Source of the DNA: Wenyingzhuangia marina
GTDB taxonomy: Bacteria; Bacteroidota; Bacteroidia; Flavobacteriales; Flavobacteriaceae
Length of the DNA stretch: 64,000 nt
NCBI RefSeq assembly: GCF_900130035.1
Contig: NZ_FQXQ01000004.1
Coordinates: forward strand, 248,001-312,000
Direction of reading: 5' to 3'
Shown here one piece after another: positions 1-64,000 of this stretch. The position numbers and the translations under genes were made by a program. Numbering within the stretch: the first letter of the stretch is position 1; the number at the start of each line of letters is the position of its first letter. The notes under the pieces were generated by a model, which saw only the letters and a list, made by a program, of their open reading frames with translations, did no database searches and had not been told where the DNA came from.

Positions 1-2
1 AT

Positions 3-212
3 TTTTGGGATAACTTGCGTTGGAAAACGGCTATTGAAGAATATAATAATCCTATTACTGGATGGAATGTAAATGGTGATGACGATGATAGTTATTATCA
101 AGTTATTACTATTCGTCAACAGCGTTTTGTTTCGCCAAGAGATTACTTTTGGCCAATAGGTGAATTTACTTTAACTCAAAACCCTAGCTTGGTTCAAAAT
201 CCAGGTTGGTAA
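3..212 (+). CDS. SusD/RagB-like outer-membrane glycan-binding lipoprotein, C-terminal end only
   Basis: The window opens inside this gene; about 69 residues remain. The ending, with YFWPIGEFTLTQNPSLVQNP just before the stop, is the characteristic C-terminus of RagB/SusD proteins, in which a YLWPIP-like motif is followed by NPNLxQNPGW. SusD proteins sit on the cell surface as lids of SusC TonB-dependent transporters and capture oligosaccharides. Its partner susC is presumably upstream, outside the window. It is followed after 20 bp by a surface lipoprotein, the normal order in a polysaccharide utilisation locus. The fragment has no ATG and is partial at the 5-prime side. The family call is firm; substrate cannot be read from this piece. 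Confidence 0.88.
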   Translation, partial: FWDNLRWKTAIEEYNNPITGWNVNGDDDDSYYQVITIRQQRFVSPRDYFWPIGEFTLTQNPSLVQNPGW

Positions 213-232
213 TTACAAAAACATATAAAATT

Positions 233-1498
233 ATGAAACGAAATATTATAAAATCCTTAAGTTTTATCATATTGTCTTCTTTTATGACTTTAATAAGTTG
301 TGCAGAAGATATAGGTAATACTCCGTTAGAGAGTAATACAAATGGACCTGGAAAAGTAACAAATGTTACCGTCCAAAATCTTTCAGGAAAAGCAGCAATT
401 AGATATACATTACCTGATGATCAAGATTTACTATACGTAGTTGCCAAATATCAATTAGAGAATGGTACTGACATGGAGGTGAAATCTTCTTACTATTTAA
501 ATTTTATGTTGTTAGAAGGTTTTAAAGGAGAAGTTGAGGGAAAAGAAGATATAGAAGTAGAAATTACAGCAGTTAATAGGAGTGAAGTTGCTTCAGAACC
601 AGTTATAATTACTGTAACGCCTAAAAAAGCACCTATTTATGATGTGCGTTCTTCTTTAAAAGTTGATAATGATTTTGGAGGGATGTCTATATCTGCATTA
701 AATCCATCTAAAGACAAGGTTTCACTTTTAATAATGCAAAAGAATGATGAGGGGGACTGGGAGCCTACTCCTACAAGTCTCTACGATACTACATTAGATA
801 CTATTATGAAAAGTGTAAGGGGGCTTGATACAATTCCTAAGGAGTTTCAATTTGTTGTAAGAGATAGATGGTTTAATTATTCAGATACATTATCTCAAAT
901 AGTAAAACCTTTATATGAAACAGAGATGCCTAAAGCTAATATGAATATTGTTAAATTGTCAAATGATGCACCTTATCATGCAGGACACGTTAATGATAGA
1001 AACTTATTTGATGGAGAGGCTCCTAATTATTGGGCATCTTATTTTTCTGCAAGAAGTTATAGTGGTGATCATCTGGTAACTTTTGATATTGGTGAAGAAG
1101 TTAAACTTAGCCGTATACATTTGAGAAACTTTGGAGAGCCAGTAGGACCTGGTGGAACACGTTTATACTTCTACTTAGGAGCTGTGAAAAAATTTAGACT
1201 TTGGGGTACAAAAACCATAGGTGGAGATCCTGCTACAAATGGTGATTTATCTAATTGGACATTGTTAGGAGAGTATGATGTTATAAAGCCTTCAGGTTTA
1301 CCATATAATTCTGAAGATAATGAAGATTTTATTGCAGGAAGAGATGGTGCTGATTATATGATTCCGATTGATAAGGAGAAGGTACGTTATCTAAGAATAG
1401 AGGGCTTAGAAAACTGGATTGGAGCTAAGTATATGGCTATTAATGAGGTTGAGGTTTATGGAAATCCTGATTTTGTAGAAGAGCCAGAAGAAAATTAA
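233..1498 (+). CDS. PUL surface lipoprotein with DUF4959/DUF5126/DUF5000-type domains
   Basis: A 421-residue lipoprotein. The ATG at 233 is preferred over an upstream non-ATG start because it places a signal peptide ending in LISC (Cys about residue 23) at the N-terminus. Layout: an FN3-like domain (about 30-125, DUF4959 type), a second beta domain (about 125-225, DUF5126 type) and a C-terminal discoidin/F5-8C-like domain (about 235-410, DUF5000 type, with LVTFDIGEEVKLSRIHLRNF and a closing EVEVYG strand). Such proteins follow susCD in many Bacteroidetes loci and are thought to be accessory surface glycan-binding proteins. Its stop overlaps the first possible ATG of the next gene by one base. 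No catalytic residues are recognisable. Function is inferred from family and position. Confidence 0.8.
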   Translation: MKRNIIKSLSFIILSSFMTLISCAEDIGNTPLESNTNGPGKVTNVTVQNLSGKAAIRYTLPDDQDLLYVVAKYQLENGTDMEVKSSYYLNFMLLEGFKGEVEGKEDIEVEITAVNRSEVASEPVIITVTPKKAPIYDVRSSLKVDNDFGGMSISALNPSKDKVSLLIMQKNDEGDWEPTPTSLYDTTLDTIMKSVRGLDTIPKEFQFVVRDRWFNYSDTLSQIVKPLYETEMPKANMNIVKLSNDAPYHAGHVNDRNLFDGEAPNYWASYFSARSYSGDHLVTFDIGEEVKLSRIHLRNFGEPVGPGGTRLYFYLGAVKKFRLWGTKTIGGDPATNGDLSNWTLLGEYDVIKPSGLPYNSEDNEDFIAGRDGADYMIPIDKEKVRYLRIEGLENWIGAKYMAINEVEVYGNPDFVEEPEEN

Positions 1499-1521
1499 TG
1501 TTCATTAGAAAAAACAAAAAA

Positions 1522-2223
1522 ATGAAAACAGCAAAAAATAAAATTTATAAGGTTATAGCTATAGCCTTGTTATTTTTAGGTGTAACATCATGTTCCAAAA
1601 GTGATGAATATCTAAAGTATACAGAAGGCGGTGAAATTTCTTACACTGGTAGAATAGTTAATTTAAGTATTCATCCGGGTAGAAATAGAGTTAAGGTTGA
1701 AGGGATTATTTTAGCAGATCCTAAAGTAACCGAAGTAAGAGTTTATTGGAATTCTCTTAGAGATTCTGTATCAATTCCTGTGGATAGAACAGAAGACAGA
1801 GATACTATATCATACTATATTAATAACATGGAAGAGAATATTTACAATTTCACTGTTAATACTTTAGATGCTTTGGGAAATAAATCAATACCTACGCAAT
1901 TGACTCAGACAGTGTACGGTGATCGTTATCAATCATCTATCTCAAATAGACCTTTTAAATCAAATACTATCGTAGGAGATAGTATCAATATTTCTTTTTC
2001 TACGGTTGATAAAAGTTCAGGAATAGTAGGTTCTTATATTCAATACACAAATATTTTAGAAGAACTAAAGACTGCATTCATAAGTGTTGATTCTACTTCT
2101 ATAGGTATAAATAATTATAAAGCTAGTTCTCCATATAAATACCGTACGTTTTTCATACCTGCGAGTCAAGGTTTAAAATCAATAGATACTTTTTTCACAG
2201 ACTATAAACAGATTACTCCGTAA
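1522..2223 (+). CDS. DUF4998-type surface lipoprotein of the PUL
   Basis: A 233-residue lipoprotein. The ATG at 1522 gives a clean signal peptide (MKTAKNK, hydrophobic stretch, VTSC lipobox at about residue 24); an ATG at 1498 overlapping the previous stop would add eight basic residues. The mature part carries a GRIVNLSIHPGRNRVKVEG segment followed by VTEVRVYWN and ENIYNFTVNTLDALGNKS, the pattern of DUF4998 proteins that accompany susCD pairs. A hairpin terminator follows at 2271, so this is probably the last gene of the susCD-type transcript and the hydrolase genes form another unit. It is likely a surface glycan-binding accessory protein; no enzyme motif is visible. Confidence 0.8.
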   Translation: MKTAKNKIYKVIAIALLFLGVTSCSKSDEYLKYTEGGEISYTGRIVNLSIHPGRNRVKVEGIILADPKVTEVRVYWNSLRDSVSIPVDRTEDRDTISYYINNMEENIYNFTVNTLDALGNKSIPTQLTQTVYGDRYQSSISNRPFKSNTIVGDSINISFSTVDKSSGIVGSYIQYTNILEELKTAFISVDSTSIGINNYKASSPYKYRTFFIPASQGLKSIDTFFTDYKQITP

Positions 2224-2270
2224 ATGAAATATGGTTTGTAATAGAGTATATTCTTAATATATTACAAATA

Positions 2271-2310
2271 AAAGAGAAGATGATGTGTTTGCATTTTCTT
2301 CTCTTTTTTT
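2271..2310 (+). terminator. Rho-independent terminator after the DUF4998 gene
   Basis: Ten-base perfect stem AAAGAGAAGA / TCTTCTCTTT (2271-2280 with 2297-2306) followed by a T run. It separates the surface-binding genes from the hydrolase genes. The remaining bases to 2479 are AT-rich with no ORF or hairpin that I trust. Confidence 0.8.
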
Positions 2311-2479
2311 AATAGTAAAAATATAATTTATAAAATATGAGAATTAAAAAGGAAACTTTAACATAATGTGTTGTGAATTATAAATTCATAATAATATAAT
2401 AGGGTATTTTGTATTTATACTTTTAATGTATTATCTCTAAAACAATCAACAGAAAATCAACCACCTCAATATTTTTAAC

Positions 2480-4648
2480 ATGAAAGAACAGAAAAGATTA
2501 AGTCATCAGTTTTTAGTTATTTGTCTTTTGGCAATAACTTTGTTTTCTTGTAAAACGATATCTAATACAGATAAAGAAAACAAGTACACCCATTACTTGT
2601 TTACTTATTTTACTGGTAACACCGGAGATGAAGAAGCTATTAGATATGCTTTAAGTAAAGATGGATATAATTACCAAGCCTTAAATAATAATCAACCTAT
2701 TATAGATTCTAAGAACATTAGTTCAACAGGAGGCGTTAGAGATCCTCATATTTTAAGAGGTGCTGATGGAAAAACTTTTTATATGGTTGTGACTGATATG
2801 GTTTCAGCGAATGGATGGAGTTCTAACCGAGCAATGGTTTTAATGAAGTCTACCGATTTGATAAATTGGACCTCTACGGTGATTAATATTCCAAAGACAT
2901 ATCCTAAGGAATTTGGTGATGTTGTTCGTGTTTGGGCACCACAAACAATTTATGATAAAGATGCTAAAAAATACATGATCTATTGGTCTATGTTAGGAAG
3001 TAAGGGACCAGATATTATTTACTATGCTTATGCAAACAAGGATTTTACTGAATTAGAAAGTACTCCAAAGCAACTTTTTTATAGCCCTACAAATAGTGCA
3101 TGTATAGATGGTGATATTATTTATAATAATGGAAAATATCATTTGTTTTTTAAGAATGAAAGTCATGGAGGTGGTATTAGAAAAGCCGTTTCAGATAATT
3201 TAACAGAAGGATATGTACAACAAGATGGTTTTTATGATCAAACAGATGCTGCTGTAGAGGGGTCAGGTATTTTTAAGTTAATAGATTCTGAGGAGTATAT
3301 TTTAATGTATGACATGTATACTTCAGGAACATATCAGTTTACGAAATCAAAAGATTTAGAGAATTTTGCAGTTATAGATGAAGCTGTCTCTATGAATTTT
3401 CATCCAAGGCATGGAACCGTTATAAGAATTACTGAAAAAGAGACTCAAGCTTTAATAAAGAAATGGGGAACTTTAGAAAAAGGAGCCATTTTAGGTATTG
3501 AATCTAAAGATGTAAAGCCTAACAACATTATTATTAACGATAAAGAAAGTGCTATCTATATTCCTGTAAAGATAGGGACAGATATTAAAAACTTTGATCC
3601 AGAAATAAAAACAGTTTCTTGGGCAAACGTATTAACTCAAGGAACTAAAGATTTTTCAAAAGGACCAGTATCATATACTATTGCTACAGCTGGAGAACAA
3701 AAAACTTATAAAGTTACCGTTAAAGTAGATAATAATCCTGTCTTAAATGGCTTTTATGCAGATCCTGAGATTATTTATGCTCATAAAACCAATAAATATT
3801 ATATTTATCCAACTAGTGATGGTTTTACAGGTTGGTCAGGAACTTATTTTAAAACATTTTCATCACCTGATTTAGTACATTGGACAGATGAGGGAGTTAT
3901 CTTAGATTTGAAAAAAGATGTAAGTTGGGCAGATAGAAATGCTTGGGCACCAGCTGCAACTGAAAAGAAAATAAATGGCGAGTATAAGTATTTCTATTAT
4001 TTTACCGCAGCTCAAAAAATTGGAGTTGCAGTTTCAGACAATCCAACAGGACCATTTGTAGATTCAGGAAAAGCATTAATTTCAAAAAGACCAGAAGGAA
4101 CAAGAGGAGGACAAGAAATAGATCCTGATATATTTACAGATCCAGTATCAGGTAAGAGTTATTTGTATTGGGGAAATGGTCACATGGCATGTGTTGAGTT
4201 AAATGATGATATGGTTTCTATAAAACCAAATTCTTTAGTGTTATTAAGACCTGACAGGACTTTTAGAGAAGGAACTGAGGTTTTTTATAGAAAGGGGAAA
4301 TATTATTTTCTATGGTCAGAAGATGATACAAGAAGTCCAAATTATCGAGTAAGATATGCCACTTCTGATAGTCCAATAGGTCCGTTAAACATTCCTGAGA
4401 ACAATTTAATTTTAGAAAAAAGACCCGAAGATGGAATTTATGGTACGGGACACAACAGTGTTATTCAAACTCCAGGAACAGATATTTGGCATATTGTTTA
4501 CCATCGTTTTAATCGTCCTAATGGAATTAATATGGGAGGTGCTGCTGGATATAACAGAGAAGTTTGTATAGATAAAATGGAATTTAATGAAGATGGTAGT
4601 ATTAAACCCGTAATACCTACAATAGAAGGAATAAATTCAATTGATTAA
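2480..4648 (+). CDS. Lipoprotein with two tandem GH43-type five-bladed propeller domains
   Basis: A 722-residue lipoprotein (lipobox LFSC, Cys24). Two glycoside hydrolase family 43-like modules are readable. In the first (about 38-310) candidate catalytic residues are D88 in VRDPHIL, D210 or D212 in ACIDGD, and E260 in AVEGSG. In the second (about 418-710) they are D428 in FYADPEI, D548/D550 in EIDPDIF, and E600 in REGTEVF. A short Ig-like linker (about 330-416, ending KTYKVTVKV) joins them. GH43 enzymes are inverting arabinofuranosidases, xylosidases or galactosidases; which activity applies cannot be told by eye. Both modules seem to keep the catalytic triad, so two activities in one surface protein are possible. 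It begins the hydrolase gene group after a terminator. Confidence 0.83.
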   Translation: MKEQKRLSHQFLVICLLAITLFSCKTISNTDKENKYTHYLFTYFTGNTGDEEAIRYALSKDGYNYQALNNNQPIIDSKNISSTGGVRDPHILRGADGKTFYMVVTDMVSANGWSSNRAMVLMKSTDLINWTSTVINIPKTYPKEFGDVVRVWAPQTIYDKDAKKYMIYWSMLGSKGPDIIYYAYANKDFTELESTPKQLFYSPTNSACIDGDIIYNNGKYHLFFKNESHGGGIRKAVSDNLTEGYVQQDGFYDQTDAAVEGSGIFKLIDSEEYILMYDMYTSGTYQFTKSKDLENFAVIDEAVSMNFHPRHGTVIRITEKETQALIKKWGTLEKGAILGIESKDVKPNNIIINDKESAIYIPVKIGTDIKNFDPEIKTVSWANVLTQGTKDFSKGPVSYTIATAGEQKTYKVTVKVDNNPVLNGFYADPEIIYAHKTNKYYIYPTSDGFTGWSGTYFKTFSSPDLVHWTDEGVILDLKKDVSWADRNAWAPAATEKKINGEYKYFYYFTAAQKIGVAVSDNPTGPFVDSGKALISKRPEGTRGGQEIDPDIFTDPVSGKSYLYWGNGHMACVELNDDMVSIKPNSLVLLRPDRTFREGTEVFYRKGKYYFLWSEDDTRSPNYRVRYATSDSPIGPLNIPENNLILEKRPEDGIYGTGHNSVIQTPGTDIWHIVYHRFNRPNGINMGGAAGYNREVCIDKMEFNEDGSIKPVIPTIEGINSID

Positions 4649-4737
4649 AGTCATCGTTCTATGTTTTTGATTGATTTGTACATGTAGTTTTAATGGTCAT
4701 GAGATAACTTTATCAAACATAAAAAACATTCAAAAAA

Positions 4738-5724
4738 ATGATTAAATATTATCAATTACTACTACTTGTTATCTCCGTTTTTTCGATAACAAGTTGCAAC
4801 AAGAAAGTAAACAAAATTAGTATAACAAACCCTATTGTAGAAGGATCTTTTGCAGACCCCTCTATTGTTAAACATCAAGGAAAGTTTTACGTTTATGCAA
4901 CAAAAGATCCATGGGGTGGAGAAGATTTGGCTGTTATGGAATCCTCAGATTTTAAGAATTGGGAACAAAAAACAATTAATTGGCCAACAAAAGAAATGTG
5001 TACAAGTTCTACTTCGAACGGAAGCATGGTTTGGGCACCTTCTGTAATTCAAGCAAAAAACGGAAAATTTTATATGTATGTTTCTGTGGGGAGTGAAGTT
5101 TGGGCTGGTGTTAGCGAACATCCTCTTGGTCCATGGAAAAATGCAAAGTCAGACAATACTCCATTGATTAAAGGGGATATGTTTCCAGAATACCACATGA
5201 TTGATGCAGAGGCTTTTATAGATGATGATGGACAGGCATATTTATACTGGGGGTCTGGTTTAAATTGGGTAAATGGACATTGTTTTGTTGTAAAGTTGGC
5301 TGAAGATATGATTAGTTTTGATGAAAAAACAATAAAAGATGTTACTCCTCCAAATTATTTTGAAGCTCCTGTAATGGTTAAAAAGAATAATAAGTATTAT
5401 TTAATGTATTCTGATGGAAAGTGTACTAACGAAACATACAAAGTTAGGTATGCTGTTGGAGATACTCCATACGGACCATGGGTAGAAGGAAAACAAAGCC
5501 CTGTGTTAACTACTACTAATGACGAAACAACTTTTGGACCAGGACACCACACAGTATTTAGTGAAGGAGGACAAATGTATATTCTTTATCATAGAATAAA
5601 AGATCATACGAATCTGGGGCATGATGACTTGTTGAGAGAGCTAGCAATTGATAGTTTAAATTTTAATTTAGAAGGTGGAATTAAAAAAGTACGTCCTTCT
5701 GGAGTAGTAATCACATTAGAATAG
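4738..5724 (+). CDS. Single-domain GH43-family glycoside hydrolase, lipoprotein
   Basis: A 328-residue lipoprotein (lipobox ITSC, Cys20). The GH43 propeller fills the rest of the chain. Candidate catalytic residues are D40 (base, in SFADPSIV), D156 (pKa modulator, in MIDAEAF) and E209 (acid, in YFEAPVM); GPGHHTVF near residue 270 carries the His usually found at the centre of the fold. It resembles the second module of the preceding protein, but the sequences differ clearly, so this is not a recent duplication. It is expected to trim arabinose-, xylose- or galactose-containing side chains at the cell surface or in the periplasm. Gaps of about 90 bp on each side contain no clear terminator, consistent with one operon from 2480 to 8570. 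Confidence 0.87.
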   Translation: MIKYYQLLLLVISVFSITSCNKKVNKISITNPIVEGSFADPSIVKHQGKFYVYATKDPWGGEDLAVMESSDFKNWEQKTINWPTKEMCTSSTSNGSMVWAPSVIQAKNGKFYMYVSVGSEVWAGVSEHPLGPWKNAKSDNTPLIKGDMFPEYHMIDAEAFIDDDGQAYLYWGSGLNWVNGHCFVVKLAEDMISFDEKTIKDVTPPNYFEAPVMVKKNNKYYLMYSDGKCTNETYKVRYAVGDTPYGPWVEGKQSPVLTTTNDETTFGPGHHTVFSEGGQMYILYHRIKDHTNLGHDDLLRELAIDSLNFNLEGGIKKVRPSGVVITLE

Positions 5725-5819
5725 TTACGTATTCTATGTAAAACCAAATAAGAAATATTGCTTTATAGGTTTTGTTAATTTAAAATTACCACAAGAAGCG
5801 AAATAGAAATCCAAAATCA

Positions 5820-8570
5820 ATGAAAAATCACATACTTATAATCTTAAACTTGTTAATGATTGGTAAAATCTATTCACAAGAAATAAATTCTAACAATACT
5901 ATAGTAGCTCAACCTATTCCTGATAGAACTGTTTACTATAAAGTTTCTGATGAAGGTGTTGCTAAGCCAATTATATGGGGATTAGATTTAGCATGGTTGA
6001 GTGAAAGTAACATTAGACGAGGAGTCGCTTTTATGGGAAAAGAGAATGTAGATGTAATAAGATCTTCATTTATACCTACTCAACCTTTATTAAACGATAA
6101 TCAATTGCAAGGTGATGCATTGTCTAATACAAATTTAAGAATTAGTATTCTTAAAAAGTATTTAGATCCAGGATCTAACATAGTACTTAATTCAGATCAC
6201 CCAAGTGTAAATTCTTATTATAAAGGAAATGCACAAAACTGGGCAAAATTAATAGAAGTTACAGCTAAGTTACACCAAGATGCAGGTTTTAATATCACTA
6301 CTGTATCCCCTTTTAATGAACCCGACTATAGTGCAACAGGACAAGGTACAATTCAAGATTTTTATAACATATGTGGAGAATTAAAAAACAATTCATTTTT
6401 TGATGGTATTCGTATTTCTGGAGGTAATACTCTTAATAATGATAAGGCCTCTGAGTGGTATAACTTTTTAAAAGATAGATTAGACGAAGGAAATACACAT
6501 CAACTTGCTGGTGGTTTTGATAGTTATGCTAATTTTTATCAAGAAGTAAGAGAAAATGGAGATCATGCAACCAATGATGAATTGCATAATGTTATGGAAG
6601 CTATGGTTGGAGTAGAATACGGTATGCAAACAGGAATTTGGTGGGGAACTGCAGAGTTAGCAAGAGGTGAATTTGTTAAAGCGAGTGATGGAGTAAGGTT
6701 AGGATATAATGAACATAGACCTAATTGGACTGCTGCTTCGGTATACCGCGCACCTTCAGGGAAAACTCAGGCTTTCGTAGGTTCTTCAGAAAGACAAGCG
6801 GTAACAACTACTTATAGATTTGTATCTACAGAAAGAGATGTGTTTTATGATGGACATGGTCCTCAAAGAGAATATACAGTTGTAATGCCAGGAGGAACGG
6901 GGTATCAACAAGGGCAAAGCAATGCAGAAACTGTAGTGAATATTACTTGGGGAGATGATATTCAGCCAGTAGTTGATGGACGTTATATTATAGTAAATAG
7001 AAGTACAGGTAAAGTATTGCAAGTTGATGGAGGTTCTTTAAATGCAGGTGCAAATTTAGTTCAAGGAACTAATATAGGAGCAACTCACCAACAATGGAAT
7101 GTAAAACCAGTATACGCAAAAATAGGAGGTGATTTTAGTTATGTGACTATTACAGCTCAACATAGCGGTAAATCTCCTGATGTATTAAACTTTTCTTTAA
7201 ATAATGGAGGGAATATTATAGTGTGGGATGATTTAAAAAGTGGAAATCAACAATGGTATTTAGATTATGCTGAAGACGGTTGGTTTTATATTCGTAGTCG
7301 CCATAGTGCAATGTGTTTGAATGTAACTAATTCAAGTACATCAAATGTTTATCAATGGGAAAAAAATGGAGGTGAAAATCAACAATGGAGATTTTTACCT
7401 GTTGATGCTCCTGTTGAGTTTGATGCTCCAGAAGCTCCTAGTAATTTAACTACGACTGAAAATTCGGCATCTATTCAGTTGAATTGGTCTAAAAATATAG
7501 AATCAGACGTTGTTTCTTATAACATTTATCGTTCGACAAGTAAAGGAGCTGATTATAATACAATTGCCAGAAATGTAAGTGTAAATTCTTATGTAGATAA
7601 TACGGTTATTCCAGGTGTAGAATATTTTTATGTAATTAAAGCAGTAGATAAATCATTAAATACGTCCATGTATTCAAATGAAGTTTCAGTTTCGGCTATT
7701 GGAGATAATACAATAGTAGCTCATTACAAATTTGATGGAAACACGGTAGATAGTTCTATAAACCAGAATAATAGTTCTTATTACGGAGTTTTATCTACAA
7801 CTGAAGGTAAGATAGGTAGTAGTATAAAATTAAATGGTAGAAATAACTTTGTACAATTACCAACAACCATTGCAAATCATCAAGAAATAACAGTTGCTAC
7901 GTGGGTTTATTTTGACGGAGGAAGTTCATTGCAACATATTTTTGATTTTGGAAGTGGAGAGTCTGATAGAATGTTTTTAACACCTAATTCTGCGTCTGGT
8001 GAACTGTATTTTGGAATTAAAACTAATGGAGTAGAAGAAAGTTTGTCTACTACAAGCTTGTCGGCAGGAGCATGGCACCATGTGGCTGTTACTTTAAACT
8101 CATCTTTAGCAAGTTTATATGTAGACGGTGTTTTAGTAGATGAATCAAACTCTATCGTAAACAGCCCACTAGATTTTAAACCTGCTTTAAATTATATAGG
8201 GCGTAGCCAATATTCAGGTTCGTTATTTGATGGGAATATTGATGATTTTAGAGTTTACAATTATGCATTAACAGTTGATGAAATTAAAAAATTGGTAGAC
8301 TTAGATAATCTTTTTACTGCTAAAGTGGAGAAAAACGAAATTAATGTATCTCCTAATCCAACATCAGGAAAGGTAGATTTATACCTGCCAAGTAATCATA
8401 AATTAATAGCAATTGAAGTATATAGTATTAATGGAAAATTAATAAGTCAATCAAATTATGAGGTAGAAAATGGGAAGATTGTTCTAGATTTAGAAAATGA
8501 ATTACCAGGAATCTATTTTGTTCGTATTCCATTATACCCTGAAAATACAATTAAAATCATTAAAAAATAG
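5820..8570 (+). CDS. Secreted multidomain protein: clan GH-A-like (possibly GH30-like) barrel, ricin lectin, FN3, LamG, T9SS tail
   Basis: A 916-residue protein with a signal peptide (cleavage near residue 19-20, after IYS). Residues about 35-375 look like a (beta/alpha)8 clan GH-A hydrolase: TTVSPFNEPDYS carries the NEP motif with E167 as probable acid/base, and E260 or E266 in the VMEAMVGVEYG segment may be the nucleophile. Then follow a ricin-type beta-trefoil (about 386-527, with three QQW repeats), an FN3 domain (about 537-625), a LamG/concanavalin-like domain (about 632-820) and a T9SS type A sorting domain (about 840-916, INVSPNPTSG). T9SS export predicts display on or release from the outer surface, so an endo-acting role is plausible. 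I cannot assign it to a numbered GH family with confidence; GH30-like is a guess from barrel order. Confidence 0.7.
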   Translation: MKNHILIILNLLMIGKIYSQEINSNNTIVAQPIPDRTVYYKVSDEGVAKPIIWGLDLAWLSESNIRRGVAFMGKENVDVIRSSFIPTQPLLNDNQLQGDALSNTNLRISILKKYLDPGSNIVLNSDHPSVNSYYKGNAQNWAKLIEVTAKLHQDAGFNITTVSPFNEPDYSATGQGTIQDFYNICGELKNNSFFDGIRISGGNTLNNDKASEWYNFLKDRLDEGNTHQLAGGFDSYANFYQEVRENGDHATNDELHNVMEAMVGVEYGMQTGIWWGTAELARGEFVKASDGVRLGYNEHRPNWTAASVYRAPSGKTQAFVGSSERQAVTTTYRFVSTERDVFYDGHGPQREYTVVMPGGTGYQQGQSNAETVVNITWGDDIQPVVDGRYIIVNRSTGKVLQVDGGSLNAGANLVQGTNIGATHQQWNVKPVYAKIGGDFSYVTITAQHSGKSPDVLNFSLNNGGNIIVWDDLKSGNQQWYLDYAEDGWFYIRSRHSAMCLNVTNSSTSNVYQWEKNGGENQQWRFLPVDAPVEFDAPEAPSNLTTTENSASIQLNWSKNIESDVVSYNIYRSTSKGADYNTIARNVSVNSYVDNTVIPGVEYFYVIKAVDKSLNTSMYSNEVSVSAIGDNTIVAHYKFDGNTVDSSINQNNSSYYGVLSTTEGKIGSSIKLNGRNNFVQLPTTIANHQEITVATWVYFDGGSSLQHIFDFGSGESDRMFLTPNSASGELYFGIKTNGVEESLSTTSLSAGAWHHVAVTLNSSLASLYVDGVLVDESNSIVNSPLDFKPALNYIGRSQYSGSLFDGNIDDFRVYNYALTVDEIKKLVDLDNLFTAKVEKNEINVSPNPTSGKVDLYLPSNHKLIAIEVYSINGKLISQSNYEVENGKIVLDLENELPGIYFVRIPLYPENTIKIIKK

Positions 8571-8572
8571 TT

Positions 8573-8623
8573 GCTAAAGAAGGACTAGATAGAACTATAA
8601 CATATGATGTTTCTATAAAATAG
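8573..8623 (+). pseudogene. Orphan C-terminal coding remnant (about 16 codons)
   Basis: Directly after the stop at 8570, in another frame, sixteen sense codons read AKEGLDRTITYDVSIK before a TAG. This resembles the closing strand of bacterial Ig-like domains (compare the QKTYKVTVKV segment in the tandem GH43 lipoprotein) and has codon use like real genes here. It may be the tail of a gene largely deleted when the region was rearranged. The piece is too short for proof. Confidence 0.3.
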
Positions 8624-8651
8624 TATATAAGTATGATGTTGTAAGAGAAAC

Positions 8652-8690
8652 AAAAGAGGTTGATCAAATTTTATTGATTAACCTCTTTTA
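8652..8690 (+). terminator. Rho-independent terminator closing the 2480-8570 hydrolase operon
   Basis: Long stem AAAAGAGGTTGATCAA paired with TTGATTAACCTCTTTT, with one mismatch and a six-base loop, then T-rich sequence. The remaining stretch to 8937 is AT-rich. It contains a 65-codon open frame (8751-8948) starting at GTG that I do not believe to be a gene. Confidence 0.8.
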
Positions 8691-8937
8691 TTATTTAATA
8701 TGAAATAATTTCTTGTTTTTTTTTGAGATATTACGATGTAAGTGTAACTTGTGCATCCTTTGAAATGTACAGGTGAAAAATTAGAATCAGTATATGAAAA
8801 AAACAGCCAATACTTGGTAGAATGTTTAATTAAGGAGATGCCAATAGCAAATATTTTAACTTTTAATGAAAATTCTAACCATAGAGTTAATAAAGTTTTA
8901 ATAATTGATTATTCAAAGTTATTAATTATAGAAGAAG

Positions 8938-11900
8938 ATGGATTTTAAAAACAATTGTTCTTATTATTTACTCGTTGTTTGTTTTTTAATAACAAATATG
9001 TTGTCAGCACAAACATTTGAACATATAGAGCATTTAAACGGTTTACAAGATGTTGCAAAAAATAATGGAACAGCAGTAGCTGATTTTGATCAAGACGGTG
9101 ATTTAGATTTATTTGTGGTAGCAAAAGCAAAAGAAGACCCAAGTATTAGTAAAACCAAAAGTAGGTTGTTTAGTAATAATAATGATGGGACTTTTACTGA
9201 TGTAACAAATACCTCGGGATTGGTAAACCTATTTACTAACACTGAAAACGCAGAACCTAGCGAAACTCTAGTAGGATATAAATTTGGTGCTTTTTGGGGA
9301 GATTATGACAATGATGGTTTTCCAGATTTATTTATGACACACATAAATAAAATACAATTATTTCATAATGAACAGAATGGTACTTTTAAAGATGTTACAG
9401 ATTTAGTTGGACTTAAAAAATATAATAACTGTATAAACACGGATGCCACTTGGTTCGATTATAACAATGATGGTTATCTTGATATATATGTTTCAGATTG
9501 GAGTAATGACCTTGCAGGTAATAAATTATATAGGAATAATGGTGATAATACATTTACCGATGTTAGTGATATATTTCAAAGTCCTATTAAAAAACACTCT
9601 TACCAAAGCATACCATTTGATTTTAATAACGATGGTTGGATGGATTTATATGTTGCTAATGATTATAGCACAGAAACGAATGACCTTTTTATTAATAATG
9701 GAGGTTCTGGTTTTGTAGAACAAGCAGAGAAATACAATTTAAATCGTTCTCTAAATGATATGGGAATTGCCATTGGGGATTATAACAATGATGGTTTTTT
9801 TGATTTTTATGTTACGGCAATAGTAAGTAACGGACTTTTACATAATCAAGGTAATAATATTTATAGAGATAGGGCCATTGAACTAGGCGTTGCAGATGCA
9901 GGTTGGGCTTGGGGTGTTACTTTTTCAGATTTTGATTTAGATAGAGATGAAGATTTATATGTAGTTGGTGGTTGGGAAGATAGTTTTTATTCTCAAGATA
10001 GATATAGAAACAAATATTACGAGAACATATTAAATAGAGGGCATTCAGGTTTTATAGATAGTTCGGATAAGAGTAAGTTGGGAGAGATAACAATAAGTGT
10101 TTCTCAATCTATTTTTGACTATGATAATGATGGTGACTTGGATGCCTTTATCACAAATAATGATGGGCCATCTTATTTTTATGAGAACAAAACCTTAGAT
10201 TTTACGAATCAAAGTTTAGGACAGCCTAATTGGTTTAAAGTAAAATTAGAGGGTACAGTATCAAATAGAGATGCTATTGGAACTAAGTTGTCTATAAAAA
10301 CAGTTAGTGGAACATTACATAGATATTATACTGGTAAAGGTTTTTTATCACAAAGTTTACAATCTGTTCATTTTGGATTGGGATCAGATAATGAGATTTT
10401 AGAATTAAATATTACTTGGCCATCCGGTGCAATAGAAACATTTAAGAATATATCAGTAAATAAAACTGTTTTGGTAAAAGAGGGTGTTGGTATAGAGGCT
10501 TATAATAGTTTACCTAGTGTAAAAGTTTATGGTTGTACGGACCCCAATTCTTGTAATTACAATCCAAATGCTACGATTAGTGATGGAAAATGTACCTATT
10601 TAGAAGGAGGGCATATTTCTGGTAAAAAGAATGTAATTCAAGAAAATATTGAAGTTTACTCTTATAATTTACCAGAAGGATCTAGAGCGGATTGGGATAT
10701 TATTGGAGGTGAAATTTTAGAAATATCAGATGAAGGTGTTTTAACAGTAAAGTGGGGCAGTCCTGGTACAGGAGTTTTAAAGGTAGTAGAATCGAATGAT
10801 TATTGTGTGAGTGAATCAAAAGAGTTTACAGTTAGTATATACAAAGATGTAGTAGATACGACCAATCCTCATTCAGTAGCAAGAATATGGAATGAGACTT
10901 TATTATCATTAATACGAAAAGATTATGCAAGACCTACGGTACATGCAAGAAATTTATTTCATACAAGTATTGCTATGTATGATGCATGGGCAGTTTATGA
11001 TGAATCGGCATTGACTTATTTACTAGGAAATACCATTCATGGTTTTAGTAGTGAATTTGATGGTTTTAGTACCTTAGAATACATAAAAAAAGCTAGAGAG
11101 AAAACGATAAGCTATGCTATGTATAGATTATTATCTCACAGATTTAAACATGCTCCGAACCCAATATTGTCTCAATCTATTATAGATGCTACAATGACAG
11201 AGTTAGGTTATGATAGTTCTATTACAGATGTTGATTATAGTACAGGAAATCCTATTGCTTTAGGGAATTATATTGCTACACAAGTAATAAATTACGGATT
11301 ACAAGATGGTTCAAATGAAGAAGAGTTATATGCTAATAAGTTCTATCAGCCAGTTAATCAACCTCTAGATCTATCAAACCCTAAAAGTTTAGAAAATATA
11401 GACCCTAATAGATGGCAACCTTTAAGCTTTAATACATTTATAGATCAGAGTGGAAATGTAATAGGAGGAGTTACTCCAGGTTTCTTAGGTCCAGAATGGG
11501 GAAATGTTTTACCTTTTTCACTATCCGAACAAGACAAATCTGTTTACAGTAGATCAGGACATGATTATGCAGTGTATCATGACCCCGGAGCTCCTCCGGT
11601 TATTTCTGATGATGAATATAAGTGGGCATTTAGTTTAGTATCTAAATGGGGATCTCATTTAGACCCTACCGATGGAGTGATGTGGGATGTTTCCCCAAAA
11701 TCTATAGGTAATATTGATTTTGAAGAGTTACCAACCAGTTTTACTGATTATGCTAAGTTTTATAAAGAGGTTGCAGGTGGTGATATTGGAAAAGGAAGGT
11801 TTTTAAACCCTGTAACGCAAACATCTTATCAGGAACAATGGGTTCCTAGAGGAGACTATACAAGAGTTTTGGCAGAATTTTGGGCAGACGGACCAGATTC

Positions 11901-12960
11901 AGAAACACCACCAGGTCATTGGTTCACAATCTTAAATTATGTAAATGATCATAAACTATTGGTAAAAAAACTAAATGGTCAGGGAAAAGTTTTAGACAAT
12001 TTAGAATGGGATGTTAAGTCGTATTTTATATTAGGAGGAACGATGCATGATGTAGCGGTAGCGGCATGGGGAATAAAAGGTTGGTACGACTATATTCGAC
12101 CTATATCAGCCATACGCTACATGTCAGAAAAAGGACAAAGTAGTGATCCATCAAAACCTAATTATCATAAAGACGGAATTCCATTACAAACAGGATTGAT
12201 AGAAGTTATAAAAGAAGGAGACCCTTTGGCAGGAGAAAATAATATAAATGTTGGAAAAATAAAGTTGTTTTCATGGAGGGGACATAAATTTATAGAAGAC
12301 CCAGCGGTGGATGAAGCAGGTGTTGGTTGGATTTTAGCAAAAGATTGGTGGCCATATCAAAGACCAACTTTTGTAACCCCACCATTTGCAGGTTATGTTT
12401 CAGGTCATTCAACTTATTCAAGAGCCGCAGCAGAAGTGATGACAGCATTAACGGGAGATGAATATTTTCCTGGAGGTTATGGAGAGTTTATTGCTAAGAA
12501 AAATGAGTTTTTGGTTTTTGAGGAAGGACCATCAGTAGATGTAAAACTACAATGGGCTACTTATAGAGATGCTTCAGATCAATGTAGTTTATCAAGAATA
12601 TGGGGAGGGATTCATCCTCCTTTAGATGATATTCCAGGTAGGATTATAGGAGAGGAAATAGGTATAGAATCTTATAAATATGCGACTAGTTTTTTTAATA
12701 AGAAAACTGTAGATGATAACACAAGAATAGAGGTAAGTCCCAATACGCTTAGAGAGGGTATAAGAGAGGTTGAAGTAAAAAATGTATTAGAGGATAGTAC
12801 TATCTATCTGTATAATATAAATGGAAAATTTTTAGAGGTTTTAAGCAAGGAGTATAATTCAAGGACTAATAGTTATGTTGTAAGGCTTCCTGTATCATTA
12901 TCAGCAGGAATCTATATTTTAAAAGTAAATAATCAATCTAGTAAAATAATCGTTTTATAG
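8938..12960 (+). CDS. T9SS-exported FG-GAP/ASPIC-UnbV protein with vanadium-haloperoxidase-like (PAP2) domain, copy 1
   Basis: 1340 residues, signal peptide ending LSA-Q (about 24). Residues 49-402 hold seven DxDxDG-type Ca-binding loops (at 49, 122, 174, 228, 281, 331, 394), an FG-GAP/VCBS beta-propeller. An ASPIC/UnbV domain spans about 425-515, then a GCTDPNSCNYNPNA motif (532-545). Residues about 645-1255 form a vanadium-dependent haloperoxidase/PAP2-type domain with the full signature: K1135-x6-R1142-P1143, S1155-G1156-H1157, R1220-x5-H1226-x3-D1230, equivalent to the vanadate/phosphate pocket. A T9SS sorting domain closes the protein (about 1263-1340). Likely on the cell surface. Whether it oxidises halides or is a phosphatase cannot be settled from motifs. 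The last 2.95 kb is nearly identical to the next gene, 15 bp downstream. Confidence 0.85.
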   Translation: MDFKNNCSYYLLVVCFLITNMLSAQTFEHIEHLNGLQDVAKNNGTAVADFDQDGDLDLFVVAKAKEDPSISKTKSRLFSNNNDGTFTDVTNTSGLVNLFTNTENAEPSETLVGYKFGAFWGDYDNDGFPDLFMTHINKIQLFHNEQNGTFKDVTDLVGLKKYNNCINTDATWFDYNNDGYLDIYVSDWSNDLAGNKLYRNNGDNTFTDVSDIFQSPIKKHSYQSIPFDFNNDGWMDLYVANDYSTETNDLFINNGGSGFVEQAEKYNLNRSLNDMGIAIGDYNNDGFFDFYVTAIVSNGLLHNQGNNIYRDRAIELGVADAGWAWGVTFSDFDLDRDEDLYVVGGWEDSFYSQDRYRNKYYENILNRGHSGFIDSSDKSKLGEITISVSQSIFDYDNDGDLDAFITNNDGPSYFYENKTLDFTNQSLGQPNWFKVKLEGTVSNRDAIGTKLSIKTVSGTLHRYYTGKGFLSQSLQSVHFGLGSDNEILELNITWPSGAIETFKNISVNKTVLVKEGVGIEAYNSLPSVKVYGCTDPNSCNYNPNATISDGKCTYLEGGHISGKKNVIQENIEVYSYNLPEGSRADWDIIGGEILEISDEGVLTVKWGSPGTGVLKVVESNDYCVSESKEFTVSIYKDVVDTTNPHSVARIWNETLLSLIRKDYARPTVHARNLFHTSIAMYDAWAVYDESALTYLLGNTIHGFSSEFDGFSTLEYIKKAREKTISYAMYRLLSHRFKHAPNPILSQSIIDATMTELGYDSSITDVDYSTGNPIALGNYIATQVINYGLQDGSNEEELYANKFYQPVNQPLDLSNPKSLENIDPNRWQPLSFNTFIDQSGNVIGGVTPGFLGPEWGNVLPFSLSEQDKSVYSRSGHDYAVYHDPGAPPVISDDEYKWAFSLVSKWGSHLDPTDGVMWDVSPKSIGNIDFEELPTSFTDYAKFYKEVAGGDIGKGRFLNPVTQTSYQEQWVPRGDYTRVLAEFWADGPDSETPPGHWFTILNYVNDHKLLVKKLNGQGKVLDNLEWDVKSYFILGGTMHDVAVAAWGIKGWYDYIRPISAIRYMSEKGQSSDPSKPNYHKDGIPLQTGLIEVIKEGDPLAGENNINVGKIKLFSWRGHKFIEDPAVDEAGVGWILAKDWWPYQRPTFVTPPFAGYVSGHSTYSRAAAEVMTALTGDEYFPGGYGEFIAKKNEFLVFEEGPSVDVKLQWATYRDASDQCSLSRIWGGIHPPLDDIPGRIIGEEIGIESYKYATSFFNKKTVDDNTRIEVSPNTLREGIREVEVKNVLEDSTIYLYNINGKFLEVLSKEYNSRTNSYVVRLPVSLSAGIYILKVNNQSSKIIVL
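10009..12960 (+). repeat. Near-identical 2952-bp direct repeat, unit A
   Basis: Matches 14044-16995 at a constant offset of 4035 bp. Comparing line by line I found two differences, both silent third- or first-position changes near the 3-prime end: T at 12717 versus C at 16752 (GAT/GAC) and C at 12808 versus T at 16843 (CTG/TTG). Identity begins abruptly inside the last propeller region and ends with the stop codon. Confidence 0.95.
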
Positions 12961-12975
12961 AAATAAAAGAGATTT

Positions 12976-15900
12976 ATGATTAAAGTTAAAATATACTTTT
13001 TTTTATGTTTTTTTTTAGGAATAACATGTGTGATTTATTCGCAAACATTTGAACATATAGAGTATTTAAATGGCTTACAAGATGTTGCAAAAAATAATGG
13101 AACAGCAGTAGCTGATTTTGATCAAGACGGTGATTTAGATTTGTTTGTGGTAGCAAAAGCACAAGATAAAAGTGATGCTAATGTTACGGCAAGTAAATTG
13201 TTTAAAAATAATAATGATGGGACTTTTACTGATGTAACACAATCTTCAGGTTTAGTTAACTTGTTTCCTTTAGATGAAATAGGAGAGGTTTCTGATGCCT
13301 TAACAGGGTATAAGTTTGGTGTGTTTTGGGGAGATTATGATAATGATGGTTTTCCTGATATATTTATGACTCACACTAATAAAATGCAGTTGTTTCATAA
13401 TCAACAAGATGGAACATTTCAAGAGGTTACAGAACAAGCAGGAATTAAAAAGTACAATGATTGTATTAATACAGGAGCTACTTGGTTTGATTATAATAAT
13501 GATGGTTTTATAGATGTTTATGTGTCCGATTGGGATGGTGATTGTGAAGGTAATCGTCTATATAAAAATAAGGGGAATGGAACTTTTGAAGATGTGAGTA
13601 ATATTTTTCAGGGACTTTCTAGTGCACACTCGTATCAAAGTATTCCTTTTGATTTTAATGATGACGGATGGTTAGATTTATATGTCTTAAACGATTTTCC
13701 ATTAAATCAAGGAGGAGCTAATGATTTATTCATTAATCATAATGGGGAATTCTTTACAGAGGAAGCAGATAGCTATCATTTAGACATTGCAAGAGGAGAT
13801 ATGGGAGCAGCTGTTGGCGATTATAATAATGATGGGGAGTTTGAATTTTATATTGCTACAATAGGTAATAATGCATTATTTGAAAAACAAACAGATAATA
13901 CCTATAAAGACCTTTCTAGGGAACATAAAGTATATAATGCAGGTTGGGCTTGGGGTGTTACTTTTTCAGATTTTGATTTAGACCGTGATGAAGACTTATA
14001 TATTGTAAATGGATTTGATTATCCTAATGCTGGAATTGGGAACAACAAATATTACGAGAACATATTAAATAGAGGGCATTCAGGTTTTATAGATAGTTCG
14101 GATAAGAGTAAGTTGGGAGAGATAACAATAAGTGTTTCTCAATCTATTTTTGACTATGATAATGATGGTGACTTGGATGCCTTTATCACAAATAATGATG
14201 GGCCATCTTATTTTTATGAGAACAAAACCTTAGATTTTACGAATCAAAGTTTAGGACAGCCTAATTGGTTTAAAGTAAAATTAGAGGGTACAGTATCAAA
14301 TAGAGATGCTATTGGAACTAAGTTGTCTATAAAAACAGTTAGTGGAACATTACATAGATATTATACTGGTAAAGGTTTTTTATCACAAAGTTTACAATCT
14401 GTTCATTTTGGATTGGGATCAGATAATGAGATTTTAGAATTAAATATTACTTGGCCATCCGGTGCAATAGAAACATTTAAGAATATATCAGTAAATAAAA
14501 CTGTTTTGGTAAAAGAGGGTGTTGGTATAGAGGCTTATAATAGTTTACCTAGTGTAAAAGTTTATGGTTGTACGGACCCCAATTCTTGTAATTACAATCC
14601 AAATGCTACGATTAGTGATGGAAAATGTACCTATTTAGAAGGAGGGCATATTTCTGGTAAAAAGAATGTAATTCAAGAAAATATTGAAGTTTACTCTTAT
14701 AATTTACCAGAAGGATCTAGAGCGGATTGGGATATTATTGGAGGTGAAATTTTAGAAATATCAGATGAAGGTGTTTTAACAGTAAAGTGGGGCAGTCCTG
14801 GTACAGGAGTTTTAAAGGTAGTAGAATCGAATGATTATTGTGTGAGTGAATCAAAAGAGTTTACAGTTAGTATATACAAAGATGTAGTAGATACGACCAA
14901 TCCTCATTCAGTAGCAAGAATATGGAATGAGACTTTATTATCATTAATACGAAAAGATTATGCAAGACCTACGGTACATGCAAGAAATTTATTTCATACA
15001 AGTATTGCTATGTATGATGCATGGGCAGTTTATGATGAATCGGCATTGACTTATTTACTAGGAAATACCATTCATGGTTTTAGTAGTGAATTTGATGGTT
15101 TTAGTACCTTAGAATACATAAAAAAAGCTAGAGAGAAAACGATAAGCTATGCTATGTATAGATTATTATCTCACAGATTTAAACATGCTCCGAACCCAAT
15201 ATTGTCTCAATCTATTATAGATGCTACAATGACAGAGTTAGGTTATGATAGTTCTATTACAGATGTTGATTATAGTACAGGAAATCCTATTGCTTTAGGG
15301 AATTATATTGCTACACAAGTAATAAATTACGGATTACAAGATGGTTCAAATGAAGAAGAGTTATATGCTAATAAGTTCTATCAGCCAGTTAATCAACCTC
15401 TAGATCTATCAAACCCTAAAAGTTTAGAAAATATAGACCCTAATAGATGGCAACCTTTAAGCTTTAATACATTTATAGATCAGAGTGGAAATGTAATAGG
15501 AGGAGTTACTCCAGGTTTCTTAGGTCCAGAATGGGGAAATGTTTTACCTTTTTCACTATCCGAACAAGACAAATCTGTTTACAGTAGATCAGGACATGAT
15601 TATGCAGTGTATCATGACCCCGGAGCTCCTCCGGTTATTTCTGATGATGAATATAAGTGGGCATTTAGTTTAGTATCTAAATGGGGATCTCATTTAGACC
15701 CTACCGATGGAGTGATGTGGGATGTTTCCCCAAAATCTATAGGTAATATTGATTTTGAAGAGTTACCAACCAGTTTTACTGATTATGCTAAGTTTTATAA
15801 AGAGGTTGCAGGTGGTGATATTGGAAAAGGAAGGTTTTTAAACCCTGTAACGCAAACATCTTATCAGGAACAATGGGTTCCTAGAGGAGACTATACAAGA

Positions 15901-16995
15901 GTTTTGGCAGAATTTTGGGCAGACGGACCAGATTCAGAAACACCACCAGGTCATTGGTTCACAATCTTAAATTATGTAAATGATCATAAACTATTGGTAA
16001 AAAAACTAAATGGTCAGGGAAAAGTTTTAGACAATTTAGAATGGGATGTTAAGTCGTATTTTATATTAGGAGGAACGATGCATGATGTAGCGGTAGCGGC
16101 ATGGGGAATAAAAGGTTGGTACGACTATATTCGACCTATATCAGCCATACGCTACATGTCAGAAAAAGGACAAAGTAGTGATCCATCAAAACCTAATTAT
16201 CATAAAGACGGAATTCCATTACAAACAGGATTGATAGAAGTTATAAAAGAAGGAGACCCTTTGGCAGGAGAAAATAATATAAATGTTGGAAAAATAAAGT
16301 TGTTTTCATGGAGGGGACATAAATTTATAGAAGACCCAGCGGTGGATGAAGCAGGTGTTGGTTGGATTTTAGCAAAAGATTGGTGGCCATATCAAAGACC
16401 AACTTTTGTAACCCCACCATTTGCAGGTTATGTTTCAGGTCATTCAACTTATTCAAGAGCCGCAGCAGAAGTGATGACAGCATTAACGGGAGATGAATAT
16501 TTTCCTGGAGGTTATGGAGAGTTTATTGCTAAGAAAAATGAGTTTTTGGTTTTTGAGGAAGGACCATCAGTAGATGTAAAACTACAATGGGCTACTTATA
16601 GAGATGCTTCAGATCAATGTAGTTTATCAAGAATATGGGGAGGGATTCATCCTCCTTTAGATGATATTCCAGGTAGGATTATAGGAGAGGAAATAGGTAT
16701 AGAATCTTATAAATATGCGACTAGTTTTTTTAATAAGAAAACTGTAGATGACAACACAAGAATAGAGGTAAGTCCCAATACGCTTAGAGAGGGTATAAGA
16801 GAGGTTGAAGTAAAAAATGTATTAGAGGATAGTACTATCTATTTGTATAATATAAATGGAAAATTTTTAGAGGTTTTAAGCAAGGAGTATAATTCAAGGA
16901 CTAATAGTTATGTTGTAAGGCTTCCTGTATCATTATCAGCAGGAATCTATATTTTAAAAGTAAATAATCAATCTAGTAAAATAATCGTTTTATAG
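12976..16995 (+). CDS. T9SS-exported FG-GAP/ASPIC-UnbV protein with vanadium-haloperoxidase-like (PAP2) domain, copy 2
   Basis: 1339 residues with the same order of parts as copy 1: signal peptide (ending VIYS-Q), seven-loop Ca-binding propeller, ASPIC/UnbV, GCTDPNSCNYNPNA motif, haloperoxidase/PAP2 signature and T9SS tail. All pocket residues are kept, one position lower than in copy 1 (K1134, R1141, H1156, R1219, H1225). From about residue 357 to the end the protein is identical to copy 1. The signal peptide and propeller blades 2-6 differ (by eye about 60-65 percent identity), with insertions and deletions in loops. The first blade and the GWAWGVTFSDFDLD stretch are again near-identical. 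It starts 15 bp after copy 1, so the two are probably cotranscribed. The pattern points to recent duplication or gene conversion. Confidence 0.85.
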   Translation: MIKVKIYFFLCFFLGITCVIYSQTFEHIEYLNGLQDVAKNNGTAVADFDQDGDLDLFVVAKAQDKSDANVTASKLFKNNNDGTFTDVTQSSGLVNLFPLDEIGEVSDALTGYKFGVFWGDYDNDGFPDIFMTHTNKMQLFHNQQDGTFQEVTEQAGIKKYNDCINTGATWFDYNNDGFIDVYVSDWDGDCEGNRLYKNKGNGTFEDVSNIFQGLSSAHSYQSIPFDFNDDGWLDLYVLNDFPLNQGGANDLFINHNGEFFTEEADSYHLDIARGDMGAAVGDYNNDGEFEFYIATIGNNALFEKQTDNTYKDLSREHKVYNAGWAWGVTFSDFDLDRDEDLYIVNGFDYPNAGIGNNKYYENILNRGHSGFIDSSDKSKLGEITISVSQSIFDYDNDGDLDAFITNNDGPSYFYENKTLDFTNQSLGQPNWFKVKLEGTVSNRDAIGTKLSIKTVSGTLHRYYTGKGFLSQSLQSVHFGLGSDNEILELNITWPSGAIETFKNISVNKTVLVKEGVGIEAYNSLPSVKVYGCTDPNSCNYNPNATISDGKCTYLEGGHISGKKNVIQENIEVYSYNLPEGSRADWDIIGGEILEISDEGVLTVKWGSPGTGVLKVVESNDYCVSESKEFTVSIYKDVVDTTNPHSVARIWNETLLSLIRKDYARPTVHARNLFHTSIAMYDAWAVYDESALTYLLGNTIHGFSSEFDGFSTLEYIKKAREKTISYAMYRLLSHRFKHAPNPILSQSIIDATMTELGYDSSITDVDYSTGNPIALGNYIATQVINYGLQDGSNEEELYANKFYQPVNQPLDLSNPKSLENIDPNRWQPLSFNTFIDQSGNVIGGVTPGFLGPEWGNVLPFSLSEQDKSVYSRSGHDYAVYHDPGAPPVISDDEYKWAFSLVSKWGSHLDPTDGVMWDVSPKSIGNIDFEELPTSFTDYAKFYKEVAGGDIGKGRFLNPVTQTSYQEQWVPRGDYTRVLAEFWADGPDSETPPGHWFTILNYVNDHKLLVKKLNGQGKVLDNLEWDVKSYFILGGTMHDVAVAAWGIKGWYDYIRPISAIRYMSEKGQSSDPSKPNYHKDGIPLQTGLIEVIKEGDPLAGENNINVGKIKLFSWRGHKFIEDPAVDEAGVGWILAKDWWPYQRPTFVTPPFAGYVSGHSTYSRAAAEVMTALTGDEYFPGGYGEFIAKKNEFLVFEEGPSVDVKLQWATYRDASDQCSLSRIWGGIHPPLDDIPGRIIGEEIGIESYKYATSFFNKKTVDDNTRIEVSPNTLREGIREVEVKNVLEDSTIYLYNINGKFLEVLSKEYNSRTNSYVVRLPVSLSAGIYILKVNNQSSKIIVL
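14044..16995 (+). repeat. Near-identical 2952-bp direct repeat, unit B
   Basis: Second unit of the tandem repeat described at 10009-12960. The two downstream flanks share little beyond the stop codon. No insertion sequence or inverted repeat borders the units, so the repeat is explained by gene duplication with homogenisation rather than by transposition. Confidence 0.95.
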
Positions 16996-17007
16996 GAATA
17001 AATTAAT

Positions 17008-17301
17008 ATGAAAAAAACAATCTTTTTTGAGATATCAACTCCAAAATATTTTTATTATTTATCACAACGACTTTATATGCTCAAAAAGAGCCATTAAGAA
17101 GTTTTCCTCTTATTTTTTGTAAGATTATTTGAATGTCCTTTTAAAGAATTAAAACAAGTAGATATAAATTATTTTTTATCTATAGACCTAGATAAATTAT
17201 TAGCTCTCTTATTTAAGAGAAGTGTGATTAAAATGAAAAAAAAGAACTTATACATTGTTGATTACATGGTTTTGGAAGCTGTAAATACAAAAAAAAAATA
17301 G
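17008..17301 (+). pseudogene. Decayed 5-prime fragment of a GH127/DUF1680-like gene
   Basis: An ATG at 17008 begins a basic, hydrophobic leader; in a neighbouring frame it continues TTTLYAQKEPLRSFPLIF, like a signal-peptide end and mature start. After a further frameshift near 17118, a 60-codon frame (17119-17301) reads VRLFECPFKELKQVDINYFL and then SIDLDKLLALLFKR. From memory of the family, GH127/DUF1680 proteins begin with FPLxxVRLLDGPFK, then xxxYLLxLDPDRLLAPFLKEAGL, so order and spacing fit well. The rest of the roughly 600-residue enzyme is absent. GH127 enzymes are beta-L-arabinofuranosidases, which would suit this locus. The fragment cannot be functional. Confidence 0.65.
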
Positions 17302-20690
<3,389 letters not shown>

Positions 20691-20718
20691 AAATGAATAT
20701 CAGATTGCTATGAAAAAA

Positions 20719-20752
20719 AACTCCTTAAATAGATTTAAGGAGTTTTTTTTTC
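20719..20752 (+). terminator. Rho-independent terminator of the GH2 gene
   Basis: Perfect 12-base stem AACTCCTTAAAT / ATTTAAGGAGTT with a two-base centre, followed by eight or more T residues. Confidence 0.85.
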
Positions 20753-21118
20753 ATATATAAGTTAAGAGTCTAAACTAAAATCATGTAATTTAGAAATTCC
20801 AGAAATCTCTCAATCTGCTTTATCTATATATAATCGGTAATATGGACTAATTCCATTTATGATTAAGTGATATATAATCAACATATAGTAATGAAAATGA
20901 ATATTTAAATTGATTGTCATGAATCATAAAAACGAGAATATTTAAACGTATTTGTATAAGAAAAAGTCGGTTTTGTATAAAGAATTAAAGTTACTAAAAT
21001 TTATTTTTGAAAGTGGTGAGATATATGGTTACTAATGTTTTTGTTGTTGAGTATTTAGTATATTAAGTATCATCATGTAAAAGTGATAATAAAATAAGTC
21101 ATATTTAAAATATAATCC
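20753..21118 (+). other. Intergenic region between the GH2 and GH29 genes
   Basis: About 366 bp of AT-rich DNA without a gene. Read on the minus strand, 20767-20824 gives a short gene-like string (EISGISKLHDFSLDS then stop) that may be the tail of a lost gene; it is too short to trust. The promoter of the GH29 gene should lie near its 3-prime part. Confidence 0.35.
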
Positions 21119-22765
21119 ATGAAACGTAGAGATGTTATAAAATTAGGTTTTGCAGGTGCGGCAGGCCTTTATATAAATCCAATATTTGCAAAGTTAAATT
21201 ACTTGACTAAAGTAGATCAACCAATTTTATTTAAACCTAATTGGGAATCATTAAGTAAATACAAAGTTCCAGATTGGTTCCGTGATGCAAAATTTGGAAT
21301 GTGGGCCCATTGGGGACCTCAATGTGAACCAGAAGCAGGAGATTGGTATGCAAGAGGAATGTATCAAGAAGGTTCTTGGCAGTATAAGTTTCATGTTAAA
21401 AAATATGGTCATCCTTCAAAATTTGGGTTTAAAGATGTTATTAATGTTTGGAAGGCCGATAAATGGAATCCAGAAGAATTGGTGAATTTATACAAAGATT
21501 CTGGAGCCAAATATTTTATGGCAATGGCTAATCATCATGATAATCTAGATCTTTATGATAGTAAATATCAACCAAATTGGAATACTACTAAATTAGGTCC
21601 TAAAAAAGATATTATTGCTGGATGGGAAAAGGCGGCTCGTAAAGCAGGATTACCTTTTGCAGTAAGTGTTCACGCAGCACATGCGTGGAGTTGGTTTGAA
21701 ACGTCTCAACGTGCTGATAAAAAAGGTGATTTGGCAGGAATTCCTTATGATGGTAATTTAACAAAAGAAGACGGAGCAGGAACTTGGTGGGAAGGTTTAG
21801 ACCCCCAAGAATTATACGCTCAAAATCATCCATTAAGTGAAAATAGTTTAAATAATGGAACCATACATAGTCAATGGAATTGGGGAAATGGAGTAGTAAA
21901 ACCATCTGATGCTTATATAGAAAAGTTTTACAACAGAACTATTGATTTAATAGATAAATATAATCCTGATTTGGTATATTTTGATGATACTGCTTTGCCT
22001 CTTTGGCCAATAAGTGATGCTGGCTTGAGAATAGCAGCTCATCTATATAATAAAAGTCTCGGAAAAAATGAAACCGTTCAAACAGTTGTTACAGGTAAAA
22101 TTTTAGATGAACAACAACGCAAGGCTATGGTTTGGGATATAGAAAAAGGACAAAGTAATAACATAGAACCTTTACCTTGGCAAACAGATACTTGTATTGG
22201 AAATTGGCATTATGATAGAGGAGTTTATAACGATAAACGATACAAATCAGCCAAAACAGTTATTCATACTTTAGTTGATGTGGTAAGTAAAAATGGAAAC
22301 TTAATGTTAAACATTCCTGTTCGTGGTGATGGAAGTATTGATGAATTAGAACGTAAAATTGTAGAAGAAATAGGTGTGTGGATGAAATTAAATAATAAAA
22401 GTATTTATGGCACACGTCCATGGAAAATATTTGGCGAAGGACCACAGCAAGAAAGTGCCGCTGCCCTAACAGCACAAGGTTTTAACGAAGGGAAAGGTAA
22501 ACCTTATACTTTTAAAGATATTAGGTTTGCACAAAAAGAAGATATACTTTATGCTACGGTAATGGCTTGGCCAGAAGATGGTAAAATATTGATAAAAAGC
22601 TTGGGAAAAGAATCTAAATATCATCCTCAAAAAATTAAGAAAATTAAATTATTGAGTACAGGTGAAAAATTAAAATATAAACAGCATTCTGATTTTCTAG
22701 AAGTATATTTTCCAAATGACCAACCAAAGGCTTCTTATGCTAATGTGTTGGAAATTATGTCATAG
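21119..22765 (+). CDS. GH29 family alpha-L-fucosidase-type glycoside hydrolase
   Basis: 548 residues. The N-terminus MKRRDVIKLGFAGAAG is a twin-arginine-like signal, suggesting Tat export to the periplasm. Family marks are KFGMWAHWGPQ near residue 60, KYFMAMANHHDN near 130, and DLVYFDDTALPLW, where D289 is the likely nucleophile (equivalent to WFDG in other GH29 enzymes), then KNGNLMLNIPVRGDG (about 397) before a C-terminal beta domain. GH29 enzymes are retaining exo-alpha-L-fucosidases; here one would remove fucose caps from the locus substrate. The general acid cannot be assigned by eye. It is the last recognisable gene of the polysaccharide locus. The family is clear; specificity is inference. 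Confidence 0.87.
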   Translation: MKRRDVIKLGFAGAAGLYINPIFAKLNYLTKVDQPILFKPNWESLSKYKVPDWFRDAKFGMWAHWGPQCEPEAGDWYARGMYQEGSWQYKFHVKKYGHPSKFGFKDVINVWKADKWNPEELVNLYKDSGAKYFMAMANHHDNLDLYDSKYQPNWNTTKLGPKKDIIAGWEKAARKAGLPFAVSVHAAHAWSWFETSQRADKKGDLAGIPYDGNLTKEDGAGTWWEGLDPQELYAQNHPLSENSLNNGTIHSQWNWGNGVVKPSDAYIEKFYNRTIDLIDKYNPDLVYFDDTALPLWPISDAGLRIAAHLYNKSLGKNETVQTVVTGKILDEQQRKAMVWDIEKGQSNNIEPLPWQTDTCIGNWHYDRGVYNDKRYKSAKTVIHTLVDVVSKNGNLMLNIPVRGDGSIDELERKIVEEIGVWMKLNNKSIYGTRPWKIFGEGPQQESAAALTAQGFNEGKGKPYTFKDIRFAQKEDILYATVMAWPEDGKILIKSLGKESKYHPQKIKKIKLLSTGEKLKYKQHSDFLEVYFPNDQPKASYANVLEIMS

Positions 22766-22837
22766 TTAATTGATTTCAGATACACTTGTTTTTTAATTTT
22801 AATAATGCTCACAATAAATTTTTGAAATTGTATAACT

Positions 22838-22870
22838 AAAAAAGCCTAACTATTATAGTTAGGCTTTTTT
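22838..22870 (+). terminator. Terminator of the GH29 gene
   Basis: Stem AAAAAAGCCTAACTA with its complement around a very short loop, ending in six T residues. Symmetric A and T runs mean it could act on both strands. Confidence 0.85.
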
Positions 22871-22918
22871 GAATCATGATTATTTTATTCACCACAAATT
22901 TAAAATCTATTGCAAATA

Positions 22919-22946
22919 AAAAGCTCCTCTAAAAAGAGGAGCTTTT
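22919..22946 (-). terminator. Terminator downstream of tRNA-Lys
   Basis: Perfect stem AAAGCTCCTCT / AGAGGAGCTTT with a four-base loop, three bases beyond the 3-prime end of the tRNA on the minus strand. Confidence 0.75.
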
Positions 22947-22949
22947 CTG

Positions 22950-23022
22950 TGACCGGGCTGGGGCTCGAACCCAGGACCCTCTCCTTAAAAGGGAGATGCT
23001 CTACCAACTGAGCTACCAGGTC
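22950..23022 (-). tRNA. tRNA-Lys (anticodon TTT)
   Basis: 73 nt on the minus strand fold as a cloverleaf: acceptor GACCTGG...CCCGGTC plus discriminator A, D arm GCTC-AGTTGGTA-GAGC, anticodon arm TCTCC-CTTTTAA-GGAGA with anticodon TTT, five-base variable loop, T arm CTGGG-TTCGAGC-CCCAG. CCA is not encoded. One acceptor pair is mismatched (U5 with C68). A promoter-like TATATTTG lies just upstream and a terminator just downstream, so it is a single-gene unit. Confidence 0.95.
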
Positions 23023-23032
23023 AATGAGAGTG

Positions 23033-23040
23033 CAAATATA
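23033..23040 (-). promoter_or_regulatory. Bacteroidetes -7 box for tRNA-Lys
   Basis: CAAATATA on the plus strand is TATATTTG on the minus strand, matching the TAnnTTTG -7 element, about ten bases before the tRNA 5-prime end. No clear -33 TTG partner was found. Confidence 0.55.
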
Positions 23041-23121
23041 ATAGTTTTTTTTAGGGAGGAAACTTTTTTTAGCTAGTTTTTTCCTTGATATTTGTGTCTA
23101 GTAATATTATTATTAAAGATG

Positions 23122-23631
23122 ATGAAATTAGTTCTATTAGGATATATGGGGTGTGGTAAATCAGCTGTTTCAAATGCATTGAGTAACTCTTTGAATTTGA
23201 AAAGAATAGATTTAGATGATTATATAGAAACGAAAGAAGGAAAAACTATTGCTGATATTTTTAAAGATCATGGAGAAATTTATTTTAGAAAACTAGAAAC
23301 ATCGTCCTTATTAGAATTATTAGATAATGATGAAGCATTTATTCTTTCTTTAGGCGGAGGAACCCCTTGTTTTGGAAATAATATGGAAATAATCAACAAA
23401 AAATCTACAGCGGTCTATTTAAGTGCTAATATTCCTACTTTGGTAAGTAGGTTGTTACCAGAAAAAGCCAAGAGACCATTAATTGCTAGAATTGAAGATG
23501 AAGATTTGGCAGAGTTTATTGGGAAACATTTGTTTGAAAGACGTCATTTTTATTTACAAGCAAAAATTGCTGTCTCTGTAGATGATAAGCCTGTTCAAGT
23601 AATTACAGATGAAATAATAAAATCTTTATAA
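23122..23631 (+). CDS. aroK: Shikimate kinase
   Basis: 169 residues from the second of two adjacent ATGs (23119 and 23122; either could be used). The P-loop LLGYMGCGKSAVS is at residues 4-16. RIDLDDYIE is the shikimate-binding DxD region, SLGGGTPCF the GGG loop, and KRPL the lid. It phosphorylates shikimate with ATP in the chorismate pathway, in the cytoplasm. Length is standard. It ends exactly where the convergent phosphoribosyltransferase gene ends, with no base between the stop codons. Confidence 0.93.
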   Translation: MKLVLLGYMGCGKSAVSNALSNSLNLKRIDLDDYIETKEGKTIADIFKDHGEIYFRKLETSSLLELLDNDEAFILSLGGGTPCFGNNMEIINKKSTAVYLSANIPTLVSRLLPEKAKRPLIARIEDEDLAEFIGKHLFERRHFYLQAKIAVSVDDKPVQVITDEIIKSL

Positions 23632-24132
23632 TTAGCATAAATAAGCGACAGATTCTTCTTCATTACTAAAATCAACCTCAATAGTTTCTTGTAAAGAAGT
23701 AGATAAAGAAATTCCTTTAAAATCTGCTTTTACAGGATATTCTTTATGATTTCTGTTGACCAAAACAGCTGTTTTAAAAGAAGCTAAAGAAACATTTAAA
23801 AAATGTTTAACTCCATAAATAAGTGTTTTTCCAGAGTTTAACACATCATCAATTAAAACAATATGTTTATTAGTGTAATTCTCTTTAGAAATACTAGTTT
23901 CAATAGTATTTAAAGGATTTTTCTTGTCTAAAATCACCTCACATAAAGTAATATTTAGATCAGAAATTTGTGTTAAATGATTTTTAATGTGTTGTGCAAA
24001 AATAAATCCATTCCCATTAATTCCGGCTAAAATAATTTCGTCAACATCACAATGGCTTTCTAAAATTTGAAAAGCAATTCTTCTTGTTTTCTGTGTGATT
24101 TCTTGATGATTTAAAATAATAGACTTGTTCAT
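23632..24132 (-). CDS. Phosphoribosyltransferase-family protein (PyrR/Hpt-like)
   Basis: 166 residues with a type I phosphoribosyltransferase fold. The PRPP loop is HIVLIDDVLNSGKTLIYG (about residues 90-107), with GINGNGFIFAQHI as the N-terminal pyrophosphate-binding loop. It resembles PyrR-like and hypoxanthine phosphoribosyltransferases; the exact base cannot be read from sequence. It is followed on the minus strand by nothing and preceded, 12 bp upstream, by the Hsp15-like gene, so the two are probably cotranscribed (Hsp15 first). Convergent with aroK. Confidence 0.8.
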   Translation of the reverse strand: MNKSIILNHQEITQKTRRIAFQILESHCDVDEIILAGINGNGFIFAQHIKNHLTQISDLNITLCEVILDKKNPLNTIETSISKENYTNKHIVLIDDVLNSGKTLIYGVKHFLNVSLASFKTAVLVNRNHKEYPVKADFKGISLSTSLQETIEVDFSNEEESVAYLC

Positions 24133-24144
24133 GTAGTAATGAAT

Positions 24145-24531
24145 TTAATTTTCGGTTTCAAAGTTATTGTTTTCTTGGTATTCGTCTAAATCTCTTCTAT
24201 CTTTTTTACTAGGTCTACCAGCACCTTTTTGACGATAATAATCTTTAGAATATTTTAACAAATCTAAATGGTCAAAGGCCTCTTTAGGTGTGGTATCTTT
24301 TCTATATAAATCTACCAATTTAGCTCCAACCCTGTTAGGGGGAACGTCTAAAACCTCTAATTGATAATTGATTTGATTTTTACGAACAATTAATTTTTCA
24401 CCAATATATACCTCTTTAGAAGGTTTGGCATTAACATTGTTAATCTTAATGTGACCTTTTTTACATGCCTCAGTTGCTATAGATCGAGTCTTAAACATTC
24501 TAATGGCCCATAAATATTTGTCAATTCGCAT
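24145..24531 (-). CDS. S4-domain RNA-binding protein, Hsp15 family
   Basis: 128 residues. The N-terminal S4 domain begins MRIDKYLWAIRMFKTRSIAT and continues ACKKGHIKINN, the form seen in Hsp15 (HslR), which binds stalled 50S subunits carrying nascent chains. The tail is basic (GAGRPSKKDRR) and then acidic, also typical. Cytoplasmic. Its start lies 12 bp from the end of nothing on its own strand and is followed closely by the phosphoribosyltransferase gene. The hslR name fits by family, but I leave the symbol empty because flavobacterial members have not been distinguished here from other S4 paralogues. Confidence 0.8.
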   Translation of the reverse strand: MRIDKYLWAIRMFKTRSIATEACKKGHIKINNVNAKPSKEVYIGEKLIVRKNQINYQLEVLDVPPNRVGAKLVDLYRKDTTPKEAFDHLDLLKYSKDYYRQKGAGRPSKKDRRDLDEYQENNNFETEN

Positions 24532-24602
24532 GCGTTATTTTTGTTTGTTTCTTTCTGCTAAGATATGAAAATTGTAAATTGCGTCTCCTAAAACGTTCAA
24601 GA

Positions 24603-25280
24603 ATGAATTTTAAAAAATTATGTTTAGCCTTAGTGGCCACTATCATAGTAAGCTGTGATCAAAACTCATTGGAGGAATTTGATCATGCAGCACAATATGT
24701 AATCGAAAAACCAATGATAGATGAGTATCTAGCGACTCACTATTTTGATCCTGTAGATAAAGAGATTAAAGAAATTGATGCTGATCAAACTGCTTTAGAG
24801 GATGATACTAATTTACAAGCATTACACTCAACTGTAAATGATGTAGATTACACTATGTATTCTTATGTGTATGAGCAAGGGTTAAACCAAGATGCGGGTA
24901 ATCAAGATGAAGGTGTTGTAAAAGGAAGTCCTGATGCTGATGATATTGTAAATGTTGCTTATAAACTATCTTCTATAACAAAAAAGGATGATGAAGGAGA
25001 ATATAGAGTGTATCAAGAAAGTACTTTAAATGATGTTTTTTTATATGGAGATGAAGTAATTAGAGCATGGCCAATTGGATTATCAGTCTTTAGAGGAGGG
25101 TATGCAAATGAAAGTGATCCTACAATCCCGAGACAATTTTCGGGTACTGGTAAAGGATTCATGATTATTCCTTCAGGTTTAGGTTACTTGAACGGAGGAA
25201 GTGGAGCCATTAGTCCTAATGAGTCTTTGCTTTTTAAAATTGATTTAAGATTAGTAATTTCTGCTGGAGAAGACTTGTGA
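24603..25280 (+). CDS. FKBP-like peptidyl-prolyl isomerase-type lipoprotein
   Basis: 225 residues from the ATG at 24603, which yields a lipoprotein signal (MNFKKLCLALVATIIVSC, Cys18). The C-terminal half has an FKBP layout: VNVAYKLSSI, a charged loop, WPIGLSVFRGG, a GKGFMIIPSGLGY strand pair and SLLFKIDLRLV at the end. Flavobacteria carry several such lipoproteins with modest likeness to FKBP; some have a role near gliding machinery. Whether isomerase activity is kept is uncertain because several aromatic pocket residues are not obvious. Probably anchored in the outer or inner membrane facing the periplasm. A bidirectional terminator follows. Confidence 0.65.
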   Translation: MNFKKLCLALVATIIVSCDQNSLEEFDHAAQYVIEKPMIDEYLATHYFDPVDKEIKEIDADQTALEDDTNLQALHSTVNDVDYTMYSYVYEQGLNQDAGNQDEGVVKGSPDADDIVNVAYKLSSITKKDDEGEYRVYQESTLNDVFLYGDEVIRAWPIGLSVFRGGYANESDPTIPRQFSGTGKGFMIIPSGLGYLNGGSGAISPNESLLFKIDLRLVISAGEDL

Positions 25281-25301
25281 AAAATAGAATACATGATATT
25301 A

Positions 25302-25336
25302 AAAAAGCATTTGTTTAATTCAAACAAATGCTTTTT
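25302..25336 (+). terminator. Bidirectional terminator between convergent genes
   Basis: Stem AAAAAGCATTTGTTT / AAACAAATGCTTTTT with a five-base loop. It serves the FKBP-like gene and, on the other strand, the DUF1697 gene, whose stop codon abuts it. Confidence 0.8.
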
Positions 25337-25857
25337 CATTTTTCAGCAATTTCTATTAGTTTACTAATTGTTCTTATATTTCTAGTAGTAGCAGAAATAT
25401 CTAGTTGTTTTTCAAAATAATTATTATTTAGTTTAGAATCGCTATACTTGGTAGCATATTGAATATAAATAATATTATTTTTTAGCATTAAAGTATCCAA
25501 GCCTTTATTGATATTGTTTACTTGTTCTTGCTCAGGAGCTTTTGATAAAAAGGTAACATAATCTACTTTATCTTTAGGGGGAAAGGGGTAATCAGTAAAA
25601 ATCTTTTTAAACTCATCTAAAGTATAGACAAATGCCTTGATTTTATATTGATATTCTTTTAGAATGATTTTAGAAAATAAATCACTGACTTCTTGAGGAT
25701 GATGAATATTGCCTTTAACAACAAAATTACCACTTTGTATATAACTTTTAATACTAAATAATTTTGAGTTTTTCAAAAGAATGTCTACAAATTCTTTCAT
25801 AATTATTTTGTGTTTACCACTCACATTAATTCCTCTTAATAATACTATATACAACAT
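25336..25857 (-). CDS. DUF1697 family protein
   Basis: 173 residues. The opening MLYIVLLRGINVSGKHKI, followed by SIKSYIQSGNFVV, is the signature of DUF1697, a cytoplasmic family of unknown function with an alpha/beta sandwich fold. The rest matches in length. No catalytic residues are known to me. It is transcribed away from pta, whose promoter lies in the 92-bp gap. Accept as a conserved hypothetical. Confidence 0.85.
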   Translation of the reverse strand: MLYIVLLRGINVSGKHKIIMKEFVDILLKNSKLFSIKSYIQSGNFVVKGNIHHPQEVSDLFSKIILKEYQYKIKAFVYTLDEFKKIFTDYPFPPKDKVDYVTFLSKAPEQEQVNNINKGLDTLMLKNNIIYIQYATKYSDSKLNNNYFEKQLDISATTRNIRTISKLIEIAEK

Positions 25858-25923
25858 CCTAAAAAAGTTTTAACAAAATATAAAAGTATGATTTATATTA
25901 GTTTTTAGAGTATTTCATTATAT

Positions 25924-25931
25924 TACTTTTG
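25924..25931 (+). promoter_or_regulatory. -7 box of the pta-ackA promoter
   Basis: TACTTTTG matches TAnnTTTG, giving an expected transcript start only about ten to fifteen bases before the pta ATG. A -33 TTG at the right distance is not evident. Confidence 0.5.
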
Positions 25932-25949
25932 TTATTAAAATAAGATATT

Positions 25950-28040
25950 ATGAGTAAAGCTATTTACATTGCAGCATCCCATTCAAATAGTGGAAAATCT
26001 ATTGTAACTTTAGGTTTAATGAGGTTGTTGTTAGGAAAAACAACCAAAGTAGGTTACTTAAAACCCATTATTACAGTAGCAAAAAATAAAAAAGATTTTC
26101 ATATAGAAACCATTATTTCTCATTTTGATTTAGATATAGATTACCATGATGCTTTTGTGTTTACAGGTAAAGAAGTTATTGCTAAAAGAAATCAAGGGAA
26201 AATAGGAGATGTTATCGATACCATTATCAAACAATACAAAAAAATGGAATCGAAATATGATTTTGTATTGGTAGAAGGGACAGATTTTGAAGGAGATGCC
26301 ACTTCTGTAGAAGCAGAGTTAAATGTAAATATTGCTAAGAATTTAGGAATCCCAGTATTAATCATCAGCAAAGCATCAAAAGAATCTGTAGATAACACTA
26401 TTGAAAATACAAAGTTAATTTACGATACTTTTAGAAATGGAGATGTAGAGGTTTTATCGGTTATTGTAAATAAAGTAAGTAAAGATAATTTAATAAAAAC
26501 GGAAAAGCGTTTGCTAGAAATAGTTCCTAAATCAGTAGTGACTTGTGCAGTGCCATTTTCTAATAAATTATCCAATCCAACAGTTGCTGAAATAGTAAGA
26601 GAGTTAGATGCTGAAGTGATGTTTGGAGTCTCAGGATTAAATAATCCAATTAGTGCTTATGGAGTAGGAGCTATGCAATTAAGAAATCACTTAGAGCATT
26701 ATGTAGAAGATTATTTAGTAGTAACACCAGGGGATAGAGCTGATATTATTTTAGGATCTTTACAAGCCAATAGCTCTAAAAACTACCCGAAAGTAGCAGG
26801 TATTTTGTTAACAGGTGGGTTAAAACCCGAAGCAACTATTTTAAGATTGATTGATGGACTATCTGATATTGTTCCTATTTTATCTGTACAAACAGGAACT
26901 TTTGAAACTGCTACAAATGTAGCCAATGTTCAAGCTCAGATTTATTCAGAAAATACAGATAAAATTTTAGCATCCTTAAGAATTTTTAATAAGTATGTAC
27001 CAACCGAAGAGTTAACCAATAAGTTAATTAAGTTTGAAACAAAAGGAATGACTCCTAAAATGTTTCAATACAATATGGTGGATAGAGCTCAGAAACATAA
27101 AAAAAGAGTGGTTTTACCAGAAGGAAACGATCCTAGAGTTTTAGAAGCAGCAGCAATGTTGGCTACCTTAAATATTGTAGATGTGACCTTGTTAGGTGAT
27201 GTTGAAGAATTAAAAATAAAAGCAGAAAAGATTGGTGTTGCTATTAATTTTGATAAAATTAAAATTATCAATCCATCAACATCAGAATATTTAGAAGATT
27301 TTGTCAATACTTTTTATGAGTTAAGAAAACACAAAGGGATAAATATAGATATGGCTCGTGATACCATGACAGATGTTTCTTATTTTGGAACCATGATGGT
27401 ACATAAAGGATTGGTAGATGGAATGGTTTCTGGTGCTGTAAATACCACCCAACATACTATTAGACCAGCATTACAGTTTATTAAAACCAAACCAGGAGTA
27501 TCGGTGGTTTCTTCAGTTTTCTTTATGTGTATGGAAAATAGAGTATCTGTATTTGGAGATTGTGCCATCAACCCTGATCCTACAGCAGAGCAGTTGGCAG
27601 AAATTGCTATTTCTTCTGCAGATTCAGCAGCTAATTTTGGGATAGAACCAAGAGTCGCTATGTTGTCTTATTCTTCTGGTTCCTCAGGAAAAGGAGCTCA
27701 AGTAGATAAAGTTCGTACAGCCACAGAAATCGTAAAAGCAAAAAGACCAGATTTAAAAATAGAAGGACCTATTCAATATGATGCTGCTGTTGATCCAGGA
27801 GTAGCAAAAAGTAAGATGCCAGATTCTGAAGTAGCAGGAAAAGCAACTGTATTAATTTTCCCTGACTTAAACACGGGAAACAATACATACAAAGCCATTC
27901 AAAGAGAAACAGGAGCCTTAGCTATTGGTCCAATGTTACAAGGATTAAATAAACCAGTTAACGATTTAAGTAGAGGTTGTACTGTAGATGATATTTTTAA
28001 TACGGTTATTATTACAGCCATTCAAGCACAAGAATTATAA
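25950..28040 (+). CDS. pta: Phosphate acetyltransferase (long, three-domain form)
   Basis: 696 residues, the long Pta form. The N-terminal CobB/DethioB-synthetase-like P-loop domain begins KAIYIAASHSNSGKSIVTL; a central DRTGG domain follows (about 215-330), and the C-terminal catalytic PTA_PTB domain starts near 375 (RVVLPEGNDPRVLEAA). It converts acetyl-CoA and phosphate to acetyl phosphate in the cytoplasm. It lies three bases upstream of ackA, so the pair is an operon linking acetyl-CoA with acetate and ATP. Confidence 0.95.
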   Translation: MSKAIYIAASHSNSGKSIVTLGLMRLLLGKTTKVGYLKPIITVAKNKKDFHIETIISHFDLDIDYHDAFVFTGKEVIAKRNQGKIGDVIDTIIKQYKKMESKYDFVLVEGTDFEGDATSVEAELNVNIAKNLGIPVLIISKASKESVDNTIENTKLIYDTFRNGDVEVLSVIVNKVSKDNLIKTEKRLLEIVPKSVVTCAVPFSNKLSNPTVAEIVRELDAEVMFGVSGLNNPISAYGVGAMQLRNHLEHYVEDYLVVTPGDRADIILGSLQANSSKNYPKVAGILLTGGLKPEATILRLIDGLSDIVPILSVQTGTFETATNVANVQAQIYSENTDKILASLRIFNKYVPTEELTNKLIKFETKGMTPKMFQYNMVDRAQKHKKRVVLPEGNDPRVLEAAAMLATLNIVDVTLLGDVEELKIKAEKIGVAINFDKIKIINPSTSEYLEDFVNTFYELRKHKGINIDMARDTMTDVSYFGTMMVHKGLVDGMVSGAVNTTQHTIRPALQFIKTKPGVSVVSSVFFMCMENRVSVFGDCAINPDPTAEQLAEIAISSADSAANFGIEPRVAMLSYSSGSSGKGAQVDKVRTATEIVKAKRPDLKIEGPIQYDAAVDPGVAKSKMPDSEVAGKATVLIFPDLNTGNNTYKAIQRETGALAIGPMLQGLNKPVNDLSRGCTVDDIFNTVIITAIQAQEL

Positions 28041-28043
28041 AAC

Positions 28044-29228
28044 ATGAATATATTAATAATCAATTCAGGAAGTTCTTCTTTAAAGTATCAAATCATAGAA
28101 ATGCCATCAGAAAAAGTGGTATGCAATGGATTAATAGAGCGTATAGGACAACAAAATTCAAAGTTTGTATACAATCCCATTAATGGAGAGGAAGTAGAAA
28201 TAGAAGAGACTATTGCAGATCATAAACAAGGTTTGTCTATTTTGGTATCATATTTATTCGATGAAAAGTTAGGGGTTTTAAAATCGAAGAAGGATATAAA
28301 AATAATTGGACATAGAGTGGTACATGGAGGAAATAAATTTTCAAAAACAAGAATTGTTACTCCAGAAGTTAAAGCAGGAATTAAAGAGTTGTTTTCTTTA
28401 GCTCCTTTACATAATCCCGCTCATTTATTAGGGATAGAAGTTTGTGAAGAATTATTTCCAGAAACTAAGCAAATTGTGGTATTTGATACTGCTTTTCACC
28501 AAACTATGCCATCAAAAGCTTATAAATATGCTTTACCTAAGAAACTTACTGAAGAGAAAAAGATACGCGTTTATGGTTTTCATGGAACTAGTCATAAGTA
28601 CGTGTCTGAAAAAGCCAATGAGTTTTTAGGGACCACCAATACCAAATTAATAACGTTGCATATTGGGAACGGAGCATCGGTTTCGGCAGTAGAAAATGGT
28701 AAATGTGTAGATCATTCTATGGGATTTTCTCCAACTACAGGATTGGTCATGGGAACTAGAATTGGAGATATAGATCCATCTGTAGTATTACATTTAATTA
28801 AAAATTTAGGATATTCTGTTGATGAAGTAAGTGATTTGCTGATTAAAAAAAGCGGAATGTTAGGAATGACAGGGTATTCTGATTTTAGAGATTTAGTATA
28901 CCAATCACAAAATGGAAATACTGATTGTACTGAAGCTTTAGAATTGTATGCTTATAGGGTAAAAAAATACATTGGTTCTTATACAGCTGCTATGAATGGG
29001 CTAGATGCGCTTGTTTTTACTGCCGGAGCAGGGGAGAATAGTATTGAGTTAAGAAAGTTAATATGTGAAAATTTATCTTTTTTAGGAATAGAATTAGATG
29101 AGGATTTAAATAATGTTAGACCTAAAGAATTGATAGAAATTCAAGCTAAAAATTCCAAAGTAAAAATATTAATTATACCAACCAACGAAGAACTAGAAAT
29201 TGCTAAACAGTGTTTTGAGTTGATTTAA
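28044..29228 (+). CDS. ackA: Acetate kinase
   Basis: 394 residues, normal length. The N-terminal MNILIINSGSSSLKYQI is the ASKHA phosphate-1 motif, HRVVHGG and DTAFHQTMP are substrate-pocket motifs, and RVYGFHGTSHKYVS with LHIGNGASV completes the acetate kinase signature. It makes ATP and acetate from acetyl phosphate, or runs in reverse during acetate use. It follows pta after three bases. No strong hairpin is seen in the 137 bp after its stop. Confidence 0.96.
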   Translation: MNILIINSGSSSLKYQIIEMPSEKVVCNGLIERIGQQNSKFVYNPINGEEVEIEETIADHKQGLSILVSYLFDEKLGVLKSKKDIKIIGHRVVHGGNKFSKTRIVTPEVKAGIKELFSLAPLHNPAHLLGIEVCEELFPETKQIVVFDTAFHQTMPSKAYKYALPKKLTEEKKIRVYGFHGTSHKYVSEKANEFLGTTNTKLITLHIGNGASVSAVENGKCVDHSMGFSPTTGLVMGTRIGDIDPSVVLHLIKNLGYSVDEVSDLLIKKSGMLGMTGYSDFRDLVYQSQNGNTDCTEALELYAYRVKKYIGSYTAAMNGLDALVFTAGAGENSIELRKLICENLSFLGIELDEDLNNVRPKELIEIQAKNSKVKILIIPTNEELEIAKQCFELI

Positions 29229-29365
29229 AGTAATATTTTCATTACAAAAAAGGTTTACTATATAAGTATGGTAAATTGTTTTTGTTTAGTTACATAATGT
29301 TATTTTATTATTGACTTTGGCTAGATTCTTGTTTTTACCTTATATAAATTTTAAAAAAAATTGTT

Positions 29366-30013
29366 ATGAAAAAAGTATTACTTGGTTTGTTGTTTTTAGC
29401 AACAATGAGCATGTCTGCTCAAGAAACAGAATTTGAATCACCCTATTCTAAGGGGAATTTTAGCATAGGAGGTGGTTTTGCTATTTATAACTCAGAAAAC
29501 ACTAATGTTAATTTCACAAATACAGAGAGTAAAAATTACTCTATAAACCCTTCTGTCGGTTTTTTTATTAAAGATAATTTAATGATTGGTATTAATACTA
29601 GATACACTAAAACACAAAATGTTAATGAAATAAATGGAACTGAAAATAGTATGGAAACTGATTCCTATGCTTTAGGTATTATAGCAGACAAGTATTATAA
29701 GATTTATAAGAGTTTCTTTCTTAATTTTTCAGGAAGTATCATGTATGGTACCACAAATGTTACTAGAGCTAATAATACTAATACTAATAATACTGATGAT
29801 GAATACTTTGTTGTTGGGGTTTCTCCAGAACTTAGTTATGTGCTTAATAAGCACATGTCTCTAAAAGTTGGTTTCAATGATCTTTTAAGTTATAGATATA
29901 GTAAGAATGAAGATCCAGGAGGAAGAGAGCAAAGTTCAAGTAATCTGTATACTAGTTTAGGAAGTTCTAGTTTGTTGTCTGATTTATCGATAGGGTTTAG
30001 ATATTTCTTTTAA
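29366..30013 (+). CDS. Outer-membrane beta-barrel protein (OmpW/OMP_b-brl type)
   Basis: 215 residues with a signal peptide (MKKVLLGLLFLATMSMSAQ) and repeated alternating amphipathic strands rich in Ser, Asn and Tyr, ending with the aromatic GFRYFF. Asn/Thr-rich loops (NNTNTNNTDDE near residue 135) fit surface loops. This is a small eight-stranded outer-membrane barrel of the kind common in flavobacteria; no specific function can be read. It has its own terminator and is convergent with terC. Confidence 0.75.
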   Translation: MKKVLLGLLFLATMSMSAQETEFESPYSKGNFSIGGGFAIYNSENTNVNFTNTESKNYSINPSVGFFIKDNLMIGINTRYTKTQNVNEINGTENSMETDSYALGIIADKYYKIYKSFFLNFSGSIMYGTTNVTRANNTNTNNTDDEYFVVGVSPELSYVLNKHMSLKVGFNDLLSYRYSKNEDPGGREQSSSNLYTSLGSSSLLSDLSIGFRYFF

Positions 30014-30026
30014 AAAAATGAAGAAT

Positions 30027-30060
30027 AAAAAACCTCGATAGAATTTCTATTGAGGTTTTT
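30027..30060 (+). terminator. Bidirectional terminator between the barrel gene and terC
   Basis: Stem AAAAACCTCGATAG / CTATTGAGGTTTTT (one G-T wobble) with T run; the A run on the left makes it usable from the minus strand also. Confidence 0.75.
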
Positions 30061-30075
30061 GTTTAGGTTAATTAT

Positions 30076-30771
30076 TCATTCTTTTTTAACTGTTTTAATC
30101 TGTATCAAGTCTACTAAAAAGGCAAATAGCATAGAGAAATAAATATATCCTTTAGGAATTTCAAAATGTAATCCTTCTCCTATTAAGGAAACTCCAATCA
30201 TCATTAAAAAACAAAGCGCTAATATTTTAAAAGAAATATGTTTGTTGATAAAGTTCACAATAGGTTTAGAAGCAAAAATCATAATTAACACACTTACAAT
30301 AATTGCAGCGTACATTACATATAAATTACTCACCATTCCCACAGCAGTTATAATAGAATCTATTGAAAACACAATATCTAATAATAATATTTCAATCAGT
30401 AGGTTTCTGAAAGTAGGATTCTTCACTACTTTATCAGGATTATTGTGATGGTTCTCTGTATGATGAAATATTTCTGTACTTGCTTTATAGAGTAAAAAGA
30501 CACCTCCACCAAACAAGATGAGGTTCTTTCCGCTAAAACCAATCCCCAACACAGTAAACAAAGCATTGTCTAGTCTTAAAATCCATGAAACAACTGTTAG
30601 TAAACCAATTCTAATAACAGCTGCTAATGATAATCCTATAATGCGAAGTTTATCCCTTTTTTCTTCAGGAAGTTTGTCTGTTAAAATAGAGATGAAAATA
30701 ATATTATCTATTCCTAGTACCACCTCCAAAAACACTAATGTGATTAGTGGAATGATTATTTCTTGTAACAT
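30076..30771 (-). CDS. TerC family integral membrane protein
   Basis: 231 residues with about seven membrane segments. Acidic residues conserved in the family are present in the first and fourth helices: FLEVVLGIDNIIFISIL and LDIVFSIDSIITAVG. TerC-type proteins are inner-membrane proteins linked to metal (Mn) export and metal loading of exported proteins. It lies downstream of rplT on the same strand but a terminator at 30808-30833 intervenes, so it probably has its own promoter. Confidence 0.88.
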   Translation of the reverse strand: MLQEIIIPLITLVFLEVVLGIDNIIFISILTDKLPEEKRDKLRIIGLSLAAVIRIGLLTVVSWILRLDNALFTVLGIGFSGKNLILFGGGVFLLYKASTEIFHHTENHHNNPDKVVKNPTFRNLLIEILLLDIVFSIDSIITAVGMVSNLYVMYAAIIVSVLIMIFASKPIVNFINKHISFKILALCFLMMIGVSLIGEGLHFEIPKGYIYFSMLFAFLVDLIQIKTVKKE

Positions 30772-30807
30772 AGTTTAGTTTTTTTAGTCAAATTTAAGCA
30801 AATAAAA

Positions 30808-30833
30808 AACCCTCTAACAATAGTTAGAGGGTT
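30808..30833 (-). terminator. Terminator of the thrS-infC-rpmI-rplT operon
   Basis: Perfect 11-base stem AACCCTCTAAC / GTTAGAGGGTT with a four-base loop; on the minus strand it is followed by a T run (A run at 30804-30809 on the plus strand). Confidence 0.85.
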
Positions 30834-30861
30834 AAAATATAAGCAAGATGTTATTTTAAAT

Positions 30862-31206
30862 TTATTTTACTTTTTCGACGATGGCCTTAAAAGCTTCTGG
30901 GTTGTTCATTGCTAAATCAGCTAAAACCTTACGGTTTAATTCGATGTTGTTAGCTTTTACTTTCCCCATAAACTGAGAATAAGACAATCCATGAATACGT
31001 GCACCCGCGTTAATACGAGTAATCCATAATCCACGGAAACTTCTTTTCTTGTTCTTTCTATCGCGGTAAGAGTAAGCCATTGCTTTCTCAACCGCATTTT
31101 TTGCTACTGTGTAAACGTTTTTACGTCTTCCAAAGTAACCTTTTGCTTGCTTCAAGATTTTTTTTCTTCTATTTCTTGAAGCTACTGAATTTACTGATCT
31201 AGGCAT
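30862..31206 (-). CDS. rplT: 50S ribosomal protein L20
   Basis: 114 residues, the usual length. [20 protein letters not shown] and [21 protein letters not shown] are the diagnostic N-terminal helix of L20, which binds 23S rRNA early in assembly; the globular end carries [11 protein letters not shown]. It is the last gene of the thrS-infC-rpmI-rplT operon. A structured 99-bp gap separates it from rpmI and may be the target of L20 autoregulation. Confidence 0.97.
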
Positions 31207-31232
31207 AATTTCAATGTTTTTTGTAGTAAGGC

Positions 31233-31275
31233 GGCAACCATTATGTTACTCTTTTATATTGCCCACTCCATGGTT
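31233..31275 (-). promoter_or_regulatory. Candidate L20 translational operator before rplT
   Basis: In the minus-strand leader between rpmI and rplT two mutually exclusive pairings can be drawn: AACCAT/ATGGTT (31270-31275 with 31236-31241) and GGCAA/TTGCC using bases 31259-31263 and 31233-31237. The right arms share two bases. L20 represses its own operon by binding RNA structures in other bacteria. This is inference from position and pairing only. Confidence 0.25.
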
Positions 31276-31305
31276 AATAATTTAATATTCCCTTTTAAAC
31301 TTAAA

Positions 31306-31503
31306 TTACTTTAAGTTTAATTGATTTTTGATGTTTGATTCATCACTTTTGTGAACTAACCCATCATGAGTTAATTTCAACTTACGTTTCTTAGACTTCT
31401 TTGTTAAGATGTGACTTTTGAAAGCGTGTTTTCTTTTTAATTTTCCAGTACCAGTTACTTTGAATCTCTTCTTAGCACTTGATTTTGTTTTTAATTTAGG
31501 CAT
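31306..31503 (-). CDS. rpmI: 50S ribosomal protein L35
   Basis: 65 residues, highly basic: [20 protein letters not shown] and [21 protein letters not shown] are standard L35. It sits between infC (129 bp) and rplT (99 bp), the widely conserved order. Component of the large ribosomal subunit. Confidence 0.97.
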
Positions 31504-31632
31504 CTCTCTTTAAGTTTTAATTCTTGCTTATTTTATCTTTATAGTTCTTAAAGTTAAAAGTCTGTCAAGTATTAAGGTTTACAGTACATAAACTTTTAAC
31601 TTTATTACTTTTAAAACTTTAGAAACTAGTAT

Positions 31633-32193
31633 TTACTTTTTTACTTTCGGAGCAAGAAACATAATCATACGCTTACCTTCTAACTTAGGCATTTGTTCTA
31701 CTTTACCATATTCTTCTAACTCTTGAGCTAATTTTAATAATAAAATTTGACCTTGGTCTTTAAATATAATAGAACGTCCTTTAAAGAATACGTACGCTTT
31801 TAATTTTGCACCATCTTGTAAAAACTTAATGGCGTGTTTCTTTTTAAACTCGTAATCGTGTTCATCTGTTTGAGGTCCAAAACGAATTTCTTTTACAGTT
31901 ACTTTAGAAGCTTTAGCTTTAATAACCTTATCACGTTTCTTTTGCTCATACAAGAACTTCTTGTAATCTATAATTTTACAAACAGGAGGAACTGCTTTTG
32001 GAGAAATTTCTACCAAATCTAATTCTTGTTCCTTTGCTATTTGCTTTGCTTTGGCAAGAGGGTAAACACCTACTTCAATGTTTTCTCCAACCAAACGTAC
32101 CTCATCCACGTAACGAATGTGTTCGTTAATTCTGTGTGGATTTTCTTTAATAACTCTTGCAGGTCCTTTAGACCTTCTTCTCTTAATTGCTAT
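31633..32193 (-). CDS. infC: Translation initiation factor IF-3 with a non-ATG start (ATA or ATT)
   Basis: About 187 residues. The IF-3 N-domain ([19 protein letters not shown], then [15 protein letters not shown]), linker ([14 protein letters not shown]) and C-domain ([16 protein letters not shown]) are all present. The first ATG/GTG/TTG-type codon, GTG at 32109, would cut into the conserved N-domain. In frame upstream the sequence reads TAA-AAA-GAT-AAA-GCC-ATA-GCA-ATT-AAG-AGA, so after the stop only ATA (32193) or ATT (32187) can plausibly begin the [20 protein letters not shown] segment. Rare AUA/AUU starts let IF-3 repress its own translation in other bacteria. I choose ATA because it gives Ala as second residue; ATT is the alternative. 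Confidence 0.9.
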
Positions 32194-32237
32194 GGCTTTA
32201 TCTTTTTACTCTCATATTGCTATGAGAAATTAAACTC

Positions 32238-34184
32238 TTATTTATTAAACGTTACTAAGGTTTTGGCAACTTCATCAGATATATGTTTGATGAAATCATT
32301 GATAGAAAAAGTTCCTAAATCTCCTTCTCCGTGTTTTCTTACGGATACGCTTTCTTCTCCTTCTTCTTTCTCCCCTACAATAATCATGTATGGAACCTTA
32401 CTAACCTCAGCATCTCTAATCTTTCGACCTGTCTTCTCACTTCGGTCGTCAATTAGCGTGCGAATTTCGGAATTTTCTAGCAATCCTGAAACTTTTTCGG
32501 CATATTTCTGATATTTCTCACTGATTGGTAGGATGATAACTTGCTCAGGCATCAACCAAAGAGGGAAATTACCACCTGTATGCTCTAATAACACTGCAAT
32601 AAAACGCTCCATTGATCCAAAAGGAGCACGGTGAATCATTACAGGTCTATGTTCTGCATTGTCAGATCCTTTGTAAGTTAAGTCAAATCTTTCAGGTAAA
32701 TTGTAATCTACTTGAATAGTTCCTAACTGCCAACTTCTTCCCAAGGCATCTTTCACCATAAAATCTAACTTAGGCCCATAAAAAGCTGCTTCACCAGTTT
32801 CTATTACGTAATTTAAACCTTTTTCTTTAGCTGCATTGATGATTGCATTTTCAGCTTTGTTCCAATTTTCATCAGAACCAATATATTTAGATGGGTTTTC
32901 AGGATCTCTTAACGATACTTGTGCAGTAAAGTCTTCAAAACCTAAAGAACCAAATACATATAATACCAAATCAATTACATCTTTAAACTCTTGGTCTAAT
33001 TGATCTGGAGTACAGAAAATATGTGCATCATCTTGTGTAAAACAACGTACACGAGTCATTCCGTGTAATTCTCCACTTTGTTCGTATCTGTAAACCGTAC
33101 CAAATTCAGCATAACGCTTTGGTAATTCTTTGTATGACCAAGGTTTGTAATTGTAAACCTCACAGTGATGAGGACAGTTCATTGGTTTTAATAAGAACTC
33201 TTCATCCATTTTTGGAGTTTTGATAGGTTGAAAACTATCTTCCCCATATTTTTCATAGTGACCAGAAGTCACATATAATTCTTTTTGCCCGATATGTGGA
33301 GTCATTACCATTTCGTAACCCGCTTTTTTCTGAGCTTTTTTTAAGAAATCTTCTAAACGAGATCTTAAAGCTGCTCCTTTAGGTAACCATAAAGGCAATC
33401 CTTGTCCTACTTTTTGAGAAAAAGTAAACAATTCTAGCTCTTTCCCTAATTTACGGTGGTCACGTTGTTTGGCTAATTCTAATAATTCTAAATATTCTGT
33501 TAACATTTTAGCTTTAGGGAATGAAATTCCATAAATACGAGTTAACTGAGGATTTTTTTCATCACCTCTCCAATAAGCACCCGCAGCACTCATTACTTTT
33601 ACAGCTTTTAAAATTCCAGTGTTTGGAATATGACCTCCACGGCATAAATCGGTAAAATCATCATGATCGCAGAAAGTAATTTCTCCGTCATTTAAGTTTT
33701 CAATCAACTCAACTTTAAAAGGATTTCCTTCTTCTTTATATTTAGCCAAAGCATCAGCTTTAGAAACTTCACGTAAAGTAAATTCGTGTTTTCCTCTAGC
33801 CAATTCTAAAAAACGTTGTTCAATTTTAGGAAAGTCAGTTTCTGAAACTTTGTGTTCTCCAAAATCAATATCATAGTAAAAACCGTTTTCAATGGCAGGA
33901 CCAATAGTTAGTTTTACACCAGGATATAATTGTTGAATAGCTTGAGCTAAAACGTGTGCAGAAGAGTGCCAAAAAGCTTTTTTACCTTCTGGTTGCTCAA
34001 ATGTATATAAGGTTAAGTTACCGTCTGTGGTTAATGGGGTTTTGGTCTCAACGGTTTTTCCATTAAAACTTGCAGAAATTACATTTCTTGCTAAACCATG
34101 GCTAATACTCATAGCCACATCCATTGGAGTACTGTTTTTTTCGTACTCTCTTACACTCCCATCGGGTAAAGTAATATTAATCAT
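32238..34184 (-). CDS. thrS: Threonyl-tRNA synthetase
   Basis: 648 residues, standard length. A TGS domain (1-61), the editing domain with [16 protein letters not shown] and [10 protein letters not shown], the class II catalytic core with [12 protein letters not shown] (zinc ligand Cys) and [14 protein letters not shown], motif 3 [11 protein letters not shown], and a C-terminal anticodon-binding domain are in order. It charges tRNA-Thr. It is the first gene of the operon, with 44 bp to infC. A promoter matching both Bacteroidetes boxes sits at 34205-34233; no T-box-like leader exists since the leader is only about fifteen bases. Confidence 0.97.
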
Positions 34185-34204
34185 TATAAATATTTTTTGC
34201 TGAG

Positions 34205-34233
34205 CAAAGATACATTTAAAGTATAAAGTACAA
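34205..34233 (-). promoter_or_regulatory. Promoter of the thrS operon
   Basis: On the minus strand, TTG (34231-34233) is followed after 18 bases by TATCTTTG (34205-34212), matching the TTG/TAnnTTTG pattern. Predicted transcript start is near 34199, about fifteen bases before the thrS ATG. A second TACTTTTG (34231-34238) overlaps the upstream box. Confidence 0.6.
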
Positions 34234-34249
34234 AAGTATAAAGTACAAA
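34218..34249. repeat. Short overlapping direct repeat in the thrS upstream region
   Basis: AAAGTATAAAGTACAAA occurs at 34218-34234 and again at 34233-34249 (period 15). It duplicates promoter-like sequence on the minus strand. Confidence 0.8.
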
Positions 34250-34417
34250 GTATTACAGCTAAACAACAGGTTTTTTTAGAAGGAATTTATCTTAAAATTT
34301 TAACCTTATTTTTACCAGATAGGATTCTTTGAAATGTAAATTATTCAATTTTGAATAAAAAAGAACTATTTTTGAAAAGCTACGAAAAGAAACAGGGATG
34401 TTAATTAAATTTTTTTG

Positions 34418-35503
34418 ATGAATATTGTAGTTACTAAAATTAACAATTGGTTTGTAAAATATAAACCCTATTTTTTTTCTTATTCTAACGGTTTTTTTAA
34501 ACTATTTTATCTAGCAAATTCTCCAGAATTAATCGTAGAGAGTAATATTAAATATCCTTTTGTTAAGCATGATGCCGAAAGACAATTGACTTATTGCGAT
34601 AATTCTTTTGTTAAGTCTAGACTTGGCTATGCAGAACTTGAAAAGGGATTATGGTGTATTAATTCTCATATTTATTATAAGAACAATCTTTCATTTACTC
34701 CTATTTATGATGAATCGGAAACAGCAACCTATTATTGTTTAATTATTAATGAGGTTAAAAATGAATATCCTTCTAAATATTATAAGATCAATAATATTGT
34801 AGTGAAAAATTATTCATTGAGTTTTTTAAAACCTAAAATAAAATTTGAGAATTTTCATTTTAAAGGAGCTACAGAGAATTTATATCAAATATATTTTGAC
34901 AAAGCTTGGTATGAAAATAATATTAAAACATTACCAAATTTACCTGCATCAGTTGTTGAGTTATTTGAAAATAAAAATATAGACTTTATTAATTACGCTA
35001 TCAATATAGAAGAGTTTAGAACAGTTTATAATGAGTTTTACAATGCTTTTAACTCAGATACAAAACCAAATTATATTTCGCTAAAAAAAACGACCTATGC
35101 TTTTTTTGAATTGTTTTTAGAAAATTATCAATATGCTGTAGTTTCTAAAACATCAAAATTAAAAAGCAAGGATAGAGTTCTTTTAAAAACGGTAGAAGAC
35201 TATTTATTAGATAACCTACTTGATAAGTTTATAGGAATAGAAGAAATTGCAGAAATGTTTAAAATTTCGCCAACCAAATTAAAAAAGGATTTTAAAGCAT
35301 TATACGGAACTACTATTTATGGATATTTTAAGGAAAAGCAAATGAAATTGGCCTTACAAATATTAAATGAACAAGATTGCAAAATTAAGGAATTAGCAAC
35401 CATGTTTCATTATGAAAATTATAGTAAATTCTCAAAAGCATTTTTAAATACCAATGGTTTTTTACCATCAGAAAACCCTAAAAAGCTTAAAAATATCTTT
35501 TAG
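34418..35503 (+). CDS. AraC family transcriptional regulator
   Basis: 361 residues from the ATG at 34418 (a TTG directly before it is ignored). The C-terminal 100 residues hold two helix-turn-helix motifs of the AraC type: IGIEEIAEMFKISPTKLKKD, then FKALYGTTIYGYFKEKQMKLA, and a second HTH in KIKELATMFHYENYSKFSKA. The N-terminal 250 residues are a sensor-like region without recognisable family marks. It is divergent from thrS and not near any obvious target; the polysaccharide locus is 12 kb away, so a link to it is only a possibility. Confidence 0.85.
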   Translation: MNIVVTKINNWFVKYKPYFFSYSNGFFKLFYLANSPELIVESNIKYPFVKHDAERQLTYCDNSFVKSRLGYAELEKGLWCINSHIYYKNNLSFTPIYDESETATYYCLIINEVKNEYPSKYYKINNIVVKNYSLSFLKPKIKFENFHFKGATENLYQIYFDKAWYENNIKTLPNLPASVVELFENKNIDFINYAINIEEFRTVYNEFYNAFNSDTKPNYISLKKTTYAFFELFLENYQYAVVSKTSKLKSKDRVLLKTVEDYLLDNLLDKFIGIEEIAEMFKISPTKLKKDFKALYGTTIYGYFKEKQMKLALQILNEQDCKIKELATMFHYENYSKFSKAFLNTNGFLPSENPKKLKNIF

Positions 35504-35778
35504 GGCTATAAAAGTCTTTTTGGGGTGTGGTTCATAAGTTTTAGTAAAGCATCTTTGCTTACAGAATTTAAACGTTAAGAAGAAAATTTTAAAATTATTT
35601 ATTGAGATTTTATCTTTATTACATTTTATACTCAAAATAAAAACTTGCTATGAGATTGATTAATGAAGTAAAGGTTAAATTTATTTCACTTAAAAAGCTG
35701 TTAAAATTCGTTTTAACAGCTTTTTTGTTAGAATAAACAAATTGAATTTAGATGTTTAAGAATAACTAAAAACAAGGT
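35504..35778 (+). other. Intergenic region with a 28-codon ORF overlapping a hairpin
   Basis: A terminator-like perfect hairpin AAAAAGCTGTTAAAA-TTCG-TTTTAACAGCTTTTTT lies at 35692-35726, probably ending the AraC-type gene transcript. A small frame MRLINEVKVKFISLKKLLKF, then VLTAFLLE (35650-35736), runs through the hairpin; it is probably chance. Nothing else is seen. Confidence 0.4.
35692..35726 (+). terminator. Strong hairpin with TTCG loop before guaA
   Basis: 15-base perfect stem closed by a TTCG tetraloop and followed by six T residues; also A-rich on the left so it may act both ways. Confidence 0.85.
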
Positions 35779-35808
35779 TTGTAATCAAACCAAAAAAAGT
35801 TACTTTTG
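35779..35808 (+). promoter_or_regulatory. guaA promoter, predicting a leaderless or nearly leaderless mRNA
   Basis: TTG at 35779-35781, a 19-base spacer, then TACTTTTG at 35801-35808: a full match to the Bacteroidetes -33/-7 pattern. The guaA ATG is at 35812, only three bases after the -7 box, so the transcript should start at or very near the start codon. Confidence 0.65.
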
Positions 35809-35811
35809 TGC

Positions 35812-37344
35812 ATGCAACAAAAAGTACTTATTCTAGATTTCGGATCTCAAGTTACGCAGCTGATAGCTCGTCGAGTGAGAGAATTAAACATTTATTGTGA
35901 AATTCACCCATACAACAGCGAAAAATACAATTTTGCTGATTATAAAGCAGTTATTTTATCAGGTTCTCCACACTCGGTTAGAGGAGAGAATGCTCCTAAA
36001 ATTGACTTATCAGAAGTAAAAGGTAAAAAACCATTATTAGGTATTTGTTATGGAGCTCAATACTTAGCACACTTTTTTGGTGGTGAAGTAGGGGCATCAA
36101 ACACTAGAGAGTATGGTAGAGCCAATTTATCTTTCTTAGATCATACCAATCCTTTATTTGATGAAATTAAAGAAGGAAGTCAGGTTTGGATGAGCCATTC
36201 TGATACTATTTTAAGACTACCTGCAAACTATGAGTGTATTGCAAGTACTCCAGATGTGAAAAATGCAGCTTATCATGTAAAAGGGGAAGATACTTATGCT
36301 ATTCAATTTCATCCAGAAGTATATCACTCTACAGATGGAACTAAATTGTTAGAAAACTTTTTAGTAAAAATTGCAGGAGTAGCTCAAGAATGGACACCAG
36401 ATAACTTTGTAGATACTACGGTTCAGGAAATTAAGGATAAAGTAGGAAACGATAAAGTAGTTTTAGGATTGTCTGGAGGAGTAGATTCTACAGTAGCAGC
36501 AGTTTTGTTAAACAAAGCTATTGGAGATAACTTATACTGTATTTTTGTAAACAATGGTTTGTTACGTAAAAATGAGTTCGAAAGCGTATTAAAACAATAC
36601 GAAGGAATGGGCTTAAACGTAAAAGGAGTAGATGCCTCGGAAAGATTCCTAAAAGAATTGGCTGGTTTGTCTGATCCTGAATTAAAACGTAAAGCGATTG
36701 GAAAAGCATTTATTGATGTTTTTGATCAAGAAGCTCACTTAATAGAAGATGTAAAATGGTTGGCACAAGGAACTATTTATCCAGATGTGATTGAATCTGT
36801 TTCTGCAGATGGAGGACCTTCAGCAACTATAAAATCTCATCACAATGTAGGAGGTTTACCAGACTTTATGAAATTAAAGATTGTGGAGCCTTTACGTATG
36901 ATTTTTAAAGATGAAGTTCGTAGAGCTGGAAAATCTATGGGAATTGATCCTGAATTGTTAGGACGTCACCCTTTTCCAGGACCTGGATTGGCTATTAGAA
37001 TTTTAGGAGATATTACCGCAGAAAAAGTAACGATGTTACAAGAGGTTGATGCTATTTTTATCAACGGATTAAAAGAACATGGGTTGTATGATTCAGTTTG
37101 GCAAGCCGGAGCAATCTTATTACCTGTACAATCTGTAGGAGTTATGGGAGATGAACGTACTTATGAAAAAGCTGTTGCTTTACGTGCAGTAGAGTCTACT
37201 GACGGTATGACCGCTGACTGGGTAGATTTACCTTATAAGTTTTTACAAGAAATTTCTAATAAAATTATAAATAGTGTCAAAGGAGTAAACAGAGTTGTTT
37301 ATGATATTAGCTCTAAACCACCAGCAACTATTGAGTGGGAATAA
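35812..37344 (+). CDS. guaA: GMP synthase (glutamine-hydrolysing)
   Basis: 510 residues from the ATG at 35812. The N-terminal class I glutamine amidotransferase has [16 protein letters not shown] (nucleophile Cys) and FHPEVYHS (His-Glu). The ATP-pyrophosphatase domain has [15 protein letters not shown] (SGGxDS loop), and the C-terminal dimerisation domain ends [11 protein letters not shown], as in all GuaA proteins. It converts XMP to GMP. Single-gene unit: strong promoter overlapping its start and a terminator after it. Confidence 0.97.
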
Positions 37345-37364
37345 TTTAAAAGAATTATATACTA

Positions 37365-37402
37365 AAACGCCAAATAACTTATGTTGTTTGGCGTTTGTTT
37401 TT
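37365..37402 (+). terminator. Terminator of guaA
   Basis: Stem AAACGCCAAATAAC / GTTGTTTGGCGTTT (one mismatch) followed by a T-rich tract. Confidence 0.8.
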
Positions 37403-37501
37403 TATATAAACTGATTTGAGTGAATCATTACCCCATATGAGTTATACATAATTGGTATAATATATGTAATATTGCTATCAGAAAAAGAACCTTTATATAC
37501 T

Positions 37502-39649
37502 ATGCGAATATTTAAAATTTTTAGCTTTTTTTTAATCATGATGAGTGCAACTATGTTTGCACAAACAGTAAAAGAATACAAAACAGAAAAAGGTGAATCA
37601 TTAAGAGATGTAGCCAAAAAATTTGATATTAGTTATAAAGATTTAATGAAAGCGAATCCAGAGATATCAAGATGGCCAAAATCAAATACATTAATTAAGA
37701 TTCCAGCAGTTACAGAAAACACAAAGAAGAAAACAAAAAAAAAGAAAGACCGTAAAAAAGATTTAGCAAACAATATTGCTACTGATTCTATGGTAATTCA
37801 CATTGTAGAACCTAAAGAGACTTTGTATAGTCTTTCTAAGTTGTATGATGTAGAAATGATTACTTTAATAAAAAATAATCCTGTTTTAACCTTTGATGGT
37901 TTAAAAATTGGACAAGAATTAAAAGTGCCATATAAAGCACCAGAGATTTTGGAACCTTCAAAAAATCATATTGTAAAAGCGCAAGAAACTTGGTACGGAA
38001 TATCTAAGTTATACCATATAACGATAGATGATTTAAAAACAGCAAACCCTAAAATAGCTGTTGATGGATTAAAAATAGGTGCTGTTTTAGAAATTCCAGA
38101 ATCTAATGATCCTGCTGCTCAAATACATATAAGTGAAAAACCAGATGATAACTCACATATAATTGCAAAAGGAGAAACTTTGTATAGTGTTTCTAAATCT
38201 TATGGAATTAGTGTTCAGGAGCTTTTAGCGGTTAACGATACTGTTGTGGTAGATAGTTTGGTTATTGGAACTGTATTAAAGTTGCCTAAAAAAGTAATTA
38301 CAAGCGTAGCGGTTAGTACCGCCTCTCCATTTTACAAGCAAACTCCTGTTTTTTATAAGTACTACAGTCAGAAAGATACTCTTGCAGTAGTTTTAAAAAA
38401 TTATAAGATGTCTTTAGATTCTTTAAAATCATTAAATCCAACATATAAAGATGTTGTAGATAATGGAGGAAAATTATTAATGGGGTTTAAAAAAACACAT
38501 CAACTTTTTGGGAATCAAAAATGGTTTAAAGATTCTATTGTAACTAACAAATCTATCAAAGCCATGGTGATGTTACCTTTTGATTTTAAGAAAAATGATT
38601 CTTTATCAAAAGAGGAGTTGTTTTCTAATTCTAATGGATTGCCAACTTATGTTTCTGATTTTTATTTAGGAGTAGAAATAGCTATTGATTCTTTAAAAAA
38701 GCAAGGAGTTCAAGTAGATTTAAAAGTAGTAGATACTGAAAAGTCAGTAGATTCTATTTATAAAAACATAGCAAAGTTTAAAGCAATGGAGCCCGATGTA
38801 ATTGTGGGGCCTTTGTATAGCTCTAATGCTATGTATGTAGCAACTCAATTTACAGGTACACCTATTTACTATCCTATTTATTCTAAAAAGCAATCTACTT
38901 TTATGAATAGCAATTTGATAAAAACTTCTTCTGAGAAAAGTTTGTTTGAAAAAGAAATTTTAGACTTTATTAAAGAAAATAGAAGGGGAGAACATTTGTT
39001 AATTGTAGGGTTAAATGGAAAAAGAAATGAATTGGTAAGATTAAAAAATCAATTGTCTAAAAAAGATAGTCTTGGAAATGTTTTAGCAGATGATGTTTCT
39101 GTTTTAACACTATCTAATGGATATATTTCCAAAGCAGATTTTTTAAGTAAAATTAAATTAGACAAACCAAATTGGATTTTAATAGCAGATACAGACAATG
39201 TAGTTACTTCTGATGTATTTAACAATGTGATGAGCTTACCGAAGGAAAATAAAAGTAAAACTCCAGTGAGAATTTTATCTTTTGAAAAATCAGATTACAT
39301 CAATAAATTAGCATATGAATCTTTGTATAAATATCATTATACCTATGCTACAGATGAAGTTGAATATAGAGAAATTGAAAATAAGTCTTTTGAACAGGCG
39401 TATTTAAGAAAAAACAATCAGTATCCAAGTTATCATGCTACTCGTGGTTTTGATGTTACTTATGATGCTATTTTACGTGTGTTAAAAAGCAAAAACGGTG
39501 GTAAAGATTTGTATGCACCTTCATACAGAACCAAAACAGCTTTTGTTTATAAAAAGGGAGGTGTTCCAACCAAAACAAATCAAGCAGTATTTGTGAATTC
39601 TATAGAAAACACAAAGAAAGATGGATTAAAAATAATAAGATTAAGATAG
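37502..39649 (+). CDS. Secreted LysM-repeat protein with periplasmic-binding-protein-like domain
   Basis: 715 residues from the ATG at 37502, which gives a signal peptide ending MFAQ (about 21). Four LysM motifs are readable (about 24-68, 99-143, 155-199, 218-263; each starts with a ETLYSxSKxY-like line and ends with an I/LxIP strand), and a degenerate fifth may lie near 280-330. A Lys-rich linker (73-88) separates the first from the second. Residues about 365-715 resemble the type 1 periplasmic-binding fold: KAMVMLPFDF at the start, VDLKVVDTE, EPDVIVGPLYSS and GEHLLIVG. LpoA-type lipoproteins that activate penicillin-binding proteins share this fold, so a role in cell-wall synthesis is plausible. 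It overlaps the next, convergent gene by nine bases. Confidence 0.78.
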   Translation: MRIFKIFSFFLIMMSATMFAQTVKEYKTEKGESLRDVAKKFDISYKDLMKANPEISRWPKSNTLIKIPAVTENTKKKTKKKKDRKKDLANNIATDSMVIHIVEPKETLYSLSKLYDVEMITLIKNNPVLTFDGLKIGQELKVPYKAPEILEPSKNHIVKAQETWYGISKLYHITIDDLKTANPKIAVDGLKIGAVLEIPESNDPAAQIHISEKPDDNSHIIAKGETLYSVSKSYGISVQELLAVNDTVVVDSLVIGTVLKLPKKVITSVAVSTASPFYKQTPVFYKYYSQKDTLAVVLKNYKMSLDSLKSLNPTYKDVVDNGGKLLMGFKKTHQLFGNQKWFKDSIVTNKSIKAMVMLPFDFKKNDSLSKEELFSNSNGLPTYVSDFYLGVEIAIDSLKKQGVQVDLKVVDTEKSVDSIYKNIAKFKAMEPDVIVGPLYSSNAMYVATQFTGTPIYYPIYSKKQSTFMNSNLIKTSSEKSLFEKEILDFIKENRRGEHLLIVGLNGKRNELVRLKNQLSKKDSLGNVLADDVSVLTLSNGYISKADFLSKIKLDKPNWILIADTDNVVTSDVFNNVMSLPKENKSKTPVRILSFEKSDYINKLAYESLYKYHYTYATDEVEYREIENKSFEQAYLRKNNQYPSYHATRGFDVTYDAILRVLKSKNGGKDLYAPSYRTKTAFVYKKGGVPTKTNQAVFVNSIENTKKDGLKIIRLR

Positions 39650-40639
39650 TTTAGAAGCTATTTTTTCAATCGTAATATCAAAAGGAGTGTAGGTGAAATC
39701 TACACTCTTTTTTATTTTACTACCGTCGTAAAATCTTTTTTTCTGTGCAGCTTTTGCGCTGTATTTGTTTATTCCTACTTGTAAATTCCCAAAACTAATG
39801 AAAGAAAATAAGCTATTGATTCTCCAAACAACTTCAGTAATTTCTTTTCCTATTTTGTATTTAGGAGGCTTTACGTTAAGTTTTTTGGCAATCAATGTAA
39901 AAAGATTTTTAAAACTATAGTTGTCATTTACCAATACAAAACGTTCGTTTTTAATATTACTATCCATTAAAGTAATCATGGCATTGGTTACGTCATTTAC
40001 ATCTACCACTCCAGTAACTCCTGTAGTATAAAAGTGAAATCCTTTTTTTATTTTTTGGAATAATTTTCCTGTATTTACATTCCATGCTCCAAATCCAAAA
40101 ATCACTCCTGGATTTACAATCACAACCTTTAAACCTTCTTGAGAACCTCGCCAAACTTCCATTTCTCCACCGAATTTAGATAAACTATAATCACTATGAT
40201 CTCCTTCAGGATTCCATTCAGAATCTTCATCCATGATAGAAAATCCAGGTTTTTTAGAAAGCGTAGCAATAGAACTTACATAACATAATTTTTTGATGTT
40301 ATTAGCAATGCAAAGATTCACAATATTGGCAGTTCCTTCTATGTTTACTTTTCTTAGTTTATCACTGTCTTTAGGAGAAAAAGAAACCATGGCTGCAGCA
40401 TGGTAAACATAGGTAATATCTTTAAAAGCAATTTCTAAAGCAGGAATATCAATAATATCAGCTTTTCTCCAAATGATTTTATCAAAGTTGTTAGAATCAC
40501 CATATAAATTAAAAATTTCTTTGGTGGTCTCTTGTGTTTTTGCATTTCTGTACAATGCAACTACTTGCGTGTTTACCTTACACAATTTATATAGTAAGTG
40601 AGCCCCTACTAAGCCTGTTCCTCCTGTTACTAAAATCAT
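39641..40639 (-). CDS. NAD-dependent epimerase/dehydratase (extended SDR)
   Basis: 332 residues. The Rossmann loop MILVTGGTGLVGAHLL opens the chain; the catalytic YxxxK is YSLSK in DYSLSKFGGE (about residue 153-157), with the Ser of VSSIATL upstream. Extended SDR proteins of this size reduce or epimerise sugar nucleotides or dihydroflavonol-like substrates; the substrate is not deducible. Cytoplasmic. Its 3-prime end overlaps that of the LysM gene by nine bases and its start faces the fthC-like gene across 63 bp. Confidence 0.85.
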   Translation of the reverse strand: MILVTGGTGLVGAHLLYKLCKVNTQVVALYRNAKTQETTKEIFNLYGDSNNFDKIIWRKADIIDIPALEIAFKDITYVYHAAAMVSFSPKDSDKLRKVNIEGTANIVNLCIANNIKKLCYVSSIATLSKKPGFSIMDEDSEWNPEGDHSDYSLSKFGGEMEVWRGSQEGLKVVIVNPGVIFGFGAWNVNTGKLFQKIKKGFHFYTTGVTGVVDVNDVTNAMITLMDSNIKNERFVLVNDNYSFKNLFTLIAKKLNVKPPKYKIGKEITEVVWRINSLFSFISFGNLQVGINKYSAKAAQKKRFYDGSKIKKSVDFTYTPFDITIEKIASKLS

Positions 40640-40702
40640 AGTTCGAAATTAATCAATTTTAGGAAATATTAATTGTTAATTTTACTTTTCAAAGTTTAGG
40701 AT

Positions 40703-41272
40703 ATGAATAAAATGGAATTAAGGAAAAAGTATAAATCCTTAAGGAATGAATTGAGTAAAGAAGAGGTTGAATTAAAAAGTATTGGAATAGCCAATCAATT
40801 ATTAAAAACAGAGGTTTGGGAAAAAACTTATTATCATCTTTTTTTATCAATTGAGGAACATAAAGAAATTGATACCGAACATATTTTACATATTTTATTT
40901 GCAAGAAATAAGGAAGTTGTAGTGTCAAAATCAAATTTTGAAAACAACACGTTATCACATTTTTTATTAACAGAAAACACAAAACTACAAGTCAATAAAT
41001 ATGGAATTCCTGAACCGATGAATGGATTGCCAGTTCCAGAAAATATGATTGATGTAGTATTTATTCCTTTATTGGCTTTTGATAAAAAAGGAAATAGAGT
41101 AGGTTATGGAAAAGGATTTTATGATGATTTTTTAGCAAAGTGTAATTCCGAAACAATCAAAATAGGATTGTCTTTTTTTGAGGCTGAAGCAATAATAGAA
41201 GATGTTTATGAACGCGATTTTCCTTTGGACTATTGCGTAACGCCAAATAAAATATATTGTTTTAATGAATAG
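40703..41272 (+). CDS. 5-formyltetrahydrofolate cyclo-ligase
   Basis: 189 residues. Family marks are the N-terminal MELRKKYKSLRNEL, KYGIPEP in the middle and the C-terminal VGYGKGFYDDFL ATP-binding motif. It converts 5-formyl-THF to 5,10-methenyl-THF with ATP, a folate salvage step in the cytoplasm. The next gene overlaps its end by eight bases, so they are cotranscribed and probably translationally coupled. Confidence 0.92.
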   Translation: MNKMELRKKYKSLRNELSKEEVELKSIGIANQLLKTEVWEKTYYHLFLSIEEHKEIDTEHILHILFARNKEVVVSKSNFENNTLSHFLLTENTKLQVNKYGIPEPMNGLPVPENMIDVVFIPLLAFDKKGNRVGYGKGFYDDFLAKCNSETIKIGLSFFEAEAIIEDVYERDFPLDYCVTPNKIYCFNE

Positions 41273-41912
41273 TTTAATAGAGAATACCATTGTGTTTGTA
41301 AAAGAACAGTTACAAAATGCTGAAGGAGGTCATGATTGGTTTCATATAGAAAGAGTATATAAAAATTCATTATTAATTGCCAAAACTGAAGATTGTGATC
41401 TCCAAGTTGTTTCTTTAGGAGCTTTGTTACATGATATTTCGGATGCTAAATTTCACCAAGGAGATGAAACTATTGGACCTAAAAAAGCAAGTGACTTTTT
41501 AAGATCACAAAAAGTAGAGGAGTCGGTAATTAAACATGTAATTAAAATTATAGAGAATATTTCTTTCAAAGGAGGGAAAGAAAAACAAAAGTTCAGGTCT
41601 AAAGAGTTAGAGGTGGTTCAAGATGCCGATAGGTTAGATGCTATTGGAGCTATAGGAATTGCAAGAGCTTTTAATTACGGAGGTTTTAAGAAAAGAGGTA
41701 TGTATGACCCAGAAATAAAACCGAATTTAAACATGACCAAAGAAGAGTACAGGAATAGCACTGCTCCAACCATCAATCATTTTTATGAAAAATTATTATT
41801 GTTAAAAGATAGAATGAATACTACTACGGGAAAAGCTATTGCTATAGAAAGACATCGTTTTATGGAAATGTTTTTAGAACAATTTTATAATGAATTTAAT
41901 GGTCTTTTGTAA
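41265..41912 (+). CDS. HD-domain phosphohydrolase
   Basis: 215 residues. The metal-binding HD motif is split as GGHDWFHIERVYKN (H, about residue 22-28) and GALLHDISDAKF (HD, about 55), with a later D in VVQDADRLDAIGA, the pattern of YedJ/YpgQ-type HD phosphohydrolases. Substrate is unknown, possibly nucleotides. It overlaps the upstream cyclo-ligase gene by eight bases, suggesting coupling. Confidence 0.87.
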   Translation: MNSLIENTIVFVKEQLQNAEGGHDWFHIERVYKNSLLIAKTEDCDLQVVSLGALLHDISDAKFHQGDETIGPKKASDFLRSQKVEESVIKHVIKIIENISFKGGKEKQKFRSKELEVVQDADRLDAIGAIGIARAFNYGGFKKRGMYDPEIKPNLNMTKEEYRNSTAPTINHFYEKLLLLKDRMNTTTGKAIAIERHRFMEMFLEQFYNEFNGLL

Positions 41913-41979
41913 AGTCTTTATTATTGGTGCGACAAATAGAAAGGATTAAGCTCGCTTAATTCTTTTTCATAGCAATTTT

Positions 41980-42010
41980 CCCCGTTATATATTTTATATG
42001 GCGGGGTTTT
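41980..42010 (-). terminator. Hairpin between the HD gene and the SCO-like gene
   Basis: CCCCG (41980-41984) and CGGGG (42002-42006) pair, extended by TATATA-type pairing inside, with T residues on the plus strand and A/T on the left. It probably ends both convergent transcripts. Confidence 0.5.
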
Positions 42011-42680
42011 ATTTTTCGGATAATAATAACTGAATATCCTTAGTTAATTGTTCTATTTCTTTAAGGTTGGTCCCATCATAAAAGCCTCTGATTCTTTTTT
42101 TTGTATCAACCAAAACAAATTGTTCGGTGTGTATAAAATCTTGATCTCCTCCATCTCCTTCATCTAATACAGCAAAGTAACTTTTTCTAGCCAAGTTGTA
42201 TATCATCTTTTTGCTTCCTGTAGTAATATGCCATTTCCCCGAGATTGCTCCGTGAGCATCAGCATAGGTTTTTAAGACAGGAACACTATCCATAACAGGA
42301 GTTACAGAATGCGATAAAAATTTAATTTTAGAATTGTTTTTAAAAGTTTCTTGTAATGTTGACATGTTGTCAGTCATAATTGGACAAATAGTTCCACAAC
42401 GAGTAAAGAAAAAATCAGCTACATAAATTTTATCTTTAAAATTAGCTTCTGTTACTGTTTTCCCGTCTTGGTCCACCAATGTGAACGAAGCAATAGTGTG
42501 ATTTTTGGAAATGTTTAACATACTATCGTCAACCAATTTGGGATTTACATCTGTAGGGTTGTATATTGGCAAAGATTTTGACTTGTTGTTGAGGTGATAA
42601 AGTGATGCAATAATAATAATCGACAATACACTCATAGCAATAATGGTGTATTTAGATTTAGCAAAAAAATGTTGGTTCAT
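42009..42680 (-). CDS. SCO1/SenC-family copper-chaperone-like protein
   Basis: 223 residues from the ATG at 42680, chosen because a membrane anchor follows (YTIIAMSVLSIIIIASLYHL). The thioredoxin-like domain carries the CxxxC copper motif in TRCGTICPIM and the conserved His in FLSHSVTPVMDS. SCO proteins deliver copper to, or maintain thiols of, the CuA site of cytochrome c oxidase; facing the periplasm. It is divergent from rseP across 112 bp. Confidence 0.9.
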   Translation of the reverse strand: MNQHFFAKSKYTIIAMSVLSIIIIASLYHLNNKSKSLPIYNPTDVNPKLVDDSMLNISKNHTIASFTLVDQDGKTVTEANFKDKIYVADFFFTRCGTICPIMTDNMSTLQETFKNNSKIKFLSHSVTPVMDSVPVLKTYADAHGAISGKWHITTGSKKMIYNLARKSYFAVLDEGDGGDQDFIHTEQFVLVDTKKRIRGFYDGTNLKEIEQLTKDIQLLLSEK

Positions 42681-42694
42681 GATGAAATTTTTAT

Positions 42695-42762
42695 CAAAGT
42701 TACAAAGCATTTAAGAAACTTTACACAAAAAATATGAACACATAATTAAAGTTGTACATTTG
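42695..42762. promoter_or_regulatory. Divergent promoter region between the SCO-like gene and rseP
   Basis: Minus strand: TAACTTTG (42695-42702) fifteen bases before the SCO-like ATG. Plus strand: TACATTTG (42755-42762) about thirty bases before the rseP ATG. Both match TAnnTTTG; their -33 partners are unclear. Confidence 0.5.
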
Positions 42763-42792
42763 TTCGACTTAAAAAAGAATTACAATTAATAC

Positions 42793-44127
42793 ATGGAGAA
42801 TTTAATTATTGCAGGACAGTTTATTTTAAGCCTATCACTTTTAATAGTGTTACACGAATTGGGGCATTTTATTCCTGCAAAACTGTTTAAAACCAAAGTA
42901 GAAAAGTTTTATTTATTTTTTGATTACAAGTTTTCTCTGTTTAAGAAAAAGATAGGAGATACAGTTTATGGAATTGGTTGGATTCCTTTAGGAGGTTACG
43001 TAAAAATCTCAGGTATGATTGACGAAAGTATGGATACCGAACAAATGCAACAACCAGCACAACCATGGGAGTTTCGTTCTAAACCAGCATGGCAACGTTT
43101 AATTATTATGTTAGGTGGAGTTATTGTAAACTTTATATTAGGTTTACTTATATATATTATGATTTTTTCTGTTTGGGGACAAGAAATAATTGGGCCAAAA
43201 GATGTTAAGAATGGTTTTTCGGTAAGTCAAACCATGAAAAAATATGGATTTAAAGATGGAGATACTTTTTTAAAAGTTGACGGTAAACCTGTAGAAAATG
43301 TATTAGATGTAAACAAACAATTGTTTTTAAGAGATGTTAAAGATATTGAAGTTTTGCATATTGATGGAACTGTAGAAAACTTAAGTATACCAGAAAATAT
43401 AGGGAAAGAAATGTGGCAGTTAAATGATTTAAAGCCTTTTACTCCACGCTTTGCTGCTGTAATAGATTCAGTTATTGAAGGAGAACCTGCCTCACAATCT
43501 GGATTTATGAAACACGATAGAATTGTATCTGTAAATGGTGAGAAATCTGTTTATTGGGGAGATTTTACATCTAAAATTCAAGAATCAAATGGAGAAGCGA
43601 TAGTGGTTGAAGTAGATAGAGATGGAGCTTTAGTTACATTAACAGTAACCCCTGATGAAAATAAAAAAATTGGAGTTACTCCAGCATTTAATCCCGATGA
43701 AAACTTTACTGTAAAACATCAAACCTATGGTTTAAGTGAAAGTATCAATAAAGGAGCTGCAGCTGCATATTGGACTTTAAAAGATTATATGGCTCAGTTT
43801 AAATATGTATTTACCAAAAAAGGAGCAAGTAGCATGGGAGGATTTATTTCTATTGCTAAAATCTTTAAACCTGTTTGGGACTGGCAAGTGTTTTGGGCAA
43901 ATACTGCATTTTTATCTATCATGTTAGGGTTTATGAACTTGTTACCAATTCCTGCGTTGGATGGTGGACATGTAGTATTTACTTTATATGAAATGATTAC
44001 AGGTAGAAAACCAGGTGATAAATTTTTAGAATATGCTCAAATTACTGGTTTTGTGTTGTTACTTTCTTTATTGGCTTTTGCCAATGGAAATGACATCTAT
44101 AAATTAGTGGTTGGGTTTCTATCATAA
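42793..44127 (+). CDS. rseP: Site-2 intramembrane zinc metalloprotease RseP
   Basis: 444 residues. The zinc motif is H21-E22-L-G-H25 in VLHELGHF inside the first membrane segment; the second active-site motif is NLLPIPALDGG near residue 393 in the last helices. Two PDZ domains lie between (about 130-210 and 215-300, with GFKDGDTFLKVDGKP and SGFMKHDRIVSVNG). RseP-type proteases cut anti-sigma factors and signal-peptide remnants in the inner membrane. Length is standard. A terminator follows. Confidence 0.95.
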   Translation: MENLIIAGQFILSLSLLIVLHELGHFIPAKLFKTKVEKFYLFFDYKFSLFKKKIGDTVYGIGWIPLGGYVKISGMIDESMDTEQMQQPAQPWEFRSKPAWQRLIIMLGGVIVNFILGLLIYIMIFSVWGQEIIGPKDVKNGFSVSQTMKKYGFKDGDTFLKVDGKPVENVLDVNKQLFLRDVKDIEVLHIDGTVENLSIPENIGKEMWQLNDLKPFTPRFAAVIDSVIEGEPASQSGFMKHDRIVSVNGEKSVYWGDFTSKIQESNGEAIVVEVDRDGALVTLTVTPDENKKIGVTPAFNPDENFTVKHQTYGLSESINKGAAAAYWTLKDYMAQFKYVFTKKGASSMGGFISIAKIFKPVWDWQVFWANTAFLSIMLGFMNLLPIPALDGGHVVFTLYEMITGRKPGDKFLEYAQITGFVLLLSLLAFANGNDIYKLVVGFLS

Positions 44128-44144
44128 CAACATAAAAATTTTAT

Positions 44145-44183
44145 AAATAAAGGTGTTCTTATTCAGTGAGAACACCTTTATTT
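44145..44183 (+). terminator. Terminator of rseP
   Basis: Perfect 15-base stem AAATAAAGGTGTTCT / AGAACACCTTTATTT with a nine-base loop. Confidence 0.85.
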
Positions 44184-44229
44184 ATTATACAAAAAAGCGT
44201 ATTTTACCACAGATTAAAATAAATTGGAT

Positions 44230-46071
44230 ATGATTGAATTAGCAGGAATTATTATTTTAGGAATTTTAGCACAATGGTTGGCTTGGAAGCTTAAATTACC
44301 CGCTATTTTACCTTTAATATTAGTTGGTTTGGTTGTAGGGCCAATTTCTACATTAATAACACCAGATGGTTCTAAATGGATAGAGCCTGTTTGGAATGGT
44401 ACTAAAGGACTATTTGCAGGAGAAAGTTTATTTTATTTTGTATCCTTAGCCATCAGTATTATTCTTTTTGAAGGTGGTTTAACACTAAAAAAGAAAGAGG
44501 TTTTTAATGTTGGACCTGCTATTGTTAAGTTAATTACCATTGGTACAACCATTACTTTTTTTGGAGCAGGGGTAGCGGTGCATTATTTGTTTGATTTAAG
44601 TTGGGCGATTTCCTTCTTATTTTCATCATTAATTATTGTAACAGGACCTACCGTAATTACACCTATTTTAAGAAACATCAGGTTAAAAAGAGATGTAGCA
44701 GCTATTTTAAAATGGGAAGGAATATTAATTGATCCCGTAGGGGCTTTGGTAGCCGTTTTGGTGTTTGAGTTTATTAGCATTGAACAAACGCATGAGTTTA
44801 CCAAAACTGCCATTATGGAGTTTGGAAAAATCATATTATTTGGGACTACTTTTGGATTCACCTTTGCTCACGGATTTAATTTTACTTTAAAAAGAAATTG
44901 GGTGCCTAAATACTTATTAAATGTATTTACACTGGCTTATGTTTTAGGCGTTTTTGTCTTGTCAGATTCTTTTGCACATGAATCAGGATTGTTGTCAGTG
45001 GTGGTCATGGGAATGGTTTTAGGAAATATTGATTTGCCAAACTTGAAAGAGATTCTTCACTTTAAAGAATCATTAAGTGTTTTACTGATTTCTATTCTTT
45101 TTATTCTGTTGTCAGCCAATATGAATATTAGCGATATTTATTTGGTGAATAACTGGAAAACATTGGCTCTTTTTGGAGTTATTATTTTAGTAGTTCGTCC
45201 TTTAGGCGTGTTTTTAAGTACTCGTAATTCGGGATTAAAATTTAGAGAAAAAGTATTTGTTAGTTGGGTAGGGCCAAGGGGAATTGTAGCAGCAGGTATT
45301 GCTTCTTTATTTGGATTGAAGTTAGTTGCGCAAGGAGAACCAGGAGCAGAATATATTACACCATTGGTTTTTGTAATTGTATTAGGAACAGTTTTGTTAA
45401 ATGCCACTACAGCTAGAATGGTAGCAAGAATTTTGGGTGTATTTTTACGCTCATCAAAAGGAATTTTAATTGTGGGAGCCTCAGAAGTTTCTAGGGTGAT
45501 AGCTAAATACTTAGAAGAAAAAAACAGATATGTTGTGTTGATTGATAACAATGCTGAAAACATAGGTATTGCCCAAAAAATGGGATTAAATGCAGAGGTA
45601 TTTGATGTTTTTAATGATGAGGTGACTGATAATATTGAGTTTTCGGATATAGGTTATTTATTGGCTTTAACGGCTAGTAAAAAAGTAAATAAACATGCAA
45701 TTAGCAGTTTTAAGAAAACTATAGATAAGGCATCATCATTTAGGTTTGTGTCTGAAATGGAATTAAATTCTGATAAAATAGATAGTGGAAGCAACTTTTT
45801 ATCCACCAAGGATGACTTTTTAAAGTTTAGTGAATTGATAAGAGAATATCCTCAAATAAATGAAATTGAGATTAAATCTCAAGATGATTTTATACAGAAA
45901 AATAAAGAGTTAACGGAAAAGAATAATACGATTCCATTGTTTGTAGCAGATGAAAAAGGAGAGTTATATGTGATTGCATCAGCTAATAAATCATTTAAAA
46001 TAGGTAAGGATTTTAAATTGGTATATGTTGGAGAGCCATTGTCTGAAGCACAGGAAGTTATAAAAGAATAG
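44230..46071 (+). CDS. Cation:proton antiporter with C-terminal NAD-binding (TrkA-N/RCK-like) domain
   Basis: 613 residues from the ATG at 44230 (a TTG six bases upstream is ignored). Residues 1-395 form about twelve membrane helices of the NhaP/CPA1 type: LPAILPLILVGLVVGP, ILFEGGLTL, VTGPTVITPILR, GILIDPVGALVAV and VSWVGPRGIVAAGIASL are the usual transport motifs. Residues about 412-530 are a Rossmann domain starting GILIVGASEVSRVIAKYLE, like KefC/TrkA nucleotide-binding domains, and a short TrkA-C-like end follows. It exchanges Na+ or K+ for H+ in the inner membrane; the tail suggests gating by nucleotide. Confidence 0.88.
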   Translation: MIELAGIIILGILAQWLAWKLKLPAILPLILVGLVVGPISTLITPDGSKWIEPVWNGTKGLFAGESLFYFVSLAISIILFEGGLTLKKKEVFNVGPAIVKLITIGTTITFFGAGVAVHYLFDLSWAISFLFSSLIIVTGPTVITPILRNIRLKRDVAAILKWEGILIDPVGALVAVLVFEFISIEQTHEFTKTAIMEFGKIILFGTTFGFTFAHGFNFTLKRNWVPKYLLNVFTLAYVLGVFVLSDSFAHESGLLSVVVMGMVLGNIDLPNLKEILHFKESLSVLLISILFILLSANMNISDIYLVNNWKTLALFGVIILVVRPLGVFLSTRNSGLKFREKVFVSWVGPRGIVAAGIASLFGLKLVAQGEPGAEYITPLVFVIVLGTVLLNATTARMVARILGVFLRSSKGILIVGASEVSRVIAKYLEEKNRYVVLIDNNAENIGIAQKMGLNAEVFDVFNDEVTDNIEFSDIGYLLALTASKKVNKHAISSFKKTIDKASSFRFVSEMELNSDKIDSGSNFLSTKDDFLKFSELIREYPQINEIEIKSQDDFIQKNKELTEKNNTIPLFVADEKGELYVIASANKSFKIGKDFKLVYVGEPLSEAQEVIKE

Positions 46072-46110
46072 ATTTTTTTAATAAGTTTATTTTTGAGAAA
46101 ATAATAATTG

Positions 46111-46118
46111 TATATTTG
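46111..46118 (+). promoter_or_regulatory. -7 box of the rpsP-rimM promoter
   Basis: TATATTTG matches TAnnTTTG; a TTG at 46093-46095 lies 15 bases upstream, a little close for the -33 box. The leader to the rpsP ATG would be about 45 bases. Confidence 0.55.
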
Positions 46119-46168
46119 CACTCTCAAAAATTAATAACGTGGGTCGTGAACCTGCACAATTTTAAATT

Positions 46169-46714
46169 ATGTCAGTAAAAATTAGATTACAAAGACACGG
46201 TAAAAAAGGAAAACCTTTTTACTACGTAGTAGCAGCAGATGCTCGTGCAAAAAGAGATGGTAAATTCTTAGAAAAATTAGGAACTTACAATCCAAATGCT
46301 AATCCAGCAATCATTGAATTAGATGTTGATGCATCTGTAAAATGGTTAAACAATGGAGCGCAACCAACTGATACTGCAAAAACAATTTTATCTACTAAAG
46401 GAGTTTTGTTAAAGAAACACTTACAAGGTGGAGTAATTAAAGGAGCTTTAACAGAAGAGCAAGCTGAAGCTAAATTTCAAGCGTGGGTAGAGGCTAAAGA
46501 AGCTGCTATTCAAGCTAAAAAAGATGGTTTAACTCAAGCGCAAGCTGAAGAAAGAGCTAAAGCGTTAGAAGCTGAGAAAGCTGTAAACGCTGCTCGTATT
46601 GCTGCTGCTCAAGAAGCTGAAGCTGCATTATTAGCAGAGGCACAAGCTGCTGAAGCTACTGCAACTGAGGGTGAGGCTGCAACTGAAGAAGCTACAGAAG
46701 AAACTGCTGAGTAA
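46169..46714 (+). CDS. rpsP: 30S ribosomal protein S16 with Ala/Glu-rich C-terminal extension
   Basis: 181 residues, about twice the usual 80-90. The S16 body opens MSVKIRLQRHGKKGKPFYYV and ends near residue 90; then about 90 residues dominated by Ala, Glu and Gln form a predicted long helix and an acidic tail (ATEGEAATEEATEETAE). Longer S16 proteins are usual in Bacteroidetes, so the extension is a lineage trait, not a fusion error. It is followed by rimM after 19 bp, the usual rpsP-rimM order. Confidence 0.95.
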   Translation: MSVKIRLQRHGKKGKPFYYVVAADARAKRDGKFLEKLGTYNPNANPAIIELDVDASVKWLNNGAQPTDTAKTILSTKGVLLKKHLQGGVIKGALTEEQAEAKFQAWVEAKEAAIQAKKDGLTQAQAEERAKALEAEKAVNAARIAAAQEAEAALLAEAQAAEATATEGEAATEEATEETAE

Positions 46715-46733
46715 TTTCTATTAAACGATTGAT

Positions 46734-47261
46734 ATGCGTAAAGAAGATTGTTTTTATTTAGGCAAGATCGTTAGAAAACATAGCTTTAAAGGGGAGGTGG
46801 TTATTAAGTTAGACACCGATGAACCCGAACTGTATGAAAACATGGAATCTGTCTTTGTCGAACACGGCAAAGACTTGATTCCATTTTTTATTGAAGAAAG
46901 ATTACTGCAAAAAGGAAATCAATTACGTGTGCGTTTTGAAACGGTAGATACGGAGCAAGATGCTGATGCTATTATGAATGCTGGAATTTATTTGCCTCTT
47001 TCTTTCTTACCTAAATTAACAGGAAACAAATTTTATTTTCACGAAATAATTGACTTCACAGCTGTGGATGTTGAGTATGGTGAATTTGGAATTATTAAAG
47101 GTGTAAACGATACTACTGCACAACCATTATTTGAAATTATGAATGATGGCGTAGAAATATTAATTCCCATGATTGATGAATTTATCAAAGAAATTGATCG
47201 TAAAGGAAAGCGTGTGGTATTACAAACTCCTCCTGGATTGATAGATATGTATTTGTCTTAA
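46734..47261 (+). CDS. rimM: Ribosome maturation factor RimM
   Basis: 175 residues, standard. The N-domain has GKIVRKHSFKGEVVIKLDTD; the C-terminal PRC-barrel has EILIPMIDEFIKEIDRKGKR and ends PPGLIDMYL, as in RimM. It binds S19 and the 30S head during assembly. Cotranscribed with rpsP. Confidence 0.95.
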   Translation: MRKEDCFYLGKIVRKHSFKGEVVIKLDTDEPELYENMESVFVEHGKDLIPFFIEERLLQKGNQLRVRFETVDTEQDADAIMNAGIYLPLSFLPKLTGNKFYFHEIIDFTAVDVEYGEFGIIKGVNDTTAQPLFEIMNDGVEILIPMIDEFIKEIDRKGKRVVLQTPPGLIDMYLS

Positions 47262-47314
47262 TACTACTTATTTTATTAGAAACATTTGTATTTTTAAACT
47301 TTCTAAAGTTTTCA

Positions 47315-48010
47315 ATGTTTCGATTCAAACAATTTTCTGTTTCTCAAGAAAAATCAGCCATGAAGGTGGGGACTGATGGTGTTTTGTTGGGAGCTTGGTC
47401 TCCAGTCAAAAAAGCAAATAATGTTTTAGATATTGGAACAGGAACAGGGTTAATTGCTTTGATGTTGGCTCAAAGAAACTTAGAAGTAAAGATTGATGCT
47501 ATTGAGATTGAAGAAAATGCTTTTAAAGAGGCTCAATTAAATTTTATCAATACTCTTTGGTCAAGCAGATTAAATGTGTTTAATACTAGTTTACAGAGTT
47601 TTAAAAACGATGTTCAATACGATTTAATTGTTTCTAATCCTCCTTATTATACGGATACTTATCAAAATGAAGCTGCTGAAAGAACTTTAGCAAGACATGT
47701 TGATAATTTGTCTTTTCAGGATTTATTATATTACACTTCTTTTATGCTAAAGGATAATGGTATTTGTACTTTTATAATACCCTATGTTGAAGAGCAAAAC
47801 TTTATCAATTTGGCAAAAGACCAAGGATTATTTATTTCTAAAATCACAAGAGTAAAAGGGAGAGTGGAATTGCCATTTAAAAGGAGTTTATTGTGTTTTA
47901 CCAAAGAACTTACAGGGTGTTTAGAGGATGAACTTGTAATAGAAATAGATAGACATGTGTATACTCAAGAATATATACAGTTAACAGAATCTTTTTATTT
48001 AAAAATGTAA
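47315..48010 (+). CDS. trmN6: tRNA1(Val) (adenine37-N6)-methyltransferase
   Basis: 231 residues. The AdoMet loop is VLDIGTGTGLIALMLAQR and the adenine-N6 catalytic motif is NPPYY at about residue 109. The N-terminal FRFKQFSVSQEKSAMKVGTD is the mark of the YfiC/TrmN6 group. It methylates A37 of tRNA-Val. Fifty-three bases after rimM, possibly the same transcript. The specific tRNA target is inferred from family. Confidence 0.88.
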   Translation: MFRFKQFSVSQEKSAMKVGTDGVLLGAWSPVKKANNVLDIGTGTGLIALMLAQRNLEVKIDAIEIEENAFKEAQLNFINTLWSSRLNVFNTSLQSFKNDVQYDLIVSNPPYYTDTYQNEAAERTLARHVDNLSFQDLLYYTSFMLKDNGICTFIIPYVEEQNFINLAKDQGLFISKITRVKGRVELPFKRSLLCFTKELTGCLEDELVIEIDRHVYTQEYIQLTESFYLKM

Positions 48011-48014
48011 CCAT

Positions 48015-48395
48015 ATGAAAAAATATATAGCCATAGCTAGTTTTAGTGGAGCTTTATCAGTAATGCTTGGTGCTTTTGGAGCACATGCATTAAAAAATGT
48101 GCTAACAGAAAGTCAATTGAATAGTTTTGAAACAGGTGTAAAGTATCAAATAACTCATAGTTTGTTATTGTTAATTTTGATGCTTATTCCAATAATAACG
48201 GAGCCTCAGAAGAAAAAAATTGGAAATGTTTTAATTGCAGGAATTATCTGTTTTTCGGGATCTATTTATTTGCTGACTTTAGGAGTGGTTCCTTCTAAAT
48301 TTATATGGTTTGTTACGCCTTTAGGAGGTTTACTGTTATTAGCCTCTTGGTTAATGATTGGAGTATATGCCTTAAAACAAAAAACTACTTTATAG
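48015..48395 (+). CDS. DUF423 family small membrane protein
   Basis: 126 residues with four membrane helices. GAFGAHALKNVLTESQLNSF and TGVKYQITHSLLLLI near the N-terminus are the DUF423 signature. Function unknown; inner membrane. It starts four bases after trmN6, so it is cotranscribed. The left arm of its terminator overlaps its last codons. Confidence 0.9.
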   Translation: MKKYIAIASFSGALSVMLGAFGAHALKNVLTESQLNSFETGVKYQITHSLLLLILMLIPIITEPQKKKIGNVLIAGIICFSGSIYLLTLGVVPSKFIWFVTPLGGLLLLASWLMIGVYALKQKTTL

Positions 48396-48415
48396 TTAAA
48401 TAAAGTAGTTTTTTG
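48382..48415 (+). terminator. Terminator overlapping the end of the DUF423 gene
   Basis: Stem AAACTACTTTA / TAAAGTAGTTT (48382-48392 with 48401-48411) followed by T residues. The left arm contains coding bases and the stop lies in the loop region. It can act on the convergent DUF4296 gene also. Confidence 0.75.
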
Positions 48416-48418
48416 TTT

Positions 48419-49171
48419 TTATAGATATTTCTTTAAATCTAATTCTCTTGTTTTTTGATCAATAAACTCTTTTTGTTTCTTTTTGATGTCTTCTATTTTT
48501 TTCTTGAGGATTTCCTCTTGTAAGCTTTTTATTTTTTCTATTCCTTTTGTAATAGAATCATTTTTAATTTTATTGGTGGCATCAATTTTTTGATTAATTG
48601 AGTCTAAAAACTTCTTTTTATCAATGGTTGATTTTATAGTAATACTATCTTTTAAACTTTTTTCAAGTTTTTTGATTTTAGAACTAAATACATCATTCTG
48701 AACTTTTTTAATGGAATCAATTTTTGTATTTAATTGTTTTTCCTGAGTTTCTTTAAAAAGCGCAATGTTTTTCTCAACAACCTTTTCTTGAGCTTTTTCT
48801 AAAGAGTCTACCTTTTGTTTAAAAATTTCATCTCTTACTTTTTTTAAAGCATCAAGTTTTTCATCAATAGTTTTTTTAACTAATCTTAAAATTTCTTCAT
48901 TCTGACTAATATCGGCAGTGTAATATCTTAAACTTTCGTTAAAAGTAATAGAATCTGTTTCTTGGTCTTTGTAAACAAAACTAAGATAGTTAACATTTCT
49001 TTCGTTGTTAATGTTTTTTACGTTTTGGGCACTTCTTGCAATGTAACTTTCTACCAAAATATCAACCATTTTATCTTTGGGAATCAGATTGTCTGGTTTT
49101 TTAGGAATAGTATTACTTTCGCAGGCAATGAGCCCAATTACTAAAAATATGTATAGAATATGTTTAATCAT
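48419..49171 (-). CDS. DUF4296 lipoprotein with long Lys/Glu coiled-coil tail
   Basis: 250 residues. Lipobox LIAC (Cys17). Residues about 28-115 match DUF4296 (IPKDKMVDILVESYIARSAQ, then FNESLRYYTADISQNEEIL). The remaining 130 residues are a nearly uninterrupted charged helix with repeated KIDSIKKVQN-type units, a predicted coiled coil and far longer than usual members. A long periplasmic rod anchored in a membrane is likely. Its start overlaps the pyrC stop by one base, so translation is probably coupled. Function unknown. Confidence 0.78.
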   Translation of the reverse strand: MIKHILYIFLVIGLIACESNTIPKKPDNLIPKDKMVDILVESYIARSAQNVKNINNERNVNYLSFVYKDQETDSITFNESLRYYTADISQNEEILRLVKKTIDEKLDALKKVRDEIFKQKVDSLEKAQEKVVEKNIALFKETQEKQLNTKIDSIKKVQNDVFSSKIKKLEKSLKDSITIKSTIDKKKFLDSINQKIDATNKIKNDSITKGIEKIKSLQEEILKKKIEDIKKKQKEFIDQKTRELDLKKYL

Positions 49172-50508
49172 TATCTATTAAATGTAATTCTTTTTCCTTT
49201 AATGTCGTCGTTAAACACTCCGTTGTCATAAATAAGGTTACCATTTACAAAAGTATGGGTAATGGTGTTGTTAAATGTTGTTCCTTCAAAAGGACTCCAT
49301 CCACATTTGTAAAGAATATTGTCTTTGTTTACTGTCCATCTTTTTTCTGGATCAACCAAAACCAAATCAGCAAAATATCCTTCTTTTACAAAACCTCTTT
49401 TTTCAATTTCAAAAAGAATAGCAGGGTTGTGACACATTTTTTCTACCACTTTTTCTATGGTAATTTTTCCTTCATCAACATAATTTAACATAGCTGGCAA
49501 TGCATGTTGTACCAATGGACCACCACTAGGTGCTTTGGTGTAAACTTGTTGTTTTTCTTCTAATGTATGTGGTGCGTGGTCTGTTGCAATTACATCAATT
49601 CTATCATCTAATAAAGCTTTCCATAAGGCTCCCTGATCATTTTTAGTTTTTACAGCAGGATTCCATTTGATAAAAGTTCCTTTTTTAGCATAATCATCGC
49701 TGTTAAAGTTTAAGTGATGTACACAAACTTCTGCCGTAATTTTTTTCTCTTTTAAAGGAATGTCATTTCTGAACAATTCTGTTTCAATTGCAGTTGATAA
49801 GTGAAAGATATGTAATCTAGCTCCTGTTTTTTCCGCTAATTTTATGGCTTTTGAAGAAGATAAATAACAAGCTTCTGCACTTCTAATAATAGGATGTTGA
49901 GCCATAGGAATGTCTTCTCCAAACTCTTCTAAAGCTTTTTGAAAATTATCTTTAATAGTTTGTTCATCTTCGCAGTGAACAGAAATTAACATATTGGTAG
50001 ATGAAAATATTTTTTCTAAAACTTCAGGGTTATCTACCAACATATTTCCTGTAGAAGAACCTAGGAATAATTTAATTCCCGCTACTTTTTTAGGATCTGT
50101 TTTTAGCAATTCCTCTAAATTATCATTAGTTCCACCAAACATAAAAGAATAGTTGGCATATGATGTTTTCGAAGCTGTTTCGAATTTATCTTCCAATAAT
50201 TCTTGAGTGGTTGCTTGAGGAACCGTGTTTGGCATTTCTATAAAAGTGGTGATTCCACCTGCTACAGCGGCTCTACTTTCGGTAGCGATATTTGCTTTAT
50301 GAGTAAGTCCTGGCTCTCTAAAGTGAACTTGATCATCTATAGCACCTGGTAGTAAATATTTTCCTTTGGCTTTAATTACCAAGGCACTTTTAGGTACTTT
50401 AATATCTTTAGCGATGGTTTTAATGATGTCGTTTTCAATCAATACATCACGTTTAAATATTTTTCCTTCGTTAATAATTTTTGCACCCTTAATTACTGTA
50501 CAACCCAT
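49171..50508 (-). CDS. pyrC: Dihydroorotase (first HxH histidine replaced by Gln)
   Basis: 445 residues of the amidohydrolase fold. Family marks are LLPGAIDDQVHFREPGLTHK, GIKLFLGSSTGN (carbamylated Lys), SVHCEDE, LHIFHLST and IATDHAPHT. It closes carbamoyl-aspartate to dihydroorotate in pyrimidine synthesis. The usual metal pair HxH (DxHVHFREPG) reads Q60-V-H62, so one ligand is absent, though the other ligands stay. I believe related flavobacterial proteins also have DDQVHFREPG, in which case the enzyme still works; not checked. Length is standard for class I DHOase. Three bases downstream of the glycosyltransferase gene. Confidence 0.88.
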   Translation of the reverse strand: MGCTVIKGAKIINEGKIFKRDVLIENDIIKTIAKDIKVPKSALVIKAKGKYLLPGAIDDQVHFREPGLTHKANIATESRAAVAGGITTFIEMPNTVPQATTQELLEDKFETASKTSYANYSFMFGGTNDNLEELLKTDPKKVAGIKLFLGSSTGNMLVDNPEVLEKIFSSTNMLISVHCEDEQTIKDNFQKALEEFGEDIPMAQHPIIRSAEACYLSSSKAIKLAEKTGARLHIFHLSTAIETELFRNDIPLKEKKITAEVCVHHLNFNSDDYAKKGTFIKWNPAVKTKNDQGALWKALLDDRIDVIATDHAPHTLEEKQQVYTKAPSGGPLVQHALPAMLNYVDEGKITIEKVVEKMCHNPAILFEIEKRGFVKEGYFADLVLVDPEKRWTVNKDNILYKCGWSPFEGTTFNNTITHTFVNGNLIYDNGVFNDDIKGKRITFNR

Positions 50509-50511
50509 AAT

Positions 50512-51234
50512 TTATTTTTTTGTCAATCCTTTAAATTTCATTCTTATCACTCCAAAAATAGCTTCACTAATAATTGAGCTATCTAATTTTGAGGTTCCTT
50601 TAGTTCTATCGGTAAAAATAATAGAAACTTCCTTTATTTTAAATTTGTGTAACCATGCTTTAAATTTCATTTCTATTTGAAAAGCATATCCTGTAAATCT
50701 TATTTTACTAAAATCTATGGTTTCTAATACTTTTCTTCTGTAACAAATAAAACCAGCAGTGGTATCAAAAACAGGAATTCCTGTAACAAACTTTACATAT
50801 TTAGAAGCAAAGTAAGACAACATCAATCTTTTAAAGTCCCAATTGATTACATTAATTTTGTTATTGATGTATCTTGAGCCAATAGCAACATCATTGTTTC
50901 CTTCTTTACAAGCATTAATCAATCTTGGCAAATCTTCTGGATTATGAGAAAAATCGGCATCCATTTCTAGCACATATTCATAGTCTCTTTGAATAGCCCA
51001 TTTAAAACCGTGAATATATGCTTTACCCAAACCACGACTACTAATTCTGATTTCTAAATGTAGATTGGGATGTGATTTTTGCAAGTTTTTGATGATATTA
51101 ATAGTTCCATCAGTAGAATTGTCATCTACCACCAAAATATCATAATTAGAATCAATATCAAATACTGCTTTAATAATATTGTTGATGTTTTCAACTTCAT
51201 TAAGAGTAGGGATGATAATTAATACCTGATTCAT
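50512..51234 (-). CDS. Polyprenol-phosphate mannosyltransferase-like glycosyltransferase (GT2)
   Basis: 240 residues from the ATG at 51234. GT2 marks: VLIIIPTLNEVENINNII, VVDDNSTDGT, EMDADFSHNPEDLPRL (DxD-type), and a basic end (FGVIRMKFKGLTKK). This is the size and pattern of Dpm1-like synthases, which transfer mannose or a similar sugar from GDP- or UDP-sugar to polyprenyl phosphate at the cytoplasmic face of the membrane. Three bases before pyrC, so the order GT2-pyrC-DUF4296 is one operon. Confidence 0.87.
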   Translation of the reverse strand: MNQVLIIIPTLNEVENINNIIKAVFDIDSNYDILVVDDNSTDGTINIIKNLQKSHPNLHLEIRISSRGLGKAYIHGFKWAIQRDYEYVLEMDADFSHNPEDLPRLINACKEGNNDVAIGSRYINNKINVINWDFKRLMLSYFASKYVKFVTGIPVFDTTAGFICYRRKVLETIDFSKIRFTGYAFQIEMKFKAWLHKFKIKEVSIIFTDRTKGTSKLDSSIISEAIFGVIRMKFKGLTKK

Positions 51235-51248
51235 GCTTAAAATTTGTT

Positions 51249-51282
51249 TTGCCAAATTTACGTTTTTTTATTCCTAATTTTG
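51249..51282. promoter_or_regulatory. Overlapping divergent promoters
   Basis: Plus strand: TTG (51249-51251), 23-base spacer, TAATTTTG (51275-51282) for the DUF4271 gene. Minus strand: CAAATTTA (51253-51260), read TAAATTTG, for the glycosyltransferase operon, about 19 bases from its ATG. The two promoters share the same thirty bases. Confidence 0.5.
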
Positions 51283-51316
51283 TAGCAACATTCATTCCAT
51301 ATTTTAAGTAAAATAC

Positions 51317-51973
51317 ATGCTACTAGAACTCGTAGATAATTCATATTATAACAAACTAAGTTTGGTATTGTTAAGTCCTTTATTTATTGTCTTTTTTATG
51401 TGCATGGTAGATTTAACTAGAACCAAACTCCTTTTCAGAAGTTTGTTCTCTAATCAATACTTTTATAAATATCCTCACGATGCTGTTAGTACGCTTTCGC
51501 TATATCAGATATTGGTTTTTTTATATGTTTCAGTAGTATTTGCGCTCTTTTTGATGTTTTTACTATATGATAGTGAATTTATTTATCAACATTTTTTTGA
51601 GGCATTTAGAGGTTGTGTATATATAAGTGCAGGATATTTTTTTATAAAGTATTTAGTGTCAGAGTTTTTGTATAATTTTTCAAGAAGAAAATCACATTTT
51701 AAACAGATGTTGGTTCTGGAAACCAGTTATTTAGCTGTGGTTTTGTTGATGGTTTTTTTGCTTTTATGTTATGTTTTTTTGCATTTAGATATTTATAATT
51801 CTTCTAGAATTTTTGTGTTAATAACTGCTTTAATTCTATACTTTATTAGATTTATAATCATTGTTTTGAACAATAAAAACCTGCTGTCAGGCAAGATTTT
51901 ATATATTATTTTGTATCTTTGCACGCTAGAAATAGTGCCGTTTATTTATTTATTCAAAAGCTATACAGAGTAA
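51317..51973 (+). CDS. DUF4271 family membrane protein
   Basis: 218 residues with about six membrane helices; aromatic- and Leu-rich. In flavobacteria a DUF4271 membrane protein lies just before hemD, and this gene occupies that place. The end CTLEIVPFIYLFKSYT is typical. Its function is unknown. Seven bases separate it from hemD, so cotranscription is likely, although a TATCTTTG inside its 3-prime part (51914-51921) could add a promoter for hemD. Confidence 0.75.
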   Translation: MLLELVDNSYYNKLSLVLLSPLFIVFFMCMVDLTRTKLLFRSLFSNQYFYKYPHDAVSTLSLYQILVFLYVSVVFALFLMFLLYDSEFIYQHFFEAFRGCVYISAGYFFIKYLVSEFLYNFSRRKSHFKQMLVLETSYLAVVLLMVFLLLCYVFLHLDIYNSSRIFVLITALILYFIRFIIIVLNNKNLLSGKILYIILYLCTLEIVPFIYLFKSYTE

Positions 51974-51980
51974 GAAAAAG

Positions 51981-52730
51981 ATGAAAGTAAAAACAATATT
52001 AGTATCTCAGCCAGAGCCTAAAACAGACCAACAATCACCCTTTTCAATTTTATCAGAAAAGCAAAAAGTGAAAATAGATTTTAGATCTTTTATTCACGTT
52101 GAAGGATTAACTGTAAGAGAGGTTCGTAATCAAAAAATTGACTTAGGAAAATATTCTGCTATTATACTAACTAGTAGAAATGCAGTAGATCATTTTTTCA
52201 GAATTGCTGAAGAAATGAGATTTAAAGTGCCTAACGAATTAAAATATTTCTGTCAATCAGAAGCAGTTGCTTACTACTTACAGAAATATGTTGTTTACAG
52301 AAAACGTAAAATTTATGTGGGAAAAAGAACTTTTCCTGAATTGTGTGAATTGATTAAAAAACACAAAACAGAAAAATTCTTACTACCATCATCAGATAAA
52401 TTAAAAGATTTAATTCCTGAGTCTTTAAATGCAATGGGAGTAGATTGGACAAGAGCTGATTTGTATAGAACGGTTACTAGTGATTTGTCAGATTTAGAAA
52501 AAGTAACGTATGATGTTTTGGTGTTTTTTAGCCCATCTGGAATTCAATCTTTATTTAAGAATTTCCCAGAGTTTAAACAAAACGACACAAGAATTGCCGT
52601 TTATGGAAATTCAACGGTAAAAGCAGCAACTGAAGCTGGTTTAAAAGTTGATATTGCAGCACCATCACCAGAAACACCTTCTATGACGATGGCTTTAGAA
52701 AAGTATATTAAAGAAGTAAATAAAAAATAA
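51981..52730 (+). CDS. hemD: Uroporphyrinogen-III synthase
   Basis: 249 residues. The family is weakly conserved, but IILTSRNAVDHFF, FCQSEAVAYYLQKY, FLLPSSDKL, VDWTRADLYRTV, VLVFFSPSGIQSLF, IAVYGNSTVKAA and APSPETPSMTMALEKYI follow the two-lobed HemD pattern exactly. It closes hydroxymethylbilane to uroporphyrinogen III in heme synthesis. Cotranscribed with the DUF4271 gene and followed by a terminator. Confidence 0.88.
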   Translation: MKVKTILVSQPEPKTDQQSPFSILSEKQKVKIDFRSFIHVEGLTVREVRNQKIDLGKYSAIILTSRNAVDHFFRIAEEMRFKVPNELKYFCQSEAVAYYLQKYVVYRKRKIYVGKRTFPELCELIKKHKTEKFLLPSSDKLKDLIPESLNAMGVDWTRADLYRTVTSDLSDLEKVTYDVLVFFSPSGIQSLFKNFPEFKQNDTRIAVYGNSTVKAATEAGLKVDIAAPSPETPSMTMALEKYIKEVNKK

Positions 52731-52753
52731 TTTTTTATTTTTGAAGAGAATAT

Positions 52754-52782
52754 AAAGAGCCTATTTAATGGGCTCTTTTTTT
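52754..52782 (+). terminator. Terminator of hemD
   Basis: Stem AAAGAGCC / GGCTCTTT with a nine-base loop and a run of T residues. Confidence 0.75.
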
Positions 52783-52796
52783 ATACCAAATAACGT

Positions 52797-53378
52797 ATGT
52801 TTCAAATAGGAAAAACACTAGTATCTGAAGAAGTCATAGAAAATGATTTTGTATGTAATATTGCTGCTTGTAAAGGAGAGTGTTGTGTGGCTGGAGAAGC
52901 AGGAGCCCCTGTGTTAGATGAGGAAATTAAAAAATTAAATGAGGTATATCCAAAAATTAAGCATTTATTACGTCCAGAAGGAATAAAGGCTATTGAAGAA
53001 CAAGGAGTTTATACAACCTCTAAGTTTGGAGAGCATGAGACTACTTTGGTAAATAACAAAGAATGTGCTTTTGTTACTTTTGATGAAAAAGGGGTTACTT
53101 CTTGTGGAATTGAACAAGCTTATAATCTAGGACTAGTAGATTGGAAAAAACCAATTTCATGTCATTTATATCCAGTTCGTGTTCAAGAGTACGAAGAATT
53201 TTCTGCTGTAAATTATCACCATTGGGAAATTTGCGATGATGCCTGTTCTTTAGGAAAAGAATTACAAGTTCCTGTATATAAATTTTTAAAAAATGCGCTG
53301 ATTTTAAAGTTTGGAGAAAATTGGTATATGGAATTAGAAAAAGTTGCAGAAGAATGGAAAAAACAGAAGAATAGTTAA
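52797..53378 (+). CDS. DUF3109 family Cys-rich protein
   Basis: 193 residues. Four cysteines near the start (C20, C25, C29, C30, in FVCNIAACKGECC) are joined by later ones in KECAFVTF, TSCGIEQ, ISCHLYPV and ICDDACS. This is DUF3109, related to the YkgJ-type zinc- or iron-sulfur-binding proteins. The metal and reaction are unknown. Cytoplasmic. It has no obvious -7 box; its start is only about 15 bases after the hemD terminator, so it may be read through. Confidence 0.88.
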   Translation: MFQIGKTLVSEEVIENDFVCNIAACKGECCVAGEAGAPVLDEEIKKLNEVYPKIKHLLRPEGIKAIEEQGVYTTSKFGEHETTLVNNKECAFVTFDEKGVTSCGIEQAYNLGLVDWKKPISCHLYPVRVQEYEEFSAVNYHHWEICDDACSLGKELQVPVYKFLKNALILKFGENWYMELEKVAEEWKKQKNS

Positions 53379-53400
53379 CAAGTTTATTCTTAAAAAAGTT

Positions 53401-53442
53401 AAAAAAAGCCTTTACAAATTCTTTGTTTGTTGGGCTTTTTTT
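53401..53442 (+). terminator. Terminator of the DUF3109 gene
   Basis: Outer stem AAAAAAAGCC / GGCTTTTTTT with an inner ACAAA / TTTGT pairing, then T residues. Confidence 0.65.
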
Positions 53443-53560
53443 TATTATCTGATTTTGTTTATTTAAAACAGTTTTAAATATAAATACTTGTTTTGTAGTG
53501 TTTTGTAAAAAGTCAGTGTTTATACTGTATTTTGACCGATTGTTAAGAACTTTCAAGTTT

Positions 53561-53569
53561 TGTGGATAA
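53561..53569 (-). promoter_or_regulatory. Perfect DnaA box upstream of nrdB
   Basis: TGTGGATAA on the plus strand is TTATCCACA on the minus strand, the E. coli DnaA consensus, 84 bases before the nrdB ATG. In E. coli nrdAB transcription is controlled by DnaA boxes. A single nine-base match can be chance (this is AT-rich DNA); the placement makes it interesting. Confidence 0.45.
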
Positions 53570-53652
53570 GTAGTTCTTTCATTCAAGACTATTTTTTGCA
53601 ATCTTTGTTAGCACGATAAAATAATAATCACACTAGAAATTAAATAAAAGAT

Positions 53653-54624
53653 ATGTCTCAAGTTGAACCAATTTTACAAGAAGACCCAAATAGATTCGTA
53701 ATTTTTCCTATCCAACACCAAGATATTTGGGAATGGTACAAAAAACAAGAAGCAAGTATTTGGACAGCTGAAGAAATTGACTTGCACCAAGATGTTGTTG
53801 ATTGGGAAAATAAATTAAATGATGATGAACGTTATTTCATCAAACACATTTTAGCTTTCTTTGCGGCATCTGATGGTATTGTAAACGAAAATTTAGCAGA
53901 AAACTTTGTAAGTGAAGTTCAATATGCCGAGGCAAAATTCTTCTATGGTTTCCAAATTATGATGGAAAACATTCACTCAGAAGTTTATTCTTTATTGATT
54001 GACACTTATGTGAAAAATGAAGATGAAAAAAATAAACTTTTTAAAGCTATTGAATATTTTCCTGCAATTAAATTAAAAGCAGATTGGGCTTTAAAATGGA
54101 TAGAATCAGAATCTTTTGCAGAGCGTTTAATTGCTTTTGCAGCTGTTGAAGGAATTTTCTTTTCAGGTAGTTTCTGTGCTATTTTCTGGATGAAAAAACG
54201 TGGATTGTTACCTGGATTAACTTTCTCTAATGAGTTAATTTCTCGTGATGAAGGATTACACTGTGATTTTGCAGTACACTTGCACAACAATCATATCGTA
54301 AATAAAGTACCTAAAGACCGTATCAAAGAAATTATTATTGATGCCTTAGATATTGAGAAAGTATTTATTACAGAATCTTTACCAGTAAGTTTAATTGGAA
54401 TGAATGCTAAATTGATGAGTCAATACTTAGAATTTGTAACAGATAGACTTTTAGTTGAATTTGGATGCGAAAGAGTGTACAATTCTAGCAATCCTTTCGA
54501 CTTTATGGATATGATATCATTAGAAGGAAAGACAAACTTCTTTGAGAAAAGAGTTTCTGAATACCAAAAAGCAGGAGTAAAATCTGGTGGAACAGGAGAA
54601 ATTAGCTTTGATGCTGATTTTTAA
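53653..54624 (+). CDS. nrdB: Ribonucleotide reductase, small subunit (class I, R2)
   Basis: 323 residues. The di-iron site is spelled by E105 and H108 in [19 protein letters not shown]43 in TAEEIDLH, and later EGIFFSGSF and [11 protein letters not shown]112 aligns with the tyrosyl radical position. The wording [15 protein letters not shown] is closer to eukaryotic R2 than to E. coli NrdB. The C-terminal tail ends with DFDADF-like acidic residues for binding R1. With NrdA it makes dNDPs. It precedes nrdA by 106 bp. Confidence 0.96.
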
Positions 54625-54730
54625 AAATAGATAAATTAATCACTTTTTTTAATATGCTACAATGCTATGTAAATAGTGTTGATAGGATGTTATTCTCTAA
54701 AAACTAACAAATTTAAAAGATAAAGCAACT

Positions 54731-57112
54731 ATGTACGTAATTAAAAGAGATGGACACAAAGAGTCTGTGATGTTTGATAAAATCACGGCTAGAATTAGAA
54801 AAATTTGTTACGGATTAAACCCATTGGTAGATCCTGTAAAAGTAGCAATGCGCGTGATTGAAGGGTTGTATGATGGAGTAACAACTTCAGAACTAGACAA
54901 CTTAGCAGCAGAAATTGCAGCAACTTTAACTACAGCACATCCTGACTATGCAAAATTAGCAGCAAGAATTTCGGTATCTAACTTACATAAGAATACAGAA
55001 AAATCTTTTTCAGCAACAATGAAAGAATTATATGAATATGTAAACCCACGTACAGGTTTGGCATCTCCATTGCTTTCTGATGAAGTATACAGAGTAATTG
55101 ATGAAAATTCTGCTTTGTTAGATTCTTCAATTGTATATGATAGAGATTTTAATTATGATTACTTTGGTTTTAAAACTTTAGAGCGCTCTTATCTTTTAAA
55201 AATTAACGGACAAATTACAGAACGTCCACAACATATGTTGATGCGTGTAGCGATCGGTATTCATTTAGATGATATTGAAGAAGCTATTGAAACCTATAAC
55301 TTAATGAGTAAAAAATTCTTTACTCATGCAACCCCAACCTTATTTAATTCAGGTACCCCAAAACCACAAATGTCTTCTTGTTTCTTATTACAAATGCAAG
55401 ATGATAGTATTGATGGTATTTACGATACATTAAAACAAACAGCAAAAATATCTCAATCAGCAGGAGGTATCGGTTTATCTATTCATAATATTAGAGCTAC
55501 AGGTTCTTACATTCGTGGAACAAACGGAACTTCTAACGGAATTATTCCAATGTTAAAAGTTTATAACGATACTGCTCGTTATGTAGATCAAGGAGGAGGT
55601 AAGCGTAAAGGTTCTTTTGCTATTTACATTGAACCTTGGCATGCTGATATTTTTGAATTCTTAGATTTAAGAAAAAATACAGGGGCAGAAGAAAAACGTG
55701 CAAGAGATTTATTCTTGGCTTTATGGATTTCTGATTTATTTATGAAGCGTGTTGAAGAAAACGCTGAATGGACATTAATGTGTCCTAATGAATGTCCAGG
55801 ATTATATGATACATACGGAGAAGAATTTGAAGCATTGTATATCAAATACGAAGCAGAAGGGAAGGGTCGTAAAACCATTAAAGCTCGTGAATTATGGGAA
55901 AAGGTTTTAGAATCTCAAATTGAGACAGGAAACCCATATATGTTGTACAAAGATGCTGCTAACCGAAAATCTAACCAAAAGAACTTAGGAGTGATTCGTT
56001 CTTCTAACTTGTGTACCGAAATAATGGAGTACACAGCAAAAGATGAAGTAGCGGTGTGTAACTTGGCATCTATTGCGATTCCAATGTTTGTGGAAACAAA
56101 TGATAAAGGAGAAAAATTCTTTAATCATCAAAATTTATATAAAGTAGTTAAAAAAGTAACTAGAAACTTAGATACTGTTATTGATAGAAATTACTATCCT
56201 GTAAAAGAAGCGGAAAATTCTAACATGAGACACCGTCCTGTAGGATTAGGAATTCAAGGATTGGCCGATGCTTTTATCATGTTAAGAATGCCTTTTACTT
56301 CAGATGAAGCTAAGCAATTAAATAAAGATATTTTTGAGACTTTATATTTTGCAGCCGTAGAATCATCTATGGAAATTGCAACTAAAAAAGGAGCATATTC
56401 TACATTTGAAGGTTCTCCAATGTCACAAGGAGAATTCCAATTTAACATGTGGGGTGTAAACGATGAAGATTTAAGTGGTCGTTGGGACTGGGGTACATTA
56501 AGAAAAGAAGTGATGAAAAATGGAGTACGTAACTCTTTATTGGTAGCACCAATGCCAACCGCTTCTACTTCTCAAATTTTAGGAAACAACGAAGCTTTTG
56601 AACCGTATACTTCTAATATTTATACTCGTAGAGTATTGTCAGGAGAGTTTATTGTTGTAAATAAACATTTATTAGAAGATTTAGTAGAATTAGGTTTATG
56701 GAATAATGCCTTAAAAGAAGAGTTGATGAGGGCTAATGGTTCTATTCAACATATTGTAGAAATTCCACAAGATTTAAAAGATCTATATAAAACAGTCTGG
56801 GAGCTAAGTATGAAAGATATTATTGATATGTCTCGTCAAAGAGGGTATTTTATCGATCAATCTCAATCTTTAAATTTGTTTATGGAAGATGCTAATTACT
56901 CTAAATTAACATCAATGCATTTCTACGCTTGGAAATCAGGATTAAAAACAGGAATGTATTATTTAAGAACTAAATCTGCAGTAAATGCAATTAAGTTTAC
57001 TTTAAATAACGATAAAAAAACAGAAGATAAACCTTTAACTCCAGAAGAGTTTAAAGCCATGGTTTTACAATCTAGAGAAAATCCAGATGATTGTGAAATG
57101 TGTGGATCTTAA
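54731..57112 (+). CDS. nrdA: Ribonucleotide reductase, large subunit (class I, R1)
   Basis: 793 residues. N-terminal ATP-cone ([20 protein letters not shown]), active-site cysteines in [10 protein letters not shown] and [11 protein letters not shown], the finger-loop NLCTE motif, and the redox-active C-terminal pair CEMCGS. Layout and length match class Ia R1, including allosteric specificity and activity sites. Reduces ribonucleoside diphosphates. A 106-bp gap to nrdB has no terminator; the genes are probably cotranscribed. Confidence 0.97.
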
Positions 57113-57134
57113 AAAACACATAAACTTATTATTT

Positions 57135-57171
57135 AAAAAAAGCAGCTTTGAAATTTTAAAGCTGCTTTTTT
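57135..57171 (+). terminator. Terminator of nrdA
   Basis: Perfect stem AAAAAAGCAGCTTT / AAAGCTGCTTTTTT, nine-base loop. Confidence 0.85.
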
Positions 57172-57221
57172 GTTTTATGAAATAGCTTCTGATTTCATGA
57201 TAGATTAGCTTTTAGTTTATT

Positions 57222-57229
57222 TATATTTG
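57222..57229 (+). promoter_or_regulatory. -7 box of the hisS promoter
   Basis: TATATTTG matches TAnnTTTG; the expected start is about twenty bases upstream of the hisS ATG at 57256. A -33 TTG is not evident. Confidence 0.5.
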
Positions 57230-57255
57230 TGCTTTCAAAAAAACAAGGCATTTGT

Positions 57256-58632
57256 ATGGCACAAAAACCAAGTATTCCTAAAGGAACTAGAGATTTTTCT
57301 CCTGTTGAAGTTGCAAAAAGAGATTATATTTTTGCTACTATTAAGTCTGTTTTCCAAACTTTTGGGTTTCAGTCTATAGAAACACCTTCTTTTGAGAACC
57401 TACAAACCTTAATGGGTAAGTATGGTGAGGAAGGAGATAGATTGATTTTTAAAATTTTAAACTCTGGAGATTACTTAAGTAAAGCTGATGAAAGTTTATT
57501 GGCAAAAAAAGACAGTCAAAAATTAACAACTGCCATTAGTGAAAAAGCCTTGCGTTACGATTTAACAGTGCCTTTTGCACGTTACGTGGTGCAACATCAA
57601 AATGAAATTGAGTTTCCGTTTAAGAGATATCAAATTCAGCCAGTTTGGAGAGCCGATCGTCCTCAAAAAGGTCGTTTTAGAGAATTTTATCAATGTGATG
57701 CAGATGTAGTAGGGAGTGATTCTCTGTGGCAAGAAGTAGATTTTGTTCAATTATATGATACTGTTTTTACCAAGTTGGGATTAAATGGGGTTACCATTAA
57801 AATGAACAACAGAAAAATTTTATCTGGAATTGCAGAAATTATTGATGCAAGTGATAAGTTAATCGATTTTACAGTTGCTTTAGATAAGTTAGATAAAATA
57901 GGTAAAGAAGGGGTAACTAAAGAAATGCTAGAAAAAGGGATTTCTGAAAAAGCCATAGAAAAAGTAGCTCCACTTTTTGATTTTACAGGAACCAATCAAG
58001 AAAAGTTAAATCAGTTAGCTACTATGTTGGCTAGTTCAGCAGAAGGAACCAAAGGAGTAGAGGAATTAAGATTCATTATAGATACCATAGAAACGATTGG
58101 ATTACAATCGGCAAACTTAACGTTAGATGTAACTTTGGCTCGTGGATTAAATTATTACACAGGAGCTATTTTTGAAGTAGCAGCTCCAGAAGGTGTAAAA
58201 ATGGGATCTATTGGAGGTGGAGGTCGTTACGACGATTTAACAGGGATCTTTGGTTTAAAGGATATGAGTGGTGTTGGAATTTCGTTTGGATTGGATAGGA
58301 TTTATTTGGTTTTAGAAGAGTTAGGATTGTTTGAGGAAGTAGCACAACCAAGACCAGATATTTTATTTATCAACTTTGGTAATGAAGAAGCGCTTTATGC
58401 GACCAAAGCAATTGCCAAGCTAAGGGCAGAAGGAATTAAATCAGAATTGTATCCTAGTGATGCAAAAATGAAAAAACAAATGATGTATGCCAATAAAAGA
58501 AACATTCCGTTTGTAGTGTTGGTAGGATCAAAAGAAATAGAAGAGGGTACTTATACGTTAAAAAATATGAGTACAGGTGAACAATTGGTGTATAAGTTAA
58601 ATGAATTGCTACAAGTCGTAATTAATTCGTAA
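57256..58632 (+). CDS. hisS: Histidyl-tRNA synthetase
   Basis: 458 residues from the ATG at 57256 (an upstream in-frame GTG would overlap the predicted promoter). Class II motif 1 [12 protein letters not shown], motif 2 [30 protein letters not shown] (shown in parts: [15 protein letters not shown]), histidine signature [15 protein letters not shown] and motif 3 [11 protein letters not shown] plus [10 protein letters not shown] are all present; an anticodon-binding domain ends the chain. Charges tRNA-His. Confidence 0.97.
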
Positions 58633-58637
58633 ATTTG
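58606..58637 (+). promoter_or_regulatory. folE promoter inside the end of hisS
   Basis: TTG (58606-58608), 21-base spacer, TAAATTTG (58630-58637). The TAA of the -7 box is the hisS stop codon itself. Predicted start about fifteen bases before the folE ATG at 58658. Confidence 0.55.
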
Positions 58638-58657
58638 CACCCTATAATTTTATAAAT

Positions 58658-59344
58658 ATGTCCCAAGAAATTGACATAATGAACTACGAAGAGATTGATG
58701 ATATAGGAGATAACCACATTGGTGATGTGACTAAAACTCCAATGCGAGCAGACGCTTTTGAATTATCTGATGCTGAAAAGATTGAGAAAATTCAGGAAAA
58801 CGTTAAAGAAATCATGGAAACGTTAGGGTTAGACTTAACGGATGATAGTTTGCAAGGAACTCCAAGACGTGTGGCAAAAGCATACGTTAAGGAATTGTTT
58901 GGAGGTTTAAATCCAGAAAATAAACCTAAGTTGTCTACATTTAACAACAGTTACCAGTACGGTGAAATGTTGGTGGAAAAAAACATAGTAGTTTATTCTA
59001 CTTGTGAACATCACTTATTGCCTATTATTGGTAGAGCACATGTGGCTTATATTTCTAAAGGTACTGTAGTAGGTTTGTCTAAAATGAATCGTATTGTAGA
59101 TCATTTTGCAAAAAGACCTCAAGTGCAAGAACGTTTAACTCGTCAGGTTGTAAAAGCTTTACAAGAGGCTTTAGGAACAGAAGATGTGGCTTGTATTATA
59201 GATGCAAAACATTTGTGTGTAAACTCTAGAGGAGTAAAGGATATTGAAAGTTCAACGGTAACGGCTGAATTTGGAGGTGCTTTTAAAAATGTAGAGAAAC
59301 AAAAAGAGTTTAGAGATTACATTAAATTAGAAACTAAGTTTTAA
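58658..59344 (+). CDS. folE: GTP cyclohydrolase I
   Basis: 228 residues. The active site is spelled YSTCEHHLLPIIGRAHVAYI (zinc Cys and His) and KMNRIVDHFAKRPQVQERLT, then CVNSRGVKDIESS. It turns GTP into dihydroneopterin triphosphate for folate synthesis. An N-terminal, acidic 40-residue stretch precedes the core. It has its own promoter within hisS and a strong terminator. Confidence 0.97.
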   Translation: MSQEIDIMNYEEIDDIGDNHIGDVTKTPMRADAFELSDAEKIEKIQENVKEIMETLGLDLTDDSLQGTPRRVAKAYVKELFGGLNPENKPKLSTFNNSYQYGEMLVEKNIVVYSTCEHHLLPIIGRAHVAYISKGTVVGLSKMNRIVDHFAKRPQVQERLTRQVVKALQEALGTEDVACIIDAKHLCVNSRGVKDIESSTVTAEFGGAFKNVEKQKEFRDYIKLETKF

Positions 59345-59366
59345 TTTTTTTGATGTAACATAAAAT

Positions 59367-59403
59367 AAAAAAGCCGAGCAATTTTAAATTGCTCGGCTTT
59401 TTT
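59367..59403 (+). terminator. Terminator of folE, bidirectional
   Basis: Long perfect stem AAAAAAGCCGAGCAATTT / AAATTGCTCGGCTTTTTT with a one-base loop centre; it also lies just downstream of the 102-residue gene on the other strand. Confidence 0.85.
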
Positions 59404-59416
59404 ATTTTTTTTATGA

Positions 59417-59725
59417 TTAATCTTCATCGTCGTCTGAATCTTCACCTTTCAGTAAATCTTCATCTACCTCTAAATCATCAGCAGGTTCGTTGTCCTCGTC
59501 TTCATTCTCCTCAACAAAGTTGTCAATGGCTTTATCTAGCTTGGTACCAACTTTTACCAAATAAATATCTTCACCTAGTTTAATTTCAAGAGCTTCAATA
59601 AGTTCTCCTTTGTGGTTCTTAAATTTTAAGACATCTCTATCAGTATATCCATCAGGATAATCTTCCATAATGATGTTTAAAATTTCATCTGTTACTTTTG
59701 AGTGGTCAATTATGATTCTTTTCAT
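59417..59725 (-). CDS. Conserved-looking hypothetical protein with acidic tail
   Basis: 102 residues. The N-terminal 65 residues are a small alpha/beta module (MKRIIIDHSKVTDEILNIIM, then DVLKFKNHKGELIEALEIKL); the last 35 are almost all Asp and Glu (EENEDEDNEPADDLEVDEDL and beyond). I do not recognise the family. It lies downstream of speB on the same strand across 76 bp and may be part of that transcript. Clean frame and codon use support a real gene. Confidence 0.6.
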   Translation of the reverse strand: MKRIIIDHSKVTDEILNIIMEDYPDGYTDRDVLKFKNHKGELIEALEIKLGEDIYLVKVGTKLDKAIDNFVEENEDEDNEPADDLEVDEDLLKGEDSDDDED

Positions 59726-59801
59726 AAGAACTAATATTTGTCGTTATTTTGTCTATTTTAAAGACTATATATAGTTGTTTGTTTTGTTGTTTTAATCGTT
59801 T

Positions 59802-60734
59802 TTATTCTTCGTCATCAGAGAACTTTCCGATTTTATTTTTCTTAGCACTAAAATCATCTTCATCAATACCTAAGCTATCATCTTTTTCTAATTCAAATTT
59901 ATAGCTTAACATTTTGTAGTATAATTTTGCTGCCAAAGCATCAGAAGTTTTATCATGCTCATTAGGACATAACTCAACCAAGTCAAATCCAACTACATTT
60001 TTCTCTTCAAAAACTTTTCTTAAGAAGTCTAAGGTTTCGTACCAAAATAAACCTCCTGGTTCTGGGTTTCCTACAGATGGCATAATAGAAGGATCAAACC
60101 CATCTAAGTCAAAAGAAATATACACATTATCGGTCATTGCTTCAATGGCGTTTTCCATCCAATAGTCATCAGTAGCTAAATCATGAGCAAAGAAAACTTT
60201 GTCATAATCAATGACTGTTTTTTCAATATGTCCCATACTACGAACTCCAACTTGTACTAAATTGGTTACTTGACTAGCGTGATACATAGAACAGCTATGA
60301 TTAATTTTAGATCCTTTATATTCTTTTCTAATTCCTGCGTGTGCATCAATTTGCAATACAGTTAAGTTATCAAAATGCTCGTTAAAAGCTTTAATGGTTC
60401 CTATTGAAACAGAATGTTCTCCACCAACGATGGTTACAAATTTCTTAGTGTTTAAATATGTTTTTACATTTTCATAAACAGCAGCAGACATGGTTTCTGG
60501 AGTTTTGTTTTCAGAGATAGCATCTGCTAAAAATATTCCTTGTTTGTAAACTTCAGAATCTGTTTCAATGTCATAAAGTTCTATACTTTCTGAAGCTTTT
60601 AAAATAGCCTCAGGACCTTTATCACTACCTTTTTGCCAAGAATCGGTTCCGTTATAAGGAACTGGGATTAATACGACTTTAGCAGTTTCTTTTTTAGCGT
60701 ATTCGCTAGCAATGTTTGCGTAGTTATTTTTCAT
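59802..60734 (-). CDS. speB: Agmatinase/ureohydrolase with altered DAHxD motif
   Basis: 310 residues of the arginase/agmatinase fold. Manganese ligands: H107 in GGEHSVSIG, D130 and H132 in QIDAHAGIRKEY, D209 and D211 in SFDLDGFDPS. The usual DAHxD motif reads D-A-H-A-G: residue 134 is Gly where a metal-bridging Asp is expected. A C-terminal acidic extension (DDSLGIDEDDFSAKK and DDEE) is present. The neighbour is an arginine decarboxylase whose 3-prime end overlaps its start by 11 bases, so agmatine to putrescine is the expected reaction if the site still works. Confidence 0.85.
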   Translation of the reverse strand: MKNNYANIASEYAKKETAKVVLIPVPYNGTDSWQKGSDKGPEAILKASESIELYDIETDSEVYKQGIFLADAISENKTPETMSAAVYENVKTYLNTKKFVTIVGGEHSVSIGTIKAFNEHFDNLTVLQIDAHAGIRKEYKGSKINHSCSMYHASQVTNLVQVGVRSMGHIEKTVIDYDKVFFAHDLATDDYWMENAIEAMTDNVYISFDLDGFDPSIMPSVGNPEPGGLFWYETLDFLRKVFEEKNVVGFDLVELCPNEHDKTSDALAAKLYYKMLSYKFELEKDDSLGIDEDDFSAKKNKIGKFSDDEE

Positions 60735-62124
60735 AACCCAAAATGTTTAAAAATTCTTGATAAGATTGTTTTTCTCTAAAAACGGTGGTTGTTAATTTAC
60801 CGTCTTTGTCTTTGTTTATTATTAATTGTTTTGGTTGTGGAATTAAACAGTGTTGTAAACCTCCAAATCCACCTATAGATTCTTGATATGCACCTGTGTT
60901 AAAAAAGCCTATATATAAAGGTTTTTCGGGGTGATATGTAGGTAAATAAATAGCGTTACTATGTTGTTCTGAGTTGTAATAATCATCACTATCACAAGTT
61001 AATCCTCCTAATAATACTCTTTCATAACTTTCATTCCATCGGTTAATTGGTAACATGATAAAACGTTTGTTAATAGCCCAAGAATCTGGTAAAGTAGTAA
61101 TAAAAGAAGAGTCAATCATATTCCATAACTCTCTATCGTTTTGTTGTTTTTGATATAAAACTTTGTAAAAATTCGCTCCACTTTCACCTACAGTAAAACT
61201 ACCAAATTCTGTGAAAATATTAGGAACCTCTACTTTAGCATCTTCACAAACAGCATTGATTTGATACACAATTTCATCAACCATGTATTCATAATCATAT
61301 TCAAACCCTAAAGAAGATTTGATAGGGAAACCACCACCAATATTTAAAGAATCTAAGGTTGGACAAATCTTTTTTAAGGCAACATATACCTTTAAACATT
61401 TATGTAATTCGTTCCAATAATATGCATTGTCTTTAATACCTGTATTGATAAAAAAGTGCAACATTTTAAGGTTTACCTTAGGGTTTTCTTCTATTTGTTT
61501 TTTGTAAAAAGGAACAATGTTTTTGTACCCAATACCCAATCTAGAAGTGTAGAACTCAAACTTTGGTTCTTCTTCAGAGGCAATACGAATTCCTACATTA
61601 AAACTATTGTTAATTTCTTCTTCTAATAAAGATAATTCTTCATAATTATCTATAATAGGAATACAGTTTTTGTGTTTGTTATTAATTAAATCAGCAATGT
61701 TACTAATGTATTGTTCTCTTTTAAAACCGTTACAAATTACAAAGGTGTCTTTGTTAATTTTACCAGTTTCTAATAGAGCATTAACTATATTAATATCAAA
61801 AGCAGATGAGGTTTCTATGTGAATGTTATTCTCTAAAGCCTCGTCTAAAACATGTTTAAAATGAGAACTTTTGGTACAGTAAGAATAAAAATATTTACCT
61901 TGATAGTTGTGTTTTTCAAAAGCATCGGCAAACCATTTTTTTGCTTTCTGAATGTTTTCTGAAATTTTTGGTAAATAAGTTATTTTTAAAGGTGTTCCAT
62001 GTTCCTCTATTAGCTCTGCAACGTTTATGTCGTGAAACATTAATTCGTCGTCATCTGTAAGTTTAAATTCTTCTTGTGGAAAATAAAAAGTTTGGTTGAC
62101 TAAATCTTTGTATTTGTTACGCAT
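60724..62124 (-). CDS. speA: Arginine decarboxylase, PLP type (alanine-racemase fold)
   Basis: 466 residues. The PLP lysine is K in YSYCTKSSHFKHV (about residue 86), with the HFFINTGIKD and NIGGGFPI loops for substrate and phosphate binding and the C-terminal GLTCDSDDYY, where Cys and Asp complete the active site across the dimer. This is the short (non-670-residue) SpeA type used in Bacteroidetes. With speB downstream (11-base overlap) it makes putrescine from arginine. A leader of about 270 bases may precede it. Confidence 0.88.
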   Translation of the reverse strand: MRNKYKDLVNQTFYFPQEEFKLTDDDELMFHDINVAELIEEHGTPLKITYLPKISENIQKAKKWFADAFEKHNYQGKYFYSYCTKSSHFKHVLDEALENNIHIETSSAFDINIVNALLETGKINKDTFVICNGFKREQYISNIADLINNKHKNCIPIIDNYEELSLLEEEINNSFNVGIRIASEEEPKFEFYTSRLGIGYKNIVPFYKKQIEENPKVNLKMLHFFINTGIKDNAYYWNELHKCLKVYVALKKICPTLDSLNIGGGFPIKSSLGFEYDYEYMVDEIVYQINAVCEDAKVEVPNIFTEFGSFTVGESGANFYKVLYQKQQNDRELWNMIDSSFITTLPDSWAINKRFIMLPINRWNESYERVLLGGLTCDSDDYYNSEQHSNAIYLPTYHPEKPLYIGFFNTGAYQESIGGFGGLQHCLIPQPKQLIINKDKDGKLTTTVFREKQSYQEFLNILGYEK

Positions 62125-62561
62125 TTTTTGTTTTTGAATTTTGATAAATAACTCCTTAGTATCAATTTTCCATAGACACTAATTTGGACATTTTTTTAAT
62201 AAAATACAAATACTATACTCTAATTACTAAATACACGTGTCTTAACCTTAAAACTTTAAAAGGATTGTTTACAAAAAGAAAAAATTTTGAAGAATACTTT
62301 TTTATTTCGTTATGACTGCTTGTCATATTATGTTTACTTAAAATCTTCATGCACACATAACCGAAAAATAAAAACAATAACATTTTACGTTTGTATATAG
62401 GAGCAAAAGTAATTTTTTTTTTAAACTGAAAAAGTAAAAAATAAAAAAAGTTTAAAAAATGTTATTTTTCTGTATATCAGTGGTTTGTGATCGGTTTGTA
62501 AAATAAAAAACATCAATAAATTTATTGATGTTAAAGAACCGTTAAGAAATTTTGGAATGAG
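62125..62561 (-). other. Intergenic region upstream of speA
   Basis: No gene. On the minus strand a TACTTTTG box lies at 62404-62411, which would give a speA leader of about 270 bases; no -33 partner is clear and I could not fold a convincing riboswitch. The 3-prime part holds the terminator of the YbaB gene (62509-62532). Confidence 0.45.
62509..62532 (-). terminator. Terminator of the YbaB-family gene
   Basis: Perfect 12-base inverted repeat AACATCAATAAA / TTTATTGATGTT with A residues on its left side (T run on the minus strand). Confidence 0.75.
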
Positions 62562-62867
62562 TTAAAATCCTAAACCCATTCCGTTTTTTGCTGCTTGAGC
62601 CATTTCTTGTTCATTAATTTTTTCAGCTTTTGCCAAAGCATCGTTCAGTGCTAAAATAAGATAATCTTCTACCGCTTCTTTATCTTCTAAAACATGTTCA
62701 TTAATGTCAATTTTTTTAACTTCTTTGTTAGCGGTAACAGTAACATTTACAAGTCCTCCTCCAGAACTCCCCTCTACTAAAATATTGTTTAAGCGTTTTT
62801 TGGCTTCTTCTACATTTTTTTGAGCATCTTGTAATTGGCTCATCATTTTAGACATGTCTCCAAACAT
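62562..62867 (-). CDS. YbaB/EbfC family nucleoid-associated protein
   Basis: 101 residues. MFGDMSKMMSQLQDAQKNVE and AKKRLNNILVEGSSGGGLVN give the N-terminal helix and glycine loop of the family; VTVTANKEVKKIDINE is its central beta strand. Binds DNA and is often linked to recombination genes, though not here. The gene faces the peptidase across 72 bp. Confidence 0.93.
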   Translation of the reverse strand: MFGDMSKMMSQLQDAQKNVEEAKKRLNNILVEGSSGGGLVNVTVTANKEVKKIDINEHVLEDKEAVEDYLILALNDALAKAEKINEQEMAQAAKNGMGLGF

Positions 62868-62939
62868 AGTTTATGGTGTTTTATTTGGGAGCAATATAAA
62901 AAGATAATTAATATCTTCAGAAAAATAATTATAAAGACT

Positions 62940-64000
62940 ATGAAAAACATTCTGCAAAGAAATGTCTTTATCCTATTGGGAATTGCTATTTTTGCTCTCT
63001 TAATAAAATGCCACAAAATGAAGGTAATAGCAGCTCCAGTAGCCGATAAAATCCCAACAGAGTTAGTAAAACATAAAGATGTACGTATTGATAATTATTA
63101 TTGGATGCGTTTGTCAGACACTGAAAAGAATGCTGAGTTTCCATCAGAAAAAACACAAAAGGTCTTGTCTTACCTAAGTGAAGAGAATTCTTTTTATGAA
63201 GAAGAAACTAAGCATACACTAAAGTTTCAGGAAGATTTGTTTCAAGAAATGAAAAGCAGAATTAAAGAAGACGATAGTTCTGTACCTTATTTTAAAAATG
63301 GATATTTTTACATAACTCGTTATGATATTGGTAGTCAGTACCCAATTTACACTCGTAAAAAAGATTCTTTAGAAGCTGAAGAAGAAATTTTATTAGATGT
63401 AAATGTTTTGGCAGAAGGATATGAATATTTTGATGTTGGTGGATTGTCTGTAAGTACCAATAATAATATTTTGGTTTATAGTGTAGACAATACAGGTAGA
63501 AGACAATATACCTTGTTTTTTAAAGATTTGACAACAGGAGAAATGCTAAGAGATAGTATTGAATTTACTACAGGTTCTGCAACTTGGGCAAATGACAATC
63601 AAACTTTATTTTACACTAAAAAAGATCATGTTACTTTAAGAAGTGATAAAATTTACCGACATACTTTAGGAACCACTACAGGAGAAGATGTGTTGGTATT
63701 TCATGAAAAAGATGATACTTATGGTGTTTATGTGGGTAAAACCAAATCTAAAAAATATCTTTTAATTGGTTCTTATAGCACTTTGCAAACGGAATATCAA
63801 TATTTAGAAACCGATAATCCTACGGGAGATTTTAAGGTTTTTCAAGCCAGAGAAGATGGTTTAGAATATAGTATTACACATTTTAATGATTCATTTTATA
63901 TTCAGACCAACAAAGATGGAGCGACCAACTTTAAGTTGATGAAAACTTCTGAAACAGCTACAAGTAAAGAAAACTGGGTAGATGTAATTCCGCACCGCGA
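62940..64000 (+). CDS. S9 prolyl-oligopeptidase/oligopeptidase B-type lipoprotein, 5-prime part
   Basis: The frame opens at ATG 62940 and runs 353 codons off the window end. An N-terminal membrane or lipobox segment (FILLGIAIFALLIKC, Cys24) is followed by the start of the S9A N-terminal domain: KIPTELVKHKDVRIDNYYWM, YLSEENSFYEEETKHT and KEDDSSVPYFKNGYFYITRY are the usual beginning of oligopeptidase B. The propeller follows; the catalytic Ser-Asp-His domain lies beyond the window. Likely a periplasmic or surface-anchored protease acting on short peptides. Confidence 0.88.
   Translation, partial: MKNILQRNVFILLGIAIFALLIKCHKMKVIAAPVADKIPTELVKHKDVRIDNYYWMRLSDTEKNAEFPSEKTQKVLSYLSEENSFYEEETKHTLKFQEDLFQEMKSRIKEDDSSVPYFKNGYFYITRYDIGSQYPIYTRKKDSLEAEEEILLDVNVLAEGYEYFDVGGLSVSTNNNILVYSVDNTGRRQYTLFFKDLTTGEMLRDSIEFTTGSATWANDNQTLFYTKKDHVTLRSDKIYRHTLGTTTGEDVLVFHEKDDTYGVYVGKTKSKKYLLIGSYSTLQTEYQYLETDNPTGDFKVFQAREDGLEYSITHFNDSFYIQTNKDGATNFKLMKTSETATSKENWVDVIPHR

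Follow-up and report, generated by a model that had tools for sequence, protein, structure and literature searches.

Two long genes of matching architecture lie in tandem on the forward strand of the window, by which we mean the whole stretch of 64,000 nucleotides of Wenyingzhuangia marina that was analysed. They were delimited, together with their parts, as follows.

8938..12960, + strand: gene A, 1340 aa, with signal peptide, FG-GAP propeller, ASPIC/UnbV, linker, haloperoxidase-like domain and T9SS tail.
12976..16995, + strand: gene B, 1339 aa, architecture as in gene A, starting 15 bp past the stop codon of A.
9013..9123 in A (residues 26-62) and 13045-13155 in B, + strand: near-identical, probably older patch.
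9124..10008, + strand: diverged propeller body of A.
13156..14043, + strand: diverged propeller body of B.
9896..9941 in A and 13937-13982 in B, + strand: identical 46-bp run, GWAWGVTFSDFDL region, a possible small conversion tract.
10009..12960, + strand: putatively homogenised tract of A, 2952 bp.
14044..16995, + strand: putatively homogenised tract of B, 2952 bp, with silent differences at 16752 and 16843.
10273..10470 in A and 14308-14505 in B, + strand: ASPIC/UnbV domain, within the homogenised tract.
10858..12762 in A and 14893-16797 in B, + strand: vanadium-haloperoxidase-like domain, as modelled, with K1047, R1054, S1155-G1156-H1157, R1220 and H1226.
12739..12954 in A and 16774-16989 in B, + strand: T9SS type A sorting tail (TIGR04183).
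17019..17363, + strand: decayed remnant behind B of a putative GH127-like gene (a working label), the gene found next to the single copy in the same-genus genome G002, which it follows there.

In both proteins Pfam FG-GAP_3 and UnbV_ASPIC scored above cut-off, and the propeller carries seven calcium-loop-like motifs (residues 49, 122, 174, 228, 281, 331 and 394). The propeller profile matched murine CRTAC1 (PDB 9etn) with E 4.9e-26, and the same structure was the best fold match of the propeller model (TM 0.73). CRTAC1 shares the FG-GAP propeller and ASPIC domain with A and B, but it is an animal protein and is not known to include an enzyme domain. The T9SS type A model TIGR04183 recognised the tails at 30.0 and 31.7 bits (cut-off 23), with Pfam Por_Secre_tail below its cut-off of 27 (23.6 and 23.3 bits), and both proteins would be exported via T9SS.

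An enzyme had been predicted in the shared 3' part, and an enzyme-like domain was found there. A profile search against the PDB matched vanadium haloperoxidases (best E 5.9e-13), and the domain model (pLDDT 84.1) matched structures with a Foldseek E of 1.4e-15 and a VIA Z of 29.9 (426 residues aligned, 2.8 A). Pfam VCPO_2nd reached 31.4 and 29.6 bits (cut-off 27), and DUF6851 was also above cut-off. All seven expected active-site residues are present, and in 32 sequences six of them are invariant, with G1156 kept in at least 90%. Their spacing was compared by eye, without superposed coordinates, with that of the Curvularia chloroperoxidase, whose vanadate-binding residues are K353, R360, S402-G403-H404, R490 and H496; R360, H404 and H496 are also named in PDB titles of the structural matches. 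The known vanadium-dependent haloperoxidases XhnO11 (9l8x), NapH1 (3w35/3w36), the iodoperoxidase 4cit/4usz and Curvularia chloroperoxidase (1vnc) resemble A and B in fold across most of this domain and have all of the same active-site residues, at 16-24% identity in structural alignments, and differ in that the haloperoxidase-like domain of A and B is fused behind a propeller and ASPIC/UnbV and bears a T9SS tail. The structure 4cit/4usz is that of the first bacterial iodoperoxidase.

The C-terminal domain is likely a halogen-oxidising enzyme, which would bind vanadate and oxidise halides with peroxide, or a close functional relative of one. A phosphatase of the same fold or a halide-independent catalyst, and no haloperoxidase, could be considered instead, since the second half of the domain is matched by class A acid phosphatases (Z about 11, about 200 residues aligned) and the best matches of the domain include NapH3, which is homologous to haloperoxidases but catalyses another reaction. 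We regard this reading, which concerns the function only, as unlikely though deserving of weight, since bacterial haloperoxidases and NapH3 align with it over 388 to 437 residues at Z scores of 28.4 to 29.9, the fungal chloroperoxidase reaches a Z of 22 to 23 and two Pfam models score above cut-off. The known algal bromoperoxidases reached a Z of about 10 against the model, no better than the acid phosphatases.

Along their length, A and B are alike to very different degrees. The original prediction had claimed a terminal tract of 2952 bp with two silent differences, and base comparison bears it out: two of the 2952 positions differ between 10009-12960 and 14044-16995, GAT/GAC at 12717/16752 (Asp1260) and CTG/TTG at 12808/16843 (Leu1291), both silent. 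In the mature region 5' of the tract nucleotide identity drops to 70%. Protein identity is 62% over residues 67-330, within the 60-65% predicted for the propeller, and 93% over residues 25-66; the signal peptides, for which the same figure had been given, are less alike than claimed (28% over 24 residues). The near-identity described for the start of the mature region was recovered, with three synonymous differences and one replacement in 9013-9123, as was that of the GWAWGVTFSDFDLD stretch, which sits in the 46-bp run identical in both genes. The longest identical run between A and B was matched in none of 5000 codon-column shuffles, and neither was the second-longest (0/5000); when only codons of conserved amino acids were considered, the two longest identical-codon runs gave p 0.007 and p 0.015.

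Silent divergence follows the same pattern and changes sharply between adjoining segments. Synonymous differences per synonymous sites amount to 2/620 in the tract (dS 0.003), 3/22.7 in the patch (dS 0.15) and 100.6/168.3 in the propeller body (dS about 1.2), and Fisher tests on the rounded counts separate tract from propeller (p 7e-79), patch from tract (p 4e-4) and patch from propeller (p 2e-5). A and B are thus a mosaic of three ages, since the alignment falls into three classes of synonymous divergence; the predicted mosaic identity holds, and the proposed comparison of silent rates in the 5' part and the rest excludes a uniform silent divergence. Among seven pairs of dispersed paralogues within three genomes, taken as a control, nothing exceeded 82% nucleotide identity (three longest BLAST pieces per pair). 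Selection diversifying the binding half had also been proposed; the propeller body (dN 0.304, dS 1.195, near saturation) has a dN/dS of about 0.25 and gives no sign of positive selection.

The 5' edge of the tract falls at residue 358, inside the propeller and ahead of the last of the seven calcium-loop-like motifs. The fixed part therefore holds the last propeller motif, ASPIC/UnbV, the vanadium-haloperoxidase-like domain and the T9SS tail, and the variable part most of the CRTAC1-like propeller. Gene conversion of the catalytic half, as originally proposed, fits the 3' part, but its boundary is off the domain border. The near-identity of the enzyme parts most likely reflects a recent overwriting of one copy by the other.

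An assembly artefact, in which the 3' halves are truly diverged or one copy is absent and a single repeat consensus was used twice, appears very improbable to us. The assembly, in 11 contigs, is apparently from short reads, since its one SSU rRNA gene sits on a contig of 5586 bp, which suggests that long repeats collapsed elsewhere, and bubble smoothing could still have removed a few differences. However, A and B are plainly distinct in their 5' parts (dS about 1.2), each of which continues into the tract within a 428-kb contig, two differences are retained inside the tract, whose sole other match in the assembly is a 70% copy on C4, and, by reasoning, a tandem loop of such a shape allows one order of the parts only. 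Unequal crossing-over in the tandem array, with expansion to three genes and loss of the last B, would by the same kind of reasoning likewise yield a B 5' part joined to an A 3' part with no conversion involved. We find this improbable as well, if somewhat less so than the artefact: it requires an exact loss of the last gene that left the GH127-like remnant beside the hybrid, and the older patch is unexplained by it.

The relatives of the two halves appear to disagree. A first comparison used 33 long open frames hand-picked from 62 lines, duplicates, fragments and stand-alone enzymes among them, and left out L044, of about equal length; a second batch took in 7 out of 29 additional lines, the remaining 22 being frames cut at the locus start. 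The trees were built on 33 of 42 aligned rows (six of the nine dropped were start-truncated through the choice of the first M, one was a duplicate record and two were far outliers), and 25 of these 33 rows entered the AU tests and the tree without flagged runs. In the propeller tree gene B (winB) groups with the second copy of Tamlana nanhaiensis (Tamlana2), Aestuariibaculum and G144 at a support of 100/99 (100/98.8 on 25 rows, 100/100 without flagged runs). In the enzyme tree winA equals winB, and both join the same-genus G002 at 100. For the propeller, the grouping {winA, winB, G002} is rejected by the AU test (p 0.0016, and p 0.00027 without flagged runs, uncorrected), and {winA, winB} alone is not rejected on the full propeller (p 0.083), falling to p 0.040 only without flagged runs (uncorrected). 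The best tree places gene A and Tamlana1 apart (AU p 0.275) and gives no ground for calling them orthologues. Since the B propeller groups with other genera, the A/B propeller divergence would be of long standing and the resetting of the 3' part a recent event, which goes against the original view of propellers diversifying around a fixed enzyme.

A different history could be considered, in which one whole gene was recently duplicated in tandem and one of the copies then acquired a divergent propeller segment from a foreign bacterium, so that the identical half would date from the duplication and the different half from a recent import. Any recent common origin would account for the tract identity, the B propeller resembles propellers of other genera, and G002 has one copy only. 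We nevertheless think it fairly unlikely, though less so than either the crossing-over or the artefact, since the patch of intermediate age favours exchange before the last event, the nearest sampled relative of the B propeller is at 69%, far for a donor, and Tamlana nanhaiensis carries two such genes in tandem, the second of B type, 3' of a gene related to the GH30-like gene in the window. The pair sought in relatives was thus found in Tamlana and is absent as such from the same-genus genome. These alternatives are not all mutually exclusive, and our confidences in them need not sum to one.

We therefore favour, with a probability of about 0.76, an old tandem pair of propeller-haloperoxidase genes that underwent gene conversion at least twice and was recently homogenised in its 3' part, with products exported via T9SS and of haloperoxidase-like function. 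The ancestral state would be an old tandem pair of secreted proteins encoded in a polysaccharide-degradation cluster. Homologous recombination between the neighbouring copies would have homogenised about 2.95 kb, from residue 358 to the stop codon, its 5' limit being set by the lack of A/B similarity upstream. The patch at the mature start is of intermediate divergence, and the remaining propeller sequence is old and diverged. The calcium-loop propeller may place the enzyme on a partner or glycan; that the pair offers two recognition surfaces on a fixed enzyme, as originally supposed, would be speculative. As to the direction of the exchange, at the two silent tract sites G002 has GCA, which is uninformative, and TTA, nearer to the TTG of B.

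For the window against G002 the mismatch between halves coincides with the enzyme border (about residue 640), and in Aestuariibaculum and G144 it lies at about residue 410. Together with the A/B event at residue 358, these mismatches suggest repeated recombination, and we hypothesise tentatively, at somewhat less than even odds, that propeller-haloperoxidases of marine Flavobacteriaceae recombine repeatedly between paralogues, placing different propellers on a common enzyme half. A permutation scan for switches between Tamlana2-like and Tamlana1-like residues counted as significant for L058 and G144 only, with p 0.134 for A and p 0.146 for B; L154 gave p 0.017, its breakpoint falling at residue 41 with seven left-hand sites. 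A mosaic propeller in G002, suspected from the comparison table, is unsupported, since its scan gave p 0.612. If recombination is recurrent and the propeller is a targeting part, this would amount to a modular re-aiming of an extracellular oxidant. Gene trees and orthology calls in this family vary with the half chosen, which calls for caution.

A and B constitute a natural paired experiment, in which (by the assembly) the enzyme half and the export tail are the same and the propellers about 40% different, and comparing them would reveal the role of the propeller in a widespread fusion. Among the matches listed in literature searches on ASPIC/FG-GAP proteins, vanadium haloperoxidases of Flavobacteriia/Bacteroidetes and the Zobellia galactanivorans iodoperoxidase, we met no description of the propeller-ASPIC/UnbV-haloperoxidase fusion, which does not prove that none exists. 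The A/B mosaic is real, of a known kind and mechanistically ordinary. The gingipains RgpA, RgpB and Kgp and HagA of Porphyromonas gingivalis are likewise T9SS-exported surface proteins of Bacteroidota, with some modules near-identical from one paralogue to the next and others different; gingipains, however, are proteases with adhesins, whereas A and B are a tandem pair with enzyme and tail fixed and the N-terminal propeller differing. The catalytic domains of RgpA and RgpB are reported to be 97% identical and their propeptides 76% (PMC10319874). Adhesin repeats are reported to be identical both inside hagA, rgpA and kgp and from one of these genes to another, in a study that also discusses gene conversion of surface proteins at large (PMC5266723). 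The concerted evolution or rearrangement of duplicated bacterial genes, as reported for rRNA operons and a PE_PGRS gene pair (PMC6002687, PMC1762029), would be the same kind of process in other genes.

In the genome of Wenyingzhuangia marina (3.24 Mb, 11 contigs), whose contig C5 carries the window at 248001-312000, we found evidence of a mosaic history in two tandem propeller-haloperoxidase-like genes, A and B, separated by 15 bp (residue numbers are those of protein A).

Features of the locus and of a third copy
8938-12960, + strand: gene A, open frame, 1340 aa
12976-16995, + strand: gene B, open frame, 1339 aa
5820-8570: secreted protein carrying ricin-type lectin and LamG domains, called GH30-like from likeness and without a Pfam GH30 match
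within 17019-17363: GH127-like remnant behind B, start and end pieces kept, middle lost
L109 7486-11565, on contig C4 of the same genome: third full-length propeller-haloperoxidase, 62% protein identity

Base by base, the last 2952 bp of A and B (the tract, 10009-12960 and 14044-16995) differ at two positions, both silent, as the original prediction had stated. Synonymous rates along the genes (Nei-Gojobori counts) fall into three distinct classes: the tract, with dS 0.003 (2 of 620 synonymous sites, 0 replacements); a patch at residues 26-62, with dS 0.146 (3 of 22.7 sites, 1 replacement); and the propeller body between them, with dS 1.195 and dN 0.304. On rounded counts, synonymous differences distinguish tract from body (Fisher, p 7e-79), patch from tract (p 4e-4) and patch from body (p 2e-5). 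Directly 5' of the tract the codon alignment drops to 27 matches in one 60-column line, a 6-base gap included. Identical runs of 68, 46 and 33 bases lie 5' of the tract, and neither the longest nor the second was matched in 5000 shuffles. The mosaic identity described beforehand was correct except for the signal peptides, put at about 60-65% identity, which share only 28% at the protein level.

Conversion between the neighbouring copies would account for the abrupt borders, for the lack of replacement differences in the tract and for the older patch. The tract begins at the point of similarity loss and ends at the stop codon, 3' of which A and B have unlike neighbours. The assembly could also have smoothed away small differences within the tract, and the single SSU rRNA gene, on a 5586-bp contig, suggests short reads and collapsed repeats; yet, against an artefact, the tract is internal to a 428-kb contig, the 5' parts of A and B are distinct, the only other match to the tract in the assembly is a 70% copy on C4, and a tandem loop of such shape has, by reasoning, a single solution.

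A recent reset restricted to the 3' part is how we read the trees, in which the A and B propellers would have parted before the genera, or nearly so. The propeller tree (residues 67-357, 33 of 42 aligned rows) places B with the second tandem copy of Tamlana nanhaiensis (Tamlana2), Aestuariibaculum and the family genome G144 at 100/99, and A outside that group. In the enzyme-domain tree A and B are identical and join the single copy of the same-genus genome G002 at 100. Support there for joining Aestuariibaculum and G144 to the first Tamlana copy, Tamlana1, is weak (SH-aLRT 92 on 33 rows; 70/88 on 25 rows). AU tests on 25 rows, all p values nominal, rejected {A, B, G002} for the propeller (p 0.0016), did not reject {A, B} for the full propeller (p 0.083), and rejected {Tamlana2, Aestuariibaculum, G144} for the enzyme (p 0.0060; adding B, left free as identical to A, is the same test and again gives 0.0060). 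Without the flagged identical runs (residues 91-322), the propeller values were 0.040 for {A, B} and 0.00027 for {A, B, G002}.

Two further cases are suggestive of recurrent swapping, and no proof of it. Between A and G002, residues 63-640 show pS 0.650 and pN 0.257, and residues 641-1270 show 0.511 and 0.065. The pN ratio of the halves is 3.96 for A and 3.77 for B, against 0.87-1.94 in 13 other tabulated pairs (A-B left out), which share sequences and so are not independent, whose two lowest ratios are the Aestuariibaculum/G144 mosaic pairs, and whose pS differs between halves by <0.06. In the comparison of A with G002 the halves differ in pS (p 1e-4) and at fourfold sites (p 9e-4), with a change point near residue 640, the enzyme-domain border. 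In a tree of residues 411-640, G002 and the window genes stay together on long branches (100/99), so that an older paralogy and an N-terminal half that changes faster are both possible. In Aestuariibaculum and G144, 78% and 77% of informative sites go with Tamlana2 up to about residue 410, and 36% and 38% beyond it, a shift matched by none of 2000 and none of 1000 permutations; since the two Tamlana genes are sisters at residues 411-640 (93/94), recombination may have occurred on the Tamlana side. A scan of A, B and G002 for Tamlana1/Tamlana2 switches gave none that was significant.

The C-terminal profile (32 relatives) matches vanadium haloperoxidases in PDB, as does, with Foldseek, an AlphaFold2 model covering residues 641-1275 (pLDDT 84.1). 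In VIA-align this model reached Z 29.9 with 9l8x (426 residues at 2.8 A), 28.4-28.5 with the first bacterial iodoperoxidase and 22-23 with fungal chloroperoxidase, and only about 10 with algal bromoperoxidases, not above acid phosphatases (about 11 over 200 residues). All seven putative vanadate-holding residues of the family numbering are present, as K1047, R1054, S1155, G1156, H1157, R1220 and H1226. FG-GAP repeats, ASPIC/UnbV, DUF6851 and the VCPO second-bundle domain exceed the Pfam cut-offs in A and B; the T9SS tail is below the Pfam and above the NCBIfam cut-off. The N-terminal part, with seven calcium-loop-like motifs (residues 25-560, pLDDT 90.7), best matches murine CRTAC1 by profile and by fold (TM 0.73). 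Because the tract starts at residue 358, after the sixth motif, it holds the seventh, the ASPIC/UnbV domain, linker, enzyme and tail.

The GH30-like gene and a GH43 gene lie upstream of A, and GH2 and fucosidase genes downstream of B. The G002 copy is flanked by GH43-gene relatives and an intact GH127-like gene (our label; L110 14172-16571), then the GH2 gene; as the dS between its enzyme domain and that of the window genes (0.86) is within the range of neighbouring genes (GH43-like 0.86, GH2 0.46), this domain behaves as an ordinary orthologue. Relatives of the GH30-like protein adjoin propeller-haloperoxidase genes in G144 (58%) and Tamlana nanhaiensis (56%), where one precedes, with another enzyme gene, two full-length tandem genes (L029 6131-14210). 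Their enzymes are 71% identical, and the pair, which lacks recent conversion, is a useful comparison for A/B. The enzyme may help the cell to cope with halogens and peroxide while algae are broken down. This would fit the report (PMC9296495) that a vanadium-dependent iodoperoxidase of Zobellia galactanivorans was upregulated on the brown alga Ascophyllum nodosum versus alginate, and the neighbouring glycoside hydrolase genes suit such a setting.

Enzyme-domain matches (E up to 1e-150) occur in 107 of 397 family genomes, an even draw from a larger group; with up to three candidates scored per genome, only the window's own has two adjacent full-length copies, and the family genome G224 has two matches starting 11 kb apart. 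Across 80 loci taken from named genomes, with flanks of at most 8 kb, two copies in one locus occurred only in Tamlana nanhaiensis. Many of the relatives consist of the enzyme alone, at about 720-770 residues. In seven dispersed within-genome paralogue pairs from three genomes, none of the three longest pieces of each pair exceeded 82% identity, which makes the A/B near-identity exceptional in that sample. The C4 copy adjoins genes that we read as SusC/SusD-like, and a Winogradskyella relative (L039 7011-8591) has an in-frame stop in its propeller part, which may mark a pseudogene or stem from an error in the assembly. Elsewhere in the window, a 47-bp near-perfect palindrome at 59362-59408 (98% to its own reverse complement) follows a gene end at 59344 and is terminator-like.
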